DNA from: Medicago truncatula
Lineage: Eukaryota > Streptophyta > Magnoliopsida > Fabales > Fabaceae
Direction: 5' to 3'
Length of the DNA stretch: 64,000 nucleotides
Assembly (NCBI RefSeq): GCF_003473485.1
Contig: NC_053045.1
Location: 5,916,501-5,980,500, forward strand
The notes under the pieces were generated by a model, which saw nothing but the letters and a program-made list of their open reading frames with translations, was not told where the DNA came from and did no database searches. Below are positions 1-64,000 of this stretch, in pieces; within the stretch, counting starts at the first letter, position 1; each line of letters opens with the position of its first letter. A program made the translations under genes and the position numbers.

Positions 1-2076
1 TTGTTTGAAAAGTTGAGAACATAAAGTGCTTTGAAGTCCATTACCACCATTGGTATTGGTCCTTCAAAAGAGTTGGATGAGAAATCAATGACTGTGTAAA
101 TTGTTAGAATTTTAACCAACTCCATTTGTTGACCTTTACATGTGATTGTCACACTATCTTGATAATATGATTCGATTGATCCTGGAATGTAATTGTTACC
201 AGATACAACATCTTCATCATGCTTCATTCTGTCCCAGCTCGTGAAAATCTTTTCAAGTAGTTTTCCATTGAAATTGTTGGAAGCAATGTCCACAATTTGA
301 ATCATTTTCCAATTAGGCTTGTTTTCTACTAAATGTGAACATTCTATGGAACCATAAAATTTGTTGTTCCACAAAACCAATACACTGAGTGTTGGTATCT
401 TCGTTAAGAAGCATGGAAAACGATCAACCATTTGATTTGATCCAATGTCTAATACATTTAATGATGAGCAGTGGGAGAGAGACTTGGGAATTGGCCCATG
501 TAAGAGATTTCCATGGAAGTTCAAAGTGTTTACAACACAAGAAGTTGGAAACATATCTGGTAGAGAGCCATTTAGATTGTTCTTTTTCAAATTTAATGCC
601 TCAAGGGTACTAGTCATTGTGATTAAACATGGAGAAATTGTTCCAGAAATGTTGTTGAAGGAAATATCAAGCACTTGAAGATTTGAAGCTTTGCAGAGGG
701 AATGAGGGATGCTTCCTTGTAAATTATTATTTGAAAGAGATATAAAAAATGCAGAAGAAAGGTAATTGCCAATATCATGTGGGATAACAGAAAAATTGTT
801 TGTTGAGTAATCCAAAAATCCAATAGATTCAGGAAAAACAGGTATGCATCCTTGTAGTTGGTTGTTATGAAGGTCTACTACCCAAATGGAAGTAAGATTT
901 TGCAAAGAACCTTCCAATTCTGTGAGAAAATTGTGTGAAATATTAAGCCATTGAAGACTTTGTAGTTTCCAAATCCAATTCGGCACTACTCCTTGAATGT
1001 TGTTATCTGAAAGGTCTAGAGATATCAATGTTGATTGATTCATCAAGAATCTAGGGAAACTTTGTATGTTGCAGGATGCCAAATATAAAAGTTTTATATT
1101 GGGAAAGGAAATCTGATCAACATTTGCATCATTCCCATTGATTGACATGTTGTTGTATGAAAGGTCTAGGAAGATAAGGTTTTTGACCATGCCAAATGGT
1201 GGCATTGGACCTGTGAAATTATTATTTGACAAATCCAAGTCCCTGAGTTGTGTGAGGTTTGACAATGAATTGGAAAGTGTTCCATTAAATTGACAACTGG
1301 AAAGATACAATTCAGATAAGTGCCTCAAGTTGCCAATAGAGCTAGGTAATGCTCCAGAGAAGCTTGTGTTACTCGCCATAATGCTGTGAAGAGATTCACT
1401 AAGTGAGTAGTCTGGAAAAAAAACCATGAAGGTTAGGGTTGTCAGATAAGTCAATATCTGACAGTGTTCTAATTTGAAATATATTTTGTGGAAATGTTCC
1501 AGTCAATCCACAATCGTTAAGATTGAGGGTGGTTAGGTTTTTAAAATTGGCAAATGTTTCTGGCACTGGGGATGAAAAATTGTTCCCATCAAGAAGAATG
1601 ACAGATAAGTTCTCTAACCTTGCTAGGGAAGAATCAAGGGGTCCTGAAAAACCACAGTCTGACATACCTAATTCTTGTAGGTCACGGAGCGGCAACAAAA
1701 GACTGCTCCATTCATATCCTTGAGCTGGTATACTTATACCATCTAGATATAACATCCTAATCTTGGTCAACTTCTGAAGACTGAAAAGACCAGTGGAATT
1801 GTCAAATCCACCATATATTTGTCTAGTCTGGTCAAGGCCTATAACTTGCCTCTCGTTATCACAGGTTACACCATGCCAATTGCAGCAAGGAATGCTTTGA
1901 TTCCACTGCTCCAGTTTATTAAAACAATCTGCTTCGAATGTGAGATTGTTTTTAATTTGGAGCAATAATGATTGTTGATCCTCAAGACATTTAGCCGAGG
2001 CAACAGATATCTGGAAACTCATATATATGAAGTAGAGAAGGAAAGAAAACATTGAAACTAATGTAATTGATCTCAT
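1..2076 (-). pseudogene. LRR receptor-like protein (Cf/Ve type), 3' end off window, one frameshift
   Basis: Secreted or membrane leucine-rich-repeat receptor-like protein of the plant defence/development class. The start at 2076 gives a hydrophobic signal peptide, followed by the LRR N-cap (residues SAKCLEDQ and the paired cysteines CCNWHGVTC), then LRRs. The frame stops at 1399. Reading one base out from about 1413 down to base 1, I checked every codon and found no stop, and the LRRs continue normally. The break is one extra T in a run of eight (plus strand 1416-1423). Compared with the neighbour at 7610-10255, the first few LRRs are missing: N-cap sequence jumps directly to the LYLDGISI repeat. 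Base 1 matches about 8118 of the neighbour, so roughly the last 170 residues (end of the LRRs and the membrane anchor) lie outside. It could be a young pseudogene, or an intact gene with a homopolymer base error. Confidence 0.8.
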
Positions 2077-5000
2077 TGTTGTTGGATTACTTTGATTTTC
2101 CACCACACAACACAAGAGAAAACTGAGAAGACAGGTGAAAAATGGTGTACTTATAAAGTTGCACACAAGAGAAGTTTCGTTGAACAAGACTCGTAAAGTT
2201 GTAACACATGTAATGGGAACTAAACATTGCATTATTTCAAAGTGAACCTTATAATAATTTATAGTTTCTTGACCCAGAAAATTTATCTCCATTGGCCAAT
2301 TTTTCTTTGGAAATTTAGGATCACTAAAAGTGAAAACAATGACCCTGCAATGTTGATATTAATTAATTATGCATTAGTGTGCCAACCATTGAGAAAATAT
2401 GTTATCATAATGCAAAGAAAGTTGATTTTCACAGATACTAAATACTCCATTAGCTTGGCTCTTAAAGCATAAATTCAGCACATTATATTTATAGTGGTTT
2501 ATGAATATCTATCCTTCTATCTTTCACTCAATAAACATTTCTCTATATTGATATTGACTTCTTTATTTTAATTTACTCCAAATAAAATGATAGCCACGGT
2601 AAATAAATCCTTTTTCTTTCTGTAGTTACTACATGAAAATCACACATATTAATAGGTTGAGGTTCAATGCGTTGCGTGCAAAGATTTAATGTTAGACACG
2701 TTTTGAAAAGGATATTCTTCCTGTCTGTCACTAGCCAACCCCTCATATTTGACAGAAGACTACTCAGGCAGTATAAACAATATACTCAGACAGGCTCTTT
2801 TGTTTCTCTTTTATTAAAGGTATTTTTTCAATAAAAAAAGTCATGGTTACATTACAATTGACAATTTAATGTTTTGTCAGTGGTTGATGGTTAAAGTGAC
2901 ATCACCATCGGTTTAAAGACATGCTGGAGTATGATAGTAATTTTTTATATTTTATGGTAAAAAATATTCACTATTATAAGAATTTAACATTCGGAAAAGA
3001 AGTTACTTATTTTCCGCGACACTTTTGTTAAAAGAAGTTACTTATTTCCCTTAAAGTTGCTCCCCCCATAGTTTTAGTCTCTCTTTATCTTTGTTCTTTT
3101 TCTTCTTCTCTATGGCAAAGCAAATGGTTATCTAAATTAAAAATAACTTGTTTCTTCATACTACAGATCGGTGCAGCCATGGATTTTAAAATCAAGTGAA
3201 AACAACAAGTCTAAGACTCGAAACCCATTTACGGTTGGTCCTCTCAATTAAAGACTCCTTGTTTCTTAACAGATCAGTCAGCTATGAATTTTTAATCAAT
3301 TCGAAACCAAGTTAAAGTTTCGTTTATCACGATTAAAAAAACCCTTACTTCTTCATTCCTGGATTTTCTAGCTTAAAATTTTTAACTTAATTTTTGTTAA
3401 ACGTAAATGAGTTTGTTTGCTTGCAAGACTTATCGTAAACAATTTTAACATCAACTAGAAAGTATGCGTTCTATTTTATTTACGTTGCTCGAAGAAAACA
3501 TGCCTTCATGATTGACAAGACCGAGAGTTCAATTCAAATTTTCCAATGGGGAGGTGAGTGTAAATTTACTCGATTTTTTTCTATTGGCTGATTTTTATTT
3601 GGAAAATTGAATGACTTAAAAGTGAAAGCAATGACCCTACAATTATTTAAGTTATATTAACGGACTTCCAAGCCTTGCTTTCGGTGGTGTGACCACATTT
3701 TTGTTTTGGCATTCTCACTTGGTCTTAATTACATTTCTAACAATGACTAAGAATCCATTATAATGAAGTCAGTGGTGTTTACAAATTCACTTTTCATATT
3801 AAACATAATCTTTGTGGGTCCTCCATTGTCCCTAAGAAAAATGTTTCCTTGAAAAGTGCAAGACAGCTTTGAATGTCTTTTACAGTTAAATGATAACATA
3901 TAGGAAAGTTCCTTTCAATTTCATGGTAACACAGAATGGAAAAATAGCATTTAGTGGAAATAATTCAGAAAAGGGATTGGCTATGATTTGGCATTCGGAA
4001 ATGTTATTCATGTCAAAAGATCATTGATTAATGAAGGTGATACATAGCTATAAAGACAATCATGAAGAAGTTGCAGTTTCAATGATAATTAAATCAAAAT
4101 CAGCCTACAAATACAGGATGTTTATATGAACATTTGAACCTTCCTAATTATTTATGCTCATTTGAAACTTTGGCTGGTGACAAAGGATAAGCTGTTTGAT
4201 GCAAAAGCAGGGCGTGTAGTAGGAAAGGTTGTACTGGTTTATACTTTTTGAGATATATGCATTGCCACTTAATTAAGAAGACTATATGAAGATTAATCCA
4301 AATAATGATTGGGGTATAATGAGTCCAACCAATTTGATATCTGTGTGAAAGGAATAGCATTGAATCTTGAGAATGAGAATGTCAGAATTGTTGTATACTT
4401 CTTTGCGATGATATAGTCTGAAACTTTGAAGAGAATCATAGAACAGTTAAATACACTGGATTGTAATTTTGTTTTTTAGAACATGAAGGAGATGGCAACT
4501 CGATCATCGCAGCCATCGGAAGAACATTATTGATTAATGATGGTAATACAAAGCAATCAATTGTAGCATTTTCTAAGAGAATTAAAACCGAAATCACTCT
4601 GTAATACAAAACATTTTTGAATTAATAATATCAATTTTTTTATGCAATCTATATAACAGAAATGTCATGCCATGGAAATAAGGCTTTCCATAAACAATAC
4701 AATGCACTGTCAAGGTGACATCATATATATGATTCATTGACTTTGTAAAATCCATTTGATGAGCAACAAAATATTCTTTATCTTAAACAAGTCCTTATAT
4801 TATATACATTCAACTCCAACTTTTACAATGAATTAATCATGTTTAAACTTCTACCTCTAAAGCTTGCATTAATATAATAATTACGTTCATTTTACCTTTA
4901 CAAATTTGGAAGAAAAAAACTGGAAATCACAGGGATTGAGTTAGACCTTCAAAATCTAAAACATAATAACGGGATGTCTTAATTTACAAATAAGACTAAA

Positions 5001-5148
5001 ATACTAAAAAAAAATATCATTAGGTAGATAATGATATGAATGTTTATGTCAGATGGTATCAATATCTAGCTGACGATCATCAAATCAAATTAAACAATTG
5101 TTTTACCAAATAGGAAGTGATGTTATTATTTTTTTTAGTTATGCCTTT
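2077..5148. other. Intergenic, no gene recognised
   Basis: AT-rich sequence upstream of the first LRR gene; no open frame resembles a known protein. A stretch at about 2289-2380 (attggccaatttttctttgg) recurs in diverged form at about 3583-3665, a direct repeat roughly 1.3 kb apart. Short ORFs here look like chance. Confidence 0.6.
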
Positions 5149-5366
5149 TTTTTTTTTTTTTTTGAAAACTCGGTATCCGATCCAAGAATCGACTAATCCG
5201 AGGGGATCAATCCCACCGTCCACTTGCGGGGGCCCCATTTAAAGCCAGAGCAAGCTCTGTATGGACTTAGCCCACCGAAATTGGCACCAGAGAGAATCGA
5301 ACCTGAGACCACTGAATGAGCAAACTCCAAGATCCCAAGCCAACCACTAGGCCAACCCCAAATGGG
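5149..5366 (-). mobile_element. tRNA-derived SINE with poly(A) tail and target duplication
   Basis: On the minus strand the element begins GGGGTTGGCCTAGTGGTTGG (A-box-like), carries a B box GGTTCGATTC, and ends in a poly(A) run, seen as a T run at 5146-5163. It is flanked by a direct repeat of about 18 bp containing agttatgccttt (about 5130-5148 and 5367-5385), which is the target-site duplication. A second member of the same family lies at 26222-26446. It is non-coding and was moved by LINE machinery. Confidence 0.9.
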
Positions 5367-5492
5367 TTTTTTTAGTTATGCCTTTGTTTGTTTTACTATG
5401 ATACATATCACCACAAACCCCAATGACACAATTTAATTTAAACTTCATAGAATGTTGCTTCAAATTAAAGTTATAATACATATCATCACACA

Positions 5493-7508
5493 TAGGGGTG
5501 GCAAAGTGGATGGATTGGATGGATATGGATTTGGATCCTAATGGATGGATCAAAAAAGGTCCATTAGTCCATTACAATCCACTATTTTTTTTTCTTAAAA
5601 AAAATCATCCAGTCCATCCAATTAAAATAAAGTCCATCCAATCCATCCATTATTAGATTTTAATGGATGGATAATCCATCCGATCCATAAATCAAAGTGT
5701 ATAATTTTTTTAAAGTGTATTATTTTTTTTGATAGGTGTAATATCGAAAAAACACACCTATCAAAAAAACTTATCTTATACAAAAAAACTTATTACGATC
5801 TCTTTTTAAAAAAAACAACTTATTTATGCAAAACAACTTATTAGGATCTCTTTTGAAAAACAACTTATTTATGCAAAACAACTTATTATGATCTCATTTT
5901 CAAAAACAGCTTATTCAAAACAGCTTAATTATGCAAAATAGCTTATTATGATCTTATTTTCAAAAACAACTTACTCAAAACAACTTAATTATGCAAAACA
6001 ACTTATTATGATCTCATTTCAAAAACAGCTTATTCAAAACAACTTATTTATGCAAAACAGCTTATTTCGATCTCATTTTCAGAAACAGCTTAATTATGCA
6101 AAATAGCTTATTATGATCTCATTTTCAAAAAGAGCTTATTCAAAACAACTTATTTATGCCAAACAGCTAATTATGATCTTATTTTCAAAAACAGCTTATT
6201 CATGCAAAACAACTTATTTATGCAAAACAGCTTATTATAAGCTGTTTCGAATAAGCTGATTTTGAAAATGAGATCATAATAAGCTGCTTGGCATAAATAA
6301 GTTGTTTTGAATAAGCTGTTTTTGAAAATGAGATCCTAATAAGCTGTTTTGCATAAATAAGCTGTTTTGAATAAGCTCTTTTTGAAAATGAGATCGTCAT
6401 AAGCTATTTTGCATGAATAAACTGTTTTTGAAAATAAGATCATAATAAGTTGTTTTGCATAATTAAGTTGTTTTGAATAAGCTATTTTTGAAAATGAGAT
6501 CGTAATAAGCTGTTTTTCATAAATAAGTTGTTTTTGAAAATGAGATATTAATAAGTTGTTTTACATAAATAAGCTGTTTCGAATAAGTTGTTTATGAAAA
6601 TGAGATCATAATAAGCTGTTTTGCATAAATAAGCTATTTTGCATGAATAAGCTGTTTTTGAAAACGATATTATAATAAGTTGTTTGGCATAAATAAGTTG
6701 TTTTGAATAAGTTGTTTTTGATAATGAGATCGTAATAAGCTGTTTTGAATAAGCTGTTTTTGAAAATGAGATATTAATAAGCTGTTTTGCATAAATAATC
6801 TGTTTTCGAAAATGAGATCGTAATAAGTTGTTTTGCATAAATAAGTTATTTTGAATAAGCCGTTTTTTGAAAATGAGATCATAATCAGCTGTTTTGCATA
6901 ATTAAGTTGTTTTGAATAAGCTATTTTTGAAAATGAGATCGTAATAAGTTGTTTTGCATAAATAAGTGGTTTTTGAAAATGAGATATTAATAAGCTGTTT
7001 TGCATAAATCAGTTGTTTCGAATAAGTTGTTTTTGAAAATGAGATCATACAAAGGTGTTTTGCATGAATAAACTGTTTTTGAAAATGAGATCATAATAAG
7101 ATGTTTTTCATAAATAAGTTGTTTTGAAAATGAGATCGTAATAAGCTGTTTTGCATAAATAAGTTTGTTTTTGAAAATGAGATATTAATAAGCTGTTTTG
7201 CATAAATAAGATTTTTTATTTAAATAGTTTAGTTAAAAAAAAAAAAAAGGTGATAATCAAAAATATAAATATTTAAATAAAAAAGATTAATATTTTTTGA
7301 ATATATCCATTGGACTTTTTTTAATTTAAAGAGGTGATCCATTGGATTATTAAAATAAGGTGGATGGATCAAATCCATCCATAGTTTTTAATGGATGGAT
7401 CAAATCCAATCCATTAACAAAAAAATTTGTTTGATGGATAGATTGGATGTATTTTATAGTGGATGGATTGGATGGATATGGATCTCATGGATCATATTGC
7501 CACCCCTA
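5493..7508. mobile_element. hAT-type non-autonomous element with fold-back tandem core
   Basis: The ends are inverted copies of TAGGGGTGGCAA, typical of hAT elements, flanked by an exact 8-bp duplication atcacaca (5485-5492 and 7509-7516). Subterminal DNA on both sides is dense in TGGAT/ATCCA repeats (such as tggatggattggatgg), likely transposase-binding sites. There is no transposase. The interior from about 5763 to 7215 is an array of 45-60 bp units that flips orientation at 6236. A 9-bp-stem hairpin gataggtgt/acacctatc (5731-5762) sits just outside the array. It lies between the two tandem LRR genes. Confidence 0.9.
5763..7215. repeat. Inverted tandem array, units of 45-60 bp
   Basis: Plus-strand units to the right of 6236 read roughly gagatcataataagctgtt then tgcataaataagctg and tttttgaaaat. 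To the left of 6236 the same unit appears as its reverse complement. The turning point is the palindrome aaacagcttat-t-ataagctgttt. The left arm is about 475 bp and the right about 980 bp. A transcript crossing it would fold into a long imperfect hairpin. The minus-strand ORFs here (6218-7005), full of SKQLI/AKQLI repeats, are products of the repeat, not genes. Confidence 0.93.
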
Positions 7509-7609
7509 ATCACACATACCATCACACACAAATGAGGAAACACAAAGTACAACAAAAATGGAAATTGAAAACATTATTTAAATAATTATCACAATCTCTA
7601 GCACTAATC

Positions 7610-10255
7610 TTATGACCACCTTAAAATTGTGTATGTCTGTCCTCTATCAGTTACATATTCAAAATGCATCCTCCGAAAAATCAAACAGAGAATTTTGTCT
7701 ACGAGTTTCCAATAACTTACTCTCCATTTCTTCCAAAACAAAAGAGGACCGATGATGATTCCGAGCCCAAAAACAAATCCCAACTCCACACTTAAAAAAT
7801 TCCAGTCAATTGAAGAAGAGGGGACCGATGCTGGCTGTGGGTGCAGCTCATCCTGCCTTTTACCATTTGGTGTTTCAGTCAACGGAGGTCCATATAGCCC
7901 ATTATTCCCTTCAAATGAAGAAGCCTGAAATGACTGAAGTTGAGTACCTGTTGGGATCTTCCCAACCAAATGATTGAAGGAAAGTTTCAAATAAGAAAGG
8001 AATGACATGCTTGCAAGTTGCAGAGGAATTTCACCAACCAAGGAGTTGTTTGAGAAGTCCAAGGACTCTAACTGTTTCAGGTTCCCAATAGTTGATGGGA
8101 TTTCACAAGAGAAAGCATTGTTTGAAAAGTTGAGAACATGGATTGCTTTGAATTTCATCAGCCCCTCTGGTATTGGTCCTTCAAAGTGATTGGATGAGAA
8201 ATCAATGGCCATGAAGATTTTTAGAATTTTAACCAACTTCATCTCTTGACCTTTAGTAGAAATAGATACACTATCCTGATAATATAACAAGGATGACGTC
8301 CGCCCTATGTGAATAAAGTCTGATACAACTTCATCGTGCATCATTTTTTCCCATGTTGTGAAGAATGTTTCTGGTAGTTTTCCGTTGAAATCATTGAATG
8401 CAATGTCCACAATTTGAATCATTTTCCAAGGCTTATTTTCTAGTGAGTGTGTACATTCTATGGAACCATGCAATTTGTTGTTCCGCAACACCAAGACGCT
8501 AAGTGTTTGTATGTTTTTCAAAAAGCATGGAAAACCACCAACAATTTGATTTGATCCAATGTCCAATACCCGTAATGATGAGCAGTGGGATAGAGACTTG
8601 GGAATTGCCCCATGTAAGAGATTTCCATGGAAGTTCAAAGAGCTTACAACACAAGAAGTTGGAAACATATCTGGTAAAGATCCATTTAGATTGTTATTCC
8701 TCAAATTTAATGCCTCAAGGGTACTAGTCATTGTCATTAAACATGGAGAAATTGTTCCTGAAATGTTGTTGTAGGAAATATCAAGCATTTGAAGATTTGA
8801 AGCTTTGCAGAGGGAATGAGGGATGCTTCCTTGTAAACTATTATTTGAAAGAGATAGAAACCATGCAGAAGACAGGTAATTACCAATATCATGCGGGATA
8901 ACAGAGAATTTGTTGGTTGAGTAATCCAAATATCTAATAGATTCAGAAAAAACAGGTATTGTTCCTTGAATTTGGTTGTTATGAAGGTCAATAAGATGAA
9001 GGTTGGAAGTAATATTTTGCAAACAACCTTCCAACTCTGTGAGAAAATTGTGTGAAATATTAAGCTGTTCAAGACTTTGTAGTTTCCAAATCCAATTTGG
9101 CACAACTCCTTGAATTTGGTTGGCTGAAAGGTCTAGATTTTCCAATGTTGATTGATTTCTCAAGAATATAGGAAAAGTTTTCAGGTTGCAGGATGCCAAA
9201 TGAAGATATTCAAAATTGGGAAAGGCAGTCTGATCAGCATTTGCATCATTCTCATTTATTGATATGTTGTTGTATGAAAGGTCTAGTCCTAATAAATTAC
9301 TAAGCTTCAAAAGCTCATCTAGTTGTAGTGACCCATTCAACCTATTAGAGGAAAGATGGAGGATAGAAAGTGAACGGAGTTGGAAGATAGATGTTGGAAA
9401 AGGCCCTGATAGATTATTGCTACGTAAATCGAGGGTGTTAATTAAAGAGGAAGACATATCTATGAATTCGTTAAATTTACTAAACTGGTTAGATTCAAGC
9501 CAAATTTCCTCCAATGATGGAAGTGTAAAAAGGTATGAAGGAATTGCACCACTTAAATAATTAGAAGAAAGGTCTAGGTAGTTAAGGTCTGATAGGTTCT
9601 CTAGTTTTGAAAGGGAAGAATCAAGAGGTCCTGATAGATTACAGTTAGACATGCTCAGTTCTTGTAGGTCGCTCAAAGGCAACAAAGCATTGATCCATTC
9701 ATGTCCCTGAGATGTTATACTTATACCATCTAGATACAGTTGCCTCATATTGGTGAGATTTTGGATAAGCTTTTGTAAATTTGGGATTTTAGGTTTTGTG
9801 TCGACATAAGAAGAGAGATCAAGAGTAACCAACCTCGTGAGCTGGGAAATCTCTATTGGAATCTGCCCCACAAATTCATTATATGACAAATCAAGATAAG
9901 TTAACTTCACCAACTTGTTGAATGCTGATGGAATGGAAGAATTTAAATAATTATTAGCCAAGTTCAGTTTCTTGAGATGTAGGAGATTGAAAAGACTACT
10001 TGATTCTTCAATTCCACCAGAAATAGATTCTTCACTCAGGTCAAGGCCAATAATATATCCCTCGTTGTCACAAGTAACGCCACTCCAATTGCAGCATGCA
10101 ATGCTTTTATTCCACAATATTAGTTTTGTGGAATTTTCAGGATGAAATGCGAGATTGTTTTTGAATTGAAGCAACAAAGTTCGTTGATCCTCAAGACATT
10201 TGGCAGAGGAAAGAGAAGTTTGGAAAAACATAAATGAAGGGTCCTTAGTTTGCAT
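7610..10255 (-). CDS. LRR receptor-like protein, 881 residues
   Basis: Membrane-anchored receptor-like protein without a kinase, of the Cf-9/Ve1 class; such proteins sense extracellular ligands and signal through partner kinases (family knowledge). Order: short N-terminus, LRR cap with KCLEDQ and CCNWSGVTC (about 19-60), many 24-residue LRRs, an island region around YYQDSVSISTKGQEMKLV, four more LRRs, an acidic/proline spacer, one membrane helix at about 822-840 (VELGFVFGLGIIIGPLLFW), and a basic tail of about 40 residues. Intronless, as usual. Oddity: the N-terminus MQTKDPSFMFFQTSLSSA lacks the long hydrophobic core seen in the paralogue ending at 2076. Homology to the paralogue fades just upstream of about 10228, suggesting that the signal-peptide region was lost or lies in an unseen upstream exon. 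Confidence 0.9.
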   Translation of the reverse strand: MQTKDPSFMFFQTSLSSAKCLEDQRTLLLQFKNNLAFHPENSTKLILWNKSIACCNWSGVTCDNEGYIIGLDLSEESISGGIEESSSLFNLLHLKKLNLANNYLNSSIPSAFNKLVKLTYLDLSYNEFVGQIPIEISQLTRLVTLDLSSYVDTKPKIPNLQKLIQNLTNMRQLYLDGISITSQGHEWINALLPLSDLQELSMSNCNLSGPLDSSLSKLENLSDLNYLDLSSNYLSGAIPSYLFTLPSLEEIWLESNQFSKFNEFIDMSSSLINTLDLRSNNLSGPFPTSIFQLRSLSILHLSSNRLNGSLQLDELLKLSNLLGLDLSYNNISINENDANADQTAFPNFEYLHLASCNLKTFPIFLRNQSTLENLDLSANQIQGVVPNWIWKLQSLEQLNISHNFLTELEGCLQNITSNLHLIDLHNNQIQGTIPVFSESIRYLDYSTNKFSVIPHDIGNYLSSAWFLSLSNNSLQGSIPHSLCKASNLQMLDISYNNISGTISPCLMTMTSTLEALNLRNNNLNGSLPDMFPTSCVVSSLNFHGNLLHGAIPKSLSHCSSLRVLDIGSNQIVGGFPCFLKNIQTLSVLVLRNNKLHGSIECTHSLENKPWKMIQIVDIAFNDFNGKLPETFFTTWEKMMHDEVVSDFIHIGRTSSLLYYQDSVSISTKGQEMKLVKILKIFMAIDFSSNHFEGPIPEGLMKFKAIHVLNFSNNAFSCEIPSTIGNLKQLESLDFSNNSLVGEIPLQLASMSFLSYLKLSFNHLVGKIPTGTQLQSFQASSFEGNNGLYGPPLTETPNGKRQDELHPQPASVPSSSIDWNFLSVELGFVFGLGIIIGPLLFWKKWRVSYWKLVDKILCLIFRRMHFEYVTDRGQTYTILRWS

Positions 10256-11537
10256 GTGATTGCAACCTGTTGGTTTACAAACTAATTAGGAAGTCCTTAA
10301 TCATAACTATGGATGAAATTCGTTTTCTCATTGAAAAAATCACAATTTTATAGTAATCATGCATAATAAGATCAACGCAGCATTACATAATAAAATCACA
10401 ATTTTATAATAAAATCATAATTTTATACCAATATCCATCATTTCATAGTTCAAAGTGCTTATTCTTTACAGCATCAGGATTGATCGAGTGTGGAGGGTGA
10501 CTGAAAAAGTCTTTGGAAGTGGCATGGCCCACATCGCATCCAAACCTTCATTTGGTTGGTTGTGCATGGGCGCATTCTTACAAATTATTGAAGGAGTAGA
10601 TGGGATGGTGGAATCTCTCCTACTTGCCCGTGTTGTGGAGGGATGAGAATCTTCGTCCCACGAGGTTATCAATCGTTTACATAGTCCTTAGGTCATAATT
10701 GGTAGGAACTACGTATCAATCAAACAGATAGGTATAGGGGATTCAAGAATTCTAATCGCCCATAAAAATCTGAATCAACAAACCTATTTACTTTTCACTT
10801 CAAACCAATAAATTTTGCAAACTCCCCCTATTTACTGTTTTTATTTATAAGTTTAGTAAAGTACTGAGTCGAAAACAACAATCCTTGTGGAAACGATTAT
10901 TTTACTACTAAATTACATAAATTGTTTGGTGTTCTTGCCAAATTTATAATCATCTATCAAAATTTTGTTTGAACAGCGTATTGTTTTCGATTTTAGACAA
11001 AATGGTTTTAACTTAAATATAGTAAACGCAATTAAAAACTAACCTTTTTGAGCTTTTTTGTAACTACATCATACATTGTAAATAGATAAAATTATCTTCT
11101 ATTTGATCCATGCAAAAAGATCAAATCATACATTAAAAGTGAACAAAGTCTTCTATTTCAATTTTGATGATGTTTAGCTTGTGTTGTTTTTAATGTACTT
11201 TACTAATTTCAACATAACTATTAAATTGATTATTATAGGTGAGGGGGTGCCAAAAAGATGTTATGTGTTTGGATTGCAGGCCATGAGGATACCTCCAAAT
11301 TTAAGAGATAAGGAGACACGGTAAATAAAAATCTTTGTTGCCTTATATCATTTATATCATCTTAGAGTACAAAATTATAACATCAAGGTCCATGAAATTA
11401 CGAAGAACAAAAGAAGAAAAAATAGTTATTGAGAGCATGCACAAAAATTAAATGACAACAAGTGGAATATTCTAGCATAATGTATATTGTACAATTATCT
11501 TGCCAGAGAAAGAACTCATTTCTCTCATTAGGGTCTT
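10256..11537. other. Intergenic with likely retroelement debris
   Basis: No gene recognised. 10320-10440 repeats aataaaatcacaattttata-like phrases. 10840-10960 contains 'aacaatccttgtggaaacgat', a phrase typical of plant gypsy-type LTR ends, so a decayed LTR is likely. The 63- to 68-residue frames at 10455-10672 have no recognisable domain. Confidence 0.4.
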
Positions 11538-11720
11538 TTAGACCGTTACACATTGATCTTTACGACACCTAACATTAACTCCTCGAAGTTTAGGACAATC
11601 TTTATCTGTTTTACAAGCCCTGTCAAAAGTCTTACTAAAAGAAGAATTAGATACTATTATGCAAAGAAATATGGAAAGAAATAGAATAAAAACATAAACT
11701 AACTTCGGAGTTTCCACCAT
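11538..11720 (-). CDS. NCR-type secreted cysteine-rich peptide, 60 residues
   Basis: Start chosen at 11720, because from there the protein opens MVETPKLVYVFILFLSIFLC, the typical NCR signal peptide; the longer upstream frame adds nothing similar. The mature part, roughly residues 30-60, is basic and has four cysteines spaced C-x5-C-x9-C-x4-C, including the common KDCP phrase. Nodule-specific cysteine-rich peptides act inside symbiotic nodule cells, entering symbiosomes and driving bacteroid differentiation (family knowledge). Many NCR genes have an intron between signal and mature peptide; here both are in one continuous frame. A defensin-like peptide of another tissue is the alternative. No expression evidence is visible. 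Confidence 0.85.
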   Translation of the reverse strand: MVETPKLVYVFILFLSIFLCIIVSNSSFSKTFDRACKTDKDCPKLRGVNVRCRKDQCVTV

Positions 11721-12559
11721 ATTTTTCTCTATTTGTGTCCAAATAATAGTAAATGACTTGATCTCTTTATATTGTATAATCAATTTCATAGTCTTATAGA
11801 AATAATTAAATAGTTTAAGCATTATACAATTTTAAAAACCCTTTAAAATTCTAGAATCATTACTAAATGTCTCTTAAATATACCAATCTATTATTTTTGC
11901 CCTTTTAGCACATTAGGAAGGAGATCATGTAATAAACATAATAATCAAAATAATTGAATACAATTTTACTAACTTCTCATTAAGTTTTCCTTTAGATAAT
12001 TTTTTTAACCTTTCATGAGTGTAAAGGGAAAAAATATTATGTCATCATAAAGTTGTGTACGAATATAAAACACCATTGGATATTTATGAAAAAGTATAAC
12101 GTATGTCATAAGCGATCTATTTTTTGATTAAATCATTGGATCATAAAGAATGTATATTTAAAAATATATATATAATAAGGCATTTCTTTATTCATTTTGT
12201 TTTGTTTCAAAATAATAAAGTTCCTAAAATAATTAGTCTATTTCTTGGAACATTAAGTCTGACTAAATCATGAGATCCCGTTAAACTAGAGGACATTATT
12301 CTTAAAGTATCCGTTGTCAAAGGTTTTATTATGAATTGGGATATTAATAAAGCATTGAGACTATTATGTATGTAGATTGATGACCACATCTCATGGGTCA
12401 TAAATATGAGATGTTAAGTATATACGTAGGTATAAATATTAGAAGTAATATTTATACTGGATTGACCAACCGTGAGAATACTACAGAGTTTATTATGAAA
12501 GTGTCATAAGATATTCTTACAATGATAATGGTGTATACCAATCTTAGATCTGAAACCAC
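11721..12559. other. Upstream region of the NCR-like gene, then retroelement-like DNA
   Basis: 11721-12180 is AT-rich and would hold the NCR promoter; I see no motif I can assert. From about 12190 the sequence (ttcctaaaataattagtc, ctgactaaatcatgag) looks like the edge of the LTR-derived block that follows. Confidence 0.35.
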
Positions 12560-13195
12560 TATGATCCCTAGATGTGGACTCAAGTGCTTTATTGCCATTC
12601 AAACGTTGTTTGTAACAAGATAACTGTAACGTTGGTTAATGGGCACATGACGAATCATGTTGAGGGACATGAGTGTTCTAGATGGGATTTGTCCCTCCTT
12701 CATAAAAGGAGATATATTATTAGGCCTCTTGATGAAATATGATTGCAAAATTGCATGGTCATGCCAAATTAAGTCAATATGAGATATTGGGCTTATTCGT
12801 TATTCAATATATTTTGGGATCAAGAAATATAAATATTGATCTATACAAGGATGCCAAAATCTATGTCTTGTGATCAATATAGACATGAGGACAAAGGAGT
12901 AATTGTACACATGAACATTATCATGGAAAAGGTAGTGTCAGATCACTTTACATTCTTGTCACTTGGGTAGCAGTGATGTGTTGCTAGATACAATCACTGT
13001 TTATAATATTAAATATAAGATTTAATATTATTGTCACTGTTACAAGAACCTATAAGGTCACACACAATAGAACGGTCAAAAGGAGAAATTAGCAAATGAC
13101 GATAATTAGTTACCCAGTGCTAATGGGCTTACTGAAGCCCAATAGTGATTACTTGACTTGTAGAGCACACACGAGTTATTTTTAACAATAGTTAT
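12560..13195 (+). mobile_element. LTR-derived segment of a decayed retroelement
   Basis: Much of this block matches the reverse complement of the right end of the window (about 63625-64000). Shared phrases include cacttgggtagcagtgatgt, gttgctag followed by actgtttataatattaaata, and gccattcaaacgttgt. Two diverged copies in opposite orientation, next to gag-like coding sequence here, indicate an LTR or untranslated retroelement region. Confidence 0.65.
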
Positions 13196-13199
13196 TTTG

Positions 13200-14036
13200 T
13201 ACCTGATCATGTCAAGAAGATTCTTAGGAGTCTTTTTGCTAGATTCAGACCAAAGGTTATAATTATTCATAAAGCAAAGGACTTGAATAAACTAAGCTTG
13301 AAAAATCTAATAAGGTATCTCAAGATTCATGAGATTGAGCTCGTTGAAGATGGATATGCTAAGAAACCCTAGTTTATTGCTCTATCATCTAAGGGCAAAT
13401 ATGCTAAAGCTCTTCAGGCTACTGAGTCAGAAGAAGAAACTTCTGATAGAGGATCTGAAAATGACTCAGATGTTGAATATATGGCATATTTAACTAAAAG
13501 ATTTCAGTACCTGACCAAGGGAAAGAGATTTCCAGGTAGGAGCAATGGTTCAAAAGGCCAGGTTTGAAGAGTGAGAAAGAAGATAAGAATGGGTGCTTCA
13601 GTTGCAAGAAACCTAAACATTTTATTGCTGACTAGAATCTAGCAGTAGATTTATGGAGAAACAATATGAACACCTTCTTGTCAACGATGACATTCTTGAG
13701 AACGGTGGTCCGGCTGATTCTCATATTGTTGATCAAGTTTTACAGAGACAATATGGCATTGTGGTAGTAGAAGATCTAACCTTAAGAGATTACATTAATG
13801 AACTTGAAAATAATATCAAGGTTTTTAAAAAAGCTTCTGTCACCAAGGTGAACAATGACTCTGATAAAGCTCTAACTATGCATGAACTAGCCCTTCAAGA
13901 TTTTCTAGCTAATTCCATTGGAAGAAGCAACCTAGCTTCTATGACTTATGGTGTAAGCGGAAACAATGGAGAAATAATTGATTTTTCAGAATTGAGAAGA
14001 TGCAAACTCTTTGTATATAGATTAGAAGTATGTTAG
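13200..14036 (+). pseudogene. Copia gag remnant
   Basis: Translating with frame changes gives a Copia Gag: DHVKKILRSLFARFRPKV at the start, an acidic EEETSD stretch, then a CCHC zinc knuckle (CFSCKKPKHFIADx with the last cysteine lost to a stop codon at about 13633). The open part 13653-14036 (127 residues) contains a heptad-like DYINELENNIKVFKKAS segment and a LASMTYGV phrase that I associate with Copia Gag-Pol linkers. Stops at about 13369 and 13567, and frame changes, show it is dead. No protease, integrase or reverse transcriptase follows. Confidence 0.7.
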
Positions 14037-14858
14037 AGCTATCTTCTTTGTACTATCTAGAGGGATGCTCTAAGGATTAAAGTCCAAATCCTATAAGAAA
14101 TGAAATACCAGACTCAGATCGGTGAATCTATCAGGTTTCTTTCTCCTCCTCCAGGATTCATTAATAGAAACCATTTGCATATGAATTTTCAAGCTTCATA
14201 TTCATGATTTTATTTTCTTATAGCTTTCCAGTCTTCAAATTCATGGTCTACATCTATGTTTGCAGAATAATATTAGATTTGAAACTTGAAAACTCATATA
14301 AAAATAGACCAAAAAGACAAAATTGAAATTAAAAAAAAGATAAAGTATCAAATTGTTACCTGAAATTAAATTAAGAGACTAAAAATATAATTCTGCCAAA
14401 AATTTATTACTAAACACATCAAATTTTATCAAACAAACTTTTAATCAAAATAATTGTCACTTTAAAATATCAATGCAGCATTTATTTATTTTTTCATTAT
14501 TATAACTTTTTTTATTGAATTTCATTCAACTTTACCACTCACAACAATTAATAAGGATATTTTAATAAATAATTTTAATTTTACCATTAAAATCAACACA
14601 ACTCATCATTTTTTTAATAATCGAGCACAAACATTAAACGACCGTTAGATACGGAGAGAGTATACATTAACAACACCAACAAAAAAAAACCAAAAAATTG
14701 ATGACGTGGATTGAGTTCTTTGTGAAACCAACCAACAAAGTACGATCCAACCAAAGATATGTCCCTCGAGTCAATCTCACAGTCCACAACAAAACCCAGT
14801 CATTTTCCCTTTCACCAAACGCACCGTTTCTTTGCATTTAACTCAACCGTCCCTTTTC
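14037..14858. other. Intergenic and promoter/5' leader of the BAG gene
   Basis: AT-rich spacer. The last 100 bases (14760-14858) are GC-richer and CT/CA-rich, like a plant 5' untranslated leader; an upstream ATG at 14759 opens an out-of-frame 95-residue ORF that overlaps the start. No TATA box could be assigned with confidence. Confidence 0.4.
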
Positions 14859-17651
14859 ATGAACAACACCGCCGTCTCAGACACTTACGGCGCTTCGCCG
14901 CCGGATACGAAATCCGAAATCGACGGAGTTGGTGGGCCCACAATCAAGATCAGTGTTTCGTACGGTTCATCTCTTCACGAGATCCATCTCCCAGCCCAAT
15001 CCACTTTCGGTCAGTTTTTGTTTTTCCTCTCTCTTTTAATCCATGAAATTATCTTCGATTGTTTCAGATCTATGAAGCATCGGCACAAACACTTGACACG
15101 ACACTGACACGTAGTCACAGGTAAATAATTTGAGAAACTAAAACTGATTAAATACAATCAAATGTGTTATTATGAGCATTGGACACGTCTTCAATTTGTA
15201 GTATTGGTTTCTACATAGGTGTGTATGACCTCTAGAAGTGTAACTTTTAAATGTCATATTTTGGTATGCTGAGAAGCGTCACATGGGAAAATCATAGTTC
15301 AAAGGGACAAAATTTCTGCATTATGAGTGACACGAACACCAGACATGGCACTGACACGTAGACGCCAGTAATAATTTGAGAAAATATATTTGATTAAATA
15401 TAATCAAATGTGTTGTTGGACACTCGACACGTCTTCAATTTGAAGTGTCAGTGTTGCGTATGTGTGCTTGAGCTTTAGAATTACTTATAAGTGTAGCTTT
15501 CTAATTATTTACCTGCTTAGTGTAACTTTTAAATGTCATTGTTCAAATAAATGAAATTGCTGCATTGTTATTTTATACTCCCTCAGTTCGTATTTATAAA
15601 AACCTTAGACACGTTATACGCATTTTAAGAAAAGTTGGTAGCATGGTTAATGTGTATAATTGATGTATGGCTAATACTAAATTACCCTTTATGTATAAAT
15701 ACATTCAATGTGGATTTTTCATATTCCAATGTAATTTGGCAGTACTAATAAGGGATATATTTGTTAATAGAGTAGAAATTTCTCGCGAATCATATACTTA
15801 AGGACAAGCATATCTTGTAAGAGTCTTATAATTAGAGACAGAGGAAGTAGTAGTTTTAACAAAGATGCATCTTATGGCCACAACTTACTGTTTTTTCAAC
15901 AGTCACGTCTTGTAATTGATATATGTGCTTATCATGTTTTGGTTTTCAATAACAGGAGATTTAAAAAAATTGCTTGTACCTAAAACTGGTTTAGAGCCTG
16001 AACAACAAAGACTTTTCTTCAGAGGAATAGAAAAGGATGATAAGGAACAACTGCATCAGGAAGGTGTAAAGGGTAAGTCGAAGATTTTGCTTATGGAGCG
16101 TGCTGCTAGCAAAGAGAAGAAACTTGAGGAAACTAGAAAACTCAATGAGATGTCTAAAGCTACTGAAGCTATTAATGGGGTTAGAGCCGAGGTGGACAAG
16201 CTCTCTGATAGGGTGAGCATGTTTTTGAAATATATATAACTACTACACTCATGGTATAAACATATTAACTGGTAACTGATCGTGTTGATTATTGTAATTT
16301 TTTAGGTGGCTGCCTTGGAAGCGGCTATCAATGCAGGGAAAAAAGCTTCTGAGAAAGAATTTCTTTTGTTGACTGAGTTGCTTATGAGTCAATTGCTGAA
16401 ACTAGATGGAATTGAGGCCGAAGGTGAAGCAAAGTTGCAGAGAAAAGCTGAGGTAGTTTTTATGCCATTGAAATTGCTAATTTAGGTGCTAATAATTTGT
16501 CGATTATTGTTGATTATTGTTGTTTCGTATCTTTACTATTCCTTGCAATCTCTTGCATTTTTTTATTAGTCATGGCCAATAGCTGAGTTATTAGTATTAT
16601 GCTGGGGATAGGGACTGAATCCTTAATCTTCTTATCACTCCAGTCCAACTGCCGAGCTAACCTTATATCCCTCATCCATGTCTAGTGTATGTCTGATCTC
16701 TCACCAATGTCGAATGTTCTTCTTGTTCTCACCTTTTTTATGACTTAGATCAGACTAATTAGTGCAAGTTTAACTGTGAGTCTCATTTGTTTAATTACAT
16801 TGTAAAGCAGTTGACTTTGCCATCAAATCTCGACTTGGTTAGAATTAGAAGTAATGAAGTAATAAAATATCTTCTAAGATCAAACTTTGTAGTACAAATA
16901 CCTAAAGTCCAAAACATAGATCACTTTACTTCAACTTCAATTTAAACCAAATCAAATTCATTTGAAATCACATCTGGTAACACCCAAACATACACTTAAT
17001 GCCATTATTACCTTAATGGATCATTACTAACTAATGGTAATGATATGCATCACAGTTAAAACATGGAATATTTGACTTGTAATGGTTAGTTTCTTTGTCT
17101 TGGTGAATTGAGCTCCTGTCAGAAAGGGATCCTGTATCCAGGGAGAGGTTGGATCCATTGTGCAAATATTGTAGACAATTTTATCATATATTTACAAGTG
17201 ACTGAATCCATTGTTCAAAACTCTTTCTTCACTTGCATAGAGTGAAATGATATTTACTGTTAAAATATTGTACATTGGCTTTGATTTCCTATTCTAGCAT
17301 TCATCTGAATTTAAGAAAATGCACCATCTGTTAACATACTGTTTCTTAAAATTGCAATTACAAATTTAGATTAAGTTTTGTGGCTAAGATGTGATGCCAT
17401 GTGGAGATTTAAGTATTGCTTTTGAACACAGCTTTTCAATCCTTCTACAGGTGCGTCGTGTGCAGGGCCTCGTGGATATGGTAGATTCTCTAAAGGCTAG
17501 AAACTCCAACCCTTATAGCCAAAGTGGCAATCCTGCCACAGGAACAACCAATTGGGAAACCTTTGATACCGGAATTGAAGGCTCGAATGACGACCCATCC
17601 ACAACATCATCTTCTACAAAAGTATCTGAAGATTGGGAGCGGTTTGATTAG
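14859..17651 (+). CDS. BAG-family co-chaperone (ubiquitin-like plus BAG domain)
   Basis: Four exons that join in frame: 14859-15009, 15956-16212, 16306-16452, 17451-17651 (251 residues). An N-terminal ubiquitin-like domain, residues about 28-98 (TIKISVSYGSS through GKSKILLME), is followed by a charged helix and a BAG helical bundle at about 115-200 (KATEAINGVRAEVDKLSDR, VAALEAAINAGKKASEKEF, LLMSQLLKLDGIEAEGEAK, VRRVQGLVDMVDSLKAR), then a Ser/Thr-rich tail with two WE(T/R)FD phrases. BAG domains bind the Hsp70 ATPase domain and promote nucleotide exchange (family knowledge). The architecture fits plant BAG1-4. The start is the first ATG in frame with the domain, at 14859. Introns 1 and 3 are about 1 kb and hold MITE and possible SINE sequence. 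Confidence 0.93.
15070..15218. mobile_element. MITE copy A (CTATGAAGC family), in BAG intron 1
   Basis: Begins ctatgaagcatcggcaca and ends in the approximate inverse (ggtttctacatag). Rich in GACACG/CGTGTC phrases around a core aataatttgagaaa, matching copies at 15325-15470 and 50492-50676. Confidence 0.6.
15325..15470. mobile_element. MITE copy B (same family), in BAG intron 1
   Basis: gacacgaacaccagacatgg, core aataatttgagaaaatat, then ggacactcgacacgtcttca and gaagtgtcagtgt: the same order as copy A. The ends are eroded. Two copies of one family within 250 bp of one intron is unusual. Confidence 0.55.
15588..15850. mobile_element. Stowaway/Mariner-like MITE in BAG intron 1
   Basis: Left end TA-CTCCCTCAGTTCGTATTTATAA; right end TTATAATTAGAGACAGAGGAAGTA-GTA, i.e. 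inverted CTCCCTC-type ends next to TA. This is the common plant 'tactccctcc' MITE form. The interior has no coding potential. Confidence 0.65.
16560..16665 (-). mobile_element. Possible SINE head in BAG intron 3
   Basis: The minus strand reads GGTTAGCTCGGCAGTTGG (A-box-like) and about 30 bp later AGGATTCAGTCCC (B-box-like). Tail and target duplication were not found, so this may be a fragment. Confidence 0.35.
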
Positions 17652-17922
17652 CTTAAAATTTCTGTGAAATATCAAAATTATAAAGATTGTACAATACCAT
17701 GTTGGCCTTCATCCTTTGTCCAAGGTTGAGAAAAATAATTTTTATACAAATTAATTTAGTGATTATTTTCATATATTTTTATGTATCCGTTAAAATTCAA
17801 CACACAACACACGCCAACTATTTATAATTTCATATTATCAATGCTCAAAATCTAGCTTACACGTACATGTCATTACATTGCACCATAACACTACACTATA
17901 TACCAAACTATATCTATGTGAC

Positions 17923-20900
17923 TCATAAATTTATGGTTACACCTCTTGCCCCAGTAACATATGGTGATACTTCAATTTCATCTGCTTTTGATGAGGATCC
18001 ATGCTTAGTTGGGTCATACTTTTCTCCATCACCCCAAAGTGCATAAGCTTCCTCGCCGTGGACAGCATCATCACCAGTCTCGAGCTGGTCGTTCGACATC
18101 CTCAACGGTATGAACAATTGTATGGTGAGAAGAATTAGTGTGGTGGAGACTAAGTTCCATCCAGTGATGAAAAGTGCTGCCACTAATTGCTTCAAGAACT
18201 GAATGCCGCCACCGCCCCCATAGAAGGCACCCCTTGAGTTAGTCACCGGCAATATGAGTCTGCAAAGATCTGGTTCTGCTAAGAGACCTGTGAGGAGGCC
18301 TCCTAAAAGGCCGGCCACAGCATGTGTGTGAAACACTCCAAGGGTGTCATCTACCTGTGTTATTGTATATAGATAATTCATATAATGCTAAGAAAACATA
18401 CATAAGATCATAGTTGTATGAGAAATGATATTTGAACAACCATTTTTTACAACTTTTGTGACAACTTTCTCTTTCATACTCACATTATCTTTTTACTTTT
18501 TCTCTCTATTGCTTTGGTTTTTGTGCAACTACCTCATTTCCTTTGTAAAATTTTAGTTATCACAAAAGTTGTGACATATATAGATCTTCAAATAACACAA
18601 CTCTAGTTGTATGTATATTCCTATTAACAAATTGCATGGACAAGAGGTAACAACAAATAGGATGTACTCTCAATTTCTTAAGAAATCGAAGATTCCGTTA
18701 ACGAGAGAGATGAAAACAAGCGAAGGATTAATGAGTTTTGATTATTAAATTAATTTTTAAAATGTGTCACATCACATGAGTATTTTATTTGTGTTTCTCT
18801 TTTATAAACAGAGAAGATCTAAATCCAACAAATAGTATCCTTTCGTAATTAATTAATCATTACAATCAACATTACAAATTATCACATTCATAAATATAAA
18901 ATTGTCTTTGCTCAAAAAAAAAATTATTAAGTGGAAAAAAAAATGGCTTCTTTACATAGGATTTGACATGGTTGTGTTATTACTTGGAAATCCAAGTTCA
19001 TAAACCAAATTCTAAAATACATGATGATTTTATTTTTCGACAAGTAATCTTGTGGCTAAATTTCATTTTAAAGTGAATAAGTGGAAAATTTGGTGTTCAA
19101 ACACCGACCCCACATTATCAACTGAATTATACTCGTAAGAACAATGTGGTTGCGTCATTACTTGTAAAATTTTGAAATCAAATTCTAAAATATAAAATAA
19201 ATAAATAAATAGCCTACTTGTGTAACTTGGGTTGCGGTATTATTTTGATTAAATTGTAATCCAAGAATAACAAAATATCACAATTAATTAACCATCAACT
19301 AAATATTATCAAGTATCAACCAATATTTTGGAGAGAGACTGCAACTAGGATATTAGTTTTTTATTCTAGATGATTCAAAGAAACCGTTGGAATATTCTAT
19401 AGATCCACTAAAGAATCAAATTATCTAATTAAGGTGGATTCTTAAAATAAAGAGATTCCTAAATTTTTCAATAGAAATTAATTAAGTACCTTTTGTAGAA
19501 GAGTTGACTTCTTGTGGAGGACCATCATAGTCCACCATGGAATACTCCCAGATAGTATTCCCATCACTATAGCTGCCCATGACTGCACAAGTCCTGCTAG
19601 TTGCAACCAACCCCACCTCTTAGTAAATGCCAATATATACTATAACATCTTTTTCCTTCATTTTCAACATCACTATCTTTCATATTTTCTCCAATTTTCA
19701 TCTAAAGTTACTTAAGTAGAGGATCCTTGTCCATTTAGCACATTTAATCTAATCTAACAATAAAACCAATATAACAAATCTTTATTACCAAAAAAAAAAT
19801 CATCATGCTCCAAAAAGGATCTAACTTTTAACTTCAAACATATTTTTTTAAGGGACTTCAAACATTTTAATTAGTAACTCCAAAAGTTTAAATGATATTA
19901 CTCATATAATTGGATATTTTAGTGACAACAATAATTCTTTTAGTATAACTATTTATCGGCATTTTATATTGTTGTCAACATCCACCACTTCATTTTCCTT
20001 CAAAAAAAAAAAAAAAAACATCCACCACTTCATGTCAAGACTTTAGTCACAATAATATTACTATTTTAGGGGTCTTGAATCACATGTATATTTATTAGGT
20101 GAAATAATAAGAGGTTGAAAGTTCCACCTCCACCAAAATACCAACAATAATGGCAAGTCCCATAAAAAAATAAAATAAAAAAAATAACACCTCCATTTTG
20201 AAGAAAAAAAATAAACAAATAATACAACTAAAATTAAATACACGACGATGAATTGTTGTTATGATCCACTGAGATTCAATCTTTATCGCTTTAAAAAATT
20301 ATTTATTAAATAATTGATCATAGGAACAGAACTGATTTTAAGAAAATTTATAGACAAACCTGCTCCTGGAGTAATGCAAACAAGTCCTGTCATCATACCC
20401 TGAACAGCACCAATCACTGAAGGTTTACCAAAGAAAGCAACATCCAAAGTGGTCCACACAAGAAGACTAGTTGCAGCACATATGTTAGTGTTGAGTACAG
20501 CAATAGAAGAGTCAATGTTTGCTGCATATGGTGCTCCACCATTGAACCCTGACCAACCCATCCATAACAATCCTGCTCCTGCTAGCATAAGCAATACATT
20601 GTTTGGTGGGAATCTCTCCCTATCACTCTTCAACCTTGGCCCAACCTAGAAAAAAAATTATATATAAAGCTTCATTATTTTGCAAAAAAATTGACTAGGT
20701 AACTCTAGTTGAAGATTTTCGGACCGGTTTTGATAAACAACTTAATTATACGCTTATAACATAACGCACCTTATCATCGAAGTCTTTTATGCATATAAAC
20801 TACTTCTATAACAAAATTACTATTATAGCATATAAAGTTTATTGACATGTATAAGTTGTTTCTATAAGTTATCGTATCTCAAACAATATGCAAGTTCTTT

Positions 20901-21739
20901 TGTCAGGAGATAAGCTCAAATAAGTTCATTCAAACAGACCCTTAAACTAAGGTCGCAATCTTTAATATCGCGAAAACATGATCGCAATTAAAAACCATGA
21001 TTGTTCTTGCAACAACAAAATTATTCGAGAGTTTTTGCAATTAAATCACAACCAAAAACTATGATAATTTCACTATTTTCAAAACATCAAAGTTTACCCA
21101 ATAAGCTGCAGTGAATCCACCAATTCCAGAAGAAAGATGAATAACATAGCCACCAGAGAAATCAATGACACCCCAATGATACAAAAATCCACCACCCCAT
21201 ATACTAAAAGCACCAACAGTGTAAGAGAAAATGAGCCAAAGAGGTACAAAAGCCATCCAAGCCCTAATGTTCATTCTTCCAAGAACAGATCCAGCTAACA
21301 AAATAACAGTAATAGCAGCAAAATTGAATTGAAAATAAACAAGTGAAGCCATAGGAAAAAGTGGTTGTGTTGTTGAAGCTTCTTCAGTACCATTCTTAAA
21401 GAAATGAGTACTTTCAGGTACTTTTGCTTGATGTGTAAGAAATTTTTGACCTAATGAAGGTGCACCTTTACCCCAAAATGGAAAAAGTTCATCACCAAAA
21501 GCCATACGGTAACATAAAAGAACCCAACATATTAGCACTGATGCATAAGCATAAAGTGCCATGAAAGCTGAATTCATAGCCCATTTCTTTTTGACCATAC
21601 TTGCATAGAGAATTACAAGACCTGGCATGCTTTGTAGACCAACTAGGGTTGATGCTGTCATTTGCCATGAGTTGTCTCCTTTGTTTAGCCATTGTGGTGA
21701 TGAAGGAAGGTGCTCTTGATATGCTGTTGGAAGGGACAT
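17923..21739 (-). CDS. Ammonium transporter, AMT2 type
   Basis: Plasma-membrane ammonium channel/transporter. Four exons joined in frame: 21098-21739, 20360-20645, 19490-19593, 17923-18354, giving 487 residues, the usual length for plant AMT2. Hydrophobic helices run throughout. The AMT/MEP/Rh signature is at about 193-208 ([16 protein letters not shown]). The conserved pore-histidine helix is [17 protein letters not shown] in the last exon. The cytosolic tail is acidic ([28 protein letters not shown]), as in AMT2. The tail shares its 3' flank (270 bp) with the convergent BAG gene. In legumes, AMT2 members serve roots, nodules and mycorrhizal cells (family knowledge); which member this is cannot be told from sequence alone. 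Confidence 0.94.
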
Positions 21740-23391
21740 GTCTAGCTTAAATTTTGTGTTGAATTTGTGTAATTGTATGATCTCTGTTCTTGGTCTTCCT
21801 TTTGCTTTAGTGGGTTGTTTTTTTCAAAAGGATTTGAATATTAATTGTGATGTACTTGTTTTGAAGATTCCATTTGAAGTTGGACTTATAGCCACTGGTT
21901 TTCATATTGTACTTATTATAGTTGAATTGCTATTGTTTAATTTTTGGATTCACACTTGTGATAGATAAAGGTAATTTAAAAAAAAAAAGTTACAAAATTA
22001 TTATGGTGTATATTTAGCTTGAATGTGAGTGACTTAGAATTAAGGTTTGCCGCTCTAATTTTGACAAAAACTATGTTTTAGAAATTGAATATATTCATAA
22101 TTTTATCAAACTCATTGTCGTTACAAATATATAATTTATGTTTGAATGTTTAAGTGTTTTTTTTATTAATTATTCACATCATAAATTAGTTGATATTTGT
22201 TCACTCTCAATCTAACCCAATTTCATAAAAAGAATTTAATGTAATCCAAATAAATTTTCTCCACCACAAAACCAAAACCAAACATGTACTAGATAATTTG
22301 TTTTTGATAGTTGTACTAAAATAAATTTTATTTAAATGTGATGTGATGTGATGTAGTTAAAAACAAATAATTTGTGCAGAATTTGTTTATATTATCCTTG
22401 CTTACTTGCTAAAGTCTAAATAAAAACAGAGCTACTTGGAAAATACTATTGATTTCTAGGTGAAAATGACGGCTATGTCATAAATAATAATTAACCCCAA
22501 TAAATAAGTCAATTACAAGGTAGACTTATTACTTATCCTTGAAGTCAAGATCCTCTATATTTACTCTATTTAAAGAGATGAATATACAAAAAATCTTGAA
22601 AAAAGTATAAGTAATTAATAATGGGAGGACACATTTAATTAAAATATTTACCATCTCTTTTTTGTGTCTATGAGTCTATCACTCTTCACATTATATGCTC
22701 AATTTATTTTGATAAATGGAGAGGATTTAACTCCTATCCTTGATGGACGTAATTGAGAAAAGAGAGAACTTAATAAAAGTAAAATGAACATGAGAGAGTT
22801 AATTATATGTAAAAGTTGTGGTTAGGGCGTTGAAGTTTAAAATGAAAATTTTATCTTTGAAATTGTGTATATCTTCGGTATCAATTTAGATGAGTTAGTT
22901 AAAAAATAATATATAATAAATAAAAAAGACATCAAAAATAAATATTAATGACACCAATTGACATACTATTAGAAACATTAAGCAAAAAACTAGAATAACA
23001 TTTTGTACCTGTCTGTTTGATTTTATATTACGCTAATGTGTATAAATTACGAATAGTATATTTTTTTTTATGAAATTTTAATTAAAATTATTTTGATTTT
23101 GATTAAAATTATAAATATAGATAATAGATACTAGCGTTCAGACGGGCACTCTTACCAGTCTGTCTGCTCTTTTTTATTATGTGTTAGCCTGTATTTTTTA
23201 ATGCTTGTTTTTCAACTGGAAATGATTTAGTCAAAGAGAAGTTCATTCAATTTGATCTAGAAGCAATTGTATTCAACATAGCATGATGGACGTTAATATG
23301 TTAAGAGTACTTGAGTTCGACTAAATGGAATTCAAATTCTCTTTGAAGAGGTAAGATCAAATATTTAGGACATGTGAAAGCAAGTTAAACT

Positions 23392-23664
23392 CAAGGGTGG
23401 CCCTGAGAGCGAGCTTGAGGGGCGGCAACTTAGGGCATAATTTTTTTAGGGGCACCAAAATTATTATTTTTACATGGTAGTTAGTAATATATATATTCTT
23501 TTTAATTCGTTTTGATTAATTATATTGAAAAAATGTTTTTATATAACTCTGATTATAAATGAATATTTTGCAACAAAAAATGCAATAAGAAAAATATTTG
23601 AATAATTAAAAGGGCATGATTTATTGTTTCGTCCAGGGCATCAAAAATCTTTGGGCTGGCCTTG
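23392..23664. mobile_element. Probable hAT-like MITE
   Basis: Left end CAAGGGTGGCCCTGAG; right end inverted CAAGGCCAGCCCAAAG, the widespread plant hAT end form. Near the ends are aggggcggcaacttagggca and gtccagggcatcaaaaatct. The flanking octamers gttaaact and gtcaattt match only partly, so the target duplication is decayed. Confidence 0.5.
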
Positions 23665-24414
23665 GTCAATTTGACGAAGATTTGTAGTTTAGAACTGTTG
23701 GTTTTTCAGTTATTTTACTTATGTATATATAGAAGTCTTTCATTAGAAGTAGGGGTCATAAATTATTATTTGAATTTTTACACTCGAATTATCCAAGTCA
23801 GAGAGAGAGAGAGAGAAGTAACAAGAATGTATGTACATTGATTTGATAAACCATCTTTATTAATGCAATGCAAATTCACTTCTTGTAGACTTACTTTTAT
23901 CTTTAAAGTTTAAGTTTTCTTTTAAAGTTCCGAAAATTTGTTTAATTCTGTCGAATTAAACTTTGATCTTTATATTCATGTTTCATCTTAAGAACATGAT
24001 GAACATTCAAACATTTTCTAGAAAATATATTGCAAACATATCCTAAAATTTTTAGTTTGATCCTGCAAGTAATATTTTAAAATTAGCGTCTTGTTTACCA
24101 AAAACACCGGTAAACATTACGATATACATTACGAAAAATATTCTTTATGAATATTTAATTAAAATTATTTTAATTTTGATTTAAAATTATAGGTATATAT
24201 AATAATATTTTTCACTTTCGTATTGTAGTAAATTATACTTATTTTTTTCAATGACAATAATATAACCAATATAATATAATTTTTTTAATAACACCAACAA
24301 AAAAACATCTTGTAATCAAATTTGTTTAAGGGTAAAATAGAAAAGAAAAAGGTCAACCCAAATTTATTTATTCTCTTTATATATAGTATAGATAATAAAA
24401 TCAAAATGATTAAA

Positions 24415-24740
24415 TTAAATGCACTTTTGGCTACTTAACTATGCAAAAGTTGTGCTTTTAGCCACAAACAAAAATTACACTTTCAACCCTCTAACTTTAC
24501 AAAACATTGCAAAATGCGAAACAAAAATAAACAATTTTGGTCCTACATCTTTAAAAAAAACTGCATTTGTTGCCACCGTATCTTTTAAACAAATAACAAT
24601 TTTATCCCATTGTTTTTAAACATGTGACATCTTCTAAGCTGTTTAAGACGTTTTATAAAGTTAGAGGGCCAAAAAAAAATTTTGTCGGGCAGTCAAAATC
24701 GTAGTTTTTTAAAAGTTAGGATAAAAATACATTTGAACCC
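24415..24740. mobile_element. Inverted-repeat element, superfamily unclear
   Basis: The left end ttaaatgcacttttggctac resembles the inverse of the right end (tcaaatgtatttttatccta); inner parts also mirror (cctctaactttacaaaac against gttttataaagttagaggg). Non-coding. Confidence 0.5.
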
Positions 24741-24975
24741 AAATTAAATGACATTTGTTTCCATACTGTACACGGCGAAAGATATGGGTGGGAACAAGTC
24801 AGACCGCTCGACAGAGGCCTACAACCTAACCTATTTAAAGCTTAGCTCGCCCTAGTTCCTTTAATAAAAAAGTCAAGTTCAAGCTTTTTATAAAGTTTGT
24901 TTAATTAAATAGGTTAGACTAGGACTTACAGAAAAGAAAAAAAAAACATATTAAGCTCGTCAGGCCAGCCTATTA

Positions 24976-24978
<3 letters not shown>

Positions 24979-25032
<54 letters not shown>
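24979..25032. repeat. (TA)n microsatellite, about 27 units
   Basis: Uninterrupted TA dinucleotides. Confidence 0.98.
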
Positions 25033-25036
<4 letters not shown>

Positions 25037-25477
25037 CTTCTATTATTGACATTGTAGAAGTTTTTTCGTAAATTTAAGTCTTCATATGATTTGGTTATTT
25101 AGTAGCAAATATATTGGCGTGATTAGACATTCGTAAGATTTTGGCTTATTAAGATTTCACTATTTACTAACAAAACTATTCATCCATTTTAGACCTTCTT
25201 AAATTTTGGCTTAGTATGTGTTCTTAGACCATGGTGTAAAATAGGTTTTCAGACTTCAAACCTTTAAAAAAGTCAAATCAGACTTTAAAAGAGAGTCTAT
25301 GATGGATAATAGACTAAACTCGGGTCTATAATATAAAAAGAAATGTCAAACCTAGACTTTATAAAGCCTGGCTCGACTTAACTTATTTAAAATTCTTAAT
25401 TTAAAAAAGAAATAAACAAAATTTCAAATCCATTTGCCAAATTTCTCACTTTCAAACTCGCTTACCAAAAACCTCCA

Positions 25478-28400
25478 ATGGCGGCTTCACAAGCACGAGA
25501 AGAGCCAAAAACGATTCCACTCAAAACCTTAATAGACAGAGAAAACAACAAAGTTGTCGCTGTAGAAGCAACAAAGGACTTCATCGACACTCTCTTCAGC
25601 TTCCTTTCACTTCCACTCGCCACTATCATTCGCCTTTTATCCAACAATGATCAACAACAAGAATCCTCAGAATCATCACCATTCCTTGGAAGCATCAAAA
25701 ACCTCTACAAAACCGTACAAACCCTCACTCCAAACGATGTTTGGAACAACCCTGTCTACAAACAAATGCTATTGAATCCCAAGAATCCATGTGAATCACT
25801 GTGCATGAACCTGTTCATGAATATCGATGACACTGAATCATCAAGTAAGTTTTTTGTGTGTGATACTTGCAACAAGTTTACAACTTTACAGAATCTTGAT
25901 TGTACTTGTGAAAAACCAACTAATAAACAGCCTAAGAATTTGGATTCTGAGGGTCAGGAGAATAATGCACAAAATGGGGTCTTTGTTAAGGAAAATGGGT
26001 CATTGTTCTTGGTGTTTGATGATTTGAAGATTATGCCTTGTTCTTTGATGACCTCTGTGGAACGGTTGAAGGAATTAGGGTATTCAGATTTGAGTAATTT
26101 AGAGGAAGTCACACATAACATTGGAAAGCAAGAGGTAATTGTGTTGTGTTTTGTATTGTATTTTTTTTTGAAGGATTGTGTTTTGTATTGTATTGTAAAC
26201 TCAATTTTGCAATGTGTATTTTGTTTTGTTTTGGAAACTCTGTATCCGGCCTAAGGACCAACTAATCTGGTGGACCAATCTCACTATCACTGGTGGGGAC
26301 CCAATTGAAGTCAGTCAGGGAAAAACCCTGTATGAACTGACCCGACACATGAATTGTTGGCATCTAAGGGTTTCAAACCTGAGACCTAGACAGGAGTGCA
26401 CTCCTACGACCAAAGCCTTCACCACCAGGCCAACCCTTGGGGAGTTATTTTGCAATGTGTATTTATCTCGCAATTCCCATGCCCCCATCACGTTGAATGT
26501 GTTTTTTCTTTTTTTGAGTTGTGGTGAATATGCCATTCAAATCTGTATTTTTTAGCTTTTGGCATTGATGATTCGAATGAACTTATAGCATCATTTGAAT
26601 CACGATATTGAAAATGCCTATAAAGATTTGGTTTGAGAACACATTGTAAACACCTTAGGTAATTATGAATAATTAGAGAAAGATTCAAGCTTTCTCTATT
26701 GAATCCTAGAGTGAAAATCATTGAGGGTTGAGAGAAAAAATATAGAAATTAGGGAACCCCATGATGTCATGTTAGTTTGTAGAGTAAGAAAAATTTGAAA
26801 AAAAGTTTTTGAAATGAAATTTTCAGTCATGATTCTAAATTGCAGTTGTGGTTACAATGTGAACCTTGTTATTGCATTAAAATGCGAGTAAATGTGGCCG
26901 ATTCAGCCGAAATTGTAGCTGTGCTGTTGTTGCAGAGACATCTAAAACCTTTATATTGCGGCAACAATTGCAGTTGCGGAGCACAATGTAGAACTGTGTT
27001 GTGAATCGGTAGTCATTTTAGTCTAGGGTTAGTTAAAACTCAGGTGTTAACATGTTAGTCCAGGGTTAGTTAACTATGAGCATCAAATGCTACTTAAACG
27101 GTAATGTGTGGACCAATATAACAGATGAATTATGGTTTACATTTGGCATAGTATCGGTTAAGAACCTGATAGGAGAGCATTCATTAAGAAGGTCCTTGTG
27201 AAAAAGAATAGAAAGGAAAGTAGGGAGGAAAATAGAGTGGTTATAAACTGACAGAGTAACAGAATGTAGTAGGAGGGAACAAGGGGCTGTTGCAGAAGTA
27301 AGTGTAAGTAAGAACTAAAAGAGATGATAATTTTTACTGATTGGATGAAATTGAACAAAACCAAATAGAAAGATTTATCCTTCATGGGCTCCCACTTGTA
27401 CCTTAGCTTATTCATACTTCCACATAAAGTATCCTGGTATATCATAAATTAAAAGGGTAAACATTAACAATTTGGGCTAGTTGTAAAAGTTATGAGGCTT
27501 GTTGGTTATATTTAAGTTATTGAGACACTATAAATCTTGAGTTAGAATTTGTTAGTAATTATGTTCTTTGAATGTTACAAGTTATTTTGGTTGCAATTAA
27601 AATATCTTGCATAATATCTTGTACTTACAACTTATTTTGATGTAACAGATGCTGAACCTCCTCAAGTACACCTTAACCTCTCATGAGCCTCTGACAAATA
27701 CAATTTTGAAAAGTAGCTCAAAGAACAGAGAAAATCCACCAAAGGAATTTGCATCAGCAGTCAGAGCAAGGCCTTGCACCAGCGACGTTAAAATGGATGT
27801 TAAGCTTGCGCGAAGTAAATCTCAGAAAAAAATAATCTTCGCAGAAGCGAGTGAAAACTTTGTTGATTTCATTTTTACCTTCCTCGCAATACCATTAGGG
27901 TCCGTTGTAAAGCTTTTGGATGGTAACTCTTTCGTTGGATGTGTTGATAACTTGTACAAGACTGTTGAGACCTTGGACTCTTCATTGTGCACGGACTCAC
28001 GCTCGGTGTTACTCAATCCTGGCCTATCGCCACAGTTTGGTTGTCCAAAACAGCTCCTCAACATTCCTGATGTACGACCACAACCACCTACTACTCGTTA
28101 TTATGGTACAGGGAAGCCAAAGCTAGTGTTCAGCGACTATAATGGGAGTCACCAAATCGTAGAAGAAAAGATAGAGGGAGGAGTGATTTCTAAGAAAAAG
28201 GTATCAATTTATAATCGAATAGTCTTGACTGAACTGGATCCAAGATCCTCAAACAAGTCAAAAGAAGGTGTTATGGGATTTGTGAAGAATGCAACATTAT
28301 ATGCTATTGGAGATGATCTAACAGTAAAACCACTTTCTGGTAGTTCTTGCATTTCATATTTGAAAGAATTAAGCCTCCCCCTTGATGATCTGGAAATGAA

Positions 28401-28945
28401 GGTGATAAGCATCGGTGAAGCTGAGGTAAAGCGACTACTATTGGTCCTTAAATGTGTGAGACAGTATATTACTACAGTTCTGCCGTGTGTATCGAAATTA
28501 CATAAAATACACAAAAACATTCATCAATATGTCTTTTATTAGTAATTTATGAACCAAACTGACTAACAGAAGACACAATTGAGAATCAAACTAATCAATG
28601 AAAAACACATATGAAGAGCACCCTGACTTAACAAAAGAAACATTCATGTACGTTCTTGTAATTTTAATACGTTCAAGGACTAGTAACACTGACTCACACA
28701 TTTAAGGATCAAAATCGTTATTTACTCTTTTCTTTTGTTTTCTTTGTTGTTGATAACCTTCCTTTGTGGTTTGCAATTTGCAGGCTTTGAGCCTACTTGC
28801 AGCTTCCCTTACATCAAAATTTACACTGACTAGTGGACTAGAAAACTTTTTTATTGTGCCAAAACAAGAATCAAATTTGACATCAAAGTATATACAATCT
28901 AGCAGGCTTGATGAACTTGCAAAGGAACCTATAGCAGAAGCCTGA
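25478..28945 (+). CDS. DUF674 family protein, 531 residues
   Basis: Three exons in frame: 25478-26134, 27649-28425, 28784-28945. The protein has two related halves, each opening with the DUF674 phrase: KVVAVEATKDFIDTLFSFLS (about 25) and KIIFAEASENFVDFIFTFLA (second half, about residue 280), followed by IxxLLxxN and a (G/D)xxxNLYKTV phrase. A CDTC...CTC cysteine cluster lies in the first half. The family is plant-specific and expanded in legumes; its function is not established, and I assign none. Intron 1 (1.5 kb) carries a SINE. Both 5' splice sites follow GAG (GAG|GTAATT, GAG|GTAAAG). Confidence 0.9.
26222..26446 (-). mobile_element. tRNA-derived SINE in DUF674 intron 1
   Basis: Flanked by an exact 18-bp duplication attttgcaatgtgtattt (26204-26221 and 26447-26464). 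The minus strand starts CCCCAAGGGTTGGCCTGGTG, with B box GGTTTGAAACCC, and ends ...ACAGAGTTTCC followed by a short A-rich tail. Same family as 5149-5366, and opposite in orientation to the host gene. Confidence 0.92.
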
Positions 28946-29825
28946 ATTATTATTCAGTTACAGTTTCAACTTTTGTTTTGAACAATAGCTAGAAGATGTT
29001 GGACCTTGGTTTAGTAATATCAGTAGGTTATTATGGTTTCATTTAACTATTACTACTACTTACTAGTTTTTTTGGTTTTTGCTTGTGATAGTTTATTATG
29101 AATATTAAAATTTGCCAGTTAGCAATTTATTTAGTGACCATTATATTTCGGATTGCTTTTGCAGAGTAAACAATAACATTACGTTTCAAGCATCATATTA
29201 TATTACATGCTTGTGATAGTTAAACTTACACATCTTTATATCAAATATTGTCATACTTGCTATCAATTATAGAAAAATCATGATTTTTCATAGATTCTTT
29301 TCACTTGAGATAAAAAAAAAATTATGCGTGTTCATATTAAATTTGAGTATCTCTTTTAGCTGTGATTTGAACTCTAGTTCTGAGAGTTTAACCTTTCTGC
29401 TAGACCTAACTCTTCGTTGATTAGAAAATTATTTTTTTAACATTTTAATTGTATCTGACTTTAATCGAATATCTCAAATGTGTATATTGAAGCATTGAAC
29501 TAAACTAAATAGAAAAACAAAATAATAAGAGCTAAGTGCAATATTCATCTTCCTTTAATATTTATATAATATTATCTCCACGAGTCAATGTCAGCTTGTT
29601 ATTTGGTGAAAGGTATGGTCGGTTTAAAGATATGACCATCAAAGCAATAGTTTTAGACCTTTAAAAATAAAATAAAAGCACATAATGAAAATGTATTGCA
29701 TTCTATAACACTCTTGTGAAACAATTTAAGAATATCTAAATCTATCTCTAAATATAGGGTTTATTAAGTTATATTTTTTTTAGGGGATATTTTTATTAAT
29801 CGTGATCAACAAATAAAAGGTAAAC
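28946..29825. other. Intergenic, no gene recognised
   Basis: The first 250 bp are the 3' flank of the DUF674 gene (T-rich, several AATAAA-like sites). The rest is AT-rich with no identifiable element until the LINE fragment begins near 29800. Confidence 0.5.
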
Positions 29826-30961
29826 ATGGTAACACCGAGGAACTCTGTTTGTTTGAGAAAGGAGGTTGGAGGTTTGGAGGTAAGGAGAATTAGTGAGTTT
29901 AATAGTGCATTATTAGGTAAGTGGTGTTGGAGATTGTTAGTTGAGAAGGAGAGTTTGTGGTATAGGGTGTTGTCTTCGAGATATGGAGAGGAGGGTGGTA
30001 ATTTATTGGACAGTGAAAGGTGTGCCTCGGCTTGGTGGCGTGCTATTGCTGCCTTGCGGAGGGAGTCTTGGTTTAGTAATAATGTCTGTAGGTTGATGGG
30101 GGACGGGAAGAATACAAATTTTTGGGAGGATGTGTGGATTGGTGGGGTGTCCCTTAAGGAGAGTTTTAGCAGGTTGTTTGAGTTGTCGGTAGAAAAAGGG
30201 GTATCAGTTTTTGATATGTTCCACTTGGGGTGGGGGGAGAACAGTGAGGCGTGGAAGTGGAGGCGGAGGCTGTTTGTGTGGGAAGAGGAGAAGGTGGGGG
30301 AACTATGTTTATTACTTCACAATGTGACTTTGCATGTTGACAAAGAAGATAGTTGGACTTGGAAAAATCAAATTTTTACTCTGTTCGTAGTGCTTACAAT
30401 TTCCAGACTACTCAGCAGATTGTTGACACTCCTGTGGATGTGAAGTCGCTATGGCAAAAGGATATCCCTTTGAAGGTTGTGATTTTCGCTTGGCGATTGT
30501 TTCGGAATAGATTGCCGACCAAAGATAACCTGCTTAGGCGTGGAATTCTCAATAATAATGATACTTGTCTGTGTGTAGCCGGGTGTGACTCTCTAGAAAC
30601 TGCTAATCATTTATTTTTGCATTGTCCTTTATCTGGGTCAGTTTGGAATTTGATTCTTCGGTGGGTTGGTCTGTCTACGACCGCTCCGTTCTCGCCATCA
30701 GACCATTTTACTCAGTTCATATTGGGTGGTGGGGGACCTCATATGTGACAATCTCTATTGAATGTCATTTGGTTTGCAACTGTGTGGGAATTGTGGAAAG
30801 AAAGAAATAACAGGATTTTTAAAAGTACAGAGTGCTTGATCTTGCAATTGGTGGACAAAATTAAGCGTCTTTCCTTCACGTGGTTGAAGATGAAACTTCA
30901 TTCATCTCTCAATTACCATAGTTGGTGGTTGAATCCACTCGCAACGTTGGGCTATGGCTAG
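29826..30961 (+). pseudogene. LINE (L1-type) 3' fragment: zf-RVT region
   Basis: The C-terminal part of a plant L1 reverse transcriptase polyprotein: GGLEVRRISEFNSALLGKWC, WYRVLSSRYG, NFWEDVWIGG, then SLWQKDIPLKVVIFAWRLFR and the zinc-binding NHLFLHCPLSGSVW. A frame change lies at about 30353-30360 and a stop at about 30746; the product resumes as WFATVWELWKERNNRIF. The 5' part, including the RT catalytic motifs, is absent: a 5'-truncated, dead insertion. Confidence 0.85.
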
Positions 30962-31183
30962 CTATTTTTCTTTTGTTTTGCTTTTTGTTGTTTTTTCTTT
31001 TCCTGGTTGTAAATATTGTTCACACTTTTCATATGCAGAAAATTGCTCATTTGATTAAAAAAGTTAAATTGTCGGGAATTACGACATGGCCAAAATTTAC
31101 ACATAAAGTTGAATCGTTGGAATGCAAGCTTTTTAGATATTAAGTAATATAAGCTTACTTATAGATTGATAATCTCTAGTCAA

Positions 31184-31255
31184 AGAGCATAGCTCAGTTG
31201 CTAGGACAATGCATTATTATATGCAGGGGTCGGGGTTCAAACCCCGGACACCCCG
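31184..31255 (+). mobile_element. tRNA-like SINE head fragment
   Basis: gagcatagctcagttgctag is A-box-like and ggttcaaaccccggacaccc B-box-like. The ends cannot pair as an acceptor stem, so it is not a working tRNA gene. The copy is cut off before the Copia element at 31312. Confidence 0.5.
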
Positions 31256-31311
31256 TACAATCAGTAAAATACAACAGTAAAACTAATCACCCAAACATCC
31301 AAAATACAAAC

Positions 31312-32011
31312 TGTTGCGAATTCGATGAAAATCACACCAATAACAACTTGATGTGTGGAGCAAGGGATAATCAATCAACCAAAACAAAGTGTATGGAACA
31401 ATTAAATACAAGCCAAAAGTAGAAAACAACGGCGAGAAGAACACAAAGAAGAGAAGAACACAAAAGAATTTGTTGACCCAGTTCGGTCCAAATTGACCTA
31501 GTCTGGGGGAGAGAGCAGCCCTCCGATCCACTATATGATGAGTAACGTTACAAAAGAGAAATCAATGGGTTACAAGAATAAGTCTCCCGCCTAATTCTAC
31601 CCAAAGTCCCAGCCTCTTTCCGTAACCAAGAGACTCAATCCTAATAGTGTTTTCCAAGGTGAATCAACCATCAAAACATAGTGTTTGCTCCAAAGAGACA
31701 AACTCTATACAAACCCTAGTTTTGTTGTTGTCTTTCTAAACCCTTGTTTCAGCCCCCTCTATCTCTCTCAAAGTTTGCTCTGATACAAGGTCTATATTTA
31801 TAGTAAAAGTATCGCTTAAAATTTGGAACAAATCTGCACCCAAAATACGTTTCTGTTTTTCGCTGCCAGCGCACCATCGTGCCACGATGCGATCCCATCG
31901 TGCCACGATTTTTCCAAGGCCTTGCCTCAAAACTGAAACCTCCATCGTGCCACGTTGCCCAGCAATCGTGCCACGATTCCGCAGAAACCGGATTTTAAGT
32001 TAACTCTCACA
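31312..32011 (-). repeat. 3' LTR of the Copia element (700 bp)
   Basis: Direct repeat with 33298-33995; small indels (for example aaaagaattt against aaaaattt near the middle) and scattered substitutions. TATA-like site at about 31792-31803 on minus. Four near-palindromes of the type ATCGTGCCACGAT cluster at 31873-31980. Confidence 0.95.
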
Positions 32012-32099
32012 ATTCTCCACCTTGACTTCAAATCAGTGATGATGCCAATCATCAACCTTCTTGTTGCTCTTTCCCTTGCTTCCCACTACTCCAAGTAGC

Positions 32100-32480
32100 T
32101 TCACAAGTTTACACCCTAACCTCTTCAGCCATCGGAATGTCTTCCGCCTTCTCGAAGATGCTTGTAGACCAACTACGCTAGGAATTTCAGGCAGTTCTAC
32201 AAGACTATACCATAACCTCCTCAATACGAGACATCTCCTGCTTTGCTTGAAGATCTACTTGTACCCAATCACCCTTGGCTTTTAGAGTAATCCATAAGTA
32301 TACACTTCAACCCCTTCAGCCATCGGAATGTCTTCCGCCTTCTCGAAGGTCCTTGCAGTCCAACTACGCTAGGAATTTTAGGTAGTCCCACAAGCATTCA
32401 CCATCTTCAACGCAGAACATCTCCCGCTTCCTTGAAGATCACCTTGCATCCAATCACCCTTGGCCTTCTTTTAGGGTAAT
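32100..32480. repeat. Two-copy internal tandem repeat, period about 191 bp
   Basis: ttcagccatcggaatgtctt and the following ccgccttctcgaag occur at 32124 and 32315, followed in both by ccaactacgctaggaattt and caatcacccttggc. It lies inside the Copia element, between the gag fragment and the 3' LTR. Confidence 0.85.
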
Positions 32481-32857
32481 CCCGCAAGCCGTGCTATACA
32501 TTCTTCAACTTCATGAAGAAATCCCTTGCTCACCATAGAGCATAGCACCCAAGGTCCTTCATAGCCGTACCATTACCGGTGTGTTCAACTCTACCTCACA
32601 CTGAGCGTACTCTACCTCAACTAGCAAATGCGTACATCCCACTATGTCTTCAACCTTGAAACTCCACCTCAACAGGTAGATCATGAGTATTCTTACCACC
32701 GCCCCTCCAGGCTGATGTTGAGTGTTTAACGTCTCTCCAGACGACCACCGCTCCACTAGGCATCAATCTCAAGGTGAGACACATCACCTTCTTCATCCTC
32801 CAAACAACACCACACCATCAGAGCATCCGCGTCCTCAAGACGCAACTTAATGTTCTC

Positions 32858-33250
32858 CTAATCCCCAATGATTTTGTTGAACTCCACAAGTAGCTCCATG
32901 ATAGCCTCTGACTTTACCATCTCGAATGAGTAAAGTTGTTGCTTTAGGACTTTCCGATGAGCCAAAGACTTTGTCATATACAAAGATTCCAACTTTGCCA
33001 ACATCGATGTAGCGGTTCGTTCCTTTGCTACTTCTCTCAAAACTTTATCCCCGAGGCACAAGACAATGACACTCCTGGCATTGTCCACCATCTCGGTCTT
33101 CTCCGCTCGTGACATGGTGACCGGTAACGAACCTTCACCCTTCAAAACTTTCTCACACTTTTGCTGTATTAACACCGCTTCCATCTTTACCTTCCATAAT
33201 CCGAAATCGTTATCTCCAGTAAATTTCTCAATATCCCACTTTGAACCCAT
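32858..33250 (-). pseudogene. Copia gag fragment
   Basis: The first about 130 residues of a Copia Gag: opens MGSKWDIEKFTGDNDFGLWK, then MEAVLIQQKCEKVL and LYMTKSLAHRKVLKQQLYSF, the DUF4219/UBN2 pattern. The frame stops after KIIGD, where a full Gag would continue to a zinc knuckle. The ATG is 48 bases inside the right LTR boundary, the expected place for gag. Confidence 0.88.
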
Positions 33251-33297
33251 GGTACTTGATTATTCTTTGACCCTTGCCCCACGGTTTGGGCGCCAAT

Positions 33298-33995
33298 TGT
33301 TGCGAATTCGATGAAAATCACACCAATAACAACTTGATGTGTGGAGCAAGGGATAATCAAGCAACCAAAACAAAGTGTATGGAACAATTAAATACAAGCC
33401 AAAAGTAGAAAACAACGGCGAGAAGAACACAAAGAAGAGAAGAACACAAAAATTTGTTGACCCAGTTCCGTCGAAATTGACCTAGTCTGGGGGAGAGAGC
33501 AGCCCTCCGATCCACTATATGATGAGTAACGTTACAAAAGAGAAATCAATGGGTTACAAGAATAAGTCTCCTGCCTAATTCTACCCAAAGTCCCAGCCTC
33601 TTCCCGTAACCAAGAGACTCAATCCTAATAGTGTTTCCCAAGGTGAATCAACCCTCAAAACCTAGTGTTTGTTCCAAAGAGACAAACTCTATACAAACCC
33701 TAGTTTTGTTGTTGCCTTTCTAAACTCTTGTTTCAGCCCCCTCTATCTCTCTCAAAGTTTGCTCTAATACAAGGTCTATATTTATAGTAAAAGTATCGCT
33801 TAAAATTTGGAACAAATCTGCACCCAAAATACGTTTCTGTTTTTCGCTGCCAGCTCACCATCATGCCACGATGCGATCCCATCGTGACATGATTTTTCCA
33901 GTGCCTTGCCTCAAAACTGAAACCTCCATCGTGCCACGTTGCCCAGCAATCGTGCCACGATTCCGCAGAAACCTGATTTTAAGTTAACTCTCACA
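33298..33995 (-). repeat. 5' LTR of the Copia element (698 bp)
   Basis: Partner of 31312-32011. In element orientation this is the upstream LTR: minus TATA-like site near 33772-33785, and gag begins just beyond its inner edge. Confidence 0.95.
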
Positions 33996-34000
33996 CAAAC

Positions 34001-35096
34001 ATAAACCTCCAGCTTGAGATGATAAAAAAAAAACAATAAACTCAAGCCTGAGATAATCAACACATAATTGAAGCACCAAAACTCCCCTCTGCAAGACAAT
34101 AGCAAAGACATCATACAGCCATACACTAAAGACATCATATAGCTGTCTAAAAACACCTCCCTGTATCACTACAAACAATAACTCTATCCAAAATCTGCTA
34201 TCCATAATAATATTGGGTGCTGCTGACATCAAGCGGAAACCAAACTATGCAACACCAAAAAAAACAAAGTGGAAACTGAATACATGCACAACCTTAGCCA
34301 AAGGGGCACCAGAGCACGCCTAAGCCAGTCGGCAACAACACTAATTAGAAACCACTGCCTACAGACTAACCTGCTACCTCACCAGAGACCAAGCGAAAAT
34401 AATGCTAATAATCCAAAGAATTCACACTAAACAAGACAGCCACAAAATTATATCAATTGCAAGATATATTTTCTTGACTTAAACCTGAATTTTAAACTCT
34501 GCAGCAACTCAACTTGTTAAAGCAAACCAAGATACATATTTGGATTCAAACACCATTGAGATATTATGTAAGCCAATACTATTCAAGTTTATGCTCAACC
34601 AACATCATCTGTTATTGAAACCATTATTTTAAAGAAAAGCCCCACTACAGTGAAACTTGTGATATGATGCACAAAAGGCTATACAAGGTAATGGCCTGAG
34701 GTAAATATAAGATTGTGTTCTGTTTTCCATAACCAAACTTAACAGTGTTTTACTCAAACATAAGTTGCTAATAACATCCATATACATAAAAGATTGTGTT
34801 CTGATATGAATAAAATTGACACAGAAATAATTGATTAAAATTAAGTATCATTAAATAAATCAGTTTTTTTTTTATTTGAAAGAAAATCAATCACAGTTTT
34901 TAAACATTCACACTTCACATATATTGTGTTTTCAAATAAATCTTGCAAAATCATCACCGAAGTGTGAATATTTAATGTCATCAATTGAACAAACATCCAT
35001 TCATACAATTCCAGAGCCTGAATGCTCTTGGCTTAAAAATGAAAATGGAAGAAAAAAAGATAACAATGGAAAAGACATGAATTAACGAGGACAAGC
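34001..35096. other. Intergenic, no gene recognised
   Basis: Not obviously repetitive. The end nearest 35097 is the 3' flank of the chromomethylase gene. Short ORFs here lack recognisable motifs. Confidence 0.5.
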
Positions 35097-38000
35097 TCAA
35101 CTTGAACCATCATCATCAACTACAGCTAAAGGACGGGCAAGACAACTTGGATACTTAAAGGGGAGAGTTGTCAAAGGATTGTCCCCAGAGCGTCCTTGAA
35201 GTGCTAAACCCAATGTGTATCCGAGGGCAAGACCCACAGGAACAGCAACCGCATTTCCAACTTGTATGTACCTGCATTAAAGATTGAAACATTGTGTGCT
35301 ATGTTAAACATCTTTAGTCTTTGTACATTTAGCAACCTTTCTTAAACAATTGTTAGACCAATAAGAAATATCACACCTAAAAAGTTCTGACTAATCCCTT
35401 CGGAGTTATTGAGCAGTTGTTGTGCAATTTTGTAATAAATGTAGAAGTTAAAGTCATGTTGTGCAATTGTTATAAATATAGAAGGGAAGACTGAACATTC
35501 AGCATACACAGTTGGTAGAATATTCAATTAACTCAAGATAAGATACCAGTTCAAACACATACCTTTCTTTTATAGGGCCACAAAGTTTATAGCAATCAGG
35601 AAATCCCTGAAGCCTTGCATTCTCTCGAATGGTAAGTACTCTGTCTTGCTTTGGATGGATAAGAGCCTATACATAAAATAACTTAGAATGAGAAAATGCA
35701 TAATGATGCATGAAAAAGAAATTAATCGAGAATAATACTGCCACTTACACAACAAGTCCAGACAATGAACATTTTTTATGAGGGAAGTTCAAGCAAGGAA
35801 CATGGCCAGATGAGTTTAATTGAAAAAATGCTAACATGATAATCCTAAGGAACATTGCTTTAAAGAGGTTTTGCAATTTGAGGATAGCATAAGTGGCATT
35901 GGATTTACAAAATATAATGTACACAACTTAGAAAAATAACCTGGTTGTGAGGTTCCGCCCGGGTCACAACTGTGGACACAATTTCGTCCCACCAAAGTCG
36001 ACCAAATGGCCTGTTGTGTTCAGCAGATAAATAAGAACTATGATATAGATGAAATAAACATAAAATATGATGACATTAAATTCATATGCAAATATACATA
36101 CTTAGAGGAAGTCCCCCGAACAAATTTCATAGCATAATTCGGGACCTACACAAAAAAAAAGCCTTTGTCAACAAAGAACTAACTTCAAAATAAATGCATC
36201 GCTAAGGCAACAGAAGATTAGTACCAAAGGCTTCCCAGATTTCAGATACACTCTTTCAACAGAGGGGTCCCACTCCACTTTTTTTTCTTTCACAAGCACA
36301 CCCTTTAGGTCCCTGAAGTTTGCCCCCTAAAAAAGGCAAGAATGCACAATTAAAATTTACAGGGAGCAACAAAGATAAAATAACAGAACATAATATCAAT
36401 TCAAGATCAGGAACCTTCTTCTTCGGAATGAGGCAAACTCTCTCATAGTCATCGTTATTTAACAGATATGGCCTGTGATCATACAGCAGACCACTTGGTG
36501 CACTTTCAGAGTCAGCTGTGTAATTCACCATCTCTAGAGAATAGAAAACACAGATTCAATAATTTGTGTTAATAATGAAGGAAGCAAGACAATTTTTCTA
36601 AACATGTGAAATGTAACAGGCAGTAACCACATACAAAATTTTAGTTATAGAAAAAGAGCAAAGACAGATAGCAAGGACATTTTAGCTGATAAATATGAAC
36701 ACTTTGAAATATGAACCATTCGTTCATAAAAAAACAACAGACATCTTTCATGCAAAGACAACAAATTACTAAAAAGGCAAACAACCAAGACTAATCTACT
36801 TCAAAACTCAAAAATCAATAGAAAACATACCACTTCTCTTTAATAAAATCAATAGAAAACATACCACTTCTCTTTAATCTAATATATCTCTGAAAATCAG
36901 TACGAGGAGTGGTCCCATAACTCTTTTCATCATCGCTGTCATCATTTTCAACCTGATTGATAAAAGAAAAAAAAAGGAAAGAAATGGAAATAAATTTTTT
37001 ACTAATCAAACACACTATATTCACAATGTATTTGTGAGCAAAATTAACATACTGGAGGGAGGTCATCAATTGCGTCACCCAGGTACAACGCTGGGGCGAG
37101 CTGACATTTTTCATTAGTGGTATAAGCTACAGTAATCTCCTGCATTATGACAATAGACAGATCACATTGATTAAAACTTTGCAATTACAATGTTCTTTAT
37201 CTAAGAAAAAGTTACAAACATCTCTATTTCTATCAGTTCTTACTTCAAACTCCTTGGGGATAACAGATCTCGATATAACCTCATGAGTTGGTAGCGGATA
37301 TGAAGGTAAATTCTACAAACAGAAGAGTATATAAATACAAATCATTAACATTCAATATTAAACATTTAGAGACCAACTTAGATAACACATCAAAATAAAA
37401 ATTTAGTACTTCAAGCTATGGCCTTACTTGGGTAGGAAGAGCGCCCCAAAGAAAAAAACGCATCCGAAATTGAGGAAGGCCGTACGACCCCGCAGCCATC
37501 ATTCCCATTCTAGCTTGATAATGCATGGCCACTAGACGTCCTACAGCATAACGCCCCAGATACCCACCAGCAAATTTCAATATGTCAACAACATTCTCCA
37601 TCAATATATATTTAGGCTTCAAAAATTCAATAATATCCATGTAGACGATTAGTTGCTTATTTTTTATGTCATCCATAGGAGCATTTTTGTCCCTGAAACG
37701 ATTGAAACCACTAATCCCTTGGCAAGGGGGTCCACCACAAATGAAATCAGCTTGACCCTGGACAAGCACAAAGTAGTACAAACCAATTTAATGAGTAACA
37801 CAGACAGTTGACAAACAATTAGAGGTCAAAGAAGGGGGTTGAGTGCAAGCCAATAATGAGTTGCGAGACTTACAGGAAGAGGCAATATCTTATCCTCATA
37901 TCCTTTAGTAACAAATTCTTTCATAGCCTCTTTACAATCGCTGTTAAATAAAAATCGGTTAGAATCTTGCATTATTTAGCTATAAGCATTAGCATTAAGA

Positions 38001-40734
38001 AACAGACAGAGCTAAGTGAAGCGAAGTTAGAGGAACAATCAATGAGTATACCTCAAGCCCTCAATTGGCTCCCATGTATCATAACTGGTGTCATAACCCT
38101 TCCACTGCACCTGAAAGATTATAAATTTAGAATATAAAAATAATGACCACTATATAAAGATATAAGGTGAGCCATGCTTTTACATAAAAACTTGTGCAAG
38201 TAAACTAACTAACTATAAATCTTTTAAGCAAAAACTCAGATCAATAACTTAGTTATCAGCATGAAAAAATAAACCTAAATAAAACTAACTACAAAGATAA
38301 ACCCAGATTGAAGCCGGTACTCACAAGATACTTAATTATGTAAAAAAAAAAAAATTAATGTTCAAGCTTGAATCAAAATCTTACTTTGAAGTAAAGTCCT
38401 GCTTTTTCATCTTCATTGGGATCACCATAGCAAACAGAGACTAGTCTTTCTACCTCAAATACCTCAGAGTCAGATGAACTATCCATTGCTTCATCATCAG
38501 CTTCTTCACCAGCCTCTTCACCAGCATTCAATTCAGAATCTATATTTTCTGTTCCATTCAGAACAAACTTCTCGCACAATTTAAACCACTCTTTTAAAAG
38601 AGATAAAAAGTCTTCTGTTGTCTCGTTCCTCACCTAAAGGACAATAAGAATAATAATAATGTTAGTAGGAATAATGATAATAATAAAGAATAATGAAAAA
38701 TGTTACAATGACAAGCATCAACTACAGGATAACACCAAAACATACTTGAGTTTCGGGATGATTCAGCTTAAGACTCTCACATGCATATTCATTTGTATCC
38801 ACAGCCCACCTCTTCAAAGTCAAAAACAACATTATAAAATCAGTAAAAAAATCCTTACAAGCAATGTTACAATGAACCAAAGAAACATTATGCAAAATAG
38901 CCTAAATACCGTCACAAGCTTAATGTCAGCAATAGAAGCTCCAAAACAAAGGCCAGTGGACATAGCTCCACACCCAGAATACAAATCTAATAAAGTCCAC
39001 TCTCTATCAGATTCTTTAATTTTAGACAATCCTTCTTCAGCCACATTATTATCAGTTGCACATGCATTGGACCCAGATTCACTTGATATTGTTGAAGTCT
39101 CACTTTCTATTTTGTCAGTCTCGCTTTCTATTTTTGAAGGTTCTGAATCAATCAAGGAAAACCACAATAAACATAAAAAAATTCAGTAAAGTTACATAGA
39201 AGAAACTTAAAGAAATCATCATAATTAAATTATGAAATCATACCATTGTCAATGCTTGAAAAAGTTAGATATGGCAAAGTGTATTTCATATCATAATATA
39301 GATCACAAGGAGGAACATTCTTCTCTTTAGCATCCTGTAGTATATATCAAATTAAACATTTATCAAAACTCTAAAAAACATAATGCAAAATTATAAATTA
39401 CACAACAAAAGAACACAAAGCACTTACATCAGGAGAAATTTGTACAATGTTAACTTTCTTAACTAAACAATCAAGAGGGTTTTCATCTTTCACATCAGAT
39501 TTGAAAATCCTTTTTTCATCAATGAGATCCCCATGGTTCTTGATAACCTGCACACACATTCAAATCACAAAAATCAACAATAACCCTAAACATATAAACA
39601 AAACCAAAGCACGAATCAAATAAAATTCAATCTTTACCGTATCTTCAGCTCTGTAAAACCACTGAGCAGTAAAATAATATTCATTTTCATGTGTTACAAA
39701 CAATTCCACAATTGCAGCAATATAGTTTTCTTTACCCTCTTCTCCCTAGACAACATTCATAAATCAAGTCAGTAAAATCAAACTCAGACAAAAAAAAAAC
39801 TTACATCAAATCAATAAACCCTAAAAACACAATATTCAGCATGGAATCAAATAAGTGAAACCTAAAACACAGATTTTAAACAAGGAATAAAATTAATAAC
39901 AACCATATTTTCAAATCAGATAAATGAACCCTAAGACAAGATATTCTCAACATGGAACAAAATCAATAATACAATATTTTCAGCATGAAATCAAATAAAT
40001 GAATCCAAAAACACAAACTTTTCAACATGAAATGGTATCAAATAAATGAACACTAAAACACAAATTTTTAAAATGAAATCATACACAATGAAAACATAAT
40101 TTTCAAACTGAAATCAAACTAATAAACCTTGGAACACAATATTCAACATGAAATCAATTAAAATAAAAACATAATTATCAACATCAAATCAAAGATACAA
40201 ACCCCTAAAACACAATTTTCAACGTAAAATCAAATAAAATAAACTTTAAAACACAATTTTATCAACAATAAATGTGATAAAAATAGGAACCTTAACATAA
40301 GCATTATCATTCAGCTTATATATAACCCCATCAACATTCACTTCACGGTAATGAAACTTCGCCTTCACTGTATCATCATCACTCGAACCACTAGAAAACG
40401 CAAACGAATATCAGTGAGCTTAAAACCTTGAATTCTTAAACTAATAGAACAATAAAATCAAAAAAATTATAACAAAAACTCACTCATTCTTGGCGTAACG
40501 GTGAGGCCAACGGGTTTTAGCTTCATCAGCTAGAAAAGGATCTCCGATGAAGAATGAATCGTCGGCGTTAACCACCGAAGATCGTTGTGCTGCTTTCCTC
40601 CGTCGAGAAGGAATAAGAGAAACCAGTTCTTCTTCAACCACCGGAGATTTTTTAGGTTTCTTGCGCTGAGTAGAACGATTAACGGCGTCGTTTTGTTGTT
40701 GTTCCGATGGTTGACGAACACGTTTACGCGGCAT
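35097..40734 (-). CDS. CMT3: DNA (cytosine-5)-methyltransferase, chromomethylase CMT3 type
   Basis: Maintains CHG methylation by reading H3K9 methylation (family knowledge). Twenty exons join in frame to 843 residues: 40484-40734, 40291-40390, 39638-39745, 39428-39547, 39244-39334, 38910-39142, 38746-38811, 38385-38633, 38052-38110, 37874-37940, 37428-37757, 37244-37312, 37053-37139, 36865-36952, 36415-36533, 36225-36326, 36102-36145, 35941-36010, 35563-35666, 35097-35271. Domains: basic N-terminus; BAH about 95-215; motif [14 protein letters not shown] (275-287); chromodomain about 378-435 (EVERLV to [10 protein letters not shown]), inserted between motifs I and IV as in chromomethylases; motif IV GGPPCQG with catalytic Cys460; motif VI ENVVD (502-506); motif [15 protein letters not shown]; motif [14 protein letters not shown]. 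An E2F-like TCTCCCGC lies upstream on minus (about 40868-40875), which would fit S-phase expression; weak. Confidence 0.95.
36811..36878. repeat. 34-bp exact tandem duplication over a CMT3 splice donor
   Basis: The unit aaaatcaatagaaaacatac plus cacttctctttaat occurs twice end to end (36811-36844, 36845-36878). The exon 14 donor (GTG|GTATGT, exon end 36865) is therefore repeated 34 bases downstream (36831). Confidence 0.95.
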
Positions 40735-42240
40735 TGTTGCTGAGGAAGAAAGAATAAGCTTTTTTTTTTTTTTTTTGTTTAGGGTTAGAAGATAGTGAAG
40801 AGCAGCAGTGAAACGAGTGAAGAAAAAAGCGATTGTAGAAAGCTGTTTTGAATTGAAGTTTTGCAACAAGAGCGGGAGAATTAATTGAATATTCCACTTA
40901 ATTCTTTTGATATCCCACCCCACGTTTGAAGCAGCTCTCAATGGAAATGGAAATGGAAATATTGTTTTGACCAAAATGTAAAAGGAAATTATTTAATGTT
41001 TTTTTAGTGTAATTGTGGAAATTTAATCGATTCAAATATTTTTGACACGGTTTGTGGAGGAATTTTGAAGTGGTGCGTCTTGTGACTATAGAGGACAGAG
41101 GATGTGTCGTTTGACTGAGGTCAATGCTAATGAGTTTTAAATGGTTAATCAATGGTTAAATTTTATTTAGGTACGAATTGAATATTAGTTGACTATCACT
41201 CCATTAGTGCCACTATTTTATTTTTTTTGACAGTTCATTAGTGCCACTAATGTTAAATGTGAAACTTGTATGGCTAAAGAAAATAGACAACGGTTGATAA
41301 ATTAGTTTGTAATGGATGAGTTTATAAGGTAAACTAATTTGTAAAACATAAACCTATATAGTTAATAGTTATTAAGTTAGTTTATACTTATTGTAAAAAA
41401 GAAAGTTAGTTTATTCTTCATCTATTTTAGAATACATGTTGCAATTTTACGATCTCCAATATTCATATAGTTTACTTTGACCATATTTTTTATTAATATA
41501 TAAATACACATTTTTAGCATGTAGGATGTTGTTTAATTTGTCTCAATAATTTTTTTTAAAATGTCAAATTTTAATTTTTTTTTATTCTGTATAATTAAAT
41601 ATAAGGTCTTGCTAACCGGTGTCCTAAAGACAATTGATAAATAAACTATAAATAGAAAATTTGTCTTGAAAAAATTAAGTTTTGACTTTTGATTAAATAA
41701 TAATTACACTACTTTTTATAAAAAGTTATTTGTTTTAGTTCTTAACAAATGCCCTCAGGATACTGTTTAGCATTCTCCTTACATATATTAATGGTCAAAG
41801 TTGTGTATTGACATGTATTTTGAAACGGATGGAGTAGTAGATAAATTAATCGATTGAATTTGTATTGTTTGGTAAAATTGGTTGTTGATTTTGTTTATAA
41901 ATATGAAATGCCATAAAATAATACTATATTTAAATATATTTTTTTTTTCAATTCAAATTACATTGATAAAATTGAAATAAATAATGATAAGTTATAAATT
42001 ATAAGCTACTTGAATCAGCTTATAAAAAAATGATATAAGCTAGTAAAAAATAAGTTATAAGCTTGTGAACAAATGATTGTTACAAAATTGATTTTTTTTT
42101 TTTTACCAAATTTACTCTAAAAGAAAAAAATCTCTATTTTTTTTTTAGGGAAGAACCTCCCATCTTTTTAAATTTCAATCCAAAAAACCAATCTTATAAA
42201 AAAAAACTTTTTAATTCAAAATCAAATCTAAAAATAAAAC
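40735..42240. other. Shared promoter region between CMT3 and the SKP1-like gene
   Basis: Divergent genes 1.7 kb apart. The CMT3 leader side has a T run at 40759-40777. The middle is AT-rich, with repeated ataagttataagct-like phrases at 41990-42065 and no coding sequence. Confidence 0.5.
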
Positions 42241-42262
42241 GTGCTCGACACGTTGGATACCC

Positions 42263-42271
42263 TATATAAAC
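42263..42271 (+). promoter_or_regulatory. TATA box of the SKP1-like gene
   Basis: tatataaac lies 131-139 bases before the ATG, followed about 30 bases on by a CT-rich stretch fitting a transcription start. Confidence 0.65.
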
Positions 42272-42401
42272 AGTTCTCACGCCAATTGTTTTACTCCTTT
42301 TCTCACTCTCGCTATTTTCTAACGTTCGGAAAAGAAACAAATCGAGGTTTAGGGTTTTCACTTTTCAAAATCCCAGAATCAAAACCCAATTCATTATCAC
42401 C

Positions 42402-43064
42402 ATGGCATCATCGTCAACATCGACAAAGAAGATTACTCAAAAGCAGAAGATGATCAAAATGGGTAAGCAACAACAATCAAAGAAGATCACCCTGGTAAGT
42501 TCCGATGGCGACACCTTCGAAATCGACGAGGCGGTAGCATTAGAATCACAAACAATCAAGTACATGATCGAGGACAATTGCGTGGACGACACTGGAATCC
42601 CTATCTCAAACGTAACCAGCGAGATTCTGGCTATGGTAATTGAGTATTGCAAGAAACATGTTGAAGCTGCTGCGTTTGCTGAAGAAGAAGAAAAGCCTTG
42701 GAAGACTGATGGTCTTGTGTATCGTAAAAAGGTTTCGAGCACTGATGAAAAGAAATCCGGTGAAGATGTTTCTAAGGCTGCTGCTGCTGTGAGTTCTGAA
42801 GAGAAAGTAGTGAGTAAGGAGGATGAGCTGGATAAGTGGGATGCTGAGTTTGTTAAGGTTGATAATACTACGTTGTTTGAACTCGTTCGGGCTGCGAATT
42901 ATTTGGATATTAAGAGTTTGCTGGAGCTTACTTGCAAGACTGTAGGCGAGATTATGCATGGTAAGACATCGGAGCAGATTCGCCAGGCTTTTAAGATTGC
43001 GAATGATTTCTCTCCGGAGGAAGAGGAGGAGATTCGTAAGGAAAATCAATGGGCTTTAGAATGA
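42402..43064 (+). CDS. SKP1-like SCF ubiquitin-ligase adaptor with internal insertion, 220 residues
   Basis: SKP1/ASK adaptor linking cullin to F-box proteins in SCF ubiquitin ligases. Start chosen at 42402 (ACCATGGC, good plant context). Residues 1-26 are a basic/polar extension; 27-93 is the POZ half ([20 protein letters not shown] to [13 protein letters not shown]); 142-220 is the F-box-binding helix half ([20 protein letters not shown] to [17 protein letters not shown]). Typical SKP1 proteins are about 155-160 residues. The extra length is the N-terminus plus about 48 residues (94-141) rich in Lys, Glu, Ser and Ala between the halves. The final WALE replaces the usual WAFE. Single exon. 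It is probably a divergent ASK paralogue, and the insertion preserves the frame. Confidence 0.92.
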
Positions 43065-44182
43065 TTGTAGAATGAATTATGTCAATTTAGTCTCTATTGC
43101 AGAGAAATAGTTTAGAGATTAAATTTGTGTTTTATACGTTATTATAATTTAACATGGTACAATCACAGTTAAGGATTAGACATGTGGATTTATGTTATGC
43201 TTCGTTTTATTCATGAATGAACTGCGGTGTAGATTTATACATGCTTGGTGCATGAATAAATTGTTGCAAAATATTCTAACATTCTTTTTGTCACACTCTT
43301 TTATTTGAATTGTAGTTGTATAGACAATTTTATATACTACACTAAACAATATCAAAAGCTGTATCATTATTGTTGATTGAATGAAAACAATGACGAAGAT
43401 GACTACAACAAGCCCTGTGAATAATTGTACCATAGAGATTCCAATATTTGGAGCGAAATCCAGAACTTCGTCCATTAAGACCTGGTGTTTGATGGACTAT
43501 TGATTGGTTCAATGAAAATTATAGTTCTTTATCTCTGGTTCTTGATTTTATGTTGCGTTCACAACTGATTTTATGTTTCTCTGATGTGCATATTTGATGT
43601 TGTGTTGATTGTTTTGTGCATCGGTTCAATTGTAGTAAGGATATACGAAGTTTTCCTTATTCTGTTTGGAATAAATATTGAAAATTGAAACAGTTTGTGT
43701 ATCTTTTCATTTGGTTGTATCATTATGCTCTTTCACAGTTTTGTGCATCTTTAGTTGTATCATTTCTGCTATTTCAGTTTGTGCATCTTTTCATGTGGAT
43801 TTATGTTATGCTTCATTTTATTCACCAAAGAGCTACAATATGTAGATTTATTTATGCTTAGTACTTGTTTTTCTTTCGATTTATATCGATTGAGTCTGGT
43901 CATGATTGTAAGGATTTATCTATGCCTAGTACTTGTTTTCCCCTCTGTGATGTTAAGTAACACAGCTGTATGATAAGAACTAAGGTTGACTTGGTGGTTG
44001 GAATGGATATGTTAAGGAGTGAAGTAATAAAACGGTTGATGATTTTATCCCAACCTACAACAATAACACTAACAATTGTCATTTTAAAAAGAAAACATGT
44101 TTAAGAGAAATACGAACTTATGCGACAAATTGGTTCTCAAAGAAATAGATTCTTGTTTTCTGATTAATTCTTTTTCTCTGAT
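43065..44182. other. 3' flank of the SKP1-like gene with direct repeats
   Basis: A segment around 43178-43262 (catgtggatttatgttatgc ... tagatttatacatgctt) recurs diverged at 43792-43870. Another (tattctgtttggaataaata ... aaacagtttgtgtatctttt) at about 43657-43710 recurs at 44424-44470. No gene recognised. Confidence 0.6.
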
Positions 44183-44203
44183 TATTGATACGAACTTATG
44201 TGA

Positions 44204-44383
44204 GGGGTAACCTTGGCGCAACTGGTAAAGTTGTTGTCATGTGACTGTAAGGTCACGGGTTCAAGTCCTGGAAACAGCCTCTTGTGTAAAAACAGGGTAA
44301 GGCTGCGTACAATACACCAAATGGTGGGACCCCTTCCCGGACCCTGCGTATGCGGGAGCTTCAGTGCACTGGGTTGCCCTTTT
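44204..44383 (+). mobile_element. Au SINE, near full length
   Basis: Opens GGGGTAACCTTGGCGCAACT, has B box GGTTCAAGTCC, then GTAAGGCTGCGTACAATACA, CCCTTCCCGGACCC and a terminal GGGTTGCCCTTTT: the recognised Au SINE order. It is flanked by an exact 21-bp duplication (44183-44203 and 44384-44404; core attgatacgaacttatgtga). Confidence 0.95.
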
Positions 44384-44404
44384 TATTGATACGAACTTAT
44401 GTGA

Positions 44405-45955
44405 CAATTGTCATTTTGAAGTTTTCCTATTCTGTTTGGAATTAATATTGAAACAGTTTGTGTATCTTTTAATTTCCTTGTTCCGTTTTCATTGAAAAGT
44501 GTGGTATCAGTTTGTTCTTGTTCTGTTTTGGATTAAGGTTGTGGTATCAATTTTTCTTGCTGATTTTGAAGTTAGTGAAAAAGTTACTTATGAGGTCAAA
44601 TCATCGAATTCTATATTAATCTTTTATGCTGATTGAATTTGTTCTTGTGAGGTATCAGTGTTGTTCTGTATCATTCTGTGTAGATAAACATACATAAGAT
44701 AACTTTGAAATTTCATTTTATTTAGATATGAATTGCTATTGATATTGAGGTTATGACTACTGCTATTGTTAATGATTAAATATGACACTGGCAGTATGTT
44801 TAGCAGGTTATATGGGTTGCTCTTGATACTAGCATATCCAAAATTTATTCCCTTATTAGCTTAGATTTTTTTTTTTTGGATTTTTTTGTTGTTGCTGTAG
44901 TTGTTGTGGATTAATTGATTGGTTGTTCATGTTTTTGTTAATGGTTGTTGTTTTGACATTCTTTGCAACTAATTGAGGAAGTTTTTGTTTTAGGTGAGAT
45001 TGATGTAGAAACTAGGGTAGTTGATAATGATACATCATATATCATAGTTATAAAACAACTTGCCTTTCAAAAATTTCAAGAAATTATTATCAGGAAATTA
45101 AACTTGCAAAGAGAGAACATTCTAAACTGATGGCTTGTAGGAAGTAAATTATAAGCAGTGTGGTCTGGTGTGGTGACGGTGTTGAACCGACCTTATGTGA
45201 CCAAGATTCATCATAAACCAATCAATTTAGTTCTAATGGCTTATTCTTTCGTGAGTTAAGAATTGAGGAGCCAACTTGTATAATAGGTTCCTAGTACCCA
45301 TTTTGGCCAATTATAATTGTACATGAGAGGATGAACAGGGTGGCTTGAAATCAGAAGTTACCATGAAGGGATATTGGCTGTCAGGATTAGCGACGAGCGT
45401 GTATACATAGCATGTTTATACTTGGCAAGTTTTGAGTAGGTGGTTTGTAATTAAAGATATAATTTCTTATAATATAGGCATAGTGTGTCTCTTTGATGCA
45501 ACTGGAATGGTTACTGTCTAGAATTGATGTTGGTGCAGTCTCAAAGGAATTGCTGCTGCGTGTATAGTAAAAGTTGAACTAAGTTTTGCTGTCAAGCTTT
45601 CTGTGTAGATAGTTGGAAATTCCATAAAAAGTGGTGTGTTCATTTGCTGTTGAACTTCTCTGGTTTTTGAGGTTGTGGATGTCGATGAGTTTTTGGGTTT
45701 ACTTGCTTGCTTTAATTATTTGAACTTTAAAGTTGTGCTATGTTAAGCTGTATTTTTTTGCATAACCTTAGCATGGCATTTTTATATTTTTTATTTATGA
45801 TTAGTAAGGAGCAAGGCCTCTACTAAGAAGATTGATTAACTATATGAATAGTATCCGAACACATTACATCTTTCAAATGGAAGGTTAACAGAAAGCTAGG
45901 CCATAGAACATCTTCCAAACGGAAGCTTAACAGAAAGCTAGGCATACTGTCATTG
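44405..45955. other. Intergenic, no gene recognised
   Basis: T-rich plus strand, some GTTGTTG phrases. No frame or repeat family I can name until LINE-like sequence starts near 45960. Confidence 0.5.
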
Positions 45956-45959
45956 ATCT

Positions 45960-47690
45960 CAAAAAATCTACACCTAAAGATAAGTTATGTTTTGCTAAAG
46001 AATCTGCAGCATGGTTTGCACTTCTAGAAACATGCCTAAAGTAACAAACTACACGGCCTTGGCCATTTATTTAATTATTGTAACCAACACAGTACAATGA
46101 GGAGTGGGGCAGCATTCCTTGCTTACCAGATTAACTGCAGTGAGCGCATCCGACTTTCAGCTTGAATCAACCCCACACCTACCAATCTTTCCTGCAAAAC
46201 CCCACCAGAATTATCCATTGTGTTTGCGAGCCAATCCTCCTGCTTCTGTAGACCCCTTAATTGCATAACAGCAGCATCACAATTAGTTTTAACCATCCCT
46301 TATCCAGAGAAGACCATTTCCGGCTTGGAATGAATGACACATTTGGAACTCCCACAACATGAACAAATCCTCCTCTTTAGCCCTCTCAAGATCTTCAGCA
46401 AGGTAATAAACTTGGAAAATGGTATTACTTTGATGAGTATGTAGTCAGGAACGAGTTCCTACGTAGGATCGAGTATGTAGTCAGGAACGAGTTCCTACAT
46501 AGGATCGGTCGGCCGGTGAAAGAACGTAAACACGAGGAACGTAACACGGTTCGTAAGTAGGATCGATAGGCTGTCGATAGAATTGAGAGAAATATATAGG
46601 GAAAATAGAGGGAAAACAAAGGAACCAAGCATAAAACAGAGATATTAGAAGAAAAACAGAGGAACCAAGCAATAAAACAGAGAAAAACAGAGGAAACAGA
46701 GGAAAAACGGCAAAATACAGAGAAAACAGAGGAAACAGAGATAACATGGTTCGTAAGTAGGATCGAAGCACGGTCGAGGTGCTGTGGCACGTGAGATTGT
46801 GCGATCCTACGTGCTTGGACTCGTTCCTGACTACCTATTGACTTTGAAAAACAACTCACTTCTATTGCACCAAATTCTATCTCAAATAAAAGGGAACGCA
46901 ATATTCCAATTTCAAGCACCGTTAAATTTCCCATCAGAAGTTAAATTGTACCTAAACCACTCTTTCAAAGTGGAACCTAGGAATAAAGGATCATTATCCA
47001 CCTGTCTGCAATATTTCCAAACCTGCATCGCCTGTCCACAATCTCTGAACACGTGAAGGAACATCTCAGATCCCAGATAGCTGATCGGACACAAGTTGTA
47101 TCGGTCATATTTCACCTTTTCTTGTTGACATTTGTCATCAAAATTCCACTACCAATCTTCCACACCCGTAACTTGATTATTTCGCAACCCTTCCAACTCC
47201 AAATTAGCGGAATGATTGAATTGGAGTTCATCTCGTCAATTGGTAACAGCAATCTATAAGCTAGACCATTTAAAAAAATTTCATCATCTGCGGCAATCCA
47301 AACGGCCGGGACCTTCTCATCGACACTACAAGGAAGAGTAATTGCTTGCATAAAGCCAATCACTGACCGAGGAAAATTAGATGTCTGCTTGACTACATTC
47401 CACTCCGCCATTTGGAACATAATCTTTAACAGAAACCACCTACTCAATCAAGTACAAACTGCTCATTGCTACCCCTTCCATCTTGGCCATATCAGGCCCC
47501 CAAGGATCTGTCTAGATATTCACTCTTGCCCCATTGCCTACCCCCCAAATGATATTTTCATTTACATTCGGCCACCCCTTGCAAACTCCTTGCCAAAAGT
47601 TAGAACCAGGTTTGTTACTTCTGATTCTAGGAATAATATCTGGATATTTAGATTTGATAGTTTTACGTTTTAATCCACAAATCATTACTT
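45960..47690 (-). pseudogene. Decayed LINE, zf-RVT to RNase H-like end
   Basis: On minus, from about 47640 inwards: FWQGVCKGWPNVNENIIWGVGNG, then the 47112-47447 frame (SVIGFMQAITLP, WIAADDEIFLNGLAYRLL, KIGSGILMTNVN), then 46912-47115 (YNLCPISYLGSEMFLHVFRD, a zf-RVT zinc-knuckle form). Past the inserted element at 46434-46838 it continues with an RNase H-like TNCDAAV phrase near 46290. Many stops and frame changes. The RT core is missing. Confidence 0.75.
46434..46838. mobile_element. 405-bp inverted-repeat element, Mutator-like MITE
   Basis: The left end carries GTAGTCAGGAACGAGTTCCT then ACGTAGGATCG; the right end, inverted, reads GTAGTCAGGAACGAGTCCAA then GCACGTAGGATCG. The left terminal block is repeated in tandem (46439 and 46477). 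9-bp flanks ttactttga (46425-46433) and tgactttga (46839-46847) differ at one base. The interior is short aaacagaggaa-type repeats and is non-coding; the 169-residue minus ORF over it is spurious. It sits inside the dead LINE. Confidence 0.75.
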
Positions 47691-48200
47691 CTATGACAAA
47701 TAGACCAACCTGCTTTTAACGAGCTCACATGTTACCTCCTTGTTTTTTAAAAAATAGTTTTTAGAAAAGCTAATCATAATAGCATTTCATTTTAGAGTGA
47801 AAATAGTTTTTTTTTTTTTTTTTTTTTGATAAAATGATATTTCTAAAAATCCTAAACAAACACTTTAAAAAAATTATTTTTGTTTAAAAAAAAAATCTAA
47901 AACAAATGCACCCGTACATAAATCCTTTTCTCAACAAATCACATAGGAAAGCCAAAAAAATAAAATCCATGGAAACTTTGTAATAGTGTGCATTTATCCT
48001 CAGTCACTTACTAATACCAATACCAATATATCAAAGGTTATTAAAAGCAAACAACCAAGTTATCCTCAATCACATTCCAATTTCAAGAAACGGGAAACAA
48101 TTGTGATACGTTTTAACAAAACTTACATATACATGCCAAATGAAGGAGTAAACATAAAATACTAAAAAAATATATCGAAAGGTGAAGCATATTATATCAC
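47691..48200. other. 3' flank of the chloroplast-protein gene
   Basis: AT-rich, with a T run at 47807-47827; no gene recognised. Confidence 0.5.
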
Positions 48201-51198
48201 TTATGAACTTAATGTGGGATCCTCCCCTTCGTTGGGCTCAATGTATATTTCGGATACATCAGTAGACTGTACCGAAGTAACTGGATCGGTTGTTTCTGAA
48301 GTAGATGAATCCACGACAACTTCTGTATAAGCTGTAGACTTGGAAACCAGTCCCTGTGGTTGTGCCTCTGTAGCTTCACGCGCTGCTTTTTCCTTTGCTT
48401 TTTTGGCTCTATCCAACACTTCTTCCTGTATAAGAATTATAATTTCGAACATGTAAAAGATGAGCATCTAAATCTAATACAATCCCATAAGCGGAAGGAT
48501 GTTTACGGTCCATTTTAAGTTATGTACTGGAGCACCGTTAGATTGATATACAGACACAAGATAACACTAATACATAGACACAAAAATGACACTTGGCGTA
48601 CACTGAATATGCCTTGAATCTGAAGTGTCGATGGTACATTTGATAGCTATTTGATATGCATGAATCATTCAGTGCACCGGCATATACTTTTATGGCCCAA
48701 TAATATTTCTTACAGAAAAAAGTTAACTCAGGAATTCAAACTGGATAGGCCAATGTACCATTTTGGAATATAGAACTGATTTTACACTATGAAAAAAAAA
48801 AACTTCATAACTACCGAAATTCAAAAAAAAAATTTCCAGATAATTTGACAACCCCCAATATCTGTAACATCATTTTCAAATTAAAACTATAAAACTAAAC
48901 TTCTTCCTATACCAGCTATTATTAGCATAGACGATTGAACATTAAGGTCCAACACAAGTGCCCAACTATAAACCACAGTTTCAAATTACAATCTAATTTC
49001 GGTTACCACTTACCAGACCATCCAAAATAGGATTGTCAATTGTAGATCACAAAAAATAGCAGTTTGTTCAAATCCCCCCTAAACGCTATGATGCTCTAGC
49101 ACCACTATAGCCTCTACTTGACGATAGTTTGTACTAAATAGCCTAGAGTTGTGTTAGTAATCATGGAATGCCAAGGATAAAGATCATAGTGATCAGCTAG
49201 AAAGAGAGCATAGGTGTATTCATGTGGGAGATACCCACAGTGACTCATAGGAGAGTAAACTAGATTTGATAAAAGATGAATGAGAGTACAATAGTTGAGA
49301 CTTATTTATAGGGGTGAGTTAGTATAACTAACTCCTAACTACCTAACTAACTAACTAATCAACTAACTATGGTTTATTCACTACACTCTAATAAGTTGAA
49401 CAATAGCGATTTGTTCAAATCTACAAGCAGGTCATAGTTTTCCAATGAATATTGTTAGCAAACAACAATATTGTTTACGTAGTCCTGAAGCAAACCCATA
49501 TGAGATAACAGATTGAATGCAAATTTATTATAGTTTATACCATAAATCCAGCACAACACAATGCCAATTGAAATTGTTCCTTACCTGAAATTCCTGTACT
49601 TGTTTTTGTTGTTCAGCTTGCAGTCTTCCAACTGTACTCAAGAGCTCACCAAGTGTTGACTCAATGCGCTCATTCAGAGTTTCAGCAAGAGCTTTTCCCA
49701 AGAAAAATGCATCCAGAACATTTTTGCTGCTGCTATCACCATCACCTACATGATTCACATGCTTCAAAACACTACATAATCAAGTACCTAAAACAAAAAT
49801 CTACGGATAGATAGTTTTTTAAAGGGATTAGTTTCATCCGTGTAAACCACGTATTTACGACTATGTAATTACAAGTTTGGCAAAATAGATCCTTAAGAAT
49901 GCATTATCAGTCACCACTAAATTGTGGAAAATCCAATGGTTTAAAAACTGGACTGAACTGGCTGATTCAACTAGGGACCAGCCAGTCTGCCGATTGGTTT
50001 GGTCGTGCTTGTAACACAGTCTGGTTTAACCGATTGAATATTACACTACTGCTGCCTTGGTTATCAAAGAAATAAATTTAGTCAGCAATTTTAATCTTAA
50101 TCAAAGGGACTTGCTTCTAGAAGCTGATCTGTCCAAGTCTGTTAGAACATTCTCCACCTTTGGTGGAAATGGTTGTAACTAAATTCGCTTTAATATAACT
50201 TTTTGAGCTAAATGAAACAGAATTCAATCACTATATTCTATCTCAATCATTATGAATACAGCGATTGTTCATCAACATCAAACTCTATTCCATCATTAAA
50301 GCTCCTGTAGTGAACTATGATCGTCAACAGTGCTCCCTAACAATCCAAATCAGTCTCACTGAATTGGCTGAACCACGGTTGAATGTTTCATTTTTATTGT
50401 TTTACTTTAATACTTTTTTCTTTTATATTTGTTGTCATCCGGTTCAACCACTAATCGAACTGATTGAACCATGACCAAAATGTCTCACCGACTATGAAGC
50501 ACAAATACTCTTCGGATTAGGCGTATTCCGGTGTCGGATACGTATCGTGTCCGACATTGATACATATGATTACATTCCGACATCGACACACGTATGATTA
50601 CATTGAATTATGTCATTTTCTCAAATTATTATCAGTGTCGACATGTCTGTGCTTTGTCCGTGTCTGTGCTTCATAGCTCACCGGTTTGATTTCCGGCGGA
50701 AAAAACCAAACTTGTAAAGCAAAATGAATATAAGCTTCCCTCAATTCAATTGTTCATCCTAAAACATATACTACCATTCAGCAAATGTAAAATAATATAA
50801 TCAATCCCACCCACCACCCCAAATGAAATAAATGAAATTACAGAGAAAATAATACACATATGATAACAATTCAAGAACTATAAACAACATTAACGATACA
50901 AAAAAAAAAATTGATGTTAACAAGCTTCTTCATGCAATTGATGAACACATGAATTATTAACATCAAAAGCAACAAGAGAAAGGAAACAAAATAGTTTACC
51001 AGAGGGGGGTCCACCAGGGAAGAAGGTATTGTTACAACGAAGTCCAGTGGTCTGAAATCCCCTTTTGTTGCAGCTGGGAAGTTGAATGGATATGGGTTTG
51101 GAAGAAGAAGGAACGAGGATGTTGGAAAAGGTTTTGGAGAACCTAGGAGAAGCAAAGGTTGTTGGAGATGGTGAAGGGGAGAGAGTGGTGGTGTTCAT
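48201..51198 (-). CDS. Chloroplast protein, uncharacterised At4g13200 type
   Basis: Three exons in frame: 51000-51198, 49585-49745, 48201-48425 (194 residues). Residues 1 to about 53 are Ser/Thr/Pro-rich and basic, a plastid transit peptide. The signature follows: FFPGGPPSG, DGDSSSKNVLDAFFLGKALA, ETLNERIESTLGELLSTVGR, and a long charged helix (QQKQVQEFQEEVLDRAKKAK) likely to form a coiled coil, then an acidic Thr/Ser tail. I recall the Arabidopsis relative being annotated as an uncharacterised chloroplast protein, possibly plastoglobule-associated; the molecular role is not known and none is assigned. Introns of 1.16 and 1.25 kb hold MITE sequence. A broken copy of exon 1 lies at 53121. Confidence 0.88.
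48535..48660. mobile_element. Eroded MITE of the CTATGAAGC family (copy D)
   Basis: acagacacaagataacact on the left and gccttgaatctgaagtgtcg on the right fit the family order of copies A-C. Lies in intron 2 of the chloroplast-protein gene. The core is lost. Confidence 0.4.
50492..50676. mobile_element. MITE copy C (CTATGAAGC family), best preserved
   Basis: Perfect 12-bp inverted ends CTATGAAGCACA; the interior mirrors GTGTCGG/CCGACA phrases around a core tcaaattattatcagtgtcg. Flanks ctcaccga and ctcaccgg suggest a 7-8 bp target duplication. In intron 1 of the chloroplast-protein gene. Confidence 0.8.
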
Positions 51199-52214
51199 TT
51201 TTCTCTTCGAAAACAGAGACAGACACACACACACTCGTGTTGTGTCTATGTGTTCTGTTGTTAATCCCACACTTACCAACACTTTCCACACAAGATGTAA
51301 TAAAATAAAATAAATGTGTTTTTTTTTTTAAAAAAAGGAAATGTGCTTTTATTAATTAAATAATTTTTTTTTGTTTGGAGGAAAATTAAAAGAAAAATCT
51401 TGTTGGAGAGTCAAGGGTGAAGAAGAAACAACGAGGTCGATGCTCCAAGATCACAAGAAATGAGACACCACATCTCCATCTAAAATTTAAAATACTAGAT
51501 ATATGGATTACTCATCTTAAATATCAAATATTTTATTTATTTATAGACGATGTGAGACTTATTCACTTAGATTAAACCACTACACTTGAAACTCAACAAA
51601 TCTAAGGTAGGGTGTGGGAGAAATGTTTTTAGTCCTTACATGTGAATTTCAATCCAATCAACCATCTTCGTGGGGTTTTATTTGGATGACTTTGAGTTTG
51701 ATGACTTCATTGACTTAATTTCTATATCTCTTCTAACTAATCATTCTTTCTCACCAAAATATTTTATTCTAATAATTCGTCTATCAATTAAATACATTAA
51801 AGTCACCAAAATCATCAAAACTCAATGTCAACCAAATATTTTCCATCTTTATGTGGGTTTGGTTTTGGAGTGAAAATATTTTTCTTGAATAAATTTATTT
51901 AAAACTGAGTTGAAAAATAAAATTTGAATGTAAAAATCATGTTTGGTCCTAAATGCTACATATTTAGATTGTAAGTTTGGTTTGGAAGAGAAGTTGTGAT
52001 GGGAGAAATAGGTAAGAGAAAGAGTGTGAGAAAAGAAAAGTATCTGATAAATAGAGGACATTTAAATACTTGTTTGATAGTACAAGAGAAAGAGATAAGA
52101 GAGAAGGATTGCTTGTTTTAAAAGTACTACAATGCCTTATGTTAAACAACATTTCCAAAGAATTTAATTTAATTATTTTATTTAAATTCATTTAATTAAT
52201 TAAGCTACTTTTTT

Positions 52215-52375
52215 TGGGTTATCCTAGTATCGATATCAAATTTTCATCGCCGTTTAACGATGAACTTTGTGACACATAAGGTGAGCTCTCCCCTCCCAAC
52301 ATGATGCGTCAGGAATCGAACCCGTGGCCACATAGAGACTCAAGTTTCTTACCACTTGGATCAATCCATTGTTAG
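52215..52375 (-). mobile_element. Probable tRNA-derived SINE, third family
   Basis: The minus strand reads GATCCAAGTGGTAAG (A-box-like), CACGGGTTCGATTCCTGACG (B box), then AGGATAACCCAAAAAAAG at the tail. Target duplication not clear. Confidence 0.55.
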
Positions 52376-52484
52376 TTTGAACTACTTATTTTAATTAAAT
52401 AGAATTTATATATTTTTTATAAAATAAACAACAAAATATATACAATATTTTTTGAAAATATGTAGGAGCTATATTTGCCAAATA

Positions 52485-52630
52485 CTCCCTCCAGCTTTAT
52501 TTATAAGAAAAAGTTTACATTTTAGATTCATTAAATTAATGATGTATTTAGTTCTCAATGTAGACCAGATACATCATTTATTGAATTAATCTAAAATGTT
52601 AATTTTCTCTTATAAATGAGACTGGTGTAG
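52485..52630. mobile_element. Stowaway-like MITE
   Basis: TA-CTCCCTCCAGCTTTATTTAT at the left; the middle mirrors (ttttagattcattaaattaa against ttgaattaatctaaaatg); the right end is cttataaatgagactgg. The right-hand third is duplicated again at about 52650-52687. Confidence 0.7.
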
Positions 52631-53120
52631 TAGCAAAGTACTAGTGTATAATCTAAAATGTTAATTTTCTCTTATAAATGAGACTGATGCATCTATCTTC
52701 AAGAAGGATTTTTCTTTTGAATTAATTGCTATTCTAAGTGTCAGACTATTTTTTTGTGTCACACTTATGTAGTCCTTTATCATTATTGATCAAGGTTATG
52801 TAATTGCTTTAAATTAAATTGAACTATATGTCATCTTTAATTTGATGATAACAACATAATCCCATTGTTTTTAAACTGCATCATGTTTTTATTTTGGTGG
52901 TACATTCATAGCAATAATTTGTTAATGCCATAACAAATATTTGTTTGCCCGTGCGTTGCACAGGTGGAAATACTAGTATGAATACGTATGGAAAGAAAAA
53001 GTGACAAATATAAAAAAAAAAAAAAAAAATCACCCTAAATTTGCTATGAAAAATCATTTTCAGGCGTTTTTTGTTTTACAGTCACTTTCACTTTTTGTTT
53101 TGTTTTGATAGTCACTTTCA

Positions 53121-54117
53121 CTTTTGTTGTCGCCGGGAAGTTGAATGCATATGGGTTTGGAAGAAGAAGGAACGAGGATGTTGGAAAAGGTTTTGGACAC
53201 CTAAGGAGAAGCAAAGGTTGTTGGAGATGGTGAAGGAGAGAGGGCGGTGTTCATTTTATGTTCCAAAATACACAGAGACATACACTCTTATTGTGTCTAC
53301 GGGTTTTGTTATAAAAAATGATAAACAAACACACAAATGTGGACACAAATACAACACCAGGGTAGTTTCGACATTTCAACAATAAAATAAGGCCAATTTT
53401 GTCAAAACACAACCTCCTATTCTTTCTAATATTTGCAGGTTCTCTCTATCAACGTACCATCCACCTCTTCTCTCTTCCTTCACTGCCTTTTTCAATCTTC
53501 CTTCCGTTCCAAATTCGATTTTTATCGTCCGTACCGTATCCTCCTCCTCCTTCCGTTTCTCTCTCGTCTCCGACCACCTATTATCTCTACCCTCAATGTC
53601 CCTTCCAGATTGGCCACCCCCAATCCTTCCTTCGCCGCCCCATTATTCAGCGGTACTTTCTCCTCTCCTCGTTGGCATTTGCGATCACCTTCATCGGTCA
53701 TCTTGTCTCCTTCTTCTATCACCAACGCCGTCAACAGAACCTTCATTTTCGATCATCTCTTCGACGGAGACAATGACGGTGATTAGAATGGATCTCAGAA
53801 GGAGAGGGATGATGGTGGTTCTATGGTCAGAGAAGAAGGCTAACGACATAATGACAGCGGTTGCAGTGACCGGAGAGGATTGCAGAGAGAGAGAGAGCAG
53901 TGGTTTTCAGTGGTGAGAGATGAGAGAGAAAGGATGCTGCAGATGGAAGGTGATAAGAGAGAGAGAAAGAGGAGAGGAAAAAAACATAAAATAAAATAAT
54001 AAAAAGGAAAAATACGTATCTAATACAGTGATGTTTGCATTGTGTTTGATTTTTTGTGTTCACTTATCATTCCTCTTTTGTTATTAATCCCACACTTTCC
54101 ACATAAGATGTACTACT
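53121..54117 (-). pseudogene. Broken duplicate of exon 1 of the chloroplast-protein gene
   Basis: 53121-53303 matches 51062-51250 closely (gaagttgaatg-atatggg, gaagaagaaggaacgagg, gagaagcaaaggttgttgga). A substitution/insertion puts an in-frame stop in the transit peptide (minus CCT TAG, near 53200). The match resumes at 54085-54117 (taatcccacactttccacat), after a 763-bp insertion. Exons 2 and 3 are absent. Confidence 0.88.
53313..54075. mobile_element. 763-bp Mutator-like element, possible gene-capturing
   Basis: Exact 9-bp duplication ttttgttat at 53304-53312 and 54076-54084. The ends are imperfectly inverted (AATGATAAACAAACACACAA against AATGATAAGTGAACACAAAA). The paralogous empty site near 51255 reads straight through (ttctgttgttaatccc). 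The interior 53440-53800 is CT-rich and GC-richer than its surroundings, like a host 5' exon, with open but unrecognised frames on both strands; a splice-acceptor-like tttgcag precedes it. Confidence 0.8.
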
Positions 54118-55439
54118 CTCTCTCTCGCTGTTTTTTTTTTTACAACAAGATGTACTACTTTAGAATAGAATAAATGAAAGGATCCCTTAACAAATTAATT
54201 AAATTAAAGAAAAAGTATTGCCGTAAATAGAATTTTGGGTTAAATTAAATGCATTTTTTCCCGTGTACATGACCGAATTTTGGTTTATTTCATGTAATTT
54301 TTATTTTTAGAATTTCAACCTTGTAATTTAAAGATTATTCTATTTTAGACATTTGAGCAAATTTACAAAATTAAAGATACTTTTGCTCCTGTCATTTGAG
54401 AAAATTTCAGTTTACATCGCTTCTTTTGTACGGTCAAATGCCACGAACGTGTAAAACTAAAGAATCTTTAAATTATAAGGTTGAAATCTCAAAATAATTT
54501 TTTACAAAAGATAAAACAGAATTCGCTTAAATAGTAGAGCGTTAATCTGCATTCAACCCTAGAATTTTCATAGAAGCCACTTGTCAACTTTTATTAGTTG
54601 CTATCATGTTCTCTCAGTCTAAGTTATGACATGTGAGAATTGTTCTATCTTTGGTTTTGGAGTGGACAAATTTACTTTGAATAAATTGCTTTTCGTAAAA
54701 TGTAAGTTTAGTTAAAAATGAATTTAATGTAAAGTAACGTATGTTTTGATGCATTTATTTAAAATGAGTTGAACAGTAAATTTGAATGTAAAAATTATAT
54801 TTGGTGTCAAAAGCTACAAATTTTATTTTAGCTTAACTTAAGATCAATTTTAATCACCATTACCTAAACATATCAAAATTAATTCCATGCGTTCAGAATC
54901 ATGTTTGCCTCTTATATGTGATGCTCACCAGATTTGCAGGGGTATGCTGTCAGAGTAGCCCCACAACATGTTTCTTAGTGATATAAATGAGAAGGGCCTT
55001 AATCCAGTTCGAAGCATTTGTTAAAAAACTATGTAGCGAATAACAAGTCTATTTTGTTAAGTTTAGACTAAAATTATAGTTGGTTTTTGCATCTTGCAAC
55101 ATGATCCAATCAAGACCAATAAGTAACCAATTTTCTTCCTTAAAAAAAAAAGTAACCGATTTTCTCCAAGCCAACTAAAACACCAAGAAAGAGGGGTTAG
55201 GGCTATTTTGAGCCTTATCTTTCTCAAAGTCTGATGAGCAAAATATCCAATTAAATGGATAAAATAACGTTCAAATTCAAAATCATATCCAAATAACTGA
55301 ATATTTACACAAAAATTAACTGAATTATTTTAAAATGATGGGTCATCCGCTTTTACAAATACAAATTTTTCCTTGGATGTTGATAAGTGCGAGAAAGTAA
55401 TAATTCAAATGAATATTCAAGACACTTTTGTTACTTGTT
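54118..55439. other. Intergenic, no gene recognised
   Basis: 54235-54540 has 'ttaaatgcattttttcccgt' and mirrored text resembling the inverted-repeat element at 24415-24740, possibly another diverged copy. The rest is featureless AT-rich DNA. Confidence 0.4.
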
Positions 55440-56930
<1,491 letters not shown>

Positions 56931-58080
56931 CAGATGTCCATATCCATAACTATATTAAATAAACATAATTTGAATTGAATTGAATTAGAAACGGACATCA
57001 TAAATCACATTTTCAAACAATTCTATAGAGGATCATCATTCAATCATGTTCTAGGAGTCTAGCCACTTCTGGTTGCTCTGGTCGCACCTACATGCATCTG
57101 AGTCGTCAGGATTCAAAATCTTTCCTTTTGAGTGAAAAACGAAATTTATATGCAATTTCCCACAAACACACATGGGGGTAAAGTTTGCCCACATGCCCTT
57201 CACATCGTCAATTATGATATTTTTGCTTTTAGTAGAGTAGCGCACACAAGACATTTGGCCTCATTAATAGCGCGCGTATGACCAAGAGTCCTTCTTGTTC
57301 CTTTCTTCAGTACACGGAGGGCATGTGGCCCTGATACAAATTTCATTTGTTATTTTTTCTTCCACTTTTTATGGCTTTTAACCTTTGATGTGTGCTTGAG
57401 ACTTGAGACAAAATTTCTCCAAGTTGTCTAGACTTCTAATGTTCATGATGCTTGGTTTTCATGCTTTTGTAACTTCTTCTACTAGGATATTATGCTCGGA
57501 TCAACCCACTAATCTATACCAAAAAGACTAAAAACACCTTATAGAGTAGTATGGTTAGGGAATTACAAGACACATGATGATTTAACAAAATACTACATAC
57601 TTATTCACAAAACTATAAATAACTCACTCTAAATTCTATAGAAAATCATAGAATAAGCAATAAAAAACTCGATAAAATACCAATACATGATATGATGATG
57701 AGTCATCATCAGTGTCCATCTTTTCGCTATTATATTATAATAGATTTTTGTAACTTATGAAACCATTGCCTTTAATTTGTGCAATGCATTGAAAGCTTAA
57801 CAAGAGAATGAAGATCAGAGGTTGTAGCAGGACAACTTAGAAGTTAAATGAGGTGACAAAAATAGAGTTATGTGGCATGCAAAAAGACAATGTGTCAGTG
57901 AATAATTTGATAGTCTGTTTTTTTATTCTATATTATATATAAACGAAATGTCCCTTTTAGATCTTTTGGGCTGATTTTTTTTTTCTTCCAAAAATACCCT
58001 TAATTTTTAATACAAATAACACATGTAACAAATAGATAAGAATAAATTCAATATTAAAAAAAAATATAACAAACACGATA

Positions 58081-58116
<36 letters not shown>

Positions 58117-60650
58117 TTTTTCCTTTATCATTTAAAAAATGTAACAAACTAGATAAGTATATCTATACTTACTTTTTCGTTATCCCAATTATACCTTTAA
58201 ATAATTTTTTATATAATAAAGATTGTTGTTGATGTCATTAAAAAAAGAATTTAGAATATATTTTTGTTATATTTTTGATGTTATTGAAATAGATAATCAA
58301 GGTTGGTTTGGGTTATTATAACTTGAAAGCAACAAATATTTATATTTTTAGTTTTAATCAAAATCAAAATTTCATAAAAAAAAACACAATTCATAATTTT
58401 TTAAACGTTAGTGCAATAAAAAAAAACGGAAAAAAATTATCGTTACAAATAAGTAAAACAACATATTCTAAAAGGTGTGTGCATTGTAACCAAAAAAAAA
58501 AAAAAGGTATGTGCATCTGACATTTGAATTTATGTTGTTTAATGAGTTAATTTGAATTTTTAACCTAACTGACTTTTTTGCATCTCTTTGGTTCACTGAC
58601 TATATATGTTGTCAGGGGACTAACTTAGCCTTGTTGATTTTGAAAATACATCTATTCAGAGTTCAATAGGTGAATGCATATTCACCGAACATTAATTTAA
58701 CTACTTGGAAACCACTTTTTATTGTTAAAGCGGTCTCATAGTTGTCGAACTAATTTTCTGTAAACATTCGTTTGCCTATTCATCTATGAATAGACGCACA
58801 GTGGAAATCAACGAGATTAAACATTTTTCAAAGAGACGCAAATAAGTTGGTAACAAGCAATTAAAATTTCATATTTACTCATTAAACAACATAAGGTTTA
58901 AACGTTAGAGCTACATAAGAAAGTTAGTATTAAAAACAATGTCAACAATAAGAACTATTGCAGGTTGTTAGTAGGGTTGATCTGATTCAAAAATATTTTA
59001 AGGCATAAAAAGTGTATTGTATTTGGTGTAATCGTCGAAGACGAAAGCAAGAATTTTGCTTTGGATCCGGCGAGTCATTATTCATTGTCTTTTTATAGGT
59101 CTATCTCCCCTCCAAATCCCCTTTTTGGAGAGGAGCTAAAATTAGCTTTTGGAGGGATTTTGATCCCACTTTATTCCCCTCTCTTTAATAATTTAAAGAA
59201 GCAATTCAAATTTTAAATAATCCCTTCCATCCACTCTATTCTATTCCCCATCAACCAAAAGGTAGCATATTCTGATTTTACCACTTGTCTCTTTGTCTCT
59301 TGAACATTTGGATTATTTAACAACATAACTTCATTGTTCCTAACTGATAAACAAAGACAACAAACAAAATATTAGCTCTTCAAGGAAATCCTTCAAGCAA
59401 TATGGAATGGCATGAAAAACAAAATTTAATAGATTATTAAGTGTAATTTACTTGTCACCACTCCACAGTAATGAAAATATAAAGCGGACAACCAAATCAG
59501 CATAAAAGGCAGTAATATGAGACGAAGAAGTGAACATAAAGACATGGGATAAACAATAATGAAATGTTGATTTTGTTGATAAATAAGTAATGTAAGTTTT
59601 ATGGATGAAGGAAGTATTGAAGGTATCATTCTTTGAAGATAGAATGTATAGAATGATGGATGTTTTTATACTTTTGTTAAATGGAGAGAAAATGATATTC
59701 GAACCTCCTTTTATTGCCAACAATTCTACTACTCCTTCAACATTGGATAACTCCATGTGCATTGTTGGTTGATTGAAGAAAAATGGTACATGCAAGCATA
59801 GTGCAAGGAGTGGTCCTTGTGTGGCCAAAAATTGCAAAATGGAAAAGCTAGTCAAAAGTAATATTGGATTGAATCAGAAAATAGTAAAGCGTGTTTCACC
59901 ACGATTCTAAAAAAGAAAAAAAAAAAAACTTGAAATTTCAAAGTTATCTTAATTATTTCTGTTATCGATTTTTTAATTATTATAAAATTTTAATTTTTTA
60001 CTAAAAATGGTAAATATCTATCTTTAGACCATTTTTTAGAGGTTCATATTACACACATGGTATATCTAGACAAAATGATACCCGATAATAACAAATTCAA
60101 TTAAACAAAATTCAAATATCTTGCCTCACAAGTAACTCTTTCACAAGCTTCAAAATCAATGAGAAAAATTGATACAACATTAATGGAAAACTAAATAAGA
60201 ACAAATTGATACCACAATTTAAAATGAAAATAGAACAAGAAAATGAAAAGATATTCAAACTCTTTCAACATTACACAAATTGTGAAAGAGCAGCATGAAA
60301 AAACCAAACGAAAAGATAGACAAACTCTTTCAATATAAAGATTTTTGATAGATTGGTAGGCATCATAGTAAAGAAGACTCAACCCCAACATCTATGAAAG
60401 GTTGCAGAGGACTCACACAATCATGTGCTAGAAAGTCGGACAACAAAACATTACCAAGTATTTTCAAAAAGGATAAACGCCAAAAACATATTTGACACCA
60501 CACCACCTATGCATAATAAGCACCCCAACATCCTAATGCATAGCCAATACAACCAGAAGGTCCTTACAAGTTACATCACCAGAATTCCATCATGGTGTCT
60601 ATTGTTGACACAGTTTGAATTAGCACCATTCAAAAAGCATCTAATTAAAC
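56931..60650. other. Gene-poor repeat debris
   Basis: Contains an (AT)n tract at 58084-58113. 57250-57480 looks like old retroelement sequence but without a clear domain. The 135-residue minus ORF at 59448-59855 has no recognisable motif. No gene asserted. Confidence 0.4.
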
Positions 60651-60654
60651 TCAT

Positions 60655-60805
60655 TTCGTGTGTTCTCTCTTTCTTTTCTCTCGTTAATGTTTTCTACTTT
60701 TGGTTTGTCATTATAACTTCCATACACTTTGTTTTGGTTGCTTGATTATTACCTTCTCCACACATCAAGTATTTTATTGGTGTGATTTTCATCGAATTCA
60801 CAACA
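60655..60805 (+). mobile_element. LTR end fragment, same family as the Copia at 31307-34000
   Basis: Matches the reverse complement of the first about 150 bases of that element's LTR: gttttctacttttgg, ccatacactttgttttggtt, gcttgattat, ctccacacatcaag, ttggtgtgattttcatcgaa, ending ttcacaaca. Neither the rest of the LTR nor an internal region follows. Confidence 0.8.
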
Positions 60806-60889
60806 CTTTGGTAGGAATGTAGTACACAATAAGCGCCATATATAAACACCAAATGCAAAATAAAATCAGCCCCTCAACCATCTCACTTT

Positions 60890-61564
60890 TCTCTGTAGCT
60901 AACTCAAGAACTAGATATTTTTCAACGGGATCATGAAGAGATGGATGTGGGGAAGCTGATTGCTTACAACATTAAGGATATGTTCTCCACCAAAAACACC
61001 ACCCTTGGTCACACCTACGTAATTAACCTTCTTTGTGAGAAAGCGGGAGTTTTACATGAACCCTCAGATGTGTATTTTAAGTCTCAACAGCCAATTAATG
61101 ATACAACCATGACATGGTAAGAGAAATCTCATGAGAAGTACATGAGCAAACTGAGGGAGGCAGGAGGGATTCCGAATGAACCAGAAGAGCAGTCTCAACC
61201 ACAAGAGCAACCAACAGCTGAATATCCACTACTCCACCCTCTCTGATCGTTAATTACATGTTTGGAGCGGCAAATTGGATGCAAGAAGCATCATCTCAGT
61301 TGTACATTGAGCCACCACATTTCTCTCAGCAGTTTGCTGAAGCAGCGTTGCAGTCTTGCAGAATAGGCAGAAGCCTAGAGGGTCTTTTGAGAGGTTTGGT
61401 ACAAAGAAGAGGGTAAGGGGTTATTTTCGGGAGCAGACAGATATAGCTGCCTAAAGGGAGCAATAGATTGAGGAGGAGGACTTTGACCATGGAAAGGAGG
61501 AGGAGTTTGACAATATCATGGTCGACCAGCATGACACTTCCGGGTTTGGCCCAAATTTTATGTG
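60890..61564 (+). pseudogene. Plant retrotransposon-type ORF remnant
   Basis: From 60941 the frame reads MDVGKLIAYNIKDMFSTKNT, then LGHTYVINLLCEKAGVL, with a stop at about 61119, and resumes as HEKYMSKLREAGGIPNEPEE with glutamine-rich and acidic stretches. This resembles the 'putative plant transposon protein' found in legume gypsy-type elements. Several stops. Confidence 0.6.
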
Positions 61565-61934
61565 ATTATGCACTTTTCTTATCACTAATGTAGTTGTTTT
61601 TATTTTCATGTAGTTGTTCTAAAAATAATGTGGCCACTTAGTGTTTTGTAACATCGTGATTCCCTTATCCATTGCACTGCATATGCACTTGTTTGTTATT
61701 AATGAGCTTGCTTTTTCTTGAAATTTATCAGTCTGATAACAACTATTTCACCAATTGTATTTCGAAAGTTGAGGCATGCATGAATATTCAACCCAAATCT
61801 TTAAATGGTCAAGTGAAGTGACGGAAGGGACTAACTTATTTCAACGTGAGTAACGTTTTGAACCAAGTTGAAATTGTTAAAACATAAGGGACAAACTTGA
61901 AACCTAAAATAAACATAAGAGATCAGACATGCAA

Positions 61935-63172
61935 TTAAGCTTGTATATTGGAATGTGAGGGGGCATTAACAAGCCATTCAAGCAAAAAGAAATAAGAAAC
62001 TTTTTGCACAAAAATAAATTTGAAATCTGTTTACTATTAGAAACAAAGAGTTAAAATAGAATAGTTCAAAAAAGCTTCTAGTTTGATGTTTATAGACTGG
62101 GCTGTCATTAATAATTAGGATGTTTCCCCAAATGGGAGAATGTGGGTTGCTTGGAACCCTAGAATGTGGGATATCAAAGCTGTATCTAGTTGTGAAGTGG
62201 TGAGCCTTCATTCTTGTGTTTGTTTCCATTTAGTTGTCGTGTATGTATGCTTTCAACACTCAGGAACAAAGAAAGGAGATCTGGCTCATTGAAGATACCT
62301 GCAACAAAATTTCTGGAAATTTTCTACTTGGAGGAGACTTCAATAATGTCTTGTTGGTCGATGGTAGGTTGAATGGGAATCCAGTTACACAACAAGAGAT
62401 TCACGATTTTGCTGAGTGCCTTCTCCTAAATAACCTCTCAGAGGTAAGGACCATAGGAGAGTATTACACATGGTGCAATAACCAAGCAAGTGGTGATAGA
62501 ATCTATTCTAAGATAGATAGGTTTATTGCTAGCACTACTTGGTTACATAACTTCAGTGCTACAGTGGGGGAAGTATATCCAAAAGGAGTTTATGATCATT
62601 TTCATATAAGTAAGGACTTGGTATGTCCTACTAACCCAAGAAATACTCCTTTCTGGTTTCTTAATGTTCTGACGGAGCATCAATTGTTTCCAACTTTGAT
62701 CCAAGATAAATGGGGCCAAAACCTACATTCCAACTTGTTAATAAATATATGGCGCAAGTTGAAGGCTTTGAAAGAAGATTTGAAGGAGCTAAGCACAAAA
62801 TATTTCCAAGACACTACCAAAAAAGTGGAAGATGCTAGGAATGCGCTAACTGTTGCCCAAAGCCATTTTAGTTCAGACCCATTGAACTCTGACCTCATTG
62901 AAGAAGAAAAGATGTGATTATCCTCACTTGAAAAGTGGAGTACAATTGAAGAAAAAATATGGCTTCCAAAATCCATAGCTAATTGGATACAACTAGGGAC
63001 TCTAATACAAAATTCTTTCATGCATATGCAAAGGAGAGAAAATCTCAAAACTACATCAAATACCTTATCCCAGAAGAAGGAAATAGAATCCAGAGTCATC
63101 AACACATGAAAGAGGAGATTAATGTAGGGATTTTTCAAAATTTTAATGCTCTCTGCGGAAGAAATCTTATTG
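61935..63172 (+). pseudogene. LINE endonuclease fragment, interrupted
   Basis: Opening Y-W-N-V-R-G-type start at about 61942 with a frameshift, then KQKEIRNFLHKNKFEICLLL. 62234-62917 is open (227 residues) and carries apurinic-endonuclease signatures: NFLLGGDFNNVL, YYTWCNNQ, RIYSKIDRFIAS, then the linker towards the RT. The usual SDH catalytic motif is YDHFHI here. The frame continues brokenly to about 63170, where an LTR-like sequence cuts it off; no RT core. Confidence 0.82.
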
Positions 63173-64000
63173 AAACGGATCTTGATTAAATCATTAATCA
63201 CAAATCAAACACATACTTAAACAATTTAAGGATTCATGTGTTTACCTCTTGAAGAGCAGAACCTTTGTAGTAGAATTGTAAGAACAAGGTTTAGAGAGCG
63301 GCGGCTAGGGTTTCACAACTTTTGTGAATAAGGTTAAGCACTCACAAAAAATATGTAATGCTTCAGCACAAGGGTTCTATTTATAGAATCACTTGTGTGG
63401 TCAGCAAGCCAAGCACTTAAGTACACCGTACCTTACGATGCACCATATTTCACTTAAACACATTGTACTTACGGTGGACCGCGTTTCTCTATTTTTCGTA
63501 AATTAAATAATAAAGTCATTTTTAATTATTTAATTACTAATAAGTCATACTTATTATTTTATAAATAAGTCTCATTTATTATTTTATAAATAAGTCTTAC
63601 TTATTTACTTCTCGCATCTATCTGTCCTTTGTGTGTGACCCTATAGGTTCTCGTAACGTTGACAATAATATTGAATCACATATTTAATATTATAAACAGT
63701 GAGCGGTACCTAGCAACACATCACTGCTACCCAAGTGACGAGAATGTCATGTGATCTGACGAAACCTTTTCTGTGATAATGTTTGTGTTTATAATTACCT
63801 TTTTGCCCTAATGTCTATATTGAACACAAGGCATAACATGTCACCCTTCTCAAGTTCAATATTGGGCCCGTAGAAATTTCTCATTTTATGTAGGAGGGGC
63901 AAATTCCATCTAGGTCAGTCATGTCCCTCAGCATGATTCGTGGAGTACCCATCAACCAACTTTATAGTCATCTTGTTACAGACAACGTTTGAATGGTGAC
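63171..64000 (-). mobile_element. LTR of a second retroelement, runs off the window
   Basis: Starts TGAAACGGATCTTG at the broken LINE. On minus it has a TATA box (TTCTATAAATAGAA, near 63376-63389) and downstream leader-like AACCCTAGCCGCCGCTCT. Bases 63625-64000 match the inverse of about 12590-13070. The left boundary is inferred from the loss of LINE sequence. Confidence 0.65.

Follow-up and report, generated by a model that had tools for sequence, protein, structure and literature searches.

A transposon lies between two leucine-rich repeat reading frames in the window (the whole 64-kb stretch of Medicago truncatula DNA analysed here), and its core is a tandem array that reverses its direction at a single point. 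What kind of element is this, and where did the array come from? We show that the same array is carried by hAT elements with TAGGGGTGGCAA ends and an 8-bp target duplication and by elements of MtPH-A6-4, and that hAT copies occur both with and without it. The element in the window is probably a non-autonomous hAT element that has a borrowed array as its core.

The insertion and its surroundings

The segment 5493–7508 is a hAT insertion of 2016 bp with perfect 12-bp terminal inverted repeats and an exact 8-bp target duplication (Table 1). The exact end sequence is found twice in the whole 64-kb window, both times at the element's own ends; with up to two mismatches to the 12-bp end there are 7 matches, where 2.44 would be expected and 1 of 100 shuffles gave at least as many. 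The motifs GGATGGAT and ATCCATCC together occur six times in the 5′ 270 nt and five times in the 3′ 298 nt and are absent from the array; at a guess, they might be transposase-binding sites. The outer part of the 5′ subterminal region is common to array-bearing and array-less hAT copies. No reading frame of at least 200 residues overlaps the element, which is non-coding as a MITE would be.

The flanking reading frames, 1399–2358 (partial) and 7610–10285, are both on the minus strand and have leucine-rich repeats and an LRRNT_2 domain, which we read as receptor-like. The frame at 7610–10285 stops ~0.1 kb from the element, and the element therefore sits just 3′ of it. On the other side, a tRNA-derived SINE-like element (5131–5385, minus strand) has poly-A and, by eye, A-box- and B-box-like stretches, and is flanked by an 18-bp direct repeat, TTTTTTAGTTATGCCTTT; a tRNA scan over 5000–7700 found no tRNA. 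Further along the window, at 31554–31616 on the minus strand, is an Rfam match to the MIR5285 precursor (88.7 bits, threshold 88.5).

Table 1 Features of the hAT element and its target site (positions in the window)
Feature	Position	Strand	Remarks
Left target site duplication ATCACACA, 8 bp	5485–5492		Exact copy on the right side
Left terminal inverted repeat TAGGGGTGGCAA	5493–5504	+	12 bp, perfect
hAT 5′ subterminal region	5493–5762	+	Four GGATGGAT and two ATCCATCC motifs
Array, left arm (~474 nt)	5763–6236	−	Outer edge CTTATCTTAT, the A-end edge type of MtPH-A6-4
Palindromic turning point AACAGCTTATTATAAGCTGTT, 21 bp	6226–6246		Read from the sequence
Array, right arm (~974 nt)	6237–7210	+	Repeat and unit scans
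hAT 3′ subterminal region	7211–7508	+	Four GGATGGAT motifs and one ATCCATCC motif
Rfam RF03353, MIR5291 microRNA precursor match	7394–7458	+	75.6 bits, gathering threshold 54
Right terminal inverted repeat	7497–7508	−	Exact reverse complement of TAGGGGTGGCAA
Right target site duplication ATCACACA	7509–7516		Exact

Structure and folding of the array

The array is built from units of ~46 and 60 nt that share AATAAGYTGTTTT; on a larger scale it shows periods of 106 and 166 nt. Allowing up to three mismatches, the 24-mer AATAAGCTGTTTTGCATAAATAAG occurs 25 times in the window (0.00 expected), always within the element; nine occurrences on the minus strand (5819–6236) are followed by 16 on the plus strand (6278–7210), and the strands are never mixed. 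The direction thus changes once, near position 6236. There are 304 inverted pairs in the element, and the 25 longest are 84–93% complementary. Folded as single-stranded RNA, the array reaches −632.5 kcal/mol, whereas 40 dinucleotide-shuffled sequences average −283.8 (SD 8.9; z = −39), and in the predicted fold 430 base pairs form between the left arm (474 nt) and the right. The two arms are not mirror copies of each other, an arrangement ruled out by the finding that 120-nt blocks of the left arm mostly pair best off the mirrored register.

Much of the original prediction for this locus is borne out by these observations. It had described an intact hAT insertion with 12-bp ends and an exact 8-bp duplication, all of which are seen at 5485–5504 and 7497–7516; some 1.45 kb of short units with one palindromic reversal, found as a 1.45-kb array of 46- and 60-bp units with its turn in 6226–6246; a fold-back-like anatomy, present as long inverted arms with tandem units and the strong single-strand fold; and a position between two receptor genes, which holds in that leucine-rich repeat frames lie on both sides, receptor-like being our reading of them.

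The hAT family in the genome

Searching the window's own 430-Mb genome with the array gave 219 matches from the best 40 of 447 candidates, from which 33 distinct array loci were read. Searches with the ends added four more array-bearing hAT loci (L051, L052, L053/L054 and L055). Beyond the 33 loci there are six further array places, two of which coincide with hAT-end matches and one with an MtPH-type unit.

The genome holds the relatives with the same ends that the original prediction had envisaged. Including the copy in the window, 16 independent array-bearing hAT copies have both ends (up to three mismatches) and span 1230 to 4532 bp; their 8-bp target duplications are exact in 13 and have one mismatch in three. 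Seven array-bearing loci with no recognised end pair (L009, L031, L032, L033, L037, L044 and L055) lie outside this count, and L007 (C1:29162182) was left out because it duplicates L006 (C1:29193046): the two lie 31 kb apart, are near-identical and have one target duplication in common, and look like a segmental duplication carrying the element. Two arms are present in 18 of the 24 array-bearing hAT loci, and one in L026, L031, L032, L052, L053 and L055. Array-less elements with the same ends were also found, L056 (977 bp), L057 (965 bp) and L058 (901 bp), all with other internal sequence; the duplication is exact in L056, has one mismatch in L057 and was not recognised in L058. A fourth array-less locus, L059, shows the 5′ half only.

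One relative carries transposase sequence. The adjacent stretches L053 and L054 together hold a 4532-bp element with the same ends within one mismatch, GTTTGTCA on both sides and one array arm inside its 5′ end. On the opposite strand of L053 is a 261-residue frame with the hAT transposase domains PF05699 (2.3e-32) and PF14372 (7.6e-27); a second frame of the element, of 179 residues, has no Pfam match, and the transposase is split over separate frames. In a genome search that scored 146 of 180 candidates, four places, L053 among them, carry the 261-residue fragment in near-identical form; the next relatives by E-value are 39–42% identical, and short pieces at C3:39146535–39147044 are 68–81% identical. 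Each of the four copies lies ~1.8 kb inside a listed 5′ end, with an inward array unit ~0.38 kb from that end, and a matching 3′ end is among the matches listed for three of them. Of these four transposase-bearing elements the one that was read, L053/L054, has a single arm.

MIR5291 at the 3′ end

Rfam family RF03353 (MIR5291) matches 14 of 20 sources of this hAT family, at a hairpin in the 3′ subterminal region. Besides the window these are L002, L003, L004, L005, L006, L008, L009, L019, L026, L034, L049, L054 and L057, and they include the transposase-bearing element (L054) and an array-less one (L057); no match was found in the other six of the 20 sources searched (L015, L016, L051, L052, L056 and L058). 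MIR5291 is annotated in Rfam as a microRNA precursor and not as a transposon end, but as judged by sequence matching the annotated precursor family is a match to the 3′ end of this hAT family, where it forms part of the subterminal region. As regards expression, miR5291-3p ranges from 0 to 3 over eight columns of an alfalfa small-RNA table (PMC6311939), and another report counts miR5291 among the drought-related microRNAs of M. truncatula (PMC9696283). Within the array-bearing hAT copy L049 there is also an Rfam match to MIR5272 (2741–2813, plus strand; 64.8 bits, threshold 64.5).

The same array in MtPH-A6-4

The array in the window consists of a repeat already published, the 60-bp repeat of the M. 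truncatula PIF/Harbinger family MtPH-A6-4. The paper on that family, which draws on a dataset of 1540 BACs, describes 60-bp imperfect repeats with a repeated (triplicated) AAACNNCTTATT, variable in number and inverted at the two subterminal regions, and 5 of 23 members without the array (PMC2213677). The present data speak against the exclusiveness of the repeat as given there. When the 33 array loci were assigned by their ends (BLAST at 1e-6, 168–215 bp per end), 20 were hAT and 13 MtPH-A6-4, with none having both kinds of end and none having neither. The 13 MtPH loci have ends GGCTTTGTTTGCGAGTT, identical to the published MtPH-A6-4 end and mostly beside TTA or TAA. This end was not found at up to three mismatches in the window locus (L001), and no non-array MtPH sequence was seen in the hAT elements; the hAT locus L009 has a weak match (up to three mismatches) to the 17-bp MtPH end, which lies outside the hAT element. 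In titles and abstract openings of the open-licence literature we found no description of a hAT element carrying the MtPH-A6-4 60-bp repeat, and a single paper in that literature mentions MtPH-A6-4 by name.

The layout of the array is also common to the two families, the repeat reading AAACNNCTTATT inward from each end in both. A unit scan found a single change of direction in 13 of 15 hAT elements and in all nine MtPH elements; the exceptions are L026, which has one arm, and L001, where overlapping matches interleave at the palindrome. Outside the unit scan, the MtPH locus L041 has the layout <<<>>><<< with 106 nt between its last two blocks, and L038, L045 and L046 have several modules in a row. 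Centre sequences are not the same in the two families; within hAT subgroups they recur, and some of them resemble central deletions. L053/L054 and L052 combine one arm with internal sequence, the left arm of L052 passing the turn before the internal sequence begins. Since the repeat reads inward at both ends in both families, the inverted array resembles a pair of joined subterminal arrays, and on this comparison of layouts it matches what would be expected of paired subterminal arrays rather than of growth from a founder hairpin.

A search for autonomous MtPH-A6-4 elements by PF13359 (153 matches, from the best 150 of 348 candidates) showed by eye none beside the listed A ends (from the best 40 of 208 candidates). 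MtPH-A6-4 elements do occur close together: in L038, L041 and L046 they neighbour each other at distances of a few hundred to a few thousand bases. On the small contig G000:C15 (257,632 bases) A ends lie at 39, 3279, 6589, 9838, 13073 and 16304; there and in L045 the spacing is 3.23–3.31 kb, and complete elements with both arms apparently make up a macrosatellite.

Gain of the array and direction of transfer

A joint tree of both ends separates 16 array-bearing rows from the three array-less ones with support of 93/84. Trees of single ends show no single array group, with two changes each, and do not reject the grouping (p-AU 0.257 and 0.548). The joint tree is unrooted, and we therefore infer gain of the array rather than observe it as distinct from loss. 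The array-less copies with the same ends and the split in the tree make it probable that the hAT lineage gained the array, perhaps or even probably once, and then spread as an array-bearing group.

The units themselves segregate by family. Among 501 unique 46-mers from 14 hAT and nine MtPH elements none is common to both, and a tree of the units has 15 label changes compared with a mean of 166 and a minimum of 150 when labels are shuffled. Genome-wide, there are 117 occurrences of a hAT-type 34-mer pattern and 302 of an MtPH-type one (control 0 for each). In the loci read, the hAT-type pattern was found 105 times in the 24 hAT loci and never in the 13 MtPH loci, and the MtPH-type pattern 61 times in the 13 MtPH loci and never in the 24 hAT loci. 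At G000:C2:1866420–1866873 a hAT-type unit (1866420) and an MtPH-type unit (1866840) lie 0.4 kb apart on one strand, possibly a mixed array or an ancestral type; it is the one such place among the matches listed for the two patterns. With units specific to each family and mixing nearly absent, the exchange looks old and rare.

Several features bear on its direction. The edge type CTTATC[TG][TC]A[TC] is found in the left/A arm of all nine MtPH elements and of 8 of 14 hAT elements, in six of the latter at the outer edge of the arm (277–306 nt from the end) and in two, L015 and L049, within the array; it was not found in the right arms of the scanned hAT or MtPH elements. At five unit sites the hAT units are 90–98% in one state and the MtPH units have two, and at two sites it is the reverse, with 84% and 99% of MtPH units in one state and variation in hAT. 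Seven MtPH units come within one mismatch of the hAT-type pattern, whereas hAT units are never that close to the MtPH-type pattern; within two mismatches the numbers are 138 MtPH and 25 hAT units, the patterns differing at just two fixed sites. On these sequence comparisons the edge type, the states at the unit sites and the near-pattern units favour MtPH-A6-4 as donor without proving it, and we infer it to be the likelier donor of the two, by a moderate margin. Unit diversity was dropped as a guide to direction since the families show no difference: the mean number of differences in 46, within arms between loci, is 7.5 and 6.0 in hAT and 7.5 and 6.6 in MtPH (L037 and L039 entered in reversed orientation). 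Compared with MtPH arrays, edge segments of the hAT left arm give poorer alignments than the majority of interior segments, which makes similarity at the edge uninformative on direction.

Discussion

By its 8-bp duplication, short perfect 12-bp inverted ends and the hAT transposase of its relative L053/L054, the element in the window belongs to the hAT superfamily. Plant hAT MITEs are typically a few hundred base pairs long, with the MITE size lying below ~0.8 kb. The element is like them in its short inverted ends, 8-bp duplication, lack of coding sequence and ends shared with a transposase-bearing element, and unlike them in its length of 2016 bp and in having an inverted array as its core; the array-less L056–L058 (901–977 bp) are nearer to plant hAT MITEs in size. 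In fold-back elements the inverted arms extend to the very ends, whereas here 270 nt of hAT-specific sequence lie outside the left arm and 298 nt outside the right; the element is fold-back-like, not a member of that class. Galileo, a P element, is said to be a fold-back element with tandem units in its arms. Tetris has units of ~220 bp and is proposed by the authors describing it to belong to the Mutator superfamily (PMC4079207). Both resemble the element described here in having long inverted arms of tandem units in variable number, but its array sits inside hAT-specific ends and is common to a second superfamily, PIF/Harbinger. MtPH-A6-4 has the same 60-bp repeat, triplicated AAACNNCTTATT, inversion and A-arm outer edge type, and differs in its ends, GGCTTTGTTTGCGAGTT, and, according to PMC2213677, in a 3-bp TTA/TAA duplication and a different transposase.

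Could the array have arisen where it now lies? The 21-bp perfect palindrome at the turn, and the related centres that recur in several hAT copies, are what growth from a founder hairpin inside the window element might leave. We nevertheless reject this part of the original prediction as very improbable because the array is common to MtPH-A6-4: it is homologous to the repeat block of a family in another superfamily, array-less hAT copies exist, and the best partner blocks of the two arms mostly lie off the mirrored register. The insertion, its ends, the reversal, the anatomy, the leucine-rich repeat setting and the kin stand as originally described. That the reversal is an artefact of assembly is more improbable still, to the point of being negligible. 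We found nothing in support of it, and many other insertions, distinguished by their target duplications, show the reversal too; the unequal lengths of the arms, together with the 84–93% complementarity of the longest inverted pairs, also speak against a duplicated assembly arm.

The alternatives that accept a transfer deserve more weight. If the array had grown in the hAT family and been taken up by MtPH-A6-4, one would understand why transposase-bearing hAT copies have it beside their 5′ end and why some published MtPH-A6-4 members do without it; the similar unit diversity of the two families agrees with this direction. Against it are the array-less hAT elements, set apart in the unrooted joint tree, the five hAT-fixed-like sites to two in MtPH, and the excess of MtPH units near the hAT-type pattern, each of which is weak as to direction, and we regard the reverse transfer as possible although improbable. 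That both families received the array from elsewhere, for example from a dispersed satellite, seems distinctly unlikely: all 33 array loci read have a hAT or an MtPH-A6-4 end, and the left/A edge type is common to both families. In favour of it, the search covered the best 40 of 447 candidates, which makes other carriers possible, and four of the listed array places were matched to no end. It is slightly less unlikely, though still doubtful, that the array is a portable subterminal module which moves between unrelated DNA-transposon superfamilies, comes to lie inside both ends in the same inward orientation and is kept for a function, for example as a source of hairpin small RNAs common to the two families, which would silence or coordinate them, or as a binding site for a host factor.

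We thus return to a hAT element with a borrowed array as the most probable account. The element would be moved by a hAT transposase that acts at its terminal inverted repeats and possibly also at the GGATGGAT subterminal motifs. The array would have been captured, probably, when repair of an excision gap switched templates at A+T-rich microhomology, and would since have been a passenger, changing in length and, by the computed fold, folding back on itself. Transcripts entering from the neighbouring leucine-rich repeat gene would then give long hairpins that may be open to small-RNA processing.

The finding matters as a case of a complex repeat array common to two DNA-transposon superfamilies in one genome. 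If its arms yield small RNAs, one common sequence could silence two unrelated families. The match that ties MIR5291 to the end of a hAT transposon would, for its part, bear on work on miR5291 as a drought-related microRNA.
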